64,000 bases of DNA from Agrocybe praecox (lineage: Eukaryota; Basidiomycota; Agaricomycetes; Agaricales; Agrocybaceae). The stretch lies in contig OZ024851.1 in NCBI GenBank assembly GCA_964017145.1, positions 1,612,001 to 1,676,000 on the forward strand, given 5' to 3'. The position numbers and the translations under genes were made by a program. The notes below the pieces were generated by a model, which did not search any database, was not told where the DNA came from, and worked only from the letters and a program-made list of their open reading frames with translations. Below, in pieces: positions 1 through 64,000 of the stretch (the stretch's first letter is position 1; every line of letters begins with the position of its first letter).

Positions 1-731
1 GTACACAGACGGCCTAACCAAGCAACAGAGATATGTACAAAGGTATGTCATGGCTTCATTTTTATTAATCTGACATACTATTATCTAGGTTCTAACTTCT
101 AATATTTACTTTCAACAGACATAGAGAAAAGGTTAACATGGCCAGCGCAAAATGGAAAAGAGAACATCGAGCCAAACTGTAAGTCTTGTTTATTCGACCT
201 GTATGACTGTACTGAAATGACCCATTCAGTAAGCTTGATAAAATCAAGCTGACAGAACAGGCCGCTGCGTCCGGAGTCTCCGCAGGCGGACAAGATGTTC
301 TGGAAGGTGCAGCATGCACTTGCTCTAGGATCGGCGCCTATCCCTGGGCCGAAGACACCATACCGCGCGACACTGGCAGCCCACCACCCGAGTTTGAAAA
401 CTTACCACATAATATTGACTTCCGATGCAAAGTCGAAGATCAGTTTGTTTTGTGGCGCGAGGATGTGAAGCTCTATTTGAAGAAATTCGACAGTTGCTGG
501 GACATCAATAACGGATGGAAAGCAAGGCGAGAATTTCCAGGCAGTAGGACGGAGGAATTTCTTCGGGCTAAATATAACTCGGCCGACAAGCTCCTCTGCG
601 CGTTGGAGGATGTGTTGAAATTGCTTACTCCGAAGTCCATGGATTGGAGGCTGACAGTTGATCGTCTGATATTTGTGGCAGGATTGCAAGCCGAAATAGA
701 CAGAATATTTAGTTACTTTTACATGAAGTAG
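1..731 (+). CDS. Hypothetical protein, 5'-truncated by window edge
   Basis: Three exons (2-42, 119-178, 230-731) join in one frame across two short GT-AG introns and end at a TAG at 729-731. The true start lies upstream of the window. The N-terminal visible part is strongly basic, with a YTDGLTKQQRYVQRHREKVN-type segment followed by repeated RxxHR patterns, which suggests an amphipathic or nucleic-acid-binding helix. The C-terminal half is mixed and charged (LWREDVKLYLKKFDSCWD). I do not recognise the family. The exon structure and frame continuity make it a real gene model, but its function is unknown. Confidence 0.55.
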
Positions 732-909
732 CTACTTGTAATTCAATGATTCACTATCATAGATGATTTGGATGGACTTCGTACATAAGTAAATAAGTCT
801 GACTCATTGTGCCAAGCTAGGATAAATTGAGACACGGTTAATTAAATTCCCTCGGATAGATCTGGACAGATCGAGATGCGCATGCTCGTTACATTTCATG
901 GTTACTCAT

Positions 910-1007
910 ACTAATCGGATAAAGAACATTTGAGAACAAATCGAATAAATAATTTTCGAGAACAACGCAGCAAAGCCGATACTAATTGGATAAAGAATAT
1001 TCGAGAA
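910..1007. repeat. 27 bp imperfect direct repeat
   Basis: Two copies (910-936 and 981-1007) of ACTAATYGGATAAAGAAYAT followed by TYGAGAA lie 44 bases apart in the spacer between the first two genes. The 732-1043 spacer holds nothing else that I can see. Confidence 0.5.
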
Positions 1008-1043
1008 GAATGCTATCTAATCATCTAATCTAAATTATCTAAT

Positions 1044-1794
1044 CTATGCATCACTAGCAGGGAGTTGATAGCGGGAAGTGTCGTCGCGGGTGAGAACGCT
1101 GCGCACAACAGAAACCTGAACGCGCTCGACCATACCATCATCCAACGCTTTGAAGAATACGTCGAGTGCCTCGGTTTGTGTCTTGTGTTTGGTGGCATGT
1201 CCTCCGGGAATTTTGTTGATGTTGGGCGTGACATCTGATCTAAAGGAGGAATGTGTTATCGACCATAAAGGAGAAGCAGCATAAAATAGGAAACTCACGC
1301 TCCGAGAAACACTCCAGGAAGGCGCCCGACTGTAACAGAATACCATTTGTCTGAGTTGGGGTCGGCACGCGGAAGTTCGAAGTCGAAGCGAGACGAAGAC
1401 ATTGATTCGTCATCCGAGTCGGCACCCCCATGATTGACATTGAAATTGCTATCACAGGAAGACATCACTGCACGGGCGGCAGTGTCAGGAGCAACAACAG
1501 GCAAGGCTGGATGTATAAAATGTCAGTATGTATAAAAGCGACGAGATTCAATAAATAAAACTTAACCTTTATCAGACGAAGGCTTGGCAATAGTATCAAT
1601 AACACCATGAAGGTGAACAATAGCTAAATCATGCAAAAAATGTTAGAAAAAGTGATAAGAGTCAAACGTCGAGCAGTGGGCTGACCTCCTTGGATGTCCC
1701 CGAGGATGCGCCCGAACTCCTTGACGCAAGAGGTCAATGCTTCACCGTTGTAAGGTGGGTTGGATGGCGAAGGCGAAGGCGAAGGTGATGCCAT
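1044..1794 (-). CDS. RNase H1 N-terminal (viroplasmin-like) domain protein
   Basis: Four exons on the minus strand (1794-1686, 1623-1567, 1506-1299, 1239-1044) keep phase through three introns and give about 189 residues. The N-terminus is low-complexity (MASPSPSPSPSNPPYNGEAL). The C-terminal third contains KWYSVTVGRLPGVFLGA, then TKHKTQTEALDVFF. This matches the pattern of the RNase HI N-terminal hybrid-binding domain (YAV..GR.PGIY ... G..H..F.T..EA..F). No catalytic RNase H domain follows, so this is a stand-alone nucleic-acid-binding module, as is common in mushroom genomes. The family match is from memory of the motif; the function is inferred. Confidence 0.6.
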
Positions 1795-2066
1795 AATAAA
1801 TTAGTGAAGTGGAGGGGAGCGAGGAAAGAAAAGAGCGAGCGAACGTCGGCGGTTACCTGTTGTTAACGTTGATTTGCACGTATTTGGTCCACTGGATAAA
1901 CCATTGACGTACAAATACGATCTGATGAAGAGTTCATGGCGTAAAAGGTTCTGGCGGAGGAAAGTAATTAGACAAAGAGTATTACGAGAAATGTAGGCTG
2001 GCGCCCAGCAGGAATTTTATAAAAATTTGAAAGTCCTTACTCTCTTACCTCCCTGTTAATCTCAGC

Positions 2067-4311
2067 ATGCCGAAGTCGTGGACGACAAAAGAACAGCTTC
2101 AGTGGCTAAATGCGCGGAGAAATGACTTCTTAGAGGCGCAGAAGCAAGATATGATACCGGAATGGCTTACTGAAATGAACGAGATGTGGTTCTCTGTCTT
2201 CTCTGAGTTCAAAGCGTGCTTCCCAAATAAAGACGCTGCTGATATGCTGTCTCCGGAGGAGGAAGAGCGCTTGGAGAAGGCTATTAAACATAGGAAAGAC
2301 GTAAGCAACCGTTATTATATTTTTATTGTCCTCGTTTAAGTGTACCTGGTTAGCAATTAAGCAATTGGTTTCGGTATCATACGAAGAGCACAGGTAGTCC
2401 AACATCAAGTGGACTCAACCAGTTCTTCAAGCTACTGCAGTCAGAAGTGAAGGAAGTGAAACACGCACCTCACGAATGCGAAATATATTCGAAACTGTAT
2501 CCCGAAAAGGTCGCCAGCGTATACACGGAGCGAAAACAGACCAACATGAGTGCCATTCAAGTCTGCAACCTCAAACGCGCTATCGCCAACGAGCTCCTGA
2601 AACAAGAAGGGTCAGAGATCCAACAGAAGGTTAGGGACGAAGTCACACGATGCAAGGAGGAACAGGTCGAGGCCTTGAAGAAGAAGGCGACGGAATTTTA
2701 CCAGAAAAAGATGGGCCGTACTCCAGAGGAGTATCAGAGTGCACTCGACGACATGCCTACCTTTCTGGCGTTATTTATGGATGCGTTGGCGGAAGCGACA
2801 GGGTGGACATTTGTTGTCGTTGGAGGAGGACCGAGGCCGATGAACAATGGTAAGCTGTGGATGGCGGAGTAAGTATTTCTTCCATTAATCGAAACAACGA
2901 TACAAGCGGCTTACCAACAACTTACAGTTATCAGTTTGGAAACAGAACAGCCCAAGCGGGAAACACGTTCTCCACAGCGTACATCAACTTCAAGGCTAAT
3001 GTGAAGGATCCTTTTTCCCAATACCTCGGAAAGTGCTTTTGTGAGTCTTTTTACACGGAAACAAATGAGATATTTGAAGTCTGACCTGTGTTAGTGCCGC
3101 ATGTGCGATCCTCAAGGGCCTTGAAGATACCTGCTCAGCCCGAGCAGGAACCTGGGAATGCGATGTGCGTTGATGATATGGCATTCGCCAATAATGCAGG
3201 CGATGATGGCATTTCTCTCCACACGACCGAACCTGTGCCAATTCACGATGATCGCGTAGCTGCTCAGTCGTCTGCACCCGTCCAGGAAATGTCTGAGACC
3301 GTACCTGCCATCTATCGTCCTCAGCCTGCCGTAGCCAGTGCTCGACCAACTCCTGTACCCGCCGTCCATCGTCCTCAGCCTGCCGTAGCCAGTGATCGAC
3401 CAACTCCTGTACCTGCCGTCCATCGTCCTCAGCCTCTGGAGACACCTGTAACTAATGGTGCACGTAGTGATCCGGATTCGCCGTTTGCATCGGGAGCAGT
3501 CAATCTTCCATACCAGGCATTGAACGTAACGAGAAGCGTACCAGGAGGACCCAACGAGCCAGTCGAGTTCGCGTTTATGCGAATGAATAATAGCTTTCCG
3601 ACCTCCTTTCACATCGACCCAGTACTGAGGGAAGTGCAGAATCCATCAGTCTCCGAACCATCGTCCAGAATTGACCCAACTCTTACCGGACGCCATACTC
3701 AGATGGATTCCCAGCCGTCGCTCCCACAAAACCACGCGTTCGAACCGTTGCCTGGCCCTACGCCCACCGACACACACAGCGCGTCTCCTTTCGAGTTCAC
3801 CTACAACAACCCACCAGCGAACAAGAATGATGAGCCGAGCGATGACAGTGGTAGCAACGATTATACATTACCCGGTGCTGTCATGAGTTCGGTTCGCGCC
3901 TCTGAGGTTGCGGGGGATCCCGCTGTCGATGGTTCGAGTCCCGCTGTTGACGATGTGAGTGGTCCCGCCAACACCGAGACTCATAATCCTCCACCCACGC
4001 AAAAAGCGAAGAGAGGTCGGCCGAAAAAGGCACAGGGAGAGCCTTTGCAAGATTCCCTAGTAAATGCACGCCTGACGCGTGCATCAACGAGAGGTCAGAC
4101 GAGCGGGGAGAATGTAGTTGCGACATCTGAGAAGGTTACGAAGAAACGAGGAGCGAAGTTGGGGGCTGAGAACGAGAAGCCAAACCCAAAACGTAGGAAA
4201 TGGATTGGGTAAGTTTATGCCATAATCTTTGATTTCGGTGTCTCATTAATTCACTGCTTACCAAGATGGGTGTCATTCGACCCTGAAACTGGAGAGGAGA
4301 TTGTCCACTAG
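2067..4311 (+). CDS. Large basidiomycete-specific protein with C-terminal AT-hook
   Basis: Five exons (2067-2300, 2387-2868, 2928-3040, 3095-4208, 4266-4311) give 662 residues in continuous phase. The second exon uses an AAG acceptor, chosen because it is the only one in phase. The first half resembles a recurrent Agaricomycete orphan family: a WLNARRNDFLEAQ start, an HECEIYSKLYPEKV block, then GRTPEEYQSALDDMPTFL and GWTFVVVGGGPRP. The second half is Pro/Ser-rich and disordered, with an 18-residue tandem repeat (PAVHRPQPAVASDRPTPV type, nearly three copies at about 3304-3435). Near the C-terminus KAKRGRPKKA (about 4002-4034) is a classic AT-hook, and KKRGAKLG and PKRRKW add basic patches. It is probably a nuclear DNA-binding protein of unknown role. 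The family is known to me only as a repeated hypothetical. Confidence 0.7.
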
Positions 4312-4773
4312 GGATAGAACTTGACTCATGCTTTGACGTAGTACTTGGAGTATATAGAAAGTGAAAATGAATTATAATTATAATTTTTTCTTATATTCAA
4401 CGTCTGTTTCTGAGAAATGATCAAGTTACATTAACATTATAGGCCGTGGGACTTGTTGAAAATAACGCATGACATTTCGCTTTACTTACCCTACTGACTT
4501 AACCTTCAGTGATTTGACAAAATATTAACATAACAAATATATGACGAATAACGATGACAAACTTTGATATTATTAATCAAGATCCGAATTAGGTAGAGGC
4601 CCGGTCGTCGTGATCCGCGATGAGCAGAACAAGTGCTCGCTGTCCATGACGACGCCAAGCATTTACCAAGAGGGAGGCAACCTGAATGGGTCATCCGCTC
4701 CCGAGATGTCGCCAGTATCTACCATTTAAAGCAATATCGGGCTGCCGGATATCTGTATTAGCCGTGAGCTAGC

Positions 4774-4874
4774 ATTTTATAAAACGCGAGCACGGATTTT
4801 ATAAAATGGGCCGTGCTTGTAAGCGTAGTTTTATAAAAAGACTATCTGTGCTTACAAGCATTATATTTTATAAA
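4774..4874. repeat. Cluster of four TTTTATAAA motifs
   Basis: The sequence (A)TTTTATAAA(A) occurs at 4774-4783, 4796-4805, 4829-4838 and 4865-4874. Between copies lie related stretches containing GTGCTTGTAAGC and GTGCTTACAAGC, which are close to inverted copies of each other. It may be a decayed palindromic element. No gene is visible from 4312 to 5040. Confidence 0.45.
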
Positions 4875-5040
4875 ATTGATGTGACATCGACTGGTAGCAT
4901 TTGATTTATTATCAATCCTATTATTTCCCCGTCAGCAAAACTATTATGAGTGCCGGTATGAGTGTCGGATTGTACACAAACAAAATTTTAGACAGTATTG
5001 CGGACCTCAGCGTTGGGCAGTCATTGACTAGTCATTCGAA

Positions 5041-5621
5041 TGACTATGGTGCACAAAACCTAGTCACCACTACTTTTGAACAACGGCCAATTTGGCTGCG
5101 GAGAAAATTTGAAATATATACCTCTGATCTAGGCCCAATGAGGCCCTAAAATACCCGTGGTTGAAGTTGGAAGGGAATCAAATCGCAAAGTAGTAATGAA
5201 TAACAAAAAAAAAACGGTGAATTTACTATCTTTTTTCTCCTACAATGCGGTATAAAAGCAAGTCGAAGCAGCGCTCAGCTGCAAATTCCCGGGTCAAACA
5301 GTTCAGCTCAAGGAAATACACCTCACACCGACGAGTTCCTGAGTCGCTCGCAAGGCAGTTTGATTAAAATATGGTCAAGTTACTGCATCTATATATGTAC
5401 ATACCTTATATATAGAAAATCTTACATAAGGCGGCCAAATTGGGGGTTATGAATTTTTTTATCTCCATCAGTTTTGAAGATATTAAAAATCGGTCTGGTA
5501 GTTTTATTTAGCTAGTGAAAAGGACCACTTTTACCAAAGGGATAAGAAAAAGGAGGTAATCTGGTGGCACCAATTTCGTTGTTCAAAAGTAGCGGTGACT
5601 AGGTTTTGTGCACCATAGTCA
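5041..5621. mobile_element. Non-autonomous inverted-repeat element (MITE-like)
   Basis: The 45 bases at 5041-5085 recur as an inverted copy at 5577-5621 with one mismatch; the outer end reads TGACTATGGTGCACAAAACC. The palindrome TGACTAGTCA flanks both ends (5025-5034 and 5646-5655). The interior is AT-rich with a TATAAAAG and no credible ORF. I could not identify a target duplication. The terminal TATGGTGCAC is shared with the element at 17433-19159. Confidence 0.8.
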
Positions 5622-5689
5622 AATTGATGGGCAAGTCATGATGCATGACTAGTCAATGGCTGGTCAAATGGCTAGTCATCGTGATGGCA

Positions 5690-7374
5690 TTATCTGATTG
5701 GTCAATCACCATTTCCCAAATTTAGTTTCTTGTCGGCGTTGCCCGGCGAGCGTAAGCTTGGTCGACGCTAGGCTCGTAACCAGCCGTTACCTGTCGAACT
5801 CCGCTTTATGCCGAGAGCAGCCGCGAGCATCTCCAAGTAACGGCTGGGAGCAACGGGGACATTTAGTAGGGTCACGGCTTGTCACGCGCGACTTAGAATT
5901 ATTTCGAACCGTTCACACTGTCCTTACCAACTCCTCACTTTCTGTCACCGTCTAATGTTGCTCTCTTTTTGTTCCATATTTTTCTTTCCCAGTGCTGCCC
6001 CTTCACTTTATCGTCATTGAGGCCCTTAGCTATCTCCCGCAGGTCCACATTTGGGAAGCATCCTCTCCTTTTCGGGCAATTGCGGAAGGCAGCCTAAGTA
6101 GAACCATGTTGCACGCAGAACTTTTGCCTAAGCCCCGCAGATTGAAGTTGTTTTCTGTTATATTGGTAAATTAGATTAATTACACTCAATAATGGCTCAG
6201 TGCCCAATAATATATATTCTTACTCCTATCCACTTCCTGGCCTCCAGTCACGGTACTAGTACTAACTAACAGAATTTTCCACAGAATGTCAATATCATTT
6301 TAATTATGAACAATGTGGGCTTTGATTTAGGCTGCAGATCAGTTGTCAAGTTTTTGGTGAGCTTTCCCCAGCCATTAAAATAAAAAGCAAATGTTGCCTG
6401 TAACCTTATGTAATGTATAAAATTTGTGTTTTTGAAAATAAGATATAGTTAGAAGAGTCTATGTACTATCCATGAATTGTTAAAAGTGTCAAAGGTTGAG
6501 TGTGGAAAGAGAGAGGAAGGATTTTGACGAAGTGATGCACGCGCGAAACGTGAAATTTCACTAAATCCCTGTCATGCAGGGGGCCTTCCACTAAATCATC
6601 CCCGTAACTCCCAGTCGTTAGGTGGTGATGCTCCTTTTCACAGTCCGATTGAGTTCCGCTTGATGTTAGAAAACCAAACAAACCCACAACAAAGGCCAAG
6701 CAATGATTAATGAGGCATCATCCATCTGCATGAGTAATCACCACCTAACGTACTGGTCGCAAGTCTAGGTCGACGCGCACAAAGACTTGAAAATCATATC
6801 TCAACAATCTAAGCGACGTAACTGATGCAACATCACAGTGACACAGTCACCCAAAGACTTGACTAGTGGCCCTGAAGATGATTCCGTACCAACGGAAATT
6901 GATGCCACCAAGCGGCATCGTTCCAAAGGAGCATAAGATCCCTTTCCTTTTATTTATTCTATAATTTATTGTTATTTATTTTTCGATTTTCTTTGATTTA
7001 TGTATGCCACGCCATACTCTCACTTTATTTGGTTTTTTTGTTTATGCTCCAAGATCACCATCGATTCCCCTCGGAACCTTTGCGTTCAACTCTTCGTCTG
7101 GATAAGGCTTCGGTCTTTATCTCAGAAATATTTCTCCGTCTTCGTGGCGATTTCTCGATTCCTCGAGTCTCGACTTCGGTTTACTGGATTCCTTCGGAAC
7201 CAGGTTCACTCGACCCTCGTCCTTCGTTCCCTCGTCATGGACTGGCTTGGGTCGCTCCTACCTTTTTGTTTTGCGCATTCTCAATTTTAACCTTTTGTAA
7301 TTAACACATTCTTTTTCTTGCCTTTTCTATTCCCTTCGCCTCTCTTTTATTTTTCAACTCGCTACTCTCGCTTT
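5690..7374. other. Gene-free stretch, possible retroelement remnant
   Basis: No convincing coding exon chain was found. An inverted pair (GTTAGGTGGTGAT near 6617 and ATCACCACCTAACG near 6736) could form a hairpin. The last 400 bases run directly into the polypurine tract and LTR described next, so part may be the decayed 3' internal region of a retrotransposon. Confidence 0.3.
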
Positions 7375-7538
7375 AAAAGGGAGGTGATGTGACGGTCAAG
7401 GTCATAGTCATATCATGTCTCAGTCCATAGCTTATGTAGCGTATCGTAGCTTGTCTTGTGCTTTGTCGAATCAACTCATATCCTGCGTTGATCCCAAAAT
7501 CTGTTCATCATTTTCCTCGCTTAGACTTGACCGTAACA
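7375..7538 (+). mobile_element. Polypurine tract plus short LTR-like terminus
   Basis: A purine run AAAAGGGAGGTGA (7375-7387) is followed immediately by TGTGACGGTCAAGG. A near-perfect inverse, CTTGACCGTAACA, ends at 7538. The layout PPT then TG...CA is that of the 3' LTR of an LTR retrotransposon. The LTR would be about 151 bp, which is short. No reverse transcriptase or integrase is present, so this is a remnant. Confidence 0.5.
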
Positions 7539-8125
7539 TAGACCGGTAATCAACAAATGGACTTGGTAGCGATTGAATATCGAGATAAGATAAGATAAGA
7601 TGCCCACGACCGAGATCTATCCATTCAATCCATCACTAAATTTGGGAATATCTCATGAGTCATCATATGAACGCATGAGTTGATCTGAGCAGTCGTGATT
7701 TGATATTCGCTCACGCAACATTTATAACAACAGATAACGGCTTGTAAGAACGCCTCTGATTGATGAGCCGTATTGGCACTCATAAGCAAATGTGAGCTTG
7801 TCGAGAGTCATGATTTACTGTAAGCGGATTTTTTTCTTGTGCGTAAGCTACGAGACTACTAACTAATTATAAGATTACTATACTACGATAATATACTTAT
7901 GCTGATGTTGCGAGGTCAATATTCATGTATGCTTGTAAGTATACTGATCATATTCCTATATTGTGCAGAAGCGGCGGGACAGGTCACGGGCCACGGTATA
8001 TATATATATATATATTTAAAAACAGGAAAATCAATTTATTTCATATGCAGCAGTTTACTAGAGTACATAACACAACAACAGTAGGTGAATGATGATAAAA
8101 TGTACAGCAGTACAAATAATCCCCG
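7539..8125. other. Intergenic, simple repeats only
   Basis: GATAAGATAAGATAAGAT (about 7583-7600) supplies three tandem GATA-type sites, and a (TA)n tract lies at about 7997-8016. No gene was recognised. Confidence 0.4.
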
Positions 8126-8355
8126 CTACGTAGTAACTGGAGTTCTCTGTGCTGCCACTCGTTCTGCTCGCCGCTTCTCGAGAATGGCCAGTGAAGTTGG
8201 TTCGCAATCGTCTTCATCGCTGTCGGCAGGTACGTATTCACCAAATATTTGACTGCATAGACCAGAAATTGAGTGCAAATGTTATCAAAACGATCACGGA
8301 TGGTGACGCACCGATTCCACCAGGCAAGTAAATCCTGGTCTGGATTTCTTTCCAA
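8126..8355 (-). CDS. Possible mini-gene or gene remnant, 56 residues
   Basis: Two minus-strand exons (8355-8312 and 8252-8126) join in phase across a 59-base GTGCGT...CAG intron. The peptide starts MERNPDQDLLAWWNR, continues with an acidic stretch (EYVPADSDEDDCEP) and ends with a basic helix (LAILEKRRAERVAAQ). The amphipathic composition looks coding. The start lies only 44 bases from the divergent TYR1 start. The DLLAWW / acidic / basic-helix pattern is reminiscent of C-terminal pieces of fungal transposase-derived proteins, but I cannot assign it. It could equally be a remnant. Confidence 0.35.
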
Positions 8356-8398
8356 ACAACCACGTCACTTTCAAGAAGTCCAACCTTGTTTCTACGCC

Positions 8399-10350
8399 AT
8401 GTCATCGCCATCCCCGTTAACAGTACACACCGGGGCTTCCCTCCCCTCAAGCGACCCCAGCTGCTCGCCCTCCTCAGCCGCACACGAGCAGCCCACGATC
8501 GGGCTGATAGGGATGGGGGCTATGGGCCGGATGTACGCGAATGCGTTGGGCAGGGCGGGGTGGAAGAAGTGAGTCGAGTTTTCTGTTTCTGTTTCTTAGG
8601 TGTGGAAGATACGACTTGTATGTAGGATTAACGTCTGCGACCTTCCGGAAAAGTATGAGCAGCTCAGGGAGGATTATCGACGTACGTACTCTTACGCTCC
8701 TTCCTTGCGTTGCTCCCTTGCTCCCTTGACCTAATTTAACACCAACACAGACTCCCCCAACGTAAGCGTAATGCCCGACGGACACGCCGTATCGCGCTCG
8801 TCGGATTTCATAGTATACAGCGTCGAAGCAGAGTTCATCGAGCGCGTCGTGAAGCAGTTCGGGCCTTGTCAGTTTCTTTCCTCTTCCTCTCTTCTCCCCT
8901 TCTCTTCCTTCACTCAACAACCCCCCCCCCCCCACAGCAACGAAAATGCACGCCATCGTCGCGGGCCAAACGTCCGTCAAAGCACCCGAAAAACTCGCTT
9001 TCGAAAAGTACCTCCCAAACGACGTGCACATCGTCTCGTGCCACAGTTTGCATGGACCGACCGTGAGTCCCGTCGGGCAGCCTCTGGTGTGTTGTGTGTT
9101 CCTTCAACCAACAACAACTCCTCCTCTCTAGCTCTAGAGATTTACTTACATACATAATGATCACCCCCGCCTAGATCATCATCAAACATCGCGCGTCCCC
9201 CTCTGCTGTCACCCTCGTTGAAAACATCCTCCGTCCGCTTGGGTCCCGATTCGTTTATCTCACGTATGAGGAACACGATTTGGTCACTGCGAATACCCAA
9301 GCAGTGACGCACGCCGCTTTCCTCAGGTACGTTTCCCCTCATACATACAAACAACATCTAACTAATACCTATCCTCATAGCATGGGCACCGCCTGGTCCT
9401 CCACGCGTTCCTACCCATGGGAACAAGGCCTCTACGTCGGCGGTATCGAAACTGCCAAAGTAAATCTGACGCTTAGAATCTACTCGAACGCCTGGCACGT
9501 CTACGCCGGCTTGGCCATCCTCAACCCAGCAGCGAAGACCCAGATCGAGCGCTATGCGACGAGCGCGACGGAGCTGTTCAAGATGATGTTGGAGGGAGGC
9601 AACGGCGGGGAGGTGGAGAGGAACAGGTTTCGCGAACGCGTGGCGTGGGCTAAGGAGGTCGTTTTTGGCAAAGGAGAAGATGGGAGGAGGCCGATATTGT
9701 TGAGCGAGGATGTGTTGGACCGGTTTAGTCTCTCTGCGAGCTCACCTGTCGAGGGTGGGAGTGGCCCCACTCCCACTCTCCCTGTCGGTGTCAGTGTTAG
9801 CACAACAACAAACAACTCCACCCCATCACCCCACGTCGCACCCCCACGCAAACATCGTCCAAACTCGCACCTCTCACTGCTTGCCATGGTAGACTGCTGG
9901 GCCCATCTCGGCATCAACCCATACGACCACCTCAGTCTCGCAGCTACTCCCCTATTCAGGCTCTTCCTAGGCGTAGCCGAGTATCTCTTCCTCTCCCCCG
10001 GACCTTCTCCCCTCCCATCCTCATCCCCTTCCTCTCCCCTCATATCATCCTCTCCCCTCATATCATCCTCTCCCCCCATCGAACCCCCCTCCCCCTCCCC
10101 AACCCCCCTCTCCACCTCCGTCCACTCAGCACTCCACGACACCTGGCACCGCTCGGACGACCTCGAGTTCGTCTGCGCCGCGCGTGGGTGGTCCCAAGCC
10201 GTCTCATTCGGCTCCTTCGAGGTGTACCGCCGCCGCTTTGAGGAGACGCGTGCGTTCTTCGAGATTACGGGCCGATTTGGGGAGGTCGGGAGGGTTGGGG
10301 GCGAAATGATTAGGGCTGTTATGGATAGTGGGGAGGTGGGGGGGAATTAA
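8399..10350 (+). CDS. TYR1: Prephenate dehydrogenase (NADP+)
   Basis: Six exons (8399-8568, 8626-8681, 8751-8867, 8938-9062, 9175-9326, 9381-10350) in continuous phase give 529 residues. The enzyme converts prephenate to 4-hydroxyphenylpyruvate in tyrosine synthesis. The Rossmann dinucleotide motif IGLIGMGAMGRMYANALGRA lies at about residues 36-55. Downstream are the conserved CHSLHGP, FLSMGTAW, YPWEQG, NAWHVYAGLAILNP and NSHLSLLAMVDCW blocks, which match yeast Tyr1 closely. The protein is longer than the yeast enzyme (about 450). The extra length is mostly two low-complexity insertions, including a Pro/Ser-rich segment encoded at about 10000-10120 with a short tandem duplication. The intron 3 acceptor follows a run of about 13 cytosines. 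The start was chosen because it precedes the Rossmann fold by a normal short leader. Confidence 0.95.
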
Positions 10351-10695
10351 GTAGGGAGCATGGGTTTTTGGGATGTTTGTGGTGTGTATATGCGTATGTA
10401 CAACGTGCGTGGGTGGATATGTATAAGAGCGACATGACAAGTGATGCGCGGACATCGTGGATCTGATTGATGATGTTTTTATTTTATCTTATTTTCGCGG
10501 ATCCTTTGTCTTCTTTCGCTTATTGGTTTGAACTTTCCCTTTGCCTATTTTGTTCCAGACGCGTCTATGTGCAATGATAGGATATGCGGATACGCGTGTT
10601 TATGCATATGTTCCATCAGATGATAGGTCTTCTCCAAGTCCTCGGAATCTATGCATCCATCCAAGTTTGCCTTACCAGCTCGACTCTCGAGGTCT

Positions 10696-10912
10696 GTGGA
10701 AGTGCAATCGCACCAGCCTGATTGGATTGAATCATGCCGTGCAGATTCATCTATATGTGACCGACGCGTACATATCATAGCCGAATACTTCATCTTGCTT
10801 TGACCGCCACCGCGACCAAGTACCACCTTGCGACTCCGAGGCTGCTCGACTGTGAGCTTCCCAGGCCCTGCCCTGCTACGCCATCCGGCTGCATTGAATC
10901 TGGACTGCTCCA
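10696..10912 (+). repeat. Dispersed repeat family R1, copy A
   Basis: This segment begins GTGGAAGTGCAATCGCACCA. It shares a diagnostic core (CGAGGCTGCTCGAC ... CTACGCCATCC) with segments at 11756-11916 (inverted) and 41757-41927 (same orientation). It carries no coding capacity, and no target duplication was recognised. Confidence 0.65.
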
Positions 10913-11659
10913 ACGGGTGGGCGGGCGTGTAGATAAGTAGATAACTGGTAGTAAAACGCGTATTTTACCTCACATATCATATCATACACGTACGACAACA
11001 TACCCCACCCGACGATGATCGCTATTTAAATACTGAATATTGGCCGCCATGGGCATTGGGTTGAACTTCGTATCCATCCATGATAGTATTTAGTACTGAC
11101 TACTACGACGTGTGCGATGCATGCCCTTGGGCTGGGCGCTTATCCGAGTCATGACCAACTACTAGAGCAGTAAATACAACAATCAAACTAGGTTTGATCA
11201 AGCCTCCGAGTCTATAGCCAGCCAGCCCTGAGGGTATAGTAAGCATATCCATCCATCCATCCACTTGAATCAGTTAAAAACTCGATGATAAGTCACACTA
11301 AACGTAAGGAAAGACAAGACGATAGGTCGCACAGAATGATCCTGGCGCCTTCGCAAGTAATAGGAAACTATAAATATAGACTCCGAGGACAGTGTTTAGA
11401 TGCCTCTGAGCGAGGCATTAGCAATTTGAATCCTTCTGGCTATATGTAGCACTAGTACAGTGGAATCAGAGCTTTGTAACATGATACCTGTAGCATCCTA
11501 TACCAGCAAACTTACTTACTACATAGCCATAGCATGTATAAATCAAAAAATATTTTATAGCAGTCCCAGTTAAGTTTGCTCATGATCAAACACTATTCCG
11601 TGGCCAGACGCTTGGTTTGAGTCCAAACCGTCCGACACGTACGAGCTGACTCGGTACGC

Positions 11660-12002
11660 GGAGGAATGGGGGGGGGTTGCAAATGAAAAGGCTTGTGGGA
11701 GAAACCCTTCTTGCCCGAAGACATGCGACCTCGAGGCTATTTCACGGCACCGCTGAAGCGGTCCAGTATCGAGCTGGATGGCGTAGCTGGGCTCGGAAGC
11801 GCGTCGAGCAGCCTCGCACGATGGCGGTTGCGGTCAAAGCAAGGATGGATTAGGCTATGTACATATCTGTATGGTATGATCTAATCTAATCGGACTGGGG
11901 CAGGTTTCACTGCCACAGCGGAAGAATGGGGGGTGTCGAATGAAAAGGCAGAGCTTGTGGGAGAAACCCTTCTTGCCCGAAGACATGCAACCTCGAGGCT
12001 AT
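11660..12002 (-). repeat. R1 copy B, flanked by an 83 bp direct repeat
   Basis: The inverted R1 copy (11756-11916) sits between two direct repeats, 11660-11742 and 11920-12002. These share GCTTGTGGGAGAAACCCTTC and TTGCCCGAAGACATG. The arrangement suggests a composite unit or a local duplication around the repeat. The rest of 10913-12199 shows no gene. Confidence 0.65.
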
Positions 12003-12199
12003 TGGCCAGACGGAACCGCTTCCATCATGATCAATTTGATGGCAATCCTACTTAAGACACCAGTTTATTCACGACAAGAAGTCCGACCGTAGTATGTATG
12101 TCATGATCAGGATTTTGAGAAGTGCTTCTGTTTATATCAATCACGTCGATGCATGACGATAAACATAGGAACAACCGTTATGATAAACCCCATTTCATC

Positions 12200-13333
12200 T
12201 TATTTTTTCCCCAAAACATGTTCTTTCACCATGACCCCCATATCCGCCTTCGTATTTACGATGGGACTGACGACGTCTGTCTTTCCTACGATATGAAAGC
12301 CAAGCTTGGTGTAAATCTCGACCTGAGAGTGGTGCAAAAAAAAGTTAGTAGTCCTTTCATGCTGAAAACAAAACAAGTAAGGCAAGTTACATTGGTCTCA
12401 GTTGTTGTTTCCAGCACGAGAGGTTTACCCGCCGCTATTGCCTGATAGACAGACACCTTGTCGTCAGCATGCATGTCTCCCAGTAAAAACGCAAGGAATA
12501 ACAACAGTACAGACTCTTTCTTCTGCTAATTTGAATAGAGCTTTCCCATAACCTTTCCGTTGGTGTTTCTTCATTATACCAAAAAGATGCAGATGCCATG
12601 AGTTACGAGAGTATTCTGGGCCAAGAGCGTCGGAAGATAATTTAGAGACTTTTGGAATGAACTGGTGATGTCCGAGTCAAGGATAAGGGTTTTATTCGTG
12701 ACGCATCAGAGTATAGTATGAATGCTCACGTATTCCATCCACCAATTCTTGAGTGATGTGGGCACAGCGTCCATGAATTGATTCCACCCTACAGATCTTT
12801 CTTCTTCACTTAAATCGTTGTCGTTAAATCAGTTTTTCAGGAACTAAGAAATGCAAGGCCCAGTTCAACGTTTCCTTACGTGGAAAAAACACCCGAGCCG
12901 GGTGGGTACCAAAGCGCAACACCAACAATATCGAGCAGTGCCGGGCCTATGGTGATGACATGTACTTGACCCCCAATCAAGGCAGCTTTTACGTTGGCCT
13001 TTAATTCGCTGTAGGCGAGTTCCAGATTACCGCCCAGTGCTATCAATGAAAACGGATCCTCTGTGCATTTTCATTTTCATCGTGGCGCTTTGAATCAGTG
13101 ACAATCGCTTTGAAGTGACCGACTGGCTGGCAGGGGTTTACTCACCTTCAAAGGCATCGACAAGAACGGCCACAGTCTGCTCGACTTCACTTTCTATGTA
13201 CCAAGATATGTATACGCATATGAGGATAGGTATTCAGTACATATATACGATGAACAAGTTGCAAGTCACCTGTAGGATTTATAAGGTCCTTGACGTGGGG
13301 ATAAACAATCGTCGAGGAATCAGTGGAGGCCAT
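12200..13333 (-). CDS. GNAT-family N-acetyltransferase
   Basis: Seven minus-strand exons (13333-13270, 13193-13146, 13060-12880, 12808-12730, 12661-12515, 12441-12391, 12322-12200) stay in phase and give 230 residues. The acetyl-CoA-binding motif A is HQRKGYGKALFKLAEE (R/QxxGxG/A pattern). The C-terminal motif B region is KPLVLETTTETN then EIYTKLGFHIVG, the standard GNAT ending. Upstream blocks (GVALWYPPGSG, GWNQFMDAVP, WHLHLFGI) match the usual fungal GNAT of about 230 residues. It is a predicted soluble enzyme that transfers an acetyl group from acetyl-CoA to an unknown amine. Two acceptors (exons 4 and 6) were chosen because they alone keep phase and the motif. Confidence 0.85.
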
Positions 13334-13699
13334 TGATAGTTGTACGCTGTACGGGTCCAAGTTGGGCTTCGTGATGCATGAGAAATCAAGGCATCTTGTA
13401 ACACAATAGTGCGGGCATCACGGACCTGTGTAAATCTTATTTCCTCGGAGAAAGACTCGCCGCCGTCGCTCGAGAGATTTTATTCGACATCAGTTTTCAT
13501 TATTTGAATTCTGAATCATTCGTAAAAAAAAAAAATTGAAGAGATTGGTACAGCCACGAATCCGAGGCTTTGCTTCAGCGTTTCTGGTCAAATGATAAGT
13601 CCAGACTCCATAATATTTAGGCAAGTTTAGCGGTCATCATCATGCGCTAATCTCGGCTCCAGATGTTAGGGAGAGTTCCGGCGTAGTTTGATGGCGGAG

Positions 13700-14262
13700 T
13701 CAAATTTTTTGCAAACCCATCAAAATCGCATTTTTTTGCCTCCGACCTAAACTCCTCTCGCTTACACCCCCTTCTGTGAGGTACCATGCAGATGGGTAAG
13801 ATCGTGCCCTATAACTTCTGGGTACGAAACTAATCATGCGCGTGAAGTCGTCAAAATTCATCGTCTTGTTTGGATTAGACGAGAACATCTCGAGCATTTC
13901 TACCGTCTTCAGGGGACATTAGCCTATTAAAATCGAGAAATAGATTGATGGGAAGTACACAACTCTTCCGCCTTAATTTTCTCCCCAAGCAGTTTTAACA
14001 GTCTTTGAATTCGGTCTTAAACCTTGATTATAAGTTGGTTCGATAATTCAGAGTTTGACGCGTCTGGAAAGAAGAGTACGAATGTATTGATGGCATGTTT
14101 CTCTTTGTCGCTTGGTAGCCTTGAAAAAATATTGATGCTTGAGCTAGAAGGAAGATCGCGTTGAGCACGTTTACCGCGACGGGCGGATGTTTTTTTTTGT
14201 TTTTTTGTTTTTTTTGGTTTCTCTGTACTCCTCGTCGGAATCGGGATCATAATGGCAACTCA
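13700..14262 (-). pseudogene. Decayed EF-hand-like or related nuclear-protein gene
   Basis: On the minus strand, successive readable pieces occur in different frames: an acidic start (DYDPDSDEEYRETKK), then INTFVLFFPDASNSELSNQ, RIQRLLKLLGEKIKAEEL and VEMLEMFSSNPNKTMNFDDF. The ALFFPD...LSNQ..IK..QR..KLL.EKI..EE pattern is that of a basidiomycete EF-hand-like family. The pieces are broken by an in-frame TAA and a frame change that no intron I could find repairs, so I call a pseudogene. Confidence 0.45.
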
Positions 14263-14329
14263 GAAACAGGATTGAATCACACGTGGTACTGTACAACTTA
14301 TTGCGCAACTCACTGCGCGCGGCCCACTA

Positions 14330-14843
14330 CAGTTGAACCTTCTTAACCCATACCTGTCGGTGGAAAGCCCGGGCTATGGGTTATAAGAGGTCATGGGTTT
14401 GCGGAGGTGTACTAAAGATAGATTTGAAATTTCTTTCAAGAAAAAAGAGTAAATGTAATATCGAGAAAACACGTTATAGACGAGCATTATGCCTGCGTTG
14501 TGACAATTCCCCTACTAAAAGATGTCCAGGTGCCGCAAAAGCGCTTAAGCATCCGTGACGCGTAAGATTTTTCTTCATAAAATGTGCACCATTTTATGAA
14601 AAAGGAGCCCTGAAAATGATCGCATACGGTAAGAAGACCCCTTGCGTAGGTAATTTTGTGCCAAATTCAGTCGGGTAAACCGGGAAGGGGCAGAATTTCC
14701 TTGTAAAACCTATGGGGTTTCCCCCAGAAATGGTATGGGTTATGGGTCGGATTTCCCTGCGAACCAACTTGGTGGATCGAAAATGCCATGGGTTATAAGA
14801 GGTTATGGGATTTGAGGGGTATGGGTTAAGAAAGGTTCAACTG
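14330..14843. mobile_element. TA-flanked MITE (Tc1/mariner-type ends)
   Basis: Inverted ends of about 26 bases begin CAGTTGAACCTTCTTAACCC (left) and match the right end at about 14817-14843 with a one-base length difference. TA dinucleotides (14328-14329 and 14844-14845) flank the unit, as expected for Tc1/mariner insertion. Internally, ATGGGTTATAAGAGG occurs twice as a direct repeat near the two ends (about 14374 and 14788). There is no transposase gene. Confidence 0.8.
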
Positions 14844-15454
14844 TAGATGGAAAAAAAATAACGCCGAAAGAACAGCTCCGAACTCAGAGCTTTCGTCCGT
14901 GACACGTGTGAGAAACGTCGCGTTGCATCGCGTGGCCCCTTTTCACTTTGTCTTTAACAGGTGACTCTTCCAAAAAAAAGAAAACCCCAGCAGCCTTAAG
15001 GGCAGCCTTGTGGTAGTATCATACGTGCAGCTGTGTATACTTTGCCAGTTGGCTGACTCCGTGATGCAACTATTGGTACTGCCTACTCCCAGATGCTTTT
15101 GCACTAATTAAATTAACTGACACGTTTCGCACGCGCCTACCGCGCCCCCAAGTTCGCGTTCCCACTCTATGGCTTAAGAACTTTACTACCTCTCACTTTT
15201 TGTTTGTTTCTCCTGCATTTCATCCTCGTCTTGCTTCCCTCACCTCCAAACAAACCCAAAGCGGCCCGATCAAAAATCAAATCACCGAACCGAACTTTCG
15301 TAAGTTTTGGAAATAATGGGGAGCCGTTCTTTCAACTTTGTATACTTGACATTAAGTATGTACTCAGGTTTTAACCTTTAAAAGAAATTTCATAAATTCA
15401 GCGACATTGAGCTTCCATTGCAAGCTAGCTAGCCAGTGACGTTATTCGGGTCGA

Positions 15455-15462
15455 TGACGTCA
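15455..15462. promoter_or_regulatory. CRE-type palindrome TGACGTCA
   Basis: A perfect TGACGTCA lies 578 bases upstream of the M35 protease start, with a second half-site TGACGT at about 15437. bZIP factors of the CREB/ATF type bind this palindrome in fungi. The link to the downstream gene is inference only. The remainder of 14846-16039 shows no gene. Confidence 0.25.
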
Positions 15463-16039
15463 AAGCTTGCACGCCTGCAGGGCTAGCATGGGATAATTGA
15501 CTTGGTTGCAGCATCTTAAACAAATAGTTTTAGAGAAATAAACAGATTTATGATGAAAGTTAAGATACCATACACCTTTCAACATCAAAGCGGATGCTGG
15601 TGGTTTGTGCAACCGCCCGTTATTATTTACGTGATGTCGTCTAAATTTAATCTGTGATTGGCGGCTACGGTAATCTTTAATTTACTTGTGCGCATCATTC
15701 GGGGCGGCATTTAGCAAAACTTGTGTACGGCAGACTAGTATGGGATAGGCGCGTTTGTATTCAGTACATACATACATACATTCCGTCAGCCTAATAAGCT
15801 TTTATTTACTTGAAACCATTCCAGTTCTAGCCATGCTAGTAAGTAAAGCGAACAAGGTTGAAGAAATATGTAGGACAGGTTGATTGTGTTCGGATATAGA
15901 TTCCTCCGTAAGTCGTAATATAATAAGTAAACGAGATATAAAGAGTCTGGATTTCAACTGTCCTGGTTAGCAAGTTGACCCCGACTCTCGTTCATTACCT
16001 AGTCCATCACCCAAACTCAGATACCCACAGTTGCCAATC

Positions 16040-17386
16040 ATGTTTTCCAATACCCTTCGTAGCTCTCTGATCGCTCTTGTCTCGTCGGCCATAGTAGCCA
16101 ATGCAACCGTTAATTTATCTCTAAAGATATCCGGTACGGTCAATTATTGTCCCTTATTCGTGTACCAGTCAACTCACGCAAACATTAATTACTAGGACCT
16201 GATTCCGTCAACACCGCATCAAACTTCAATGTCGCAGCCACCCTTACAAACACAGGCGATGAGACCGCCAAGGTTCTCAACCATCCGCATAGCCCACTGT
16301 CCAGCCTCCCAGCAAATATTTTTGCCATTAACCATGCCCAGTCAGGAGCGGAACCAACGTTTAACGGTGTTCAGGTCAAATATGTCCCGAAGGTCGCTGC
16401 TAAAAATGGTGGATACACAACTCTAGCGCCGGGCCAATCTGTGACAGTCCAACATAACCGTGAGTGTCCTAGCTCCTGAATTTTTTCTCAAAATGTTTCC
16501 CTGAGGCAGACGCTGACAACTTCGGAACACAGTCGGCGACGCCTACACCTTCACTCCTGGACAAGGGATCTACAGCGTCAAAGCCAGACATGACGAATTC
16601 CACATCGTCAACCCCGACTCCTCCATCTCCACCATCCGCGCTACGCAGCTTCCAGCGCATACTGCTAAGATGCTTACAGCAAGTCAAATCTCACACACCC
16701 CGTCTGAGCGTCGTCGTGCGCGTCGACAATTCGATGGCAGCGACACGGAGTGTACTGAGGGGCATCACGACATCATCCGCGATGCCGCAGCTCAAGGGCA
16801 GCAGTACATTGCAGATTCCAATTCATACATGATGAACCTCCAAAACTCTGGGTCAACAGATCCTTCGGAAAGATATACCAAGTGGTTCGGAGAATACGAC
16901 CCCACGCGAGTTGGTCTTGTTGCGGATCACTTCCAGAAATTGAACTCGTCGGATCTCTCAGACTTTGCCTTCAACTGTGGACAATGCAACGCCACAGACG
17001 TCTACGCTTATGTATACCCTGACAAGTGAGTACTGTCTATAATGCCTCATCAACGTGACTGCTCTGATTCTCACAATCACGTTCGAAAAACTATATAGCT
17101 ATGGCACAGTTTACCTGTGTTCATTATTCTTTGCCTCACCTCTGTCAGGAAGGGACTCTCAAGTAAGAAAATTCCACCATAATTCATTGACTTAGCTCAC
17201 TCCTTTTATCTGTAGGCGGGGACTCTCGTTCACGAAGCATCACATTTCACGCAGAACGGAGGAACACAGGATTACGCTTATGGGGAATTCAATGCTACAA
17301 AACTCGCACAGGAATACCCAGACGATGCGGTCATGAACGCAGACTCGCATGAATACTTTGCTGAGAACACACCCGAGCTGGAGTAG
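16040..17386 (+). CDS. Secreted M35 metalloprotease (peptidyl-Lys type)
   Basis: Five exons (16040-16133, 16196-16459, 16533-17025, 17099-17162, 17216-17386) give 361 residues. The N-terminus is a signal peptide (LIALVSSAIVANA), followed by a beta-rich propeptide and a dibasic region RRRARRQ before the mature domain. The catalytic domain contains the zinc motif HEASHF and the aspzincin third-ligand motif GTQDYAYG. It also has the family pattern YTKWFGEYD and YVYPDNYGTVYLC, close to fungal peptidyl-Lys metalloendopeptidases. It is predicted to be extracellular and zinc-dependent. A second, broken copy lies at 51990-52640. A GATATAAAG at about 15935 could be its TATA element. Confidence 0.92.
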
Positions 17387-17432
17387 ATGATACCGTTTGT
17401 ATCCAAATACCTATGTATTATTGAATACCCAC

Positions 17433-19159
17433 TATAATGCACCGTATCGGACAAAAATACCCGTTTTGTGTTTTTATTTCAGAAAAAGTTCTTTTTGAAT
17501 CACGAATGGCAACGATTCGTGAGAAAATTAACGAACATTGAGGGATTGAAACGAATCGTGACGAGTCGTAACGAGTCGCAACCAATTCGAGATTTTTATT
17601 TTTTGTAAGCCTGGTTTCGAGGATTTGTGACTCACGATCTGTAACGATCGCAAGTAAACGTGATTCAGAAGCAAGACGACATATAGATGCGTCTTAAAAA
17701 AGCAAATGGTAGAGATTGCGATTCGTGACGAATCGTAATCTTGGAAATTGTGTTTGTTTTTCCTTAAAAAATTTCTTTTCTGCGTCGGCTCACCAAATTG
17801 TCTTGATTTGTGATTGCCGTGTCAGCGGCAGGCGTATGAGTCACGCAACCATCACGGATTTTTCCGCTCCCGATGGACTTCCAAGCTCAAGTTCCAACGG
17901 ACTTCATCAATTATCTGACAACGTCAAATCAAAACAGTACGCACACGAAGCCAAGAGGTGTTATTTTTTCTGAAGAGGAATTTCCTGAGTGAGCCTTAAA
18001 AGACTTATCATGATATTTTATCAATATAAGGAAGCATTTGAACATGTTTTATGATCAAAACCTTGATTTATCACTTATGCTGATGGGTATTGGTACTCGA
18101 TGTGCGAGCACCAATGAAAGGCTAAAGGTGTGGGTCCGAATTAGATTTCACATTAGAGTGCGAGATTGGGTGCATTGAGCCTGGGTCGAGACTTGCAAGT
18201 GCAACTCGCACGATGGCCAACAAATTCAACGCTCAATTTTGCCGCTAAATCCAAGCCCAATCTGTGGGGTATTAGGGTCGAATTATCGAATTATCCATAC
18301 CCACAGACGAGCACCCGACCAGTTGACCTTGGTGTGTGACAGTGGCATTAGGAGTCAGCACAGTACTCACATTGTTGGCATTGTTGACGACATTGCCATC
18401 ACCACCGACGCTCAATTTCCCAAACGGCTGCTTCGTGAACGTTGTCGACAATGTTGAGCAAGTGTTGCTCCAGGGATAACTGATGCCGAAGCTAAGGCTC
18501 ACCTGTGCCGAAGAGTAATGTCGAAGGACTAGCCATCGGCCACTCATAGGAGCTTTGCAGCATTGGTGGACATCCAAGGACACGACAGGAATGCTGCTCT
18601 ACAGGCAGACTAACTTAATCTGCTACCGTTACTGATGTCAAGCACAACGTCGACATCGGACGAGTGGCATACGCGACGCGCCGGGCGTCGGCGAGGTTAC
18701 CGTCCTGGCGCATTGTGTCACAATGAGTCCTGTTGTGACCCGTTAGAAAGAGTTCCGGGGACAATGCTAGACTGTTCGGCAGTGCATAATCTCAGAAATG
18801 GGATTTCTTGAAGATCCCAGGGGAAAAAAATCGCAGACATTGAAAATGCCCCGAACGGCGAATCGTAACAATCCGTAACGATTCTGCGGATGGGTAAAAT
18901 GCATGAATTGAATGATATTTTCTTTTTTACGTTACGATTTGTAACGATCGTCAGAAATCGCATGACAAAAAATTACTTCCGGACGAGCAAAGACAGGCTG
19001 TATAGGCGCTTTTTACGAATCGTTGCGGTTCGTGACAATTAGCGATGAATCACTGCGTTTCGGCACGACGTGACACGATTGTTATAGATCGCTACAAATC
19101 GGGACAAATCGGGACACAGAAAAAATTTGTCGTATTTTTGTCCGATACGGTGCACCATA
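17433..19159. mobile_element. Inverted-repeat DNA transposon, 6 bp target duplication (IS3EU-like ends)
   Basis: The left end starts TATAATGCACCGTATCGG and the right end, read inverted, starts TATGGTGCACCGTATCGG; 26 of 28 terminal bases match. ACCCAC precedes the left end (17427-17432) and follows the right end (19160-19165), a perfect 6 bp target duplication. Subterminal regions are packed with short repeats related to ACGATTCGTGAC and CGTAACGAGTCG in both orientations. No transposase is recognisable, so the 1.7 kb unit is probably non-autonomous. Termini starting TAY with a 6 bp duplication are what I recall for the IS3EU superfamily; that assignment is inference. Confidence 0.8.
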
Positions 19160-19696
19160 ACCCACATTACTGGATTTCCGAATAATTGTTGTTATTTTGC
19201 TCGATCCTTTGAATAGTTCTACTATTTATAGATTTGATTGAAAGTGGCAATTATTTTAGGCAAACTCTTACCGTCCAGAACTTTATCGTTTTCAGTTATG
19301 TGTGTTTCCAAGAGATATAACACTTTTCCGAGCTAATTTCAGGCGAGCTCCTAATATTTTCGACTCGCTAGACTTGATCGTTGCTGTATGAGCATTTCAT
19401 CAGATTGTCGGAGACACTTAATAGACGGTTCTATCGCGTCAGGTACATGATGACACATCAATGCAAAGAACGAAGAATGGTGTACAAGCATCGGCAGCAA
19501 TTTGATATTCACCAGTTACTCAGCTTGTTCACAAGCAAAACCGTAAAGATGACCCTCCACCCCAGCCTTTTTACTATACAATAAATTGTTTTGAAGATAA
19601 ATTTCATTTTACTCTTTCTCACAACATATTCCGTCCCCACACGTTCAATGGTCCGAAGCCTATCTAATCGCACTCATTCTCTAAAGCACGATACCT

Positions 19697-21888
19697 TCAT
19701 TCATGTCGTACTTCGTCTAGATCAGCTGGCACGCATTTGCTGATCGAAACTTTAGCTTGTACCTGAAAGGTAAAGCTTGACTAGAACAAATAGTAATGAG
19801 CAACGGAATGCTTAATAAATCAAATGTGGGAGGAAAGATAACGTATGAGATGGCGCCCGAGGTGAATTCAACCTCTGGAGGATGATCGACATCCAGAGAG
19901 ATGGTGTATACAGCGAGAAACTGTGATATTGCTAGCCAGAGAATCTCCTCTGCGAGAATGATACCTGGGCATGCCCTATGAATATATTAGAATTAGTACA
20001 AGAAGACTGAAGATCAAACCTAGAACCGACCGTTTCCCGAACCCAAAGACGGCGTGCATAACAACATCGGTCCTTTTGGGTCCTTCCGTCGGCTCCAGAA
20101 ATCTAGCTGGTTTAAAATCCATCGGACTTTCAAACAATAACTTGTCGTGAAGGATTGTCCTATATCTGGTTAGCCTCTTCAAGTACAAAGCTCGGGTTTC
20201 CGTCACAGAAATATAAGTTTACCATATATTTGAGATGACCATAGTACCCGTGGGCAGATTATAGCCTCTGTAGACGTCGTCCGTCTTAAGGGTATGTGGA
20301 ACCCCTGTACATAATTAGCCCTCTCTTATTTCTAGACATGGTGGTATAACATACTGAACGGTGCTGGAGGATGCCAGCGCAGAGCTTCATTCATGATTGC
20401 AGAAACCAATGGCAAGTCTTCGCGGTCCAAACAGTCTGGAAGACGTTTACTTCCTATGACTGTGTTGATTTGATCTTGGGCTAGTTTCTGGATTTCTGGA
20501 TTTAAGATCATTGCCAGGAGAAAGGTGACAAATGTGGATATGATCTGCATGGGCGTTTAAACGCTGATCAATTATTCCACAATCCTGAGTGTAAGAAGAA
20601 ACGAGATAGATAAACATACTGTGTCGGAACCACCTATCCCATTAGAAAAATGTGACTAAGCATTCAAAGTGATAAATTGACACTGGAGGTACACACCACC
20701 AGTTGAAGCCAGTCCCGCATCGCGTATGAATGTTTCGTTCAAATTACCGGCCTTCCCTGTGTCGCTACATTGAAATTTTCGGAGTAATTCGGAGACAAAC
20801 GATCGTCGATGCACAGCCAATGCCTGGTTGTTAGAATGCTCTGCTAATTGAAATATAACAAAATAGCTTGATCACGTACTACCTCCGCCTTGGTTTGTTC
20901 AAAAGGGATATTTCTCAGATCTTGTAGATTCTGCGTCCATCTAGTAATGATAGACGGTGTGACAGTCTTTCGCACCCAATCAGGCAGTAGGGCAACTATA
21001 TTGGACTGGTCAGTTTTTTTTTTTTCACAAGAAAAGGGACTAAGACTACTCCAATCAAGGGGGTTTATCACCAATATAACAGGACTCAGTCCAAAGGTTA
21101 CAGTGTTCAACACATTTTTCACCGCCTTTGCTATATAGTTATCCAGGGAGTGAACAGTAATACCATATGTAACGTCCATCATTAGCTGTGTCATCATTCT
21201 TGTGTCCGAAAACTCTTTGTGTCAGAACATTCAAAAAAGGTATAATCGTAAATGACTCACAGACGAAGATGCTTGGAGTATGTCGATGGCTCCTTTTTGA
21301 ATCCACGAAGCATGGTCAACACAACGGCGCGATACGAATCGCGGTAGGTTCGCATGATTGCGTTGTTGAATTGACTGGAAAAAATCTTTCTACGATTCTT
21401 CCACTCGTTTCCATAGGACATAAATGCAAAGTTGACGGTACCATGGCCTAATCTAATAAATAATGATTAAAAACCCGAGGTTCCATGACTGTAATTTGAC
21501 GTACAGCTCAAGAAGAGGGACTCGAGGTCGATCAGAGTAGATAGATGCCCTTGCCGTTAATAGATCATTGGCGGCTTGTAATGTGTTCAAAATAACTATT
21601 TGACACCCAAAGACCTCAACGTAGACGATATCACCTATTTGAAAAGTCAGAAGTACATTATACGAAGATACGAAGATATAGTACTTCGAAATACATACCG
21701 TATTCCTTTGCCCATACGTGGAGTGTCTTCCACTCGTGCCTCTGGGGCATGTTGAAGAGGTTTCCCAATAGGGGTAAAGGCCTTGGCCCTGGAGGCTTGT
21801 CATTTGGTAGAGAAGGGGAAATAAATCCGGCGATGAGAATGTATACAACAAGGACGAGAAAAACACAAGCAAGGGCTTGTACAAGCAT
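19697..21888 (-). CDS. Cytochrome P450 monooxygenase (P450-1)
   Basis: About eleven or twelve minus-strand exons starting at 21888 read in phase to give roughly 500 residues. Features in order are an N-terminal membrane anchor (LACVFLVLVVYILIAGF), the proline hinge PPGPRPLPLLGN, an I-helix TGGSDT (split by small introns), the K-helix ExxR in NEALRW, and the heme loop FGFGKRACPG. It is an ER-bound monooxygenase. The exact splice at the I-helix and the last exon are uncertain; a GTTATC donor gives an end at 19697, while reading through gives a slightly different tail. It lies 2.2 kb from, and divergent to, the UbiA gene, and is the only one of the three P450s here with no visible lesion. Confidence 0.88.
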
Positions 21889-21920
21889 GACTGATGAGAT
21901 ATATGTCCCTACTGTTTATG

Positions 21921-21930
21921 GATTATAAGG
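21921..21930 (-). promoter_or_regulatory. TATA-like element upstream of P450-1
   Basis: On the minus strand CCTTATAATC lies about 33 bases upstream of the P450-1 start. A nearly identical CCTTATAAT lies about 40 bases upstream of the P450-3 start (63491-63499). The position this close to the ATG and the sharing make a promoter role plausible but unproven. Confidence 0.3.
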
Positions 21931-21939
21931 GATTCACAA

Positions 21940-24100
21940 CCGGCTTCTTGCCCTTCGGTCAGGAATGTGTTAACTCGTGGTAGAGATCATTCAAGTTCTT
22001 CTAAATGTGGTCGTGTAGTGAAGGTGGTTCGTACATCCGCAACAGTGAAGGGTCAGTCGCTTTACATAAGGTTTTGTCTGATATTCGTCCTAAAGGAGGA
22101 GAGCAGCTTGAAATGATTGAAACTGATTCTATCAGATACACGATCTATATCCTTCTCTCAGAGAAACCAAAAATTGTTTCTTCATTAGGGCATCTCGGGA
22201 AGAACTTAACTTGTTGAAATCTGCCAACGCATCAGCTTTTTTTTTATCTTGATGCCGCGAGAAACGGATTGTTAAAAATACACGATAACGGCTTCCGCAA
22301 CTTCTATGCACACAATATGCACAATAGCTAGATCAGGATTGTAACCATCGTTAAGTGTACATTAAATTAATCAGTTCGTTTAGTGCGGACCTTTTATCAT
22401 GATCATGATGTAGATGGGCTAGCCAAAGGCTATACTAATGAAGAAGTACGTAAATCCGTCAAATGACTCTGTGTCTGTAATTAGACAAATCTTAAATTTA
22501 CTAGCTTTTATGTAACTGAAATCTGCCTTATCATTGAGGATCCCGTCGAGTCAGATACCGGAGGTATATAAGAAACCGACTCAACAACGCCCTGGTAGCT
22601 GATGAACAAAAATGCGAGATAACGAACGATTATGTAGATATAATGATCCAACTTTCATCATTTAGTAGATTTCCTGTTATCCAGCCGATATTGGGCACTC
22701 CATGTCTAACTGATCGAACAAATCTTATTGGTACACGCCGGTGATCACAAGGTGCACTATCGTTTGATTGAATCGGTAGAGTAATTGCTATCGCGATACA
22801 AAGCTTCGAAACCAGCAAAAGAAAGCAACACATCTCATGTGACCTGGTCCTAGCAGGAGCACAGCATTGTAACTGTGTTCGAACAACTTGATTCATTTTT
22901 TCTGGTACAAGCAGAGCAGTAAAATGGTTATGATGCGTTGATTGAACCTTGTGGAGCCCCAATATAATAATCATCTCTCTAACTCACCCCAGACCTGGTT
23001 ATCAAATTAGTGTTTTGGTAGAATCAAAGTTTTTGGCGTTCGCACCTCAGCCCCACACGACCACCTGACATCCAGCCGTGCTCACAATGTCGCAAATTCA
23101 GTGGCCCACTGGCAATGGGTCAAATTGGATCTCCCAGTAAGAAGCATCTGCGTGGTTTTCTTTCAGTAATTCAATATGAAGTCACTTATGAGATACACTA
23201 CTAATGTCTTGGCCTGCTCAGAGTGTCGTGATTTTTTGTGGGGCCTTTATACGGTACATCACACAGACGCTTAACATCACGCGGCGGCGCTCGAAGCTCA
23301 TTGTCACACCATGCGCACTCGAGTGGCACCCTCAGTGCGACAGGTGGCCAGCGCAGTGTAATGACAACGTGCTCATCCGAATTGTCGTTGTCGAGCCACA
23401 ATAGTGGGAGGATGGACAATGCCTGGACACGAAGTGGAACAGGTCTTGTCAGGGTGTTGCAAAAACCCTTATATGGTCATGGATGCCGCACATGCCGACT
23501 AAAGCAACCGCCTCACATGACGGTGTGGGTCCTCGGTCTCGAGTCTCGACTCGCATCGGACGTTCCTCGGGTGTGCCTAGTACTTTTCTTATTCCACTTC
23601 TAAATATACTTCATTTTCCTATCTATCAATAATCAAACTGGTGCATCCTGATGCGGTCGGGGTATCATTCCCGTGTTAGAATAGAGGACAGATTGTATTC
23701 CTACTTAAATAGTTTTCTCAAGTCAAGAAAAGAATATGCTTACCAGGATACAAAGGCCCTGTCGTCACGTGCTATAGGTCCAAGATCCTGCCTAGGTCTG
23801 GTCCATTGGACCTCCTTCCCCGTCAATCAGACGCTCTTGTAACAACGGTGTAAAACAACAGGCGGTCAAATGCATTCTCGATTAAAACTCGTACTCAGCA
23901 CCTGGAACCTGGAAGTGCTCAAGCCCACCAATTGTAAACGTTTAAACAACAGATGGCTTGAATAACCCCTTTTGTATTGCGGTTTCCACAGATAACTTCT
24001 CGTTCACGCAAGGTATACTAGGTATACCTTGGGGTTAGCGGTTAGCCATGACATTTAAATGAGTAAAAAACCGTAGTATGATGAAGTTCAAAGTCCCGCA
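21940..24100. other. 2.1 kb without a recognisable gene
   Basis: This spacer between the divergent P450-1 and UbiA genes contains several short open frames (for example around 22005-22217 and 23201-23600). None shows codon-level structure, introns in phase or family motifs. It may contain the shared regulatory region plus old insertions. Confidence 0.4.
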
Positions 24101-24105
24101 CCACA

Positions 24106-25191
24106 ATGGAGACATACACCGATGTCGAGTCTTTCCTTCGTGCTCCTAATGTGTGGTTCTGTCAAGCGATGTATCACCTTTACACCTGTTTTTTGTTCAC
24201 AAAGTCGGATATCAAGACCACATTAATCCCCATCGTGAGTGATTTCATACCCACTTCTAGCTGAAACTAACGAGCATCGTATGTAACAGGCTTCTTTTGC
24301 CTTGGCCACAGCACCCATAACCGATATACGAAGGTTACCACACGTCGTACTGTGGATATGGCTCCACCTTCTTCAATTCGATCTTTCTAATCAGACTTTA
24401 AATCCAGCGGAGGATATGATCAACAAAAAAGACCGACCATTGCCGGCCAAACGAATTACACTTGAGCATGCTCTGATTTTACGATGGGCTATTATCCCCA
24501 TATGCTGGGCTGTGTCTTCTTACTATAGCACCGGCGTCTTTTATTCCAGCGTCGCATTGGTGTTCTTTACGTTTGCCTATAATGAATGGTCTGCACACAG
24601 TCATTGGCTTCCACAAAATATGGTTAATGGACTTGGAATGGCGTCTTTTGAAGCAGGAGCTACCATGCTAGCAGGTATACATGACCAATATCTCTGAGAA
24701 AGATGACCATCTATTGAATTTAATGCTTCTACAGGTGATAATATTCATACTTTACATCGGACATCTATCCTCGCTATCGCTATCAGTGCCTGCATATTTG
24801 CCACTACAATCCATACTCAAGACTTTAAAGATGAAGTAGGGGATCGTGCTACCGGACGGAAAACATTGCCCATATTATTTCCTTCTATAGCTAGATACAG
24901 CGCAATAATCGCGTTGACTACATGGTCACTCAGTCTTTCATTGATTTGGGAGTTAGACTGGGTGCTAGCTTCGGTTTTTTTTTTGTTGGCATTATTCGTA
25001 GGGGTACGCTTTGCTATTCGTCATACAGTATCGGCAGACCAGATTTCTTTCTACTGGTACAACGTGAGTTACCCCGAGTCTTTTTCTTTGTAGAATATTT
25101 CTGACTAAATTCCTTTATTTTCACTCTGCAGTTATGGCTTTCTCTGGCACATGCTCTCCCGGCATACTACTATACGTACGCCAAGAAGTAA
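24106..25191 (+). CDS. UbiA-family membrane prenyltransferase / UbiA-type terpene cyclase
   Basis: Four exons (24106-24234, 24290-24674, 24735-25063, 25132-25191) give 300 residues in perfect phase. Two aspartate-rich metal/diphosphate motifs are present: NQTLNPAEDMINKKDRPLP (about residues 91-109) and DFKDEVGDRATGRKTLP (about 208-224). They are separated by hydrophobic helices such as WAIIPICWAVSSYY. Further transmembrane stretches (ASVFFLLALFVGVRF) follow, and the protein ends in a short YTYAKK tail. Members of this fungal group attach prenyl chains or, as with Fma-TC of fumagillin biosynthesis, cyclise farnesyl diphosphate. Which reaction applies cannot be read from sequence. Neighbouring P450 and aldehyde dehydrogenase genes fit a terpenoid or meroterpenoid pathway. 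Confidence 0.9.
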
Positions 25192-25963
25192 AGTTCAACT
25201 TTCTGGGACTTCTGGTAAAAACAACGCCTTAATAGACTCTTTATTACATATTTTCCATTTCTTGACCAGATTTCTTACTGTATTTAATTGTGTTGGAATG
25301 CAAATGCGCAGATTACAATATTCGTTGTTGTCCAATTACTTGAAAGTCTATCACAAGCATGATAACAGCGTCTCATTTCAAATCCTTCCATCGTGACCAG
25401 AGAAAATCTCGCACTTTGCGTTAAGTGGCATCCCATCATGATTTTCGTGCATACAAAGAGTTGGTAGCTACCTGGAGTGGCTTCGAGATGATGAATTCTG
25501 CATCTTAGACCGTACCACTATAGGACAGGCCAACCCAACGAACTCATAAGCTAAAATAGGCAGGATTGTGACGAAGTTGGGTTACAGTTAAACAGAGTCT
25601 TGGATCATATGGAAGCATTATCCAGAGTAGACACAGATACGTCTCCGATTGATTCCAATGTAGACACTTTGTAAATTTCCCTGCGCTGGCCAATGTGCGA
25701 CAAACAGCGACGAGTTTCGGTGTTTTCCAAACTCCTTGGTCTTTTGGGAGAATAAAGAACATATCTGATCGAACTAAGCATCATAAGTCTATCAGACGCG
25801 ACATCAGCTCAAGTGGCAGGCGCGGGGTGTTACTTCTCCTGTTACTTGTCCAATTTTCATCATGATGTGCGGAAGTCTCGATCCCGAAAAGGGTTATTCT
25901 GATGTACGTAAGGTAATCACACGCGATACCATGAGCGAGCGACGAAATATATTTAGAAGATAT

Positions 25964-26443
25964 AAGGCATGCGCCTCGCTTCGCTCTGGCACCAAAAATA
26001 CAAAAAAAAAAAGGAGGACCAAGGAGGAATTAGAGCATAGCCGTACACGGTGGGCTCCACCACGTCACATATTTCCAAGATACGGGTATCTGAGGCCATA
26101 CTATATATGTGAAGCCCGAGACTGTATCTTTGGCATACAGGTTGATAAATATACGCGACCTGTATTTCTTAACCTGCTTCTCGGAGAAATAGGTATCGAC
26201 GCCTGCCATGGTAAAATGTCACGGCATCAAAATAATACCAAACTCAAAGGAAAGAGAATATCCGTAAAATTGTTCCAAATTTGGTGAGATGAAGTGGAGA
26301 GATGGAGGACAAAGGATGGAATATGGCAAGAGCAATAAATATACGTCATCAAAATGAGAAAATTAGTGAAAAGACCAATAAGATTTACCAGAAGAAGTGC
26401 AAAATCAAACATGTACACATGAACTTGCGCATAGTATAGCAAT
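25964..26443 (+). repeat. Dispersed repeat family R2, copy 1 (interrupted)
   Basis: A leading piece at about 25964-26000 contains CTTCGCTCTGGCACCAAAAA. The main body at 26222-26443 includes TTCCAAATTTGGTGAGAT, GGACAAAGGATGGAATATGG and ends TAGTATAGCAAT. Related copies lie at 38994-39255 and 47203-47465. About 220 bases between the two pieces are absent from the third copy. It is not coding. Confidence 0.7.
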
Positions 26444-27792
26444 ATTCGGAGTCGATATAGATGCTTTTCTCCGCTGTATTCTGCAGCACATTTATCATAG
26501 TATCACGTCTCGATGACTCCTGAGATCTGAGTTCTTGCTGATTCTCGCGGGTGCCTTGCTGATGTCTCGCTGATGTCTCGCTGATGTGAGCGAGTGTCTC
26601 GCTTCTGCTCACTTGCTTCTCACTTGCTCTAGCTTGTGACTTGCTTGTGCTTGCTCGAGTCGCTTGCCCCGTACGTGTAAACGTTAAAATTCATATAGCC
26701 GGTCTCTGACGCCTTTGCAGTTGTTTTATTCTGGTTTCTTCCCCCACGTCGAATAATATCAAAGGAAGACCGCAATCCTGACCCATATCCGGATTGGAGG
26801 ACTACATTTCTCCGCCTGGACTGGTTTGATAGACAGGTCGATTGATTCTGAAGCATCCAATTCCTCGTTGATGATGGTTCCATTACCATCATGCATTCGT
26901 CCGAATGATTAAGATACGCATACGACCAGCTACCCCGACATTGTTTGTTGATCATGGTATGATGGTGCAAGAATGAATACATTAAGGAGATATATTTGCA
27001 ATGAACCAAACAAAGGCTTCCGTCATGTATGAACTGATCACGTCTACGTCGCATTGCCAGATTCATATATACACGCACGGTCCTCAAAGCTTCTATATAT
27101 CATCAGAAACATCAGAAGCTCAAGTAGTACCATAAGAGCCCCAATTCTAATTCCTTTATACTTGATTTAATTATGGTAGCAACCAAGTCATCTCATCTGC
27201 GTTATCGTCGCGTTCAATATTTAAAGTTCGATATATATACATCCGCTCTGGCACTCTCGGCTTTGCCATGTCATAAAAGCCACATATAGAGAGATAGCTT
27301 ATTGATACTTCTACGGGGATTAGGTTTCGTCCCTCATGCATCATGTGTGGCCAAAGAGGCGTTTCTCAAGTAGGGCAAAGAGAAATCTGCGAGTCCTCTT
27401 GCAAGCTTGCGCAATGCGAGAGCGCAGTGAAGTTTTGCACCACTTTAGGGCCAAATTGAAGCTCATAAATTCGAAGTCTCCAAAATATGGCGTGATGTGC
27501 GCGAAGAGAAAAGTTGCGCGATTGACCCAAAATCACGCAACTTTGGAATTTAATCCGCACATCTTCTATGGTTCAAGGTAGGTGATGTGCTGTGGCTAAT
27601 ATATTAGTCCACCGCGCACTAAAGACTGCCAGTGAAAGTAAAATTTATTTTCATAATATAGTATTGTAATACGCAATGTGTTGAATGCGGGCCACTTGTG
27701 CCAAAATTTTGACAGGTGGGATCGCTCACAAATGAAGACCCAAACTTCTCATTTTACATATGTTTTACATGACGGTATGATTATACTCAAAT
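26444..27792. other. Gene-free stretch downstream of UbiA
   Basis: A short tandem CTGATGTCTCG repeat lies at about 26560-26590. Longer open frames on the minus strand (26629-27087) have repeat-like composition and no motifs. No supported gene was found; the same holds for 25192-25963. Confidence 0.4.
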
Positions 27793-29826
27793 TTACAAAT
27801 TGGCAGACGCTTCCGAGTCCGGGATGGGAGCCTGCAAGGCGGCGGAGAAGAACGCCAATGACTCGCTGGTATATGGAGGGTACCTCGCCCCAAAGAACTG
27901 TTCGTCACTAGTGGAAAAAAATAATCAAGAGCTCAGCTAAAATAATTAGTCAATATTGAATGTCGAGACAGACCTGAATCGAATATCAACCACGCCACGT
28001 TCGTAGACGAAGCTGTCGAACGTGTATTTGAGAATCTGACGACCGTCTGCAAACATTAATGTAAAGAGTCAATGAAAAAGCATGATCATATAAGATTAAA
28101 GAGAGATTATACGTACGTCCAGACTCGCCAACACCCCTGAATGGAAGTTCGCTAACTGAATGCAAGGGTTTAATCATCGTACTTGGCAAGTACTAGTAAT
28201 AGAAGCCATGTACCTCCAGCATACTGGAACACATCGTTAAACGAAACGGCTCCACTTCTTGTCCTCTCGACCACTATAGAGAAAGAGGAAATGGCTTGGT
28301 GAATGAAGAATCTAAATATGGGAGCGGACATTAATTACCTTTGCTCTTATTAGCTTCGTTATTAGAAAACACATATATAACAAGTGGGTCATTTCTACGA
28401 ATTTGCACACGTCAGAGATTTATCATTATAGAAATTAAAGGATTGAGATATCGCACCTTTCGTTGACATAGTCAATAGCCTCTTCGACAGTTTTGACGGC
28501 GTAGATGGGCAAAATAGGCCCAAAGATTTCACTGTGAGTGTTCAGCGTTTAATAACATGTACTCAGAGGAAGAGATCCGCTCCAGACGTACTCTTCCAGA
28601 ACCGCATCGTCGTCTTTGATATCAGTAATGACCGTAGGCTCTATTCCCCTTCTCCCTCCTTCAAGTTCCCATTTCCCACCAATCGCAATATTACCTTGCA
28701 TCCTTTCCAAGAGGGACTTCAACCTCTCAAAATGGGCATCCGAGATAATACGACTGTATGAGTCGGACGCCAAAGATCCTTGAGGGAAGAACGCGTCATA
28801 ATGCTCCTTCAATGCTGCAACTAACCCAGGCACGATCGTCTTCTCCGCAATAATGTAGTCGGGAGCGATACATATCTGGCCAGAGTTGTTGATCTTTCCC
28901 CAGAGGATACGCTTTGCAGTCAGAGAAATGTCGACAGAAGAGTCAATTATGACGGGGGATTTACCACCCAGTTCGAGGGTCATAGGCGTGAGATGCTTAG
29001 CTGCTGCTGCTGATATAACTCTGGCGACACGGCCGTTACCAGTATAATAAATATGATCCCCTATTGGTGAAGCAGTATCCATGCAAATTTAAAAGGTTAG
29101 CTAGACGGAACACGAACGAGACACTGATATTACATACATTTAAACTCCAAAGCCTTCGTAATTTCTGGTACACCTCCGAGTAAAACCTTATACGCCCTCG
29201 AATCGAGATACTTGGGAATAGTTCGAGCGAGGAAAGCAGACGTGTTTGGTGAGATTTCGGAGGGTTTGAGGACCGCACAGCACCCTGCAGATATAGCACC
29301 ATACAGTGGCTGCATGGAGAGTACGAAGGGATAATTCCATGGGCTTCATGAAGGTCACAGTAAGATAACCTGTCATTCTGAAAAAAGGAAAGAAAATAAT
29401 GTACGAAATAATGAGTACGACACCTTTCGAATGCTTCACTATCTTCGGATTCCATCCCTGTTGCCACGGAGCGGCTGGGACAACAATCTCTGGTTTCATC
29501 CATTCTTCAAGCTTGTCAGCCGCAACGAGACTTTGGTTGAGTATGGTGGCAATTTCTGCCATAATAGCCTCCTGCTTGGGTCGCCCCAGGTCAAGGCGGA
29601 GACAGTTGGCAATTTCGTCTGCATTTTCCTTGACTAGACGTGCGAGTTGGAGGAGTTGATGACGACGCCAGGCAAGGGGTCTGGTTAATCCTGTTTTGAA
29701 TGCCTTGCGAAGATTCGCGTTAATCTATCGTATAATGTAACGATGTCAGATAGACATGTTGAGGGAAGAGGATAAAGAAACCATAGTTACGATTTCGATT
29801 TCTGGGATAGGGGTGTATTCGGCCAT
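27793..29826 (-). CDS. Aldehyde dehydrogenase (class 3 / fatty-aldehyde type)
   Basis: Ten minus-strand exons (29826-29791, 29724-29405, 29343-29138, 29060-28592, 28531-28457, 28394-28339, 28273-28214, 28155-28117, 28046-27974, 27907-27793) are in phase throughout and give 482 residues. The enzyme oxidises an aldehyde to a carboxylate with NAD(P)+. Visible landmarks are SPWNYPFVLSMQPL, cofactor-site KPSE, TGNGRVARVIS, general base Glu in LELGGKSP, nucleophilic Cys in GQICIAPDY, EIFGPILP and the C-terminal FGARYPPYT typical of class 3 ALDHs. There is no C-terminal membrane anchor. Its position after P450-1 and UbiA suggests it may finish oxidation of a P450 product. Confidence 0.93.
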
Positions 29827-30066
29827 GTCACTTACTAGAAGAAAGATGAGGAAGGGTCCTAGTGTGATTAGTAGGGAACTTTTATATCATTCCATAGATG
29901 GGGTTTATGTTGGTCCGATACTATCATGTTCGAACGCATCCTTATTGAGGTTCTTGGAGAGAAATCTGACCTCTGACACGGACTCCTGATGAGATTTGGC
30001 ATGAGATATGAGCGGTGAAGGAAGTGTTGGAATTGTTTGATGGGCTTGTTCGGCAACAGACTTAAG

Positions 30067-30189
30067 TTATTGATTTACGAATCATGACGCGCGACGTTCC
30101 GTGAAGTTGTCACGCGATCGTCGAAGATCGTTGAGAATCGCGACGCAAATAAAAGTGGATCTGATTTTTGTCCGAGACGGTGCATCATA
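30067..30189. mobile_element. Terminal fragment of the 17433-19159 transposon family
   Basis: The right edge ends TCCGAGACGGTGCATCATA. Read inverted, this starts TATGATGCACCGTCTCGG and matches the ends of the element at 17433-19159. The preceding bases carry the same style of CGATCGTCG / AATCGCGACG subterminal repeats. No partner end was found, so it is a truncated copy. Confidence 0.6.
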
Positions 30190-30391
30190 AACTTACATGC
30201 CCTCTTTGATACGGCGTTCTAATTTCTGAGCCATGCAGTTCATCTGGGTTTGGGTTGGGTTTGGGTTGTTCATTAGAATATTGGCACAGCGCCCGATAAA
30301 TAACAAATAATAATTTCATCCTTGGCACTTAACAAGAAAAAGAAAAAAATTGACTTGAACTGGCGCGAAGCCCATCGTCTTATAATTTAGA

Positions 30392-32071
30392 TCATAAATC
30401 ATCACTACTGAGCCTCGCCTTAGACCCAAACTCAACATTATGCTGTATCAATGGAATGGAAAGTGTAAAGGGTCGACATCATCAGGATAGAATATCTATT
30501 AGATAAGGTTGATTCACCTACCTTTCCAGCCGACCAATTATTGTTTGAGTTGAGGGTAGTCGCACCACTGTCGGTGGTCGTTTGCTCAGTTACTCGGGAC
30601 ACATGAAGGCGCATCCCAAATGATTCCGGCTGCTGAGACGAATCATAATGAATTATCTTCGTTGCTGTCCGACGGCTATTGAGCGTGACGAGCAGACTGT
30701 TCGTGTACCTAAAGATCAATGCAGGAGACGGTGACGTTAAGCTTTTCGTGTAGTCAAATCTGCTTGATTATTCGATCACACTCACAGTTTTGCAAGTATG
30801 TATCCACTTGATATTGGCTGTCAGTTTGAATCTTTACTCTTCATATTCAATGCTTACGGGACGTAATAGAAGTTGGAAGACGTATCGGAGACAAAAAGAC
30901 CCAAGTCAACTCCTGCGCAAATGGCAGTGACCAACCCAGTTTGAATAGAGTTGGTGATCAGGCGGTTGACTAGTCCTTCAGTCTGTGCAAGTGGCGTATG
31001 GATCTTTATTTTGGCCAGCTGTAGAAGCATAGGCAAAACCATTACATCCATCAGTCATTCGTGCTCGATGATTTGAAATAAAAATACGCACGATATAAAT
31101 CATTCCACCTGTAATCAAAACATCCGCGATGAAACTGCCAGCCAACCAATACTAAAAGATTGGGATAGAATCCAACATGATGATGAATGTAAATGTGTGT
31201 AGGTGGTGCTCACTGCAAAAATAGGATGTAATTGGAGTAGCCTTTCTTGTGTACGAGCGAACTGGATCTAAGAGGAAAAGGACAGTTTGAATCAAAAGTC
31301 AAGATGGTTCAGTGACGAGTCACAGCCTAGTGAAAACATAACATACCAATATAGAACCCACGAATCCACCCATGGCTTGAGTAGATGCAACCTGTTTAAT
31401 TATTCACTCAATATTCGAATTTACCACACTTGAAAATGCCTAAAGATGTTTACCATGACAATTATGACGGAGAGTCCGCGCATCCACATCGTGCTTGAAA
31501 GAACCCATATATGCCTAAGATAAAGAACGAAAGAAATTATGTATGTATTATGCAAAGATCATGTAGGCACTCACCATGCGTAGAATAGCAGACGACAAAG
31601 TAAACTGCGTTATTATATCATGATTTAATATTTTTGGTGGGCGAAGTTACAATAAATGAGTGGATCTACACATACCAAGGATACGGAGCCACACTTTGTC
31701 ATTCCTGGATTGGTGGTGGTATTGGTCTATCCGTGGATTACCAAATTATGACACTTCAAAGATAACGATACCACTCACAAGTCTGGATGATCAGGGTGCC
31801 CATGAGCATCCAATTTATCCAGGAGCCTATGACCTATAGGATATAGCCGGAATGGGATAAACAGTCAATGTTTTGCTTTCCCTCAGAAGCACCACCCCAG
31901 TGTTGCTTACAAGAGGTCCTATCCTGAAGAATAGAAAAAATGTAATAAGTATTTCACAGATTGAACAAATGGAGGCAGAAGGTGGGAAGCATATATGTAT
32001 GTGTGTACGTACACTGTTGCAGCAATCGGCGCCAAGATGGTAGGGAACGACTGTGTTGAATTGTCCGACAT
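30392..32071 (-). pseudogene. DUF6534-type multi-span membrane protein gene, probably damaged
   Basis: A chain of short minus-strand exons from 32071 encodes hydrophobic blocks in the order expected for mushroom DUF6534 proteins: GSWINWMLMGTLIIQT, DKVWLRIL, LLFYAWHIWVLSS, YWLAGSFIADVLITGGMIYI, ITNSIQTGLVTAICAGVDLG, LAKLYTNSLLVTLNSRR. Two junctions (after DKVWLRIL and before YWLAGSF) do not keep phase with any splice pair I could find. The region normally encoding transmembrane segments between them is also missing. The total is about 280 residues where I would expect 320-370. I therefore call it disrupted, although a missed exon could rescue it. The 5' and 3' thirds are intact in phase. Confidence 0.55.
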
Positions 32072-33474
32072 TGGGTGTGCACTGCACCGGCTGAAGAGTG
32101 TATTGTGTTTGGGGTTTTTGGGTTGGTCAAGCCTACATTAATTTGAAGGCTTTTAAAGATCCGCAACTGGCTAGTAGTAGTATTTCCATATGCTACCCCG
32201 GTATCTACCACTAGAGATGTTCTGATGAACAACTCGATCTGTATTCATATCAAGAAGAGTTTCCGAGAAGCCAGGAGCACAAGACCAGAATGTACCAGTG
32301 TATATTGCTGGCAGTTTGAACCAAGTTTGAAAATTTGAACGTCGAACAGCGCTTCTAAAAGTTAAACATATCAAAATCAATGTCCTGCATCACACGGATA
32401 CTTGGATCCAGATTCCAGTTTTGAAACCGCCGGGCCATCCGACCAGCGCTTCTAATTGAGCACATCAAGAGGACCACCCCGCATCCAGTAGATACAGTAC
32501 GGGGATACTTATTATGAGAGAAGAAGAGAAGAGTAATGTCGTGATTTCCTTCCGAGGATCGAATAGAAGGCTTATTGCTCAATGATGACGCAATGACAAT
32601 CAAACGTAACGCGTAACGCACCGACACATTTGAACGCGGGCCAGGTTGTTAAGACGGCGGCAAGTATTTTTGAGCTCTTTCCTGACGAATTTTCGATGAT
32701 TATGCGTTTCTACGTGTACTATATAGTATACAATTCTACGATGCTAATACATAGCTCATTCCAGCTCGATCCATCAATTTGGTAAGCCCATATGTTCTAC
32801 TCATCAGCGCTCAGCCTCAGTTGCCAGGCGATCCTAACAAGTAATTACCATACCGAACAGAAGAGAATATGTACTGACAAGTAGATAGTATTATACTGTG
32901 ATTTGAAATTATCCTATGTACCTTTTAATCTTAAGAATTAATTTTTGGCGCTTGGTGCTGAGTCGACTCAGATTTGTACCCACGTTGCTTATTTTAGCTT
33001 CCGTAATGCACCCTCATCGGGTTACCACCGTACATTTGGATCAAAGTTAGATACAGTACTACTTCTATCATGATCATATTCACGGTATGAGTACAGTGTC
33101 GATGGGTACAACTCAGATGCGGATCTGACCAAGATCTGATGCGATCTGCTTACCAAGATTACCAAAAACGTACAGAATCAACAGAATCCATACTATTATT
33201 TTAGAAATTGTTTAGAAACGTTTTACACATGCGAAATCTTATTGTTTTGAATAACTGAGGATGGTTATAATAACTGTTATTATTTTACAACTAAGCTGGT
33301 GCAAGAATCCGTCAAACATATCCATGACGCGCTCAAGCGGAGCACATGACATTGTTTACCACGCCGTTCACGTTGCGAAATCCTTGCTCAATGCTCTTTC
33401 TATACCACCACTCCCAATCGTCTCCTCTCTCAATCCCTCTTCAAGTTGAATCTCGGGACTCCTCAATCTGCTTT

Positions 33475-34907
33475 TTAAAGCTCAAGAACCTCGCACTGCT
33501 CAAGATGCCCCTCCATTTTCGATGCCAGGAAGTAATTGTGGCACACTTTACATTGATCCACAATCCCCCAGAGCTCGTTTTTGGTCAGACCTCCTCCTGC
33601 CCAAAGATGCGCGATATATTCCTCGGTTGGGTCAGTAGGCATTGCTTTCGCCTTTCCTTTTCCAGACCCTCCAGTTGATACCTTGTCATAGGTCCCTATT
33701 TCCGTGGCTCTGGATTTGGACTTGGCTTGAAGGATGGTCATGGGTTTGATATCGATGGGTGGACGGACGCGTATTTCCTCTGGTGAGTGTCCTTGACGAA
33801 GTAAGAGATCATCCATATAATTTTCATCAAAGTAGGGGTCGTCAATCTCGAAGTAGTTCTTGTTTGAGCTTGGGCCATGGTAATATCTTGGTACCCTATG
33901 CGAGGGAGAACCTAGGTTCGCCAACGTCTTGTATACATCATCCATGTTACGCTCGGTGCCCTACATCGGAAAGATGAGGATTGATATGGACAATATAGTG
34001 AGTTGTTCAATTGATAACTTACTTTAAGCAATGATGCAAAGCTTCGAGGAACAGCGACATTCCCACTATTCAACTGTTTTGTCCCGCCATACTCGTATGA
34101 TGATTCACCAAGGTATCCCTCAAAGTAAGGTGCCACTTCCTTTCGATTGACTCTCTGCTCAAACATTAGAAGATAGGGTGCCATTTTTGGACGTTCTCCA
34201 TTCACTGAAGACACAGTAAGTAATATTCTTTGTTTCTCGAACACTAGCAGTAACGTACAACTCGAATAGGGTATATGTCTGTACTCTGAGACTAGGTTTG
34301 TTGTCTCTCTTTTGCGTGTAAGATTGACTATGCAGTATTAGGGTTAATAATGGCTGTGACTACTCCCTTGCCAGCTAACGGCTTACCCGTAAACCCGCAC
34401 TGACTATCTTTGAAGAAGCAGTATGCCACGATACTGTTGCACGTTCTTTGGACAACGATACGGCATGGACGAGGCTCATCCGACACCATACCACAGAAAC
34501 ATTCGATAAAAATGCTCTTATTGTCAAGATATTGTTTAAGGTTGGTGATGCGGCCACGAGAGGATAGCGGCCTACATGGTGTGTCAGTTGCAAAGATTTC
34601 TCAACTTCGGTCTTAAGAACATACCAGGCAATTGAACAGACAGTCCTTGCCATCCGTGAATATACAACAACGTCTTGGCTTCGTCGCTGAGCTTCGCGCG
34701 GAGCAAAGAAAACACCTTCCATAGGTAAGTATTGGTGTTGCAAGTTAGTGTTAGATGTGGTCGTTTTTGCTGCGGGTTGGGGGTTTTTTATGCTCTTTCA
34801 GGGACCCCCATAACTTGTAGGTAAGCATTTCGATCACCATCATTGTATAAGTCTTTTTGATGACTTTTTCGTAGTTTCAAAAGGGCATGGTTTCCTTTCT
34901 TGGCCAT
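33475..34907 (-). CDS. MULE companion protein with two zinc-finger-like motifs
   Basis: Six minus-strand exons (34907-34815, 34769-34666, 34571-34387, 34327-34262, 34204-34023, 33960-33475) give 371 residues in phase. The start is basic (MAKKGNHALLKLRKSH). Around residues 80-125 is a CFCG ... AYCFFKDSQCGF block that resembles a GRF-type zinc finger (CxCG ... C.FF....CGF). The C-terminus has CKVCHNYFLASKMEGHLEQC, a C-x2-C-x12-H-x3-C pattern. In between lie low-complexity charged stretches. The donor ending exon 2 (GTATAT) was chosen over a later GTATGT because only it keeps phase. The protein is probably nucleic-acid-binding and may assist transposition. I do not recognise a named family. Confidence 0.65.
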
Positions 34908-35106
34908 TTTAAGTAATGTATGTACACTTTAACCTGCTATTTTATGTAAGAAATCTGAAATTTCCAGTTTTCCGTTGCTAGAGTCCCCCCCCTTCTATAT
35001 GCAAATATTTGTGTTCCATGGCCCCTGCGCAGCGCATTTGACTTCTGCGCTCGTGTTCTTTTGTCACCTCTATCTCAACGCTTCATCGTTTAATGTGTAC
35101 TTAACT

Positions 35107-38100
35107 ATGGTAGATATTCCTCTAATTCAAGGATATCCATATACTGCACCTCCACCGCGCAGGTTTACGCATGGCGAGATTGCGAGCGGACTGAACTGTA
35201 TCAACCGCCAGAATTATGTTCATTTTTTTGTAGAGCATCCGCAAGGCTCCGTTGTTGAGTACCCTGCTACTGGCCTTATAAAAAGAGAAGCGGTACTTCA
35301 TCGTTTTGCAGTCCCCGAATCTGGTTGCTTTGTTCATCCAAAAGAAAACATTCAATACTCACTTGGAAATCCTCAAACTTCTCGGGAAAATTCAGCATGT
35401 GGCTCCTTTCTCGTCGGAAAAAATGGTGAATCTGTTTATTGCCATGAAAGATACACTTCATGTATGTGTCTCCCGCATTACCTTCTAAATTATATCCCTC
35501 GACTAAATTTTGCAACCACGATTTATAGGTAAAGGTATTAAGATATGTGAAATGAAGTCGCAGTCGGTGCAGGCTCCAGCCACAAATATTGCCTCTGCGT
35601 CATCGAACCACATCCTCACTTATCCAGGACGGGAAGTTTTTAACAAAACACTTGCATTCTTCTGTGCGCTGAACGATACTGGATGCGCGTTTGAGCCATA
35701 TGGCAAAAATGATGATTTTCGAGAAGCTATCTCTATGTCACTAGACGCGAATGTCATTATCAATGACTCAGACTCAGATATGTCGGATTCAGATGCCTCC
35801 AACTCGACAACAAAAAGCAGGCTTAATACACGCCGAAGGACAAGAAACTCTCAACAGTGTAAGGGGAAATTAATACTCGAGTTCGATCTGTACAATAGAC
35901 CAGTAATCCGGTATGCACTCTCTCTTTCGATCTTCATCAGTACTAACAACTCTATCATAAAATTTCAGATGTCAGTACCGCTCATCGCAAGATAAATCAC
36001 ATATCTTTTTGAATCAGCTGGACACCTTTGATATACCATATCTTCAAGCACTGCTCACAAACGATACATACACAATTTCTCTTATAGAAAATGACGCTTT
36101 GTCAAAAAATTATGGACCTCTCATTGCATGTAGTTACACTGCTTCAGCATCTGCTCAGAGACAGCTTTGTCGTAAGTAATGTTCCTGATTTCGTGGCTAC
36201 TGAACTCTGAAAATACCTTTTGTTCTGTTCAGCATATTATCACCGCTTTTCTGACGGGCAACTTTGCCCTGGAACTCTCACTTCTACGGGCAGACCCTGT
36301 CCCGTAATTTTCAAGATATACACACCTTATGATATGACAAAGTGTCCTTATGTTGCGATTGTATCAAGAAATCCTCACTCACATCCTGATCCTCCTCCCT
36401 TGAAAACCCCACCTTCAATCCATAATTTCTTTACCTCTGTTCTAGAAGAGCTAGGCTGGAAACTCGCAGATGCAACGCCAAGGAAAATTCTTATTGATGC
36501 AGGTTTTATTCAGACCCTTCGTAAAGCATTGAAATGGACCCATATCCATGATCCATCGTTCTCGGACCTACATCCATCACTTGGTAACTTGGATCATGTT
36601 CGAAGAATAATTCAAACCGTACAAAAGGGACTGTATCCCGATGGGACAGGATTTAAAGGTATCTGTGCTTCAATGTCAAAATACCAACATCTAACTAGTA
36701 GTGCGGCAGGTGCTATTAGACTTGTAGAACAACATAAAGAATTGCCGAGAAGTGCAAAATATGTTCGCTGTGCTGAAGAGCACATTTTAGCAAATGGAAA
36801 AACATTTTACCTTATTATATGCATGTCGCCGGCAATGGCAACTTGGCTAATGAACTCAAAATATCTTGCAATTGACACTTCGTTCAAACGAGTGCAAGGT
36901 GACTGGCAAGAGTTCGAGATGGAGGGCTGGGATACAGTTTGTATGCGATGTTCGTTACTCCCTTTCTGTTTTTCAAATCTTAATTGAACCTGTACTGATG
37001 TCAAAATCCAGCGGTTGTTGGTGTGCGAGCACTGACGACGTCACAGTCGGCTGAAGCACACTTGATCCTTTTTAAACATATTTTTCAGATTTCCGAAGAA
37101 GACACAGGTATGCCCCCACGGTTTTTACACATTCACGGGGAAGGATTTCATGTATGGGTAGCAGACGCACACAAAGGCCAAGCCTTGGGTATGTTGCGAT
37201 GATAATTAAAATGGATGGACTACTAATAAGGGACTTGAACTACATGATTAGAAGCAGGCATGTTTTGTCAATCCCTTTGCGAATCCAGCTATCAAATGTG
37301 TCCAAGAGAGAGTGGACGGATGCTAAAAGATCTAGATGCATATGACCACCTGCGATGTTTCTTTCATGAATGCTACGTTCACTTCCGACGAAAAATCACA
37401 GAAATGAGAACACAAATTTTGAAAGATGTACGTGAAGCTATGTTAAGCATAGCTTCATCAGAACCTCATCCAGATCTTGACCATGCATTCAAAGTGATTG
37501 AAGGAGGAGGGAAAAAGGCAAGAGGTAGTTGACACCACTTTTCACTCACATTCAACCCTTTACTCAAGATCTAAATTGCACTTGATATCAGCATGGCTCA
37601 AGGACAAGAGAGTCACAAATAAATTCGCCCTACCTGCTTTATATCAGCCCATGAGTCTGATACCACGCGACATCTGGAAGGCCGCACCAAGGGACACAAA
37701 TGGAAACGAACAAGGACATGAAAATATTGCACACGACGGAGTAAACCTCAGTGTCACTGGTGCAATTGCCCAGGGGATGAATTACGACTTTCGTGCAATG
37801 ACAACCTTATCCCTTTGCGCGACCGAGGGTATATATGCGCGCAACCAGCTTTCAACGGATTTTGAACGTGCGAGGCGCTCTTATTTTCGAACAAGTGAGT
37901 ATTAATAATTTGAATTTTGAGTGGTTCATTTAATTATTGAACCCACTTCGCAGCCAACGTCCAGTTGAAGACCAATAAAACAAGCACCTCAGCACCTCTG
38001 ATGGAGCCACCATCCGAATTAGGCCCTACCATAATTCAACATGTAGTTGAACTTCCTTCACTGCCCACCGGGTCCAGCATACCATCTTGTCACCCTTGTC

Positions 38101-38333
38101 AAGATGGACCTGTGTTTCAAATGTTAGAAGAACTTACAAATATTCAATGTGAACCTGACTATGACCCATACCTTGAAGAACAAATGTTTCCAGCTAGCAC
38201 CGACGGCGACGAGCAGCCCTTTTTCGAACATTTCTTCAGCCACAATGATGTATGGGATGGCATTAGTATCCATAAACCAGTACCACTACATCTTATTTCA
38301 AGATACAGCAGTCTCGAGGGGGCATTGGGATAA
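35107..38333 (+). CDS. MULE transposase, intact
   Basis: Eight exons (35107-35461, 35529-35910, 35969-36171, 36233-36940, 37012-37188, 37252-37524, 37592-37894, 37954-38333) join without a single phase conflict to give 926 residues. An acidic patch (DSDSDMSDSDAS, about residue 200) is followed by the zinc-like DNA-binding region (CPYYHRFSDGQLCPG). The catalytic core includes LAIDTSFKR (first Asp, about 525), TSQSAEAHLILFK, and HVWVADAHKGQALG (second Asp, about 600). A distal RCFFHECYVHFRR and NGNEQGHENIAHDGVN segment would hold the last acidic residue. This architecture matches the MULE-type transposases abundant in Agaricomycetes. The tail after exon 7 is Pro/Ser-rich. Confidence 0.88.
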
Positions 38334-38993
38334 GAGCACTAAAAGATATATTTTCTCTGTACATATTACACAGTACTATACTACAATTCATGTCGTTATG
38401 AATGTAATAAGCCTGGCAAAACTTCAACATGGTGTTCAAAAAGATAAGCAAAAGATAGACCCGAGTGATAATCAACGTACCCAGTGCGTTATGTCTCTGC
38501 CGCTCTCTGCCGCGAATGATCTAAATCGTTTATACCAGTAATACAATATCCAATCGGTCCACAAAGTTAGCATGCAGTAAGTAGTAGTAGATGAATAAGT
38601 AGTTAACCAGGCTTACGTGTACTCCTGTTAGCCACTTATCGAACACTGCCTCGTGTCCGCAGGCATTTCTGGTTGATCAGATCTAATCTGAGTTGTACCC
38701 ATCGAACTATAACTCTCACGGTATTGAGCCGCAAGCGCTGGTCAAGGCTGTTCCAAACCAGTATCCCATCACAATCAGAAAAATTACACCTACACGCGGT
38801 CTTTTGGAAGTAGAGGCTTCCAGCTTCCTTGATAAGTATTCATGCGGAACTTGAGTTTGAGCCTCAATAGAAGCTCTAGCCAAACCTTAACGAGAACTAG
38901 AACTCCACGAACACAGGAAAAACTTGAACGTGTGTGCAACGAATTTACGAAACTGGAGTGACGTATGGCATGGTTAAGTATACCCGTAAAGTG

Positions 38994-39255
38994 TAGGCAT
39001 TAAAATAATACCAGAATCAAAAGAAAGAGAAGATGAGACTGGAAAGCATGATAATATCCGTGAAATAGTTCCAAATTTGGTGAGATAAAATAGGGGGATG
39101 GAGGACAAAGGATGGAATATGGCGAGAGCAATAGTAAGTAAGTCATCAAAATGAGAAAATGAGTGAAATAAAAAATAAAAATAAAAAGATTCACCAAATG
39201 CGCAAACAAACATGTACACACGCAAGGCTTGCGCATCTGCTTAATAGTATAGTAA
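38994..39255 (+). repeat. Dispersed repeat family R2, copy 2
   Basis: It aligns by eye with 26222-26443 and 47230-47465, sharing TTCCAAATTTGGTGAGATAA, GGACAAAGGATGGAATATGG and ending CTTAATAGTATAGTAAT. The rest of 38725-39594 shows no gene. Confidence 0.7.
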
Positions 39256-39588
39256 TACGCGACCATTGTCCCACCCGCGTGGCGGTATAAACACGAGAGC
39301 ACCTTTTTTTGAAACAATCTCCATGGGACGGAGTTTTATCATGTCTTTCAAATGATCATCCCATAACACATCTTCGGTCAATCGTTGTTTACGAGTCTTT
39401 TACGTATGTAAAAACGAGTCCTTTTAATCGAGGTGTTTCTGCGACTTTCTCTGACCCTTGTTGACCCCCATCAGTGATGGCATCAAATTGGCCACATGGT
39501 AAACAATATAGTCCAGTTGCTTTTACCTTAAACAGTAGTAATTAAAAAATCAGCAGTATCCTCAGATGATAGATCCTGTTCATTTTTC

Positions 39589-41477
39589 GTTTCATATGGA
39601 AACCCGGACTGTCAAGCTTCGAAACTTGTAGCCAAACATGAGCTGGCATGCGTTGCCAAACATTCTTGGCTCTTGGCACATGGAAACCAAATGATGCGTG
39701 TCCATATGGACGCTGCACACACATCAAAGCGCATCAGCATGTGAAATATGTTCAAAATGGTGATGCTATTCCTTTGCAGGAACTATGGGAGGCTGGGTAC
39801 GAAACAGGAGTCTTTCTTTGCTTCATTCAACATGTCCAGTTCGTACAGACTCATGGACAGGCATATATATCAGATTTTCAAGGTAATGTCCAATAATTTC
39901 CCTCTGTGATATATATTTCATTCTAATTACTCTATACTTAAGCAGATCAGCGAATTCGTTTGTACATGTTTGGTCTCCCCTATATTTTTTTTCTCTTAGT
40001 AACTTTCAAGCTTTTCTATCTACTGTTCTGGCTATTTGGGTGGGTAGGAGTCTGTTCGATGCTGTTTCGTCTTTCCTGTACTGAAACCAATGGTACTTCT
40101 TTCCTTACCTTTGAATTTGTTTTCTTTTGAAAGTCTGTGGTTAAGTTCCCCTTCTCGAATCTCGAGCGTCTTTCCATGCATCCAGCTTTTGTTCTTGAGC
40201 GGGTAAGACATTTACTGTTTCTTTTGTTTATAAGAAGACATCCTTAACTTTTATAAACCCCCGCTTTCCCCCCGCTCTTTCTTTCTGCGCCCATTTATCG
40301 CGCCTTTCATGATACAGAATTTGTTGACATTCGCCAATGGCCGGAACCGCGGAACGACTTTCAAATACTAAATATGTCGTTCGTAAGTGCTTCTCATACC
40401 CGGTGTTAATCTATTTACCTTATTACCCTACAGCTTTCCAGTCTGCGATCCCATCGTTTTTGCTTTTCTGTGGCCAGTCTGTCCCAGTCCCCAACCACAG
40501 GTAAGCTCTCCTACCTACTCACCTTTGACTCATTTTGTATTTCCTTCAAAATCATATTTAATCTACCTCAAATGTTATATACATTTGTTCGTGCATCGTA
40601 TGTTGAATGTCCTCTGGGATTTAAAGATCTTACAGAGGAGTATCTCTATGCCGAAGCGGAGTGAGGCCTCATCTGGTTTGACTTAATCAGGTGCTGGAAG
40701 CCTTTTAACCGATCCTAAAATTATGACAATTACGTGAGTGGTCCACTCTAACTGTGTATTATGATATATTAGCCAGTATATTGACGTAGTGAGTTATCCG
40801 AGCAAGGAGAATTGCAGGATAACTTATTTGGGGATGGAAATGTCAACTCCGCATTTGAAAATTTTACTGAGTAACATGAGTGCAATATGTACTGTGAATT
40901 TTTTGAGCTCCCTAAGTTAAGTGATGATGGAAATAGTGATAACGAAGAGCCACAGTGATTATTAGATTAACAAGTGTGTTCAGTCAAACAATATTCAGCG
41001 TGCTTGCTGAACTCGTTTGCGGTAGTATTGACATATACTACATAACCTAGTATCATTATATTACCAAGAACTACTGCCAGACAGTTTGTGCGCCTGCAAT
41101 GTAGGCCATCTATTCTCCAAGTGCGATTTCCTATAGTTCAAACTCCGACTGATTGATTTGGACGAGTGCCATGTAGAAAACCTTTTCTTATCATTAAATT
41201 AAATTTACAAATGAGGGTATATGCATAGTATATACTCTACTACACACCTCCTTATTTTTAAAAGTAAAAAATCCATCTCGTTGTGCGGGAACGTTGAGAA
41301 CGATGTTGAAAGATCAAAAAGGCAAGTGCACGCATGCTGATGCGCTTTGATGTGCGTCCATATGGACAGGCATCATTTAGTTTCCATGTGCCAAGAGCCA
41401 AGAATGTTCAGCAACGCATGCTGGTTATGTTTGGCTACACGTTTTGAAGCTTGACAGTCCGGGTTTCCATAGTTTCA
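39589..41477. mobile_element. Inverted-repeat DNA transposon with long ends and 6 bp target duplication
   Basis: The unit spans 39595-41471. Its ends start TATGGAAACCCGGACTGTCA and the inverted match extends about 145 bases (39595-39742 with about 41325-41471) at roughly 90 percent identity. GTTTCA lies directly outside both ends (39589-39594 and 41472-41477). Within the arms, GTCCATATGGAC is a perfect palindrome. Inside, gene-like fragments occur: a start MAGTAERLSNTKYVV near 40337, YVECPLGFKDLTEEYLYAEA near 40605-40664, and an acidic LSDDGNSDNEEPQ near 40916-40957. I could not join them into one frame, and no transposase core is visible. Confidence 0.8.
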
Positions 41478-41756
41478 AGGAAAGTTCTATGAAATAGATT
41501 TTTCATTAGAGTAGATCGTGTTGCAGCTCCATCGTCGACGGTCGAACACGCCAAGGGTGTGCCCGGCGCCGGCTATTAGCCGGTCTGGCATGAGAATGTC
41601 CTGATTTGGGTTGATATCAAACCATCAATCTTCGAGTGAACAGTTGACCACCACTGTCACTCTGCCCTCCTCTGCCTCTTTCCTGCTCTCCTGATTTCAA
41701 GAAAAGCGACAATGAACCTAGCACTCACCGCCACACTATTATACCCGCACAACGGT

Positions 41757-41927
41757 GTGGCAGTGCAACCTGCACCAGCCCAATTGGATTAGATCGTTCC
41801 ATGCAGATATGTGACCCCGACAGGTACATAGGGAATCCAATCTTTGACTGCAACTGGCATCGTGCGAGGCTGCTCGACGCGCTTCCAAGCTCTACTACGC
41901 CATACAGCTGCACTCTGGATTGCTCTA
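41757..41927 (+). repeat. Dispersed repeat family R1, copy C
   Basis: It begins GTGGCAGTGCAACCTGCACC and contains CATCGTGCGAGGCTGCTCGA followed by CTACGCCATACAGCTGCACT. It is clearly related to 10696-10912 and, inverted, to 11756-11916. Confidence 0.65.
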
Positions 41928-42269
41928 TCTGGTGACAACAGAGCGATTCGCTGCTCTTCGCTTTTTCTGGCAATATCTGTCCCAAATTCGGCACCAAATC
42001 TGCCAGCGGACCATTCCGGTCAATTTTTGACGCCTTAACACGCCAAAAACGCGCTTCTCGTGCTCCGATTTCTTCTCTTTTCCTTATCACTCTCAGTAGA
42101 CTGTAACAGATAACTCATGCAAACAGTCTATCTGGTCCTACATCATCCTGTCGAATGCCAACTATGCGCTCTCCGAAGTGAGGAACCCCCAACGCACCAT
42201 CCGTATGACTATCCCGATGGTGAATCTAATGTAGCTGTCAGCGAATTTCGCTTACGATACTCGTACGTA

Positions 42270-44600
42270 CACCTTACATTTCTTGCATTTGAATTAGAAT
42301 TAATATGTTTTGCATAGATGGGCACGAAGACATTAGAAATTTCGCACAGTGTTCGAGTGGGTAGCTGGACGATGTTCCGGTCGGGGGCGTTTTATCGGGT
42401 TGCGTGGGCAAAAGAGGTTAGGGAGCGAACATATCCTTGCGTCTTCGGTTGACCTCTGTGCGCACCACTTTCTTCCTCGTTGTTGGGATCCGCGACCCAT
42501 GCTCAACAATGTCGTTCATTCAAATATGCAACTTAGACGACACCCTCACGCTCCTCTTCGTGCCTCTTGCTTATGCTCGCCTGCCTCTGTCCAAACCCAC
42601 CACCACCCAGAACGCAAACACGAGCGCAACAATTGGTATCGTAAACGACCGGGCACTTTCTTGTTGTCCTCATTCTCCTACCGCGAACAATCCACCGCTC
42701 CTCCTTCGCCCACTTCTCTATTTCTCCCTATCTCAATCATCTTTATCTCCGCCATCATCCTGTTTCGCTTTCTGTTTCCCTCTTTTTCCATCTGGCTCTC
42801 CATCAAACTCGTCCTAATGTTCCGCTCCCACAAGTCTCAACATCAACCACGAACCCTCTAGGCTCTCCAAACGTATTCATGTCAGGATGACGCTCCAGCC
42901 TGGCCCTTATCGTCACTCGCGACTCACATCTGCGGCATTTTCTGGCCCTACGAATATTTTCTTATTGGTCGTTACGCCGTTGAGTGCCCAAAAGTGCGAA
43001 ACCATATGGGAGCCTGCCTCATTGGACACTTGACCTAGGGAACTGGCTGGTGTTTGGGGTTGGGTGCTTTATTCGGTGATTTGAGCGAACTTAGTCCCAG
43101 CTCTTTGGGGGTATGAGCTGAGGAGGGATGATGAGGTTGGAAGGACGGGTTGAGGAGACAGGTGTTTAGGAGATTTTTGGGAGGAACAGTCACGGTGGAG
43201 AGTGGTGCACAACGTTTCAACTCCTCTATTAGGCTGGCACCTTCAAATTGAATGCTGCGTTTACCAACACCACCAATTAAAAGCATCAAGTTGTGTAATA
43301 ATACGACCCTCCTATGTGTCCCTTCTGTCCTGCTTGTTGCCACCACCACGCGTCACTGTCTGTGTCGCCGTCGCCTTCGCCACCTCCCATGGTCCACTTC
43401 GAGGTTCGACTCTCGAACCTCTATCTCCAACATCACATTCAGGTCGAATACAGAAGCGTACATTAATATATTCCAGTACCTCCTCTTCCCCACCTATCGC
43501 TCTCCAGACTACCATCAACAAGAAAATCCCTATCATCACCATCACTGCCAGGAGCCCAAACACTGAGCAGATCAACGCTCTTCACCCTTCACCTTTCAAA
43601 CATCAATTACGTGCCTGCGTGAAACCCCAACGCACAAATGCACCATCTCCTTAGCAAACACGGTTGTGGATCTGTTGTACTTCTCAGAATCATAGGCCTT
43701 GGCTGACGCTGACGGTACGTCTTCTGTCATATTCTAAGGTTGAATTAGAGTCTTAATTTGCATGGATAGGCGCGAAGACGAAAGACGGTATTTGGTCAAG
43801 AATATCTGCTGTTAGCCATCCAAACTTTGGCTGGATATTCTGGGTGTTCTCGAGGTGTTTGGGCCTCGCACGCTTTATTAAGCTGCGTGGGCAAATTTTG
43901 GTCTCTTAACTTCCGTTCTTTTCCCCTCGTTGTCGTTGCGCATCACCTTCACCATCATCACCATCTCTAGTTCCCCTCCCTTGTCTTCCATCTACACTTC
44001 ATGCTCATCTTGAACGTTGATGCTCGTACATTTGCTGGTAAATCTTTATCATTTCTTGCATTTGAATTGAAATTAATATGTTTTGCATGGATAGATGCAA
44101 AGACAGAAGAAATTAAAGCAAGTCTTCGAAATTTGCTGCGGGTGGTTGGGGTTGGGCGTTTGATTGGGTTGTGTGAGCAAAGGATGTTAAGGAGAACCAC
44201 CCTCAGGCTATACAACTCATATCATTCGCATTCACGAAGATATAGATGACCTCCTCTCCATCCTCATTTAACCTCTGTGCGCTTCCCTTCCTCTTCGTTG
44301 GGATCCGGGATCCACCCTCAATAATGTCGTTACCTTCAATGTCTTTGCCATCTCTCCTTCCATTCCCTTTGTTGTCACATCGCTCAGCGACCCTCAGGCT
44401 ACTACGTGCACATTACATACAGACGCCGACACCGATGTTGGTGTATTAACTTGAATGACATCCTCACGTTTCTCTTTGCGCCTGCCGCGCTCTCGCCTGC
44501 CTCTCGACAAATGACTATCACCCTAAACACAGGCACGAACACGACAATTGGTATCACGAACAGCTGTGCCAATGTTTTTGTTGTCCTTATCGTTGTCTCC
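42270..44600 (+). repeat. Decayed duplicated blocks
   Basis: A block at about 42270-42690 recurs at about 44035-44600, with a shorter relic at about 43735-43930. Shared landmarks are TTTGAATTRRAATTAATATG, TTGGGATCCGSGAYCCA, AATGTCGTT and ACAATTGGTATC. Within each block a hydrophobic Ser/Thr/Pro-rich reading (for example NTGTNTTIGITN in the second) hints at an ancient membrane or secreted protein gene, but frames are broken in every copy. I see no intact gene from 41478 to 45370. Confidence 0.5.
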
Positions 44601-45374
44601 ATACGTCAATAATCTACCCGGAAAGAAGAAATACCTATATACTTTTCCTCCCACTTCTCCCATCTACCATATCCATCAAACTCCCACAGGCTCGAGTCTC
44701 GACGTCAACAAAGGTCCTCCGAGTCCACAGGAACAAGTACCCTACCTGCACGCTATTCACATTGGCATGATGCTCTCGGTTAGCCCTTATCGTCCCTCGC
44801 AAGTCAGGGCTGCGACATTTTTTTGTGCAACAAATGCATTTTTCTTTGTCGCCCCGCTCTTGGGGCCTGCTGAGGGTGGGGAAGCATATAAAAGTCCATC
44901 GTACTGGACATGCGGTGTCAGCATTAGATCCTGTTTGTTGTCAAAAACATGATCACAGAAGATTGTTGAGAAGGAAGAATACACCAAGCCCAAATATTCA
45001 GATAGAGCCTATCACTTCCAAGGCAACATAAACTTATAAATAGACACACATTATGAAACACATGATGAACATGAAACACGTGACAAATATGAAACACATG
45101 GTTAATAAATCGCGGGAACATTATGAAACATGTAACACATCCATATAAAACATGTGTCAGTAACACTTATGAATACCATTACTAATGTATTACTAAGGCA
45201 TTATGATTTACACTTATTAAACATGAAACATGAACTATGATGTAGGATAGAAAAACAGTATAAATATGTAGTAGATTAGAAAGAAGAATAATCATTCTAC
45301 CTTTTCCCCATAACTTTACTGCTTTACAACTTCCTTTCAATAAGACTCTCAAGTACTATTATTCTCTAAGTAAT

Positions 45375-45975
45375 TCAGAAGTGTTAAGCATTGATAAGCC
45401 TTAACATCCAGATTCTGATTCTGATTTCTCCCATGAGCTACCTTCTGCCAAGAGTTACCTTCTGCCACGAGTTACTTTCTGCCACGAGCTACTGTCTGCC
45501 AAGAGTTACCTTCTGCCACAAGTTACTTTCTGCCACGAGCTACTGTCTGCCAAGAGTTACCTTCTGCCACAAGTTACTTTCTGCCACGAGCTACTGTCTG
45601 CCAAGAGTTACCTTCTGCCACGAGTTACTTTCTGCCACGAGCTACTTTCTGCCAAGAAGAGATACCTACGACGTCTACTATACCCCAGAAGTGACAAGCA
45701 TTCTTGTCATCCAGATTCTGAATTTTCTGCCAAGAAGAAGTACGTTTAACGATTACCGCATCTCAGAAGTGATAAGCATTCTTGTCATCCAGATTCTGAT
45801 TTGCACAGAAGATTGATAGTCAACAATCAACGATAACTCAGAAGTAATAAGCATCGATAAGCCTTATCATCCAGATTCTGATTATAACAAAGATACTTCA
45901 AGTATCACTAGGTTAAGGCACGTAAGGTCAAGAGTGATAAAGCTACGACAAGTTTTATCATCCAGATTTTGATCT
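45375..45975 (+). repeat. Five spaced copies of a CATCCAGATTCTGAT unit
   Basis: The unit AAGCATTCTTGTCATCCAGA followed by TTCTGA recurs with variation near 45390, 45695, 45770, 45850 and 45945, each preceded by CAGAAGTGATAAGC or a close variant. The first copy sits before, and the others after, the 17 bp minisatellite. It may be the internal repeats of an LTR or other element. Confidence 0.55.
45440..45656 (+). repeat. 17 bp minisatellite with 51 bp higher-order period
   Basis: About 12.8 tandem copies of ACYTTCTGCCAMGAGTT are present, grouped in threes (ACC-, ACT-, ACTG-type monomers), so the array repeats every 51 bases. Because 51 is a multiple of three, one frame stays open and would encode a repeating SYCLPRVTFCHKLLSAT. 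I regard that open frame as a consequence of the period, not evidence of a gene. Confidence 0.85.
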
Positions 45976-45989
45976 ATTTTCTTTTCATT

Positions 45990-47200
45990 TCTATTATAGT
46001 CTCAGCACTCTACTCACATTCATATCTTTCTTTTTTAGTTACTCACATATCATCTTACTACATCACATTACAGCACCTCGGTAAATTTTACTGTTGAACC
46101 AATTAGAATATCCCGAACACCTCAGTTCCGGTAAACCCAAGTGAAAACCTTTTTCACGTTGACAGCGGTTGCGGGATGGGAGGTGTTTGGGCTTGGGGCG
46201 GTTCATCGGGTTCTTTGAAGGCTGGCCCGAACGTTGGAGGGTATGCGTTGAGGAGGATTAGGGCGACCAGTTGAGCATATGGGTATTTGGAAAGTTTAAG
46301 AAGAACGAGGTTTAGTTAGGTTTACCAGCACCAGCACCGGCCACCATCCATCCATCCATCTTGTCATCTTCGAAAGAATGATACCACCCTGTTTTCCTTT
46401 CTTTTTTACGACGGCGACGAGACGTACGAGCCCCTGTTCGTAGTCCTAATTTCACCCTATCTCTCGTCATCCTTGGCATCTATTACCCACCTTCGACGCT
46501 CCTACTGTTGCTGTCACAATTGTCATTAGCCAATACTGAGCCCTTCCCCTGCCTTCGCTTTTACTGCATGTATGGTCCAAGGACGTGTGCCATCAGGCTT
46601 GGGGATGACGGATGATGCATAATGCATATGCATTGTTCGGTTTTGAACCCTATCTTCAGTATTTGGTGCCTCATCAACATCCAGTACCAGCCCGACCCGT
46701 CTCACCAGCATGTACATATCCGACCCCATATCGCCGCAGCGCAACCAATTCCATGTTCTCCCTGTTTATATTTCTGTCTATATCCCTGTTTTTGTGTGCA
46801 TGTACATGTGTGTCGTTACTTCTCATTGTCACTTCAAACTTACTTAGTTTAGTTGCTTCGCATGAGGGCTCACGCGACCTGTGTTTTTTCATTATACGAT
46901 GCAAAACGACGCTTTTCTCTTGTCTTCAAGCTATCTTCTTCTCCTCCAGTTTCATTCTGGTCATCGCATACGATGCCGCCGGAGTCGAACGACTCGTCTT
47001 CGAGATTTTCGACTCCAACGAAGGTATGATGGTTGAGATATTTTTTGCGGTAGTATGGAGGGATATGCGAGAGGGCTACACGTGTCAAGGAATATTGGTT
47101 TCAAGGTACGTACGCGCATGCTGTCGTTCAAAAAATATCGAGCGCTTACTTTCCCTTCACATACTTAGATGTGATCATTAATACATATACATATATTATT
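45990..47200. other. Gene-free repeat-rich stretch
   Basis: It contains another weak relic of the duplicated-block family (GGCTTGGGGCGGTTCATCGG near 46180) and open frames without motifs between 46526 and 47181. No supported gene was found. Confidence 0.35.
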
Positions 47201-47202
47201 AC

Positions 47203-47465
47203 AAGGCATGCACCTCGCTTCGCTCTGGCACCAAAAATAAAGGAAGGTAGAGATGACACTGAAGCATGATAATATGTGGAAATAGTTCCAAATTTGGTGA
47301 GGTAAAATGGAGAGATGGAGGACAAAGGATGGAATATGGCGAGAGCAATAAAAATACGTCATCAAAATGAAAAAATGAGTGAAAAGAACAATAAGATTTA
47401 CCAAAGGAAGTGCGAAAACAAACAGGTACATACAAACTTGCGCATCTGCTTAATAGTATAGTAAT
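47203..47465 (+). repeat. Dispersed repeat family R2, copy 3
   Basis: This is the most complete copy. GGCATGCACCTCGCTTCGCT runs directly into ACCAAAAATAAAGG, then the shared body with TTCCAAATTTGGTGAGG, ending CTTAATAGTATAGTAAT. It shows that the leading piece at 25964-26000 belongs to the same unit. The stretch 47466-48815 has no supported gene; open frames at 48107-48361 and 48370-48813 lack motifs and lie in the P450-2 upstream region. Confidence 0.7.
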
Positions 47466-48815
47466 TTTTGTTTTGTTAATGTTTTTCTTGTGTTTTTCTT
47501 GTTTTTCTTGTCACACGTCTCTGACAAAAAAACATATCTGTGTCTATTTTTGTGTAAGTACACGGGCGCGACATAGTACACTACTAAGAAAAAACAAAAG
47601 ATAATAATTAAAGACTCGTACTGCCACGCGCAGTGGTGGCCCTGCAAAACAAGTATTAATCGTACAAACAGGAGCACGAGAATACTATATTTGGCATTCC
47701 CGACTCATTTGTTTTTCTGTTCATGGCAGAGATAGATAATAAAAAATAACACAGGACGTGATTAAATGCATGTTTACAGGCATCGGTGCCAGCATGCAGT
47801 GATATTCGACCATCAATATTTCAATATTAATCATCATGCGTCATCGGCAAATGCCGTCCACCAAATCATTTCACTGATAATGGCATACCACTTGGCATTT
47901 TGCCTCAGGCGTCAGCTATCAACTTGTCATGCTATACTATGATAATGGGCCTCAGATAACTTGTAAGTTACCACATTATACACTTCCATACTACCTTCCT
48001 ACGCTCATGTCTTTCATTCCATAGCTTGTTCTTGGTTAATTCGATAACTGATGTTTCATGCTGGCACTCGTTAACCCCTCATCCTTGTTCTGTCTAAGCC
48101 GACGCAATGGAGCCTGTAAGAAGAACTTTGACTTCACTGACCATTGGATTCCAGAAAGTCACACAAACTTGCAAGGTTTGCCTGATTAGCAAGAGGACTC
48201 CACCAAGCAATGGAACGAACTACCAGGCTGAAGTTCAGAGCCTCGGCATCTTTGCACTGACGGCCCGCTCACAGAGTCGCTCCCTAAAACTCCGAAGCGC
48301 ACTTAAAACAGCATCCTACGAGATATCCACTACATTGCAATCGAAAACGCCACATATCTAGCACAAAACATGGCGGCCGTGCTTTGGCAGGTATTAGGGA
48401 GAGAAGTAAGTGTCATGTTTTCTTTGCGTTTTTCATTTTTGGGCGCAAGGTTGACTTCTGTCGAGCTCGAAATAGGAACGAATCCATGCTCTTTTCGGCA
48501 AAATCAAGGAATATTCGATGGTTCGAATATCCATCATATAAATATGCGTACCGCATGCGTGCACAGTGGGGCAGATATCCCGGATAGGTCAGAATCCAGA
48601 TCTGGAGTATATTGTAAGTATGATTTCTCGGACATAGATATTAGAAATATGTTGGACAGACGCAATGGAGACATAGTCCCTGCGGCCGAACAGCACATGA
48701 TCTCAAATGATATAAACGAACATTCTTACCTACCTTATACAAGGAGTCGGAACTCTAGGACCTGCGAGCCAGTAAACACACCTCTTTCTCACTCTTTCTA
48801 CATTCTTTGCTGATA

Positions 48816-51669
48816 ATGGAAATCTCTCCAGGACTTTCTTACCTCTGCAGAATATCACCCTTTCTTATCTTTCCATCCGGAGCTGTCTTTGGTCTTTTGC
48901 AAATCAACTACCTTTGCTCAGGTCCAACTGTACCATCATGGCTCGCTACTCTTGGGGTCTTGCTAGCACGACCAGTGTTATCTATTTTTCAACGCTATTA
49001 TCAGCGTTATGTTGACGAGAGGGCAGCGGCAGCTAATAATGCATTCGTCATCCCACATGTACGCGAGGACAGACTGAATTTCGCTGGGCTATCTCTTATT
49101 GCCGCCATGATGAAGGATATGGAAGACGGATATGTTGGTGCGATGCTTCTCTTTTTTAAATACGCGCATATATTGATGTTTCGTGCTAGGTGATATTTAT
49201 GACAGCTGGAGGGAACAATACGGGAATATCTACCAGTTGAGGCTCTTAACAGATAATCGAGTGGGTGTTGCTATGAAATTATAACGACCCGTTTATGAGC
49301 TTGCTGACGCCGTTCCCAAGGTTTTCACTTTCGAACCAGATCATGTCAAGGTGAGTTAACCAAAAAAAGTCTTAACGTTGCTCACAATTAATTAGTTTCT
49401 ATGCAGGCTATTCTCGCGACACAATTCGAGGATTTCGAAAAAGGTTTATTTCTTTTGTCCCTTCATGAACGATTAGCAATCACCGACGCATATCATTATT
49501 TATCATAGGCCCTGTTTTATATGAGCAGCTGCAATCACTTCTTGGAACGGGGGTGTTCAATTCCGACGGTAAGTTAGTTAATATCGGTACACGGTAAATC
49601 GAGTCATCTAATAATAAATCAATCATTTCTGCAGGTGATATGTGGAAATTCCATCGAACCATAACACGACCTTTCTTCAATCGTGAACGAATTACGGACT
49701 TCGACATATTCGACGCCCATGCGGAGCATGCACTTAAATTAGCCAAAGCTCGTCTTGCTGAAGGACATGCGATCGACTTTCAGGTATGTCAATATACAAT
49801 TTATTTTAATTTTTGCCTATCACTTGACGAACCTAATCTTGAATTTTGACAACAGGACCTGGTTTCGCGGTTCACACTAGACACCGCCTCGGAGTTCCTC
49901 TTCGGGAAGAACGTCGATTCGCTCTCTGCTGGTATCCCATATTCGGCGTCTTCTGGCGTCAAGGACTCTCCCCACTTCAGGAACCACCCTTCGAACACGT
50001 TCGTGCACGCTTTCACTGAAGGCCAGATGCTGGTAAGTCGGAGGCTGCGATATGGAGCAAGTTGGCCTGCGACAGAATTCTTCAAGGATGATGTACAGTC
50101 GCATAGGAAGGTTGTTGATGAGTATATAGAACCCATACTGTTGAAGGCATTGAAAGATCATTTGATGGAGAAGACATCCCAAGAGGGTGACGAGATAACT
50201 TTGCTATCCCATTTGATCCAGCAAACACAAGGTAAGAAATAATTTTTTATTGTGTTCGATACTGTCTCTCATTTGCCTTTAGATATCAAGATTCTGAAGG
50301 ATGAAGTAAAACGACTTTATCCCTATTTTCTTTCACACGCACTGAAATTATTTTACCTAGATCGTCAATCTCCTCATAGCTGGACGCGATACGGTATCTT
50401 TATATGCAATTCTCACTTCCTACATCTAATTATTTTACTCTAGACAGCATGCACACTGACATTCTCACTGTACATGCTGAGCGAATATCCAGAGGTTGCT
50501 GCACGCCTTCGTCAAGAGGTGCTTGATAAAGTAGGACCTAACAATCAGCCAATGTCTGATGACGTCCGGGAGATGAAGTATCTACGAGCGTTCATTAATG
50601 GTGTGTTATGCTCTTTCTTTCAAATGCTCTTTGGGTCTGATGCATATTACTACTTATTGTCCGAAGAGGTCTTGAGGCTCTACCCGCCCATGTACGTCTG
50701 ATGAATCCCTGAATATTTTCTTCTTCCTCTGATCAACCTGATCTATCTAGTCCTTTCAACGCACGGTATATTTTATTTTCTTCTATGGACCCTGCCATAC
50801 TATAAACGGCTGACGACTACGAATCGGATTGTATCCTACAGTGAGACCAAAAAAGCGATGCTTTTGACATCTAAATCACCTGGGTCGAAGCCGTATTAGT
50901 ATGTCCCGTGTAACACTAGGTCAGGAAATTTCAATGAATAACATTACGTTAAATATCATGCTCACTGAAGGGCCGGCCTCGTCATAATATCAGTGTCTTC
51001 TACAGCATGCTGTACATCCAAAGGCGGACGGATTTGTGGGGTCCAGATGGTAAATCTCATCTTCCTTTATTGTCCCTTTTTATGCCGCCAACTTATGTTC
51101 TACTCCGCATTTGACATGATTTAGCTCTGGAATTCGATCCAGATCGATTCTTGGATGAGCGGGTACACAAGTACCTTATTCCGAATCCGTATATCTTCTG
51201 TCCTTTTAATGCTGGTCCTCGGATATGTCTTGGTCAACAGGTATGCTTAGTAGCTTCCAATATCTGATATTCATTTCCTCTGCGAATTGTGGATTCGACT
51301 AACACGGTGATTATATTCTAGTTCGCATATCACGAAACCTCCTTCTTCCTCATCCGGATCCTGCAGCAATTCACCAACTTCCGGCTTGCGCCCGATGCGC
51401 AGCCTCATGAATCTAAGCCCCCGGCTGGGTGGGGTGCGGGTACATCTGCGGGAGGAGGCGGACGCAAGGCGAAGGAGAAGGTCTTCCCATATATCCATTT
51501 GCTTATGAGTGTTAGGGTGGGTTACTTTTTTTTTTTTTTTTTGGTTTGGAGTTTTTCCTTCTTTTGTTTTGTGTGTTCTGTTTATGCTTGGTTAAAATTC
51601 CCTCAACACTCACTTTTTGTTCTTTATAGGGCGGCTTATGGGTGCGTATGGATGAAATAAAGGGATGAG
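48816..51669 (+). CDS. CYP63-like cytochrome P450 (P450-2), with an in-frame TAG or altered intron
   Basis: Seventeen exons from 48816 to 51669 keep phase, giving about 600 residues. Landmarks are N-terminal hydrophobic segments, [25 protein letters not shown] (C-helix), I-helix AGRDTT, K-helix ExxR in NEVLRLYPP, and heme loop [12 protein letters not shown], with a long tail after the heme loop. This pattern fits the CYP63-type P450s of white-rot fungi. In exon 13 the conserved SKPYYVPxxT strand reads SKPY-stop-YVPCNT (TAG at 50897-50899). Splicing at the GTATGT that starts at 50899 avoids the stop and keeps phase but removes the VPCNTS strand. Either the gene is dead or it produces a shortened strand; I keep it as CDS with that caveat. 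Confidence 0.75.
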
Positions 51670-51989
51670 ATAAACCCCAAGCAAGCATGTATGTATAGGA
51701 TGGAAGTTGGATGGAAAAACGACGAGCCAAGCTGCCAATTACTAAAAGTACTTGTTGGTTATGGGCCAAGCGGAGCTGGCCGAGACGAGACCTTGTGCGG
51801 CGGAATCCCAAAAATACGAGCGGAGGCTATAATACACAAAAGTTCCTTTCCAATTTGTTTTAAATCGTCGAAAGAGCACGAGTGTAAGTAAGTACCCAAA
51901 ATTTGTATTTTTATGACCTACGTTATGTAAATAGGTGATGCACAGAAAGGCTTACTCATCCAATAAGTTTTGTACTCATGAGGACCTGG

Positions 51990-52640
51990 CGTACGTATCC
52001 ATTGGCACACAATTGGCGTAGCTACCCGACCCGCCAGAGTCCGTCTTTTACCATGCAGCCACCTCTCCGGGAACCACCTTACCGTCCACCTTCCCGCGAG
52101 GTCAACGCTACACAACCTGGTTTGGTGATTTCCAACTTGAGTCGAACAGAACAATCAACGGCATAAATACTGTAACAAGCCATTTCTCAGCCATTAATGC
52201 GACAGACATTCCCGGCCTGAACTACAACTGCTCGTGTGCGAGGAACGATGTCTTCGCTTATGTATACCCCAATCAGTAAGTATATTATTCGGCAATGTTC
52301 TGTGCAATATATTTGATCGGCTTCTCTGGTAAATTCGGTACGATATACCTGTGTGGACTATTCTGGAACTCCACCGTCAACGGCACAGACTCACAGGTCG
52401 GCCAATTTCTTATGCCTGACCTTTGCTGCTCACACTGATTTGCAATGCTGCTATTACTAGGCAGGTACGCTTATCCACAGAGCAAGCCATTTCATTCGGA
52501 ATGGAGGCACAAGAGATATGGTGTACGGCCAAAGAAATTCAATGCAGTTGGCAAGACACCAGCCTGACCAGGCGATCATGGACGCAGATTCAGATGAATA
52601 TTTTGCGGAAAATAACCCATACCTGGATTGGATTCAGTAG
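51990..52640 (+). pseudogene. Truncated M35 metalloprotease copy
   Basis: Readable pieces RYTTWFGDFQ, CSCARNDVFAYVYPNQ, FGTIYLCGLFWNS, AGTLIHRASHF and GTRDMVYG follow the order of the intact protease at 16040-17386. The signal peptide and propeptide are missing. The zinc motif HExxH has become HRASH, so the catalytic glutamate is lost. The acceptor before the GTIYLC exon has no AG where the intact gene has one. It ends at TAG 52638-52640. I infer an inactive duplicate. Confidence 0.75.
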
Positions 52641-52856
52641 ATATGTACGTAGTGGCAGCTACCGCAACTACTCCAATACCCCCCTGGAGAAAGAAACAAT
52701 AGATCATGTTGCAGAAAACACCAGAACATAACCCAAGGCCGCAAAAATCACGGTCAAATTATACCAGAATTCCACCTGATATATAACCGAGAATAGACAG
52801 CCAGCCGAAACGAGCGCCTTTATACAAATATAAAGTTCGTCTGATACATATACGTA

Positions 52857-54246
52857 TCATAAAATAATTCGTAAGACCTCTTCCAACTTATTCAACACTG
52901 CTTTGTTCTCTTCCTCCGTTCCGACGGTGATTCGCAAGCATCCAGGACAACCAGGCTCGTTTCCTCTATACCTGACGACTACGCCGTGCTCTTCCGCAAG
53001 TGCTTTATACAGCTTGTTCGCACGAGAACTTGAGGGTTCTCCGGTTTTGCTGTCGAGAATAGGGATCACCACAAAGTTGGCGTCATTCCCGCCGATGCTG
53101 CTTCCAACCCCGAGTCCGGTTTTGCCGAGAGATGCGAGAGATGCAAGGAGCTGGGAACGATAAGTCACCATGGTCTGGCATTTGGCTTTCATTGTGGCAA
53201 GCGAGGCCGGGGAAAGTGCTGATAACGCAAGCGCTGCTGTGGGTGTGGAAATGTTGTACGGTGCCTTGGTATTGGTGAGAATTTGGATAAGGGGTGGTTG
53301 AGCGAGAGCAATTCCTAGACTAGGGATAGAATAAGCTCCAGAACTTGCACCAGTAAAAGGTGGCTTACCGAATCGCAGCCAGACCAAAACTTTTGCTTAA
53401 TGTTTGCATCACGCATAGGTTTGCATATTGCTTGACGAGTGACGCAGCACTTTGGGTCAAAGGATCGTCGACGAAATCAATGTAGGCTTCGTCCACAACG
53501 ACGATACCTTTGAAATCGGGGAATTCGAGAAGAGAGCGGATGGAAGATAGAGGAATAAGGGTTCCCGTTGGATTTCCAGGAGAGCAAAGGAATATCAACT
53601 TTATTGATGGGTCAGAAGCGACGGTTTTCTTGATCTAGGGTACAACATGAAAGACACGAAAATGAGAGAAAGTAACTGAACATACCTCGTCAACTCGTAC
53701 ACTAAATCTTCCTAACTCTCCTCCTTCTCCATTTCCCCCCGTCAATTCTAGAGGAACGCGAACAACGCGAACATCATTGACCTGGGCGCAAACACCATAC
53801 ATTCCATATGTGGGAGGCGTTGTGAGGATTTTCTCTGATCCACCAGGTGTGACACAGACTCGCATGAGCAGATCAATCACCTCGTCTGATCCAACGCCCA
53901 GGAAAATATGATCAGCACCAGTCTCCGCATCTGAAGCAGCTCCTGAGGAAGAAGATTCCGGCCGGAGCCCTCGCAAAGCGGCGATCCGTTGTTTAATCAC
54001 AGGGTGAGATGGATCCGGGTATCGGTGAAGATTGAGTTCAGCAGTTTCTTGGACACCTTCAATTTGGCCTTCGATGGAATGTCCTAGAGAATTCTCGTTG
54101 GCGTCCAGAAGGATTCCTTCACTGTAATCATCCCGAGCGCATCGATATGGTTGCAATGCGAGAATGTTAGGTCGTATCACCTTCTCCACGTCAAAGTGAG
54201 GTGGGTATACAGCGCTTTTCGAAGGTCTCAGACCGAGAATAGGCAT
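52857..54246 (-). CDS. HIS5: Histidinol-phosphate aminotransferase
   Basis: Three minus-strand exons (54246-53686, 53634-53369, 53319-52857) give 429 residues. The PLP-dependent enzyme converts imidazole-acetol phosphate to histidinol phosphate in histidine synthesis. Landmarks are VIRPNILALQPY near the N-terminus, LDANEN, HRYPDPSHP, GVGSDEVIDLL, CSPGNPTGT, VVDEAYIDF, and the PLP lysine in LSKSFGLAAIR. The C-terminal VVVRYRGNEPGCPGCLRITVGTEEEN block is complete and includes the substrate-phosphate Arg. A low-complexity ESSSSGAASDAETG insertion follows ALRGLRP. Confidence 0.95.
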
Positions 54247-56104
54247 TGTGTTCAGCCTTTTGTGGATGTTGGAAGCCTGGTTTTAATGGTCAACGTTCGA
54301 GTCATGTTTCTCCGGGAAATTTTGATGGGATAAGATAAGATAACAGCATTTCGGAATTATGATCAATGTCGGGCCGGGATCCAGTATTTCGGAGTTTCAA
54401 ATCTCAACGTCAACAATCATTCGTCGCCCTCTCGCCACCCTGTCTTTCCTACTCCACGTCGTATTTCCAAGTTTTATGGAACGGTTGGAAGCATCTTGGG
54501 CACTAATAAACATTTCAGCATATAAAACACAATTATAGTTATTGAAGAGTACATGCCATAGGTACTTTTTCTTCAGATATGGGCTTGATTTTCAACGTCG
54601 TCGTCAGCTTCAGTAAGAAAGTACTGTTGTATACACCTACCTACATCGCGGCCAGCGTACATACGCAGTACGCTTCAGTGCCGCTCGGACATGTACTATA
54701 CCCCATCGACGGTGTAAGGTCAGCTTTGAACAGATCCCGTCATAACAAATCTCGCTTGACGCATACATATGTTGAACGAGCTCGGCGTTTATGGATCCAT
54801 ACCTCAAATCGTGGCGGGTTTATGCATACTTAGCAAACCAGACTTGGGGCGAGTGTTGCGGGTCTCGCGGGTATGTATATGCGCCTCAAGAGTCTGATCA
54901 AAACCAAACGTGGATCAAGGTCCTTTCCCGGAGAAGGCCTGTGCCTGCGTCGTACGGCCTTGGGCATACAGCAATCTCGTCGCGGCAGGAATGTCTTCCG
55001 CGCTCATGACCATAGGCATCGATCTAATGTTGCTCGTGTTTTCAAAGCAAACACGCCTCGTGTCAGGAATTTCAAGAATCAATTTGCTTTGGTTCGCCAT
55101 TTTCATGTTTTCACGTTTTCGATCACGGACATCCATTTCTGCAACTCTAGGCACGTTTAAATTCTGCTTTTTGTGCAGTACCGTTCATGCTCGAGAACAG
55201 TATGGAAACGAATTTCTGGTGTGAGGAGGACTACATATAAAGCCATAGCTGCTGTGAGTGCATGTATGTTGCACCTATATCTCCTCTTGCATTTATCAAA
55301 TATTCTTACCTACCCTTGTAGCCTCTTGAAGAATCGAAAGGCTTAACCTCAAAATTCTGGGCAATGAGATGGGCTCGTAAGAACTCCGATAGTTAAACCG
55401 ACGTATTATAAGGAACGTCACTGCTCGTCCATTGGCCGTGTGCGTAAGTTGAGATTTCTCTAGTATATACCCTGATGTGAACGTTAAAAGGGGGTTTCAT
55501 CTCCAGAAAGTCATGGCGTCGAGCATCCCGATAGTAGCACCACCCGCCTTGTTCGATATTCTTGGGCTCCAAGGACTAGCAAGGCATATGTACCAATCAG
55601 CAACGTAGCAAGTTTAACGATATTAATGATAGACCAAACTTCTTCGCCTTTGAAATGCCTCGTAACTAATTGGTGCACTCGTCAGAAACGAATAGACTGG
55701 GCTGAAGGATGGATGAAGTGATGGTTGTTAACGTGTTCTGATTCAGACATCGTTGGACAAATGTGAGGATCACTAACTGCCTGCAAATACAATTACTTTG
55801 TTCGATATACAAATTCTAGCATGGTCCATCTTGCTTCGAGCATTTCCTGACTCAGGCTTTTGGGAGGCCCCAGTACTTATATCCTCAAAGGATAGAGACT
55901 GGCACAAATATCAGATACAAATTTTGTACAGTACTATAGCTACTGATATATATAACAGAAAAATTCACGTTAACGAATGGAGAGTCAGGAGCAAAAAAAG
56001 CGAGAGCCAAACAAGAGATAGAGCTGATCTACAGGTTCATCCGACGGAACTCCTAGATTTCCAGATCAGGATATTACTGCACTTTCGAAAATATCATCTT
56101 CGTC
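54247..56104. other. 1.9 kb without a supported gene
   Basis: Open frames around 54579-55224 and 55798-56121 show no motifs, no phase-consistent introns and no recognisable repeats. Confidence 0.35.
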
Positions 56105-59100
56105 CTAGTGTCCACATGTAAGATTGATTTTTTTGAGGAGATTTTTCCATGCGACAAAGTTTCGTTCTCTTTTCAACGCTACTTCCACAAGATCATCGAG
56201 GCTTGGGAATATGAGTCGAAGTCGTTTTCGCAACTCGGTGAGTTCGGTTTTAGCAGAAATGCCTTCTTCGTGTCGACCTGATGCGCACTCTAGGTGTCTT
56301 AATGCCCATAGGGTTATAGCCAGTCTAATGAACCAGATATTTCTCGTCTGTGAATGTTGTTGGTAAAATGTGCGGACCTCGAGAAGCAGTTCTCGTGCCC
56401 GAACAAGGTCGTTGTTGGTAAAGAGACGTAGGGACAGAGTATACTGCGCCTGTGCATAGCATTCATTTTCTATGGTTGAGGAACTGTCTTGCCACTTCTC
56501 GCATTCTTGTATGGCCTCATTTGCAACGGTAAATGCTTCTTCTTTCTCTCCAGCGTCGGCAAGGAGATCAGATAAAATCCAGGCATATGGAGTTCTGTCC
56601 TGATCCCTATCAATGTCGATCGACCGTCGCATGTTGGACACCGCGCTATCGATGTCGCCACTGGATCGGTAGATAAGCGATGCATTTTCCAAGTGAAAGG
56701 TATACGCCTGTTCCTCCTCCAAATCATGTTCGGCAGAAAACGTAAGACAATCTTCAATGTTGGCGAGCGCAAGTGGAACTTGTCCTGTAAAGTAAAATGC
56801 CACGAGGGTTCGAGCCTTCGCCCAGAGAATATTGGATGCGACAGAATAAGTGTTCGCGAAGGGTTTCCCAACTCCGATCGCCTTGTCATAGACACTTAAT
56901 GCTTTGTCAAGATGACCTTGAGAAAAAAAACGTCTGCCAGAATATAGAAGTACGTCGGTGTGCAATTTGACTGATTCCGGATCTTCGGCTGGGTGGGCGT
57001 CAAACCAACTGAGAACCTCTTCAATGGCGGCGCTGGCTTCTGTAAGCTGGTCAAAACCTTGCAACAGGTTTGCGTAATCCTTGATGAGATGAATAAGGGA
57101 TATTTGTTGGTCGGGAAATTGCTTGACCAGTGCCCGAGAATACTGAATAACCTCTCGGCTTCGTTTCAGGGACTGGATTTTCGTCTTTGTCCCTGTGGCA
57201 ATATCCATATTTAGTTGAAGGGTTGCCATGTAATTGTGTCGACGGGTGGGGTCTTTTGGAATCAAGCTGCTATACAGCTTCAGTGCTTCGTATCCTTCAC
57301 TAAGGGCTCGTTCGTGCTCAGCCGCCAATAGAAATAGACGTGCCAGATTGTAAAGGCTGGCAGCAAGAAAGTTGACGTTCTTAGAATCCCGAAAAGCTAG
57401 AATGCGATAATAGCTGACCGCTGACTCCGCAATTTGTACTGCCTTGAGAGTGTTTCCTGACCTTTCAAAGGCCCAAGAAGTGTAGATGTAGGCGTAGTCG
57501 AGATTCCAATCTAAAAGGAATACTCGACAGGTTGCAACCAATTGTTCCCCGACCAACGCTGCCTCCACGTAACGCCCGCAATAGTAAAGATTTTGCGTTA
57601 GTTGCAGAAGTGATTCGGCATGGAGCTGATGATCCTCAATATGCTTTTGAACTATTTGTTCAAGCTTCTGGCACACCACATATGCCTCCTCAACACGGTC
57701 CAGATTTGATAAAATCGTAGCTTGCCTTGCTAGGGAAAAAGGAAGGTCGCGGCGGACATTTCCGGTCTGTTGAAGGACCTTCTCATATTGAGACACTGCT
57801 TTTTGTGCGTAGGAAAGAGCCTCCTCGACGGAGATTACGTCCCGATAGTCATCGGATGCAAGAGAGTAACAAAGACGTGCCATTGAAATACTGAAATAGG
57901 TGTGATTGCCCCTCCGCTCCAGTGCATTGTATATCTCGAGCGCCTTAATTCCTGCGCGTACTGATTCATCTTTTCTACTGGTTGAAGATAGATTGTAATG
58001 CAGCTCTTCTAATGCATCGGCAAAGTCGCAAACACGCGTGTCCTCCACCGTCATAATGGTTGGTTGGCACATTTTGGGTACGGTGTTTACTTCCATTCGT
58101 AACATGGATGTGGATTCTCCGATTAGGCGCTCGTAGGTTTGTACCACTCCCTCTGCATCGCGGGTGGCATTTTGCAAATCTCTATTCCGACGCGCAACAT
58201 AGGAGGAGTATCTAACCAGACTAGCGAGCTGGATTTGGGCTTCAAAGGTTGGATTGGCAGTCACGAGATGTCGTCCAAGGGTCACAGCCTCTGTGATTAC
58301 TTTGTAGGCCTGTACAAGCTCCCCAGTGTCCACAAGTCTGTACGACAGGAGTTGAAGTGCATGCGCAAGGTGGGGTCCATAAACGTCTTCGTTTGTCTTG
58401 GTGAGTATCTGATAAAGGTCTGCAGCAAACCGCACCATTGCTAAAGATTCATGATGCATGTTGAGGTTGAAAAGCCGGACAGATAACTTCGACATCGCCC
58501 ATGCGCCGTCCTGGATTGATCGTCCATTATGTTTGCCTTTTAAGTTTTCGCGTATTTTTGCAATCCGAGCGAACACACCAAATTGTAAATCTTTTATTTC
58601 TTCTTTGGTGGAAGGGTGAAGCCGAATGACAGGAGTAAAAGGCTGCAAATGTAATTGATTTGGCTCTTCTATGGGATAGAATCCGCCAGAAGCAATCATT
58701 TTGAATAAGATCTCGATCTTGCCCACTTGAAATGTGATAGCCTCCTTATACACAAGGTGTTCGGCTAATTTGACATGTGGAGGGAGATGTGATGATATAA
58801 CGGAAGTGGAACCAAGGATGGCTAGGATATTGTCATCCGAGACTTGAGGTGACGATTGGAGACGAGGGCGAGCGAACCCGCGTGCAACAGCAGCTCGGAT
58901 TTCCATCGTGGTAGCCTGGATTTGAACCGCAGTAGCCTGACTCTGAGCAGTGGCGCCTTCAATGCGTAGCAATGAAAACATCTTCAAAATTCTTGTCAGC
59001 CCATGTCGGATGGCGTATTCCATATTCTCGCACCATAAAATCATTACGACATTTATTCGCCCCATCTCGCAGATTCCGAATAGATTCCTCTAAGCTATTC

Positions 59101-59562
59101 CGCTTCCACCAAGATCCAACTTTCCTCCTTATCCAGGTACGCAATTTTCTGTCCGAAGCAGAGTGAATTTGTAGTATAGGTTTGCACTCCTCGTGTACCC
59201 TTTCCATTTCCCTACAGTATGTGAGTAGAAGTGTTCGATTAGCGATATTAAACACGCACTTCGATAGCCTTAGTACGGCGTCTTGCATATCCGGCGCACT
59301 GTCAAGAATCCCCTTATGCACGTCATAGAACTTCTGGAGATCCTTTACAATCCCGAGCGTCTCTGCAGCCAGAGATTCTACCCTTTGCATATTCCGACCA
59401 GGCTAAGAGTGAGGCAATCAGCTTCGAGGGCTTCTCCGAGCTGTGACTTGGCCTTCACACCTTCTTGAACGAGTCATTGAGCGTTTGTGCGAGTTCGATA
59501 ATGTCCTTGAGCGCTGTTGCAAGGGAGATCGCAGCGAGAGCAATAGATAGCGGATCTGTCAT
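56105..59562 (-). CDS. Helical N-terminal domain plus TPR-array protein (NLR-like without NTPase)
   Basis: Three minus-strand exons (59562-59461, 59402-59034, 58981-56105) give 1115 residues. The 51-base intron between exons 2 and 3 (GTGCGA...GAAG) restores phase. The first 170 residues are all helical: a hydrophobic start MTDPLSIALAAISLATALKD, then LAAETLGIVKDLQKFY. This resembles the N-terminal adaptor or signalling bundles of fungal NLR-type proteins. From about residue 290 the protein consists of tetratricopeptide-like helix pairs (for example ELVQAYKVITEAVTLGRHL, GHLDKALSVYDKAIG and DIDSAVSNMRRSID). No NACHT or NB-ARC P-loop is visible. It may sense or scaffold; its function is unknown. 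The last large exon of 959 codons is unusual in this intron-rich window. Confidence 0.75.
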
Positions 59563-60028
59563 TGCACATGAATCAAAAAAAGGAGGGAGATTGTTGGTAA
59601 GTCAAAAGGAGACTGTATGATCCATGATATAAGCACTGCAGTTCTGCACCGCCCATTTGTTTGTCATAAACAAGAGCGGACAATTACAGTGCTCCAAAAT
59701 TGACCTGAATAGCTGTGAACATCGTATTAGCAGCATGGTACATTAGAGCCCGTTATGTGCAGCGTAGTGCAGATCGTATGAAAATGTCTAGAGGTAGGTG
59801 AAAGCAAAGAGAGAGTGCTGATAGGAACATCCGAGCAGGCGAAAGTGGAAATGGAACAAGAATGGAAACAAAGCCGACAATTCACACTGCGTGCACAGCA
59901 AAATATAATCAGTTGCTATATTGGAACCATATTTAAATAATATTTGGACTCCGAGTTAAATTGGCAGGTGGATCGTGATATTAAATGAACATTTAATTTA
60001 AAGTCCGAATATTAATTAAATATGACGG

Positions 60029-60890
60029 TAAGGTAGAGGACACCCATGAGCAACCAACGTCACGTGTTTAGCGTGACAATGAACGAAAAAGGCGATTATG
60101 GTAAAGAATTTTAAAGATTTGTTTTTTGCAACAGAATGGTACTTCATTGGGAGATTTGGGCAAGAACATCATTTTTTTCAGGTCAGTATGTACCAAACTG
60201 AGCTTTGATCTCGCAAATCGCCCCATTGGACACCGAGATAAATGCGGAGTAACCCCCGAATCGAGGTAAATATGCACAGGACACACCTTCGTCATGCGGT
60301 GCACATGCTGAAAGGTATTAAGTTGCATATCTTACTGTAGTATCTCGTAATCTATTCCTTTCTCAAGCTTTACAATGGGAAAAAGAAAAAGAAGTCTTAC
60401 TGCACGCTTGAAAAATCTGCAGAGTCAATCAAAATTCACTGAAGAGCCTGTGCTCGAGACCCCTAGGACACCTAGTCCAAAGAAAAAGAAAAGATTGGGA
60501 CGAGTAAGCTGTTTATGAATTACTATGCTTTATATATTTAACATGTTCGGATTAAATGGTAATCAAGCCGCATGGGCTGCGAGGAAGTACAGGGGACATC
60601 GAGTACTTCCAGAGAGTCTCATGGATGAGATGGAGAAGGCTGGCATGGCATCTAAGTAGTGTTTTTCATGTTAAAGCCCCAATTTTAGTTATTTCTCTTT
60701 AAAGCTTACAGATCATGTTCCATATACCCTATAAAAAATGATGTTCTTGATCGATTTGAGGATTAAGTCGAAGTGCCCTCGAAATCGACGTCGCCGTGTC
60801 CTTCAGAGAACTTATCGCCTTATTTGATTGGGATGTCACGAAAAAGTAACGACATGTGACGTTGGTTGCTCATGGGTGTCCTCTACCTTA
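60029..60890. mobile_element. TA-flanked inverted-repeat element carrying a Lys-rich gene remnant
   Basis: Perfect 33-base inverted ends (60031-60063 and 60856-60888) begin AGGTAGAGGACACCCATGAG. TA flanks both sides (60029-60030 and 60889-60890), as for Tc1/mariner/pogo-type insertion. Inside, 60375-60503 encodes MGKRKRSLTARLKNLQSQ and ends in a KKKKRLGR basic tail at a good GTAAGC donor. The obvious following exon (AWAARKYRGHRVLPESLMDE, ending 60660) is in an incompatible phase. It appears to be a non-autonomous derivative with a broken passenger gene. Confidence 0.8.
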
Positions 60891-61285
60891 GTGAATATTT
60901 GGCTGTGCACGTAGTGTGATCATCGATGGCTGCAACACTGAAACGGTCACGTGAAATTCGCGTGATGCGTCGCGTCGCAATCGTAATTTAAATTTACCCC
61001 GAGACAAGCCTCCCGAGCTACATTCCACCACCTTAGCTAGCCTGATACGCGTCGATAAGTGAACTGACTTGAGAATATGGGCACAGATCAACGTACATCA
61101 ACGCAGAACTGACGATATCCGTGAGCTTAGAAGTGCCAATATAACCCAGAGCTACTGCTACTAGTTTTCTTAATGAAATGAGAAATAGGAGATAAAACAT
61201 TCTCTGATATATATTTCACATTTGGATATTTGGATAATTTGTACATGTTTTAAACCGGTTATATGAGTTATACTATCACCATATC

Positions 61286-63452
61286 TCACTGATCAGTATC
61301 GACATAATCGCGGATCAATTGCGCTGTCTCAGGGCTTCGAGGTGTAATAGTACACTTGTAAGTCACAGGGTATCTGTGAAGAGGTGAAACGATCCTCCCA
61401 TAAATACATGCGAACAGTGCTCTTACGTTATTGTTCCACTTGTAAACTCGGCTTTGAGCTTTATAGGCTTCCCATGTTCGTCAAGAGGAGGGGCGATGTT
61501 GTAAACGGCAAGAACAGAAGATATAGTCGAGTAGAGTGAGTTGTCGCTCATATGTCTCCCAGGACATATGCTATATATGGTTGATAATTTTATGTCTATT
61601 TTCCCAAGAATTTATAGAAGGTTTACTCACCGACGTCCAAATCCAAAAGCTGCAACATCGGGATTTCTAACGTCTGGATCTAGCTGGCCATTCTTCAAGT
61701 ACCTCTCCGGGTTATACTTACATGGGTTTTCAAAAACGTTAGGATCGTGTAATATAGACCTGTCAATGTCTGTCAAGCATTGGCTCACTCAATTTAAAAT
61801 ACCGTGAAAGAATATACCAGGAGTTTCCAAGGATAACGGTACCTTTAGGAATGAAATATCCGTCATATTCATCATCGTTTGAAGATGCATGCGGTACCGC
61901 TAAGATATGGTATCGGTCATTGTAAGCTGAACTGGATGTAACCAACGACGTACCAAGGGGTAAAACAACATTCCATCGCATCGTCTCTCTGACCAGAGCA
62001 TTAGTGTAAGGTAAATCCTTGCGATCGGTGAAGTCGGGAAGTCTGTTGGGGCCTACAACTCTATCCAATTCTTCCTGCGCCTTCTTCTGTACGTTGGGGT
62101 GAAGCGCCATCGCCAAAAAGAACTTTTGTACTGAAGATACAGTCTGCAACCGATGAAAGTGGTCCTAGTGAGATATTTAAATGTAATACAGATGAATTCT
62201 GAGATTACAGTATCGGCGCCTCCTAAATACAGGGATTTCTGTGAGTCTAAAAGGCTATCAAATGTGTATGACAGTGCACATACCAAAATAAGCAACTGCC
62301 GCGACATTCTTGGCGATTACTCTTTCCTCTTCGCAAAGAGGGTCGCCTTGGGGAGGTAACCGCTCTATTAAATTCACTGCCACGGAAGGCGGTGCTATGC
62401 CAGCTTTCTAAAACATACGATGGATAAGTACCCATAAGCTAACATATAACTTGGTAAATAAATACCATTTCGTCTTCAATGCGCTTGAATGGTATCTCTC
62501 CAACATCCTCGTTTACCTCACTCCACATTCGGGCTTTACGCTTGAAGCCCGCGCCAGGAAGCCACGATGGAATGTGTTTCAGAAAAGGAAAGAAATCGAC
62601 CATGTATGACCCGGGCACTGCAGCTGCCGAGAATCCATCGAGTGCCACTTCTGCACGGGAAATGTATGGATCGTCGGATTCCTTGACTTCAATTCCGTAT
62701 AGGACCCTCATGATAGTAGCAGAGAATGTTCTTCAAAAGAGGAACCAATGCCGTTTCAGTGCTTTATACTCTTCGCGCAACGATTTAACTCACTGTCGTA
62801 CATGGCGCAAGAAGTTGTCCGGATCGACCAGTAAACGATGAAGGAAAGCCCTGGTTTCGCGAGCTTGTATGGGTTGATAACGATGCACTGTGTTCCGGTG
62901 AAAGTACTCGTTGAAGGAGCGACGGTGACGTCGCCACATCGCACCGTAAGGCATCATAACAAGATAATCGTTCCAGTGCATCCTTAATGGAGAAAACAAA
63001 TCGGTAAGTACGCAAAATCATGATTGGCAGTGGATCATCTCATCGACATACAAATCGGTCATCATCAGCATCTGAACTCTGTCAGAATAATTGAACGATC
63101 ACTTTTCAAAAACATCATTCGCCCTTTCTACAGAATTCAAAACAAGGAACTTCTGTCCCATAACCTCGAAATAAAACATATCACCTATAGTCCGACAAAT
63201 GTTATCATACCTGCAGCTAGAGAAAATCGGACACATACCATAAACCTTTGCCCATTCACTGTAAGTAATCCAAGGCTTCTGTGAGGGCATCTGGAAGACA
63301 ATTCCCACAATTGGCCATCCTTTCGGGCCTGGGGGAAGAGAGAGGTTCTTCGGATTGCGAGAGGAGTCAGACTTTGATTTCTGCAGCGTTAAGTAAAATA
63401 CCAGGGAAGAAATTGCGATCGAAAGAATCACTGCCTCTACCTGGCCGTTCAT
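61286..63452 (-). pseudogene. Cytochrome P450 (P450-3) with in-frame TGA
   Basis: The minus-strand exon chain from 63452 encodes an N-terminal anchor, PPGPKGWPIVGIVFQMP, C-helix MWRRHRRSFNEYF, I-helix GGADT, K-helix ExxR in RETMRW, DGYFIPKGTVILGNSW and heme loop FGFGRRICPG, ending TAQLIRDYVDTDQ. All junctions I checked keep phase. The single lesion is a TGA at 63099-63101 where the family has Arg in the FEKRSxxYSDR segment, consistent with CGA to TGA. Early splicing at the GTGATC there keeps phase but deletes the YSDR-to-TDL strand. The copy is probably inactive, recently. The 60891-61285 spacer is empty. Confidence 0.75.
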
Positions 63453-63509
63453 TTCGAAGTTGCGAGGGCATGTTTAAAGCATGCCTAGACATTATAAGGA
63501 GGGAACTAT

Positions 63510-64000
63510 AATTAGAAACTTGACAGCGTGAGATTACTAGTTCTATTTTTTGTTGTGGCGCTTTTTTCGAGAACTTCAGTTAACGGGCTTAGTCCCGACG
63601 GGTAGTATACACATATACAGGGCGAGATAAGCTTGTGTCCCTCAAGTTGCAAACCTATAAACATTCCTTACATACGCCTCAAGTGCGAATACATACATTA
63701 GATAAAGTAAGGTTTCCAAATTGGGCTTCAAATCTGAGAGTTATTCTGCAAACATCTGCCTTTTTACGAGACCTGAGGAACGAAGGAACTAATTTAAACG
63801 TGTACGCCGATTGTGTGCCGATAGATACGTACGCTAGGCCTTCATGAGTCCCAAACTTATCGGATAAGTAAGCCTCTCCGTGAATCACCGTTTACACTCA
63901 TTTGTTTAAAACGTATGTCATAAAACTATAATTTACTCACACTCGCGCTCTTGTGACGATTTATTTAAAACAAATTGAAAAGGACTTTCCGAGTGTATTA
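63510..64000. other. Window edge, no gene seen
   Basis: Only short open frames on both strands, without motifs or splice structure, are present upstream of P450-3. Confidence 0.35.

Follow-up and report, generated by a model that had tools for sequence, protein, structure and literature searches.

The window, a stretch of 64,000 nucleotides from Agrocybe praecox (GenBank assembly GCA_964017145.1, contig OZ024851.1), contains an element of 5,627 bp with two divergent genes, flanked on both sides by a perfect 9-bp target-site duplication (Table 1). These boundaries, which an earlier note on this DNA had proposed, are exact to the base. The terminal 30 bp are identical between the two ends at 24 of 30 positions and are built of GAGT, six mismatched bases and the perfect 20-base core that the same note had recognized; immediately internal to the left repeat, GATCTG occurs three times (33122, 33133 and 33143). 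The larger gene codes for a transposase: its eight exons, separated by GT..AG introns, splice as formerly claimed to one uninterrupted reading frame (926 codons and a stop). The second gene, hereafter gene 2, likewise has an open frame on the opposite strand, in agreement with the claim that it is intact; its exon 1 and intron 1 are predicted, and exon 2 onward is backed by the alignment with a Gymnopilus protein (P0109). An earlier model of this gene, 357 aa long and beginning at 34722, lacked one of the introns and retrieved no relative (0 of 878 candidates at E <= 1). Both promoters presumably lie within the interval between the two start codons.

In the flanks, the nearest nameable frame in the frame lists (29188-29724) is one we take to be aldehyde-dehydrogenase-like. 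Just left of the element (32939-33010) lies a short interspersed repeat with matches on contigs C13, C1 and C10, which holds a piece resembling the element's end core reversed (TCAGATTTGTACCCA).

Table 1. Features of the window element and positions of its full-length copies (window coordinates unless a contig is named)
Feature	Position	Strand	Remarks
Left target-site duplication	33080..33088		9 bp, TCACGGTAT
Whole element	33089..38715		5,627 bp
Left terminal inverted repeat	33089..33118	+	30 bp; perfect core 33099-33118
Gene 2	33475..34907	-	six exons, 358 aa; stop included
Gene 2 exons	34907-34815, 34686-34625, 34571-34387, 34327-34259, 34204-34023, 33960-33475	-
Interval between divergent start codons	34908..35106		199 bp
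Transposase gene	35107..38333	+	926 aa; stop TAA 38331-38333 included
Transposase exons	35107-35461, 35529-35910, 35969-36171, 36233-36940, 37012-37188, 37252-37524, 37592-37894, 37954-38333	+
Right terminal inverted repeat	38686..38715	-	30 bp; perfect core 38686-38705
Right target-site duplication	38716..38724		9 bp, TCACGGTAT
Window copy	C12:1645089-1650715		duplication TCACGGTAT
Second full copy	C12:3057596-3063218		duplication CAGTCAAAT
Third full copy	C12:2728914-2734536		duplication GTCGAGAAC (element orientation)

Copies and relatives in the genome

The whole element, searched against the genome (59.17 Mb, 347 contigs; match counts are lower bounds), gave at least four matches: three full-length copies and one 38-bp end on contig C3. 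The two copies outside the window have the same ends as the window copy, and each is flanked by its own, different perfect 9-bp duplication. The earlier note had named a lack of other copies, or copies with other boundaries, as what would speak against its reading; the search returned two full copies with identical boundaries. These two are identical to each other across 5,623 bp; aligned with them, the window copy shows 61 substitutions and four gap bases. Recent movement of the element family is supported, because two copies identical over this length are found in different target duplications; the suggestion of recent or ongoing activity is supported as recent movement of the family, and is not confirmed for the window copy with its 61 differences. 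The joined empty site of the window copy gave no match across the join in the assembly; each of the window flanks was matched on its own, and short fragments of the left one were matched elsewhere. We considered local hopping, as the three copies share one contig of 3.49 Mb in a genome of 59.17 Mb (the chance of the other two falling there is about 0.35%), and do not claim it because the observation is post hoc and n=3.

With up to three mismatches allowed, the genome contains 27 occurrences of the 20-base core (the ends of the three copies account for six), versus a single one for a reversed-pattern control. Ends of this kind bound three elements of 855-875 bp on C3 and C4, whose duplications match at 9/9, 8/9 and 8/9 bases; beyond about 60 terminal bases they match the window family at chance level only. 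A larger element of 6,150 bp on C2 (ends GAGTCATGGTTCGATTGGTATAAGTCGGCTA / GAGGTATCGTTCGATTGGTATAAGTCGGCTA, perfect duplication CTTCTTCAG) codes for a transposase that is 22-44% identical to the window transposase in four pieces, and 35% identical over residues 314-552. A distant transposase relative, mostly 21-27% identical and with a 306-residue open frame, is present in three copies (L043 on C9, L044 on C7 and L045 on C320), in which a search for a gene 2 relative found none.

For the large end pairs found on C10 and C12, the analysis covered samples of the terminal sequence. At C12:157303-166558 an end-core pair stands 9.3 kb apart with AAGTCAATC on each side at a one-base offset; a later insertion may have split a short element here. 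On C3 (L052, C3:4403560-4404540) a short element of the related family directly adjoins a remnant, 60 bp long, of an end of that family, which suggests repeated insertion at one place.

Gene 2 and its relatives

The gene 2 protein is characterized by two cysteine-containing motifs, CxC..C..CGF and CxxC-x12-H-x4-C. A search of the genome pointed weakly (E 2.4e-4) to C13, where a relative with a similar splice pattern is found. An alignment of the corrected gene 2 with this relative recovered three protein relatives among 3,065 candidates at E <= 10: P0109 of Gymnopilus dilepis (E 3.9e-53), P0110 of G. junonius (2.6e-41) and P0111 from a JGI source (4.5e-10). The five aligned proteins have in common an invariant C103, C110-G-F, N-L-T, Y..H.P and YFEG...E; the CxC pair is present in four of the five and the C-terminal CxxC..H..C in three. 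The Pfam search with gene 2 gave no family above the cut-off; for P0109 a C2HC zinc finger was listed at E 0.0055, also below the cut-off, which is a hint only, and a GRF-type zinc finger, considered as a candidate for CxC..C..CGF, received no support from any tool. The predicted structure of the gene 2 relatives is uninformative (mean pLDDT 31.8).

The C2 element carries on its plus strand a gene 2 relative of weak similarity, with two introns shared in place and phase: one, in phase 2, precedes a proline and the other, in phase 1, precedes VN[LI]T. With its exons joined, the relative reaches 17.7 bits against the gene 2 family profile (best of 500 shuffles 8.0), and hhalign gives P 4.4e-5 with a probability of 69%; unspliced, as a single exon, it reaches E 0.064 among 1,930 frames. 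The two genes are convergent in the C2 element versus divergent in the window element. This relative with shared introns inside a second element points to gene 2 as most likely an old partner of the transposon.

Two further relatives of gene 2 lie in repeats that are 85% identical, L046 4796-6185 (C13) and L062 863-2223 (C4). No transposase relative was seen near the C13 repeat in the examined parts of 10 kb (E <= 0.01), or near the C4 repeat in 4 kb (E <= 0.3); possibly these repeats are an element moving the companion gene alone. They would also fit gene 2 being a captured host gene or fragment with no functional part in the transposon, as would the recovery of only three database relatives and the tendency of MULEs to pick up host gene fragments (PMC6446971). 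We nevertheless regard capture as rather unlikely, given the C2 relative, which keeps two introns in the same place and phase in a different orientation and beside a transposase of 22-44% identity, and given a frame that each of the three copies keeps open, the window copy departing from the others at five amino acids.

As an old partner, gene 2 would be a cysteine-rich, probably zinc- and nucleic-acid-binding companion that aids transposition or keeps the element expressed, and we hypothesize for it an accessory or anti-silencing role. A more specific version is unlikely on our assessment: gene 2 as a dedicated partner, kept since before the two elements diverged, that counters host CpG methylation, so that a weakened gene 2 leads to CpG-type decay and the family would be an independent fungal counterpart of VANC. 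We met no name for this companion gene family in the sources searched.

Several known MULEs offer comparable arrangements. Maize MuDR, with its accessory gene MURB, and Arabidopsis VANDAL likewise combine a transposase with one or more accessory genes; however, these are plant elements, gene 2 matches no Pfam family above the cut-off, and the non-coding parts of the window element have no repeated motif array, the search for VANC-like target repeats in its three non-coding parts finding no 8-mer more than three times. The VANC proteins of VANDAL elements are anti-silencing factors (PMC10398659). Mutyl of Yarrowia lipolytica is described in PMC6446971 and PMC9865632 as a two-gene fungal MULE, in which mutA is accompanied by a second ORF, mutB, in antisense; this member of the Hop group resembles the window element in having such a second gene, 9-10-bp duplications and short ends (22 bp; PMC6446971). 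It differs in its ascomycete yeast host and in that the window transposase has no Pfam match.

The transposase and its relation to MULEs

The key residues of the transposase are D528, D601, C649xxH652, W728 and E739. Of 58 relatives, 54-57 conserve this D-D-CxxH-W-E series, which the window copy also has, and its pattern of conservation suggests a catalytic role. The predicted model has an RNase H-like core, for which ISCth4 of the IS256 family ranks first among solved structures; the stretch with the third acidic residue has a pLDDT of about 60. A WRKY-like match in the N-terminal part is weaker than the ISCth4 match.

MULEs have target duplications of 8-10 bp, typically 9 bp, and frequently though not universally an N-terminal WRKY/FLYWCH zinc finger. 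The duplications here match at 9/9 in the three copies and the C2 element (and as given above in the three short relatives), terminal inverted repeats, another MULE feature, are present with their 20-base core, and the RNase H-like IS256/MULE core is seen on the predicted model only. A match to a Pfam MULE model, the usual mark of recognition and not a definition, is missing: the transposase hits no Pfam family at E <= 1, and none of nine relatives has one above the cut-off. Weak Pfam lines for both proteins of the element (e.g. Flu_C_NS1, RecR_ZnF and the TcdB middle region) fell below the cut-off and were taken as chance. Comparing a profile of the transposase family with a single Pfam-recognized MULE of the same genome (605 of 639 residues) was unsuccessful, and a search of the sequence against solved structures gave one line, at E 0.86. 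The MULE label of the earlier note could therefore not simply be read off; it is supported by the architecture, the conserved residues and the predicted fold, and not by a Pfam match. MULE-type identity is supported by the D-D-CxxH-W-E conservation, the ISCth4-like predicted model, the weaker WRKY-like match and the 9-bp duplications, and because a Pfam match is absent we restrict the claim to working like a MULE, without extending it to membership by descent.

We thus consider it very probable that this is an autonomous-type DNA transposon that works like MULE/IS256 elements and comes from a mushroom transposase lineage without a Pfam model, with gene 2 as its companion and the window copy an older, decayed one. 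The transposase would bind the shared terminal core, perhaps via its N-terminal WRKY-like part; its DDE site would cut the element ends, which would then be joined to target DNA with a 9-bp stagger. It is quite improbable that the transposase instead falls in a different DDE superfamily carrying a helical insertion (hAT, P, Transib-like), or forms a separate superfamily, with a convergently MULE-like duplication length. The hAT superfamily makes 8-bp target-site duplications, and those here are of 9 bp.

ISCth4 resembles the window transposase in predicted core fold, in the order D-D-CxxH-E and in a helical insertion, but it is bacterial, has one ORF and 8-bp duplications, moves by copy-out/paste-in and is 13% identical over the aligned part. 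Muta1 of Aedes aegypti has D-D-E, CxxH, a conserved W and 8-9-bp duplications; it is an animal element with a 504-residue transposase.

On this evidence about 100 mushroom proteins, nearly all annotated 'hypothetical', would be transposases of one MULE-type clade unknown to Pfam, and transposon content in mushrooms is therefore probably under-annotated. Among the titles listed for Mutator in mushrooms or basidiomycetes in the openly accessible literature, none concerned the clade, for which a name may well exist.

The same genome also has a Pfam-recognized MULE frame of 639 aa (L049 on C46; MULE domain C46:4865-5143), where another frame of the locus has a unit of about 30 residues repeated in tandem (NRYRLDWPCPLANGPRRPAGGGRRYFKQGT). 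Minisatellites are likewise listed for Rehavkus and Phantom elements (PMC6446971).

Decay of the window copy

The 61 substitutions are directional: at 42 the window copy has T/A against C/G in the other two, 13 are the reverse and 6 are transversions, so that the C-to-T type makes up 42 of 55 transitions (42 vs 13, binomial P 1.1e-4). CpG sites hold 30 of these 42 changes, vs 2 of the 13 reverse ones, and CpG accounts for 470 of the 2,427 C+G positions of the element (19.4%; Fisher P 2e-13 for the CpG excess of C-to-T changes); 6.4% of CpG sites are changed vs 0.6% of other C/G sites.

The transposase frame has 16 amino-acid-changing and 13 silent substitutions. Among 28 relatives, hand-chosen from 108, seven of the 16 changes hit residues common to at least 24: R572, G609, R644, R647, R747, R760 and D784. 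Two of the altered residues, G609 and R747, are common to 28 and 27 of the 28 respectively. I509 is the only change at which the window copy holds the family residue, and the other eight fall in variable or gapped alignment columns. The D, D, C, H, W and E positions are unchanged.

The CpG-type decay and the changes at conserved transposase positions mean that the window copy is older or more decayed than its two counterparts, and its transposase is probably impaired. Its description as 'apparently intact' is correct for reading frames and ends, but not in view of this decay at strongly conserved positions. The alternative suggested earlier, a working and recently inserted window copy, could draw on the open frames, intact splice sites and ends, perfect duplication and first 212-214 bases the same as in the other copies, but is very improbable against 61 differences from two mutually identical copies, a 42 to 13 bias with 30 of 42 at CpG, and seven of 16 changes at conserved residues vs one, I509, in its favour. 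With its ends intact, the older, decayed copy could still be mobilized in trans.

This genome holds both young and decaying copies, so that the companion's role, and the competition of CpG-type decay with transposition, could be tested directly. The window copy would be an older insertion in which C-to-T changes built up, chiefly at CpG, as methylated DNA would lead one to expect, and the pattern is consistent with a source either in RIP-like mutation or in the ordinary deamination that methylated DNA undergoes. A CpG-type C-to-T bias in transposons has been reported for basidiomycetes without RID-type genes (PMC4352252).
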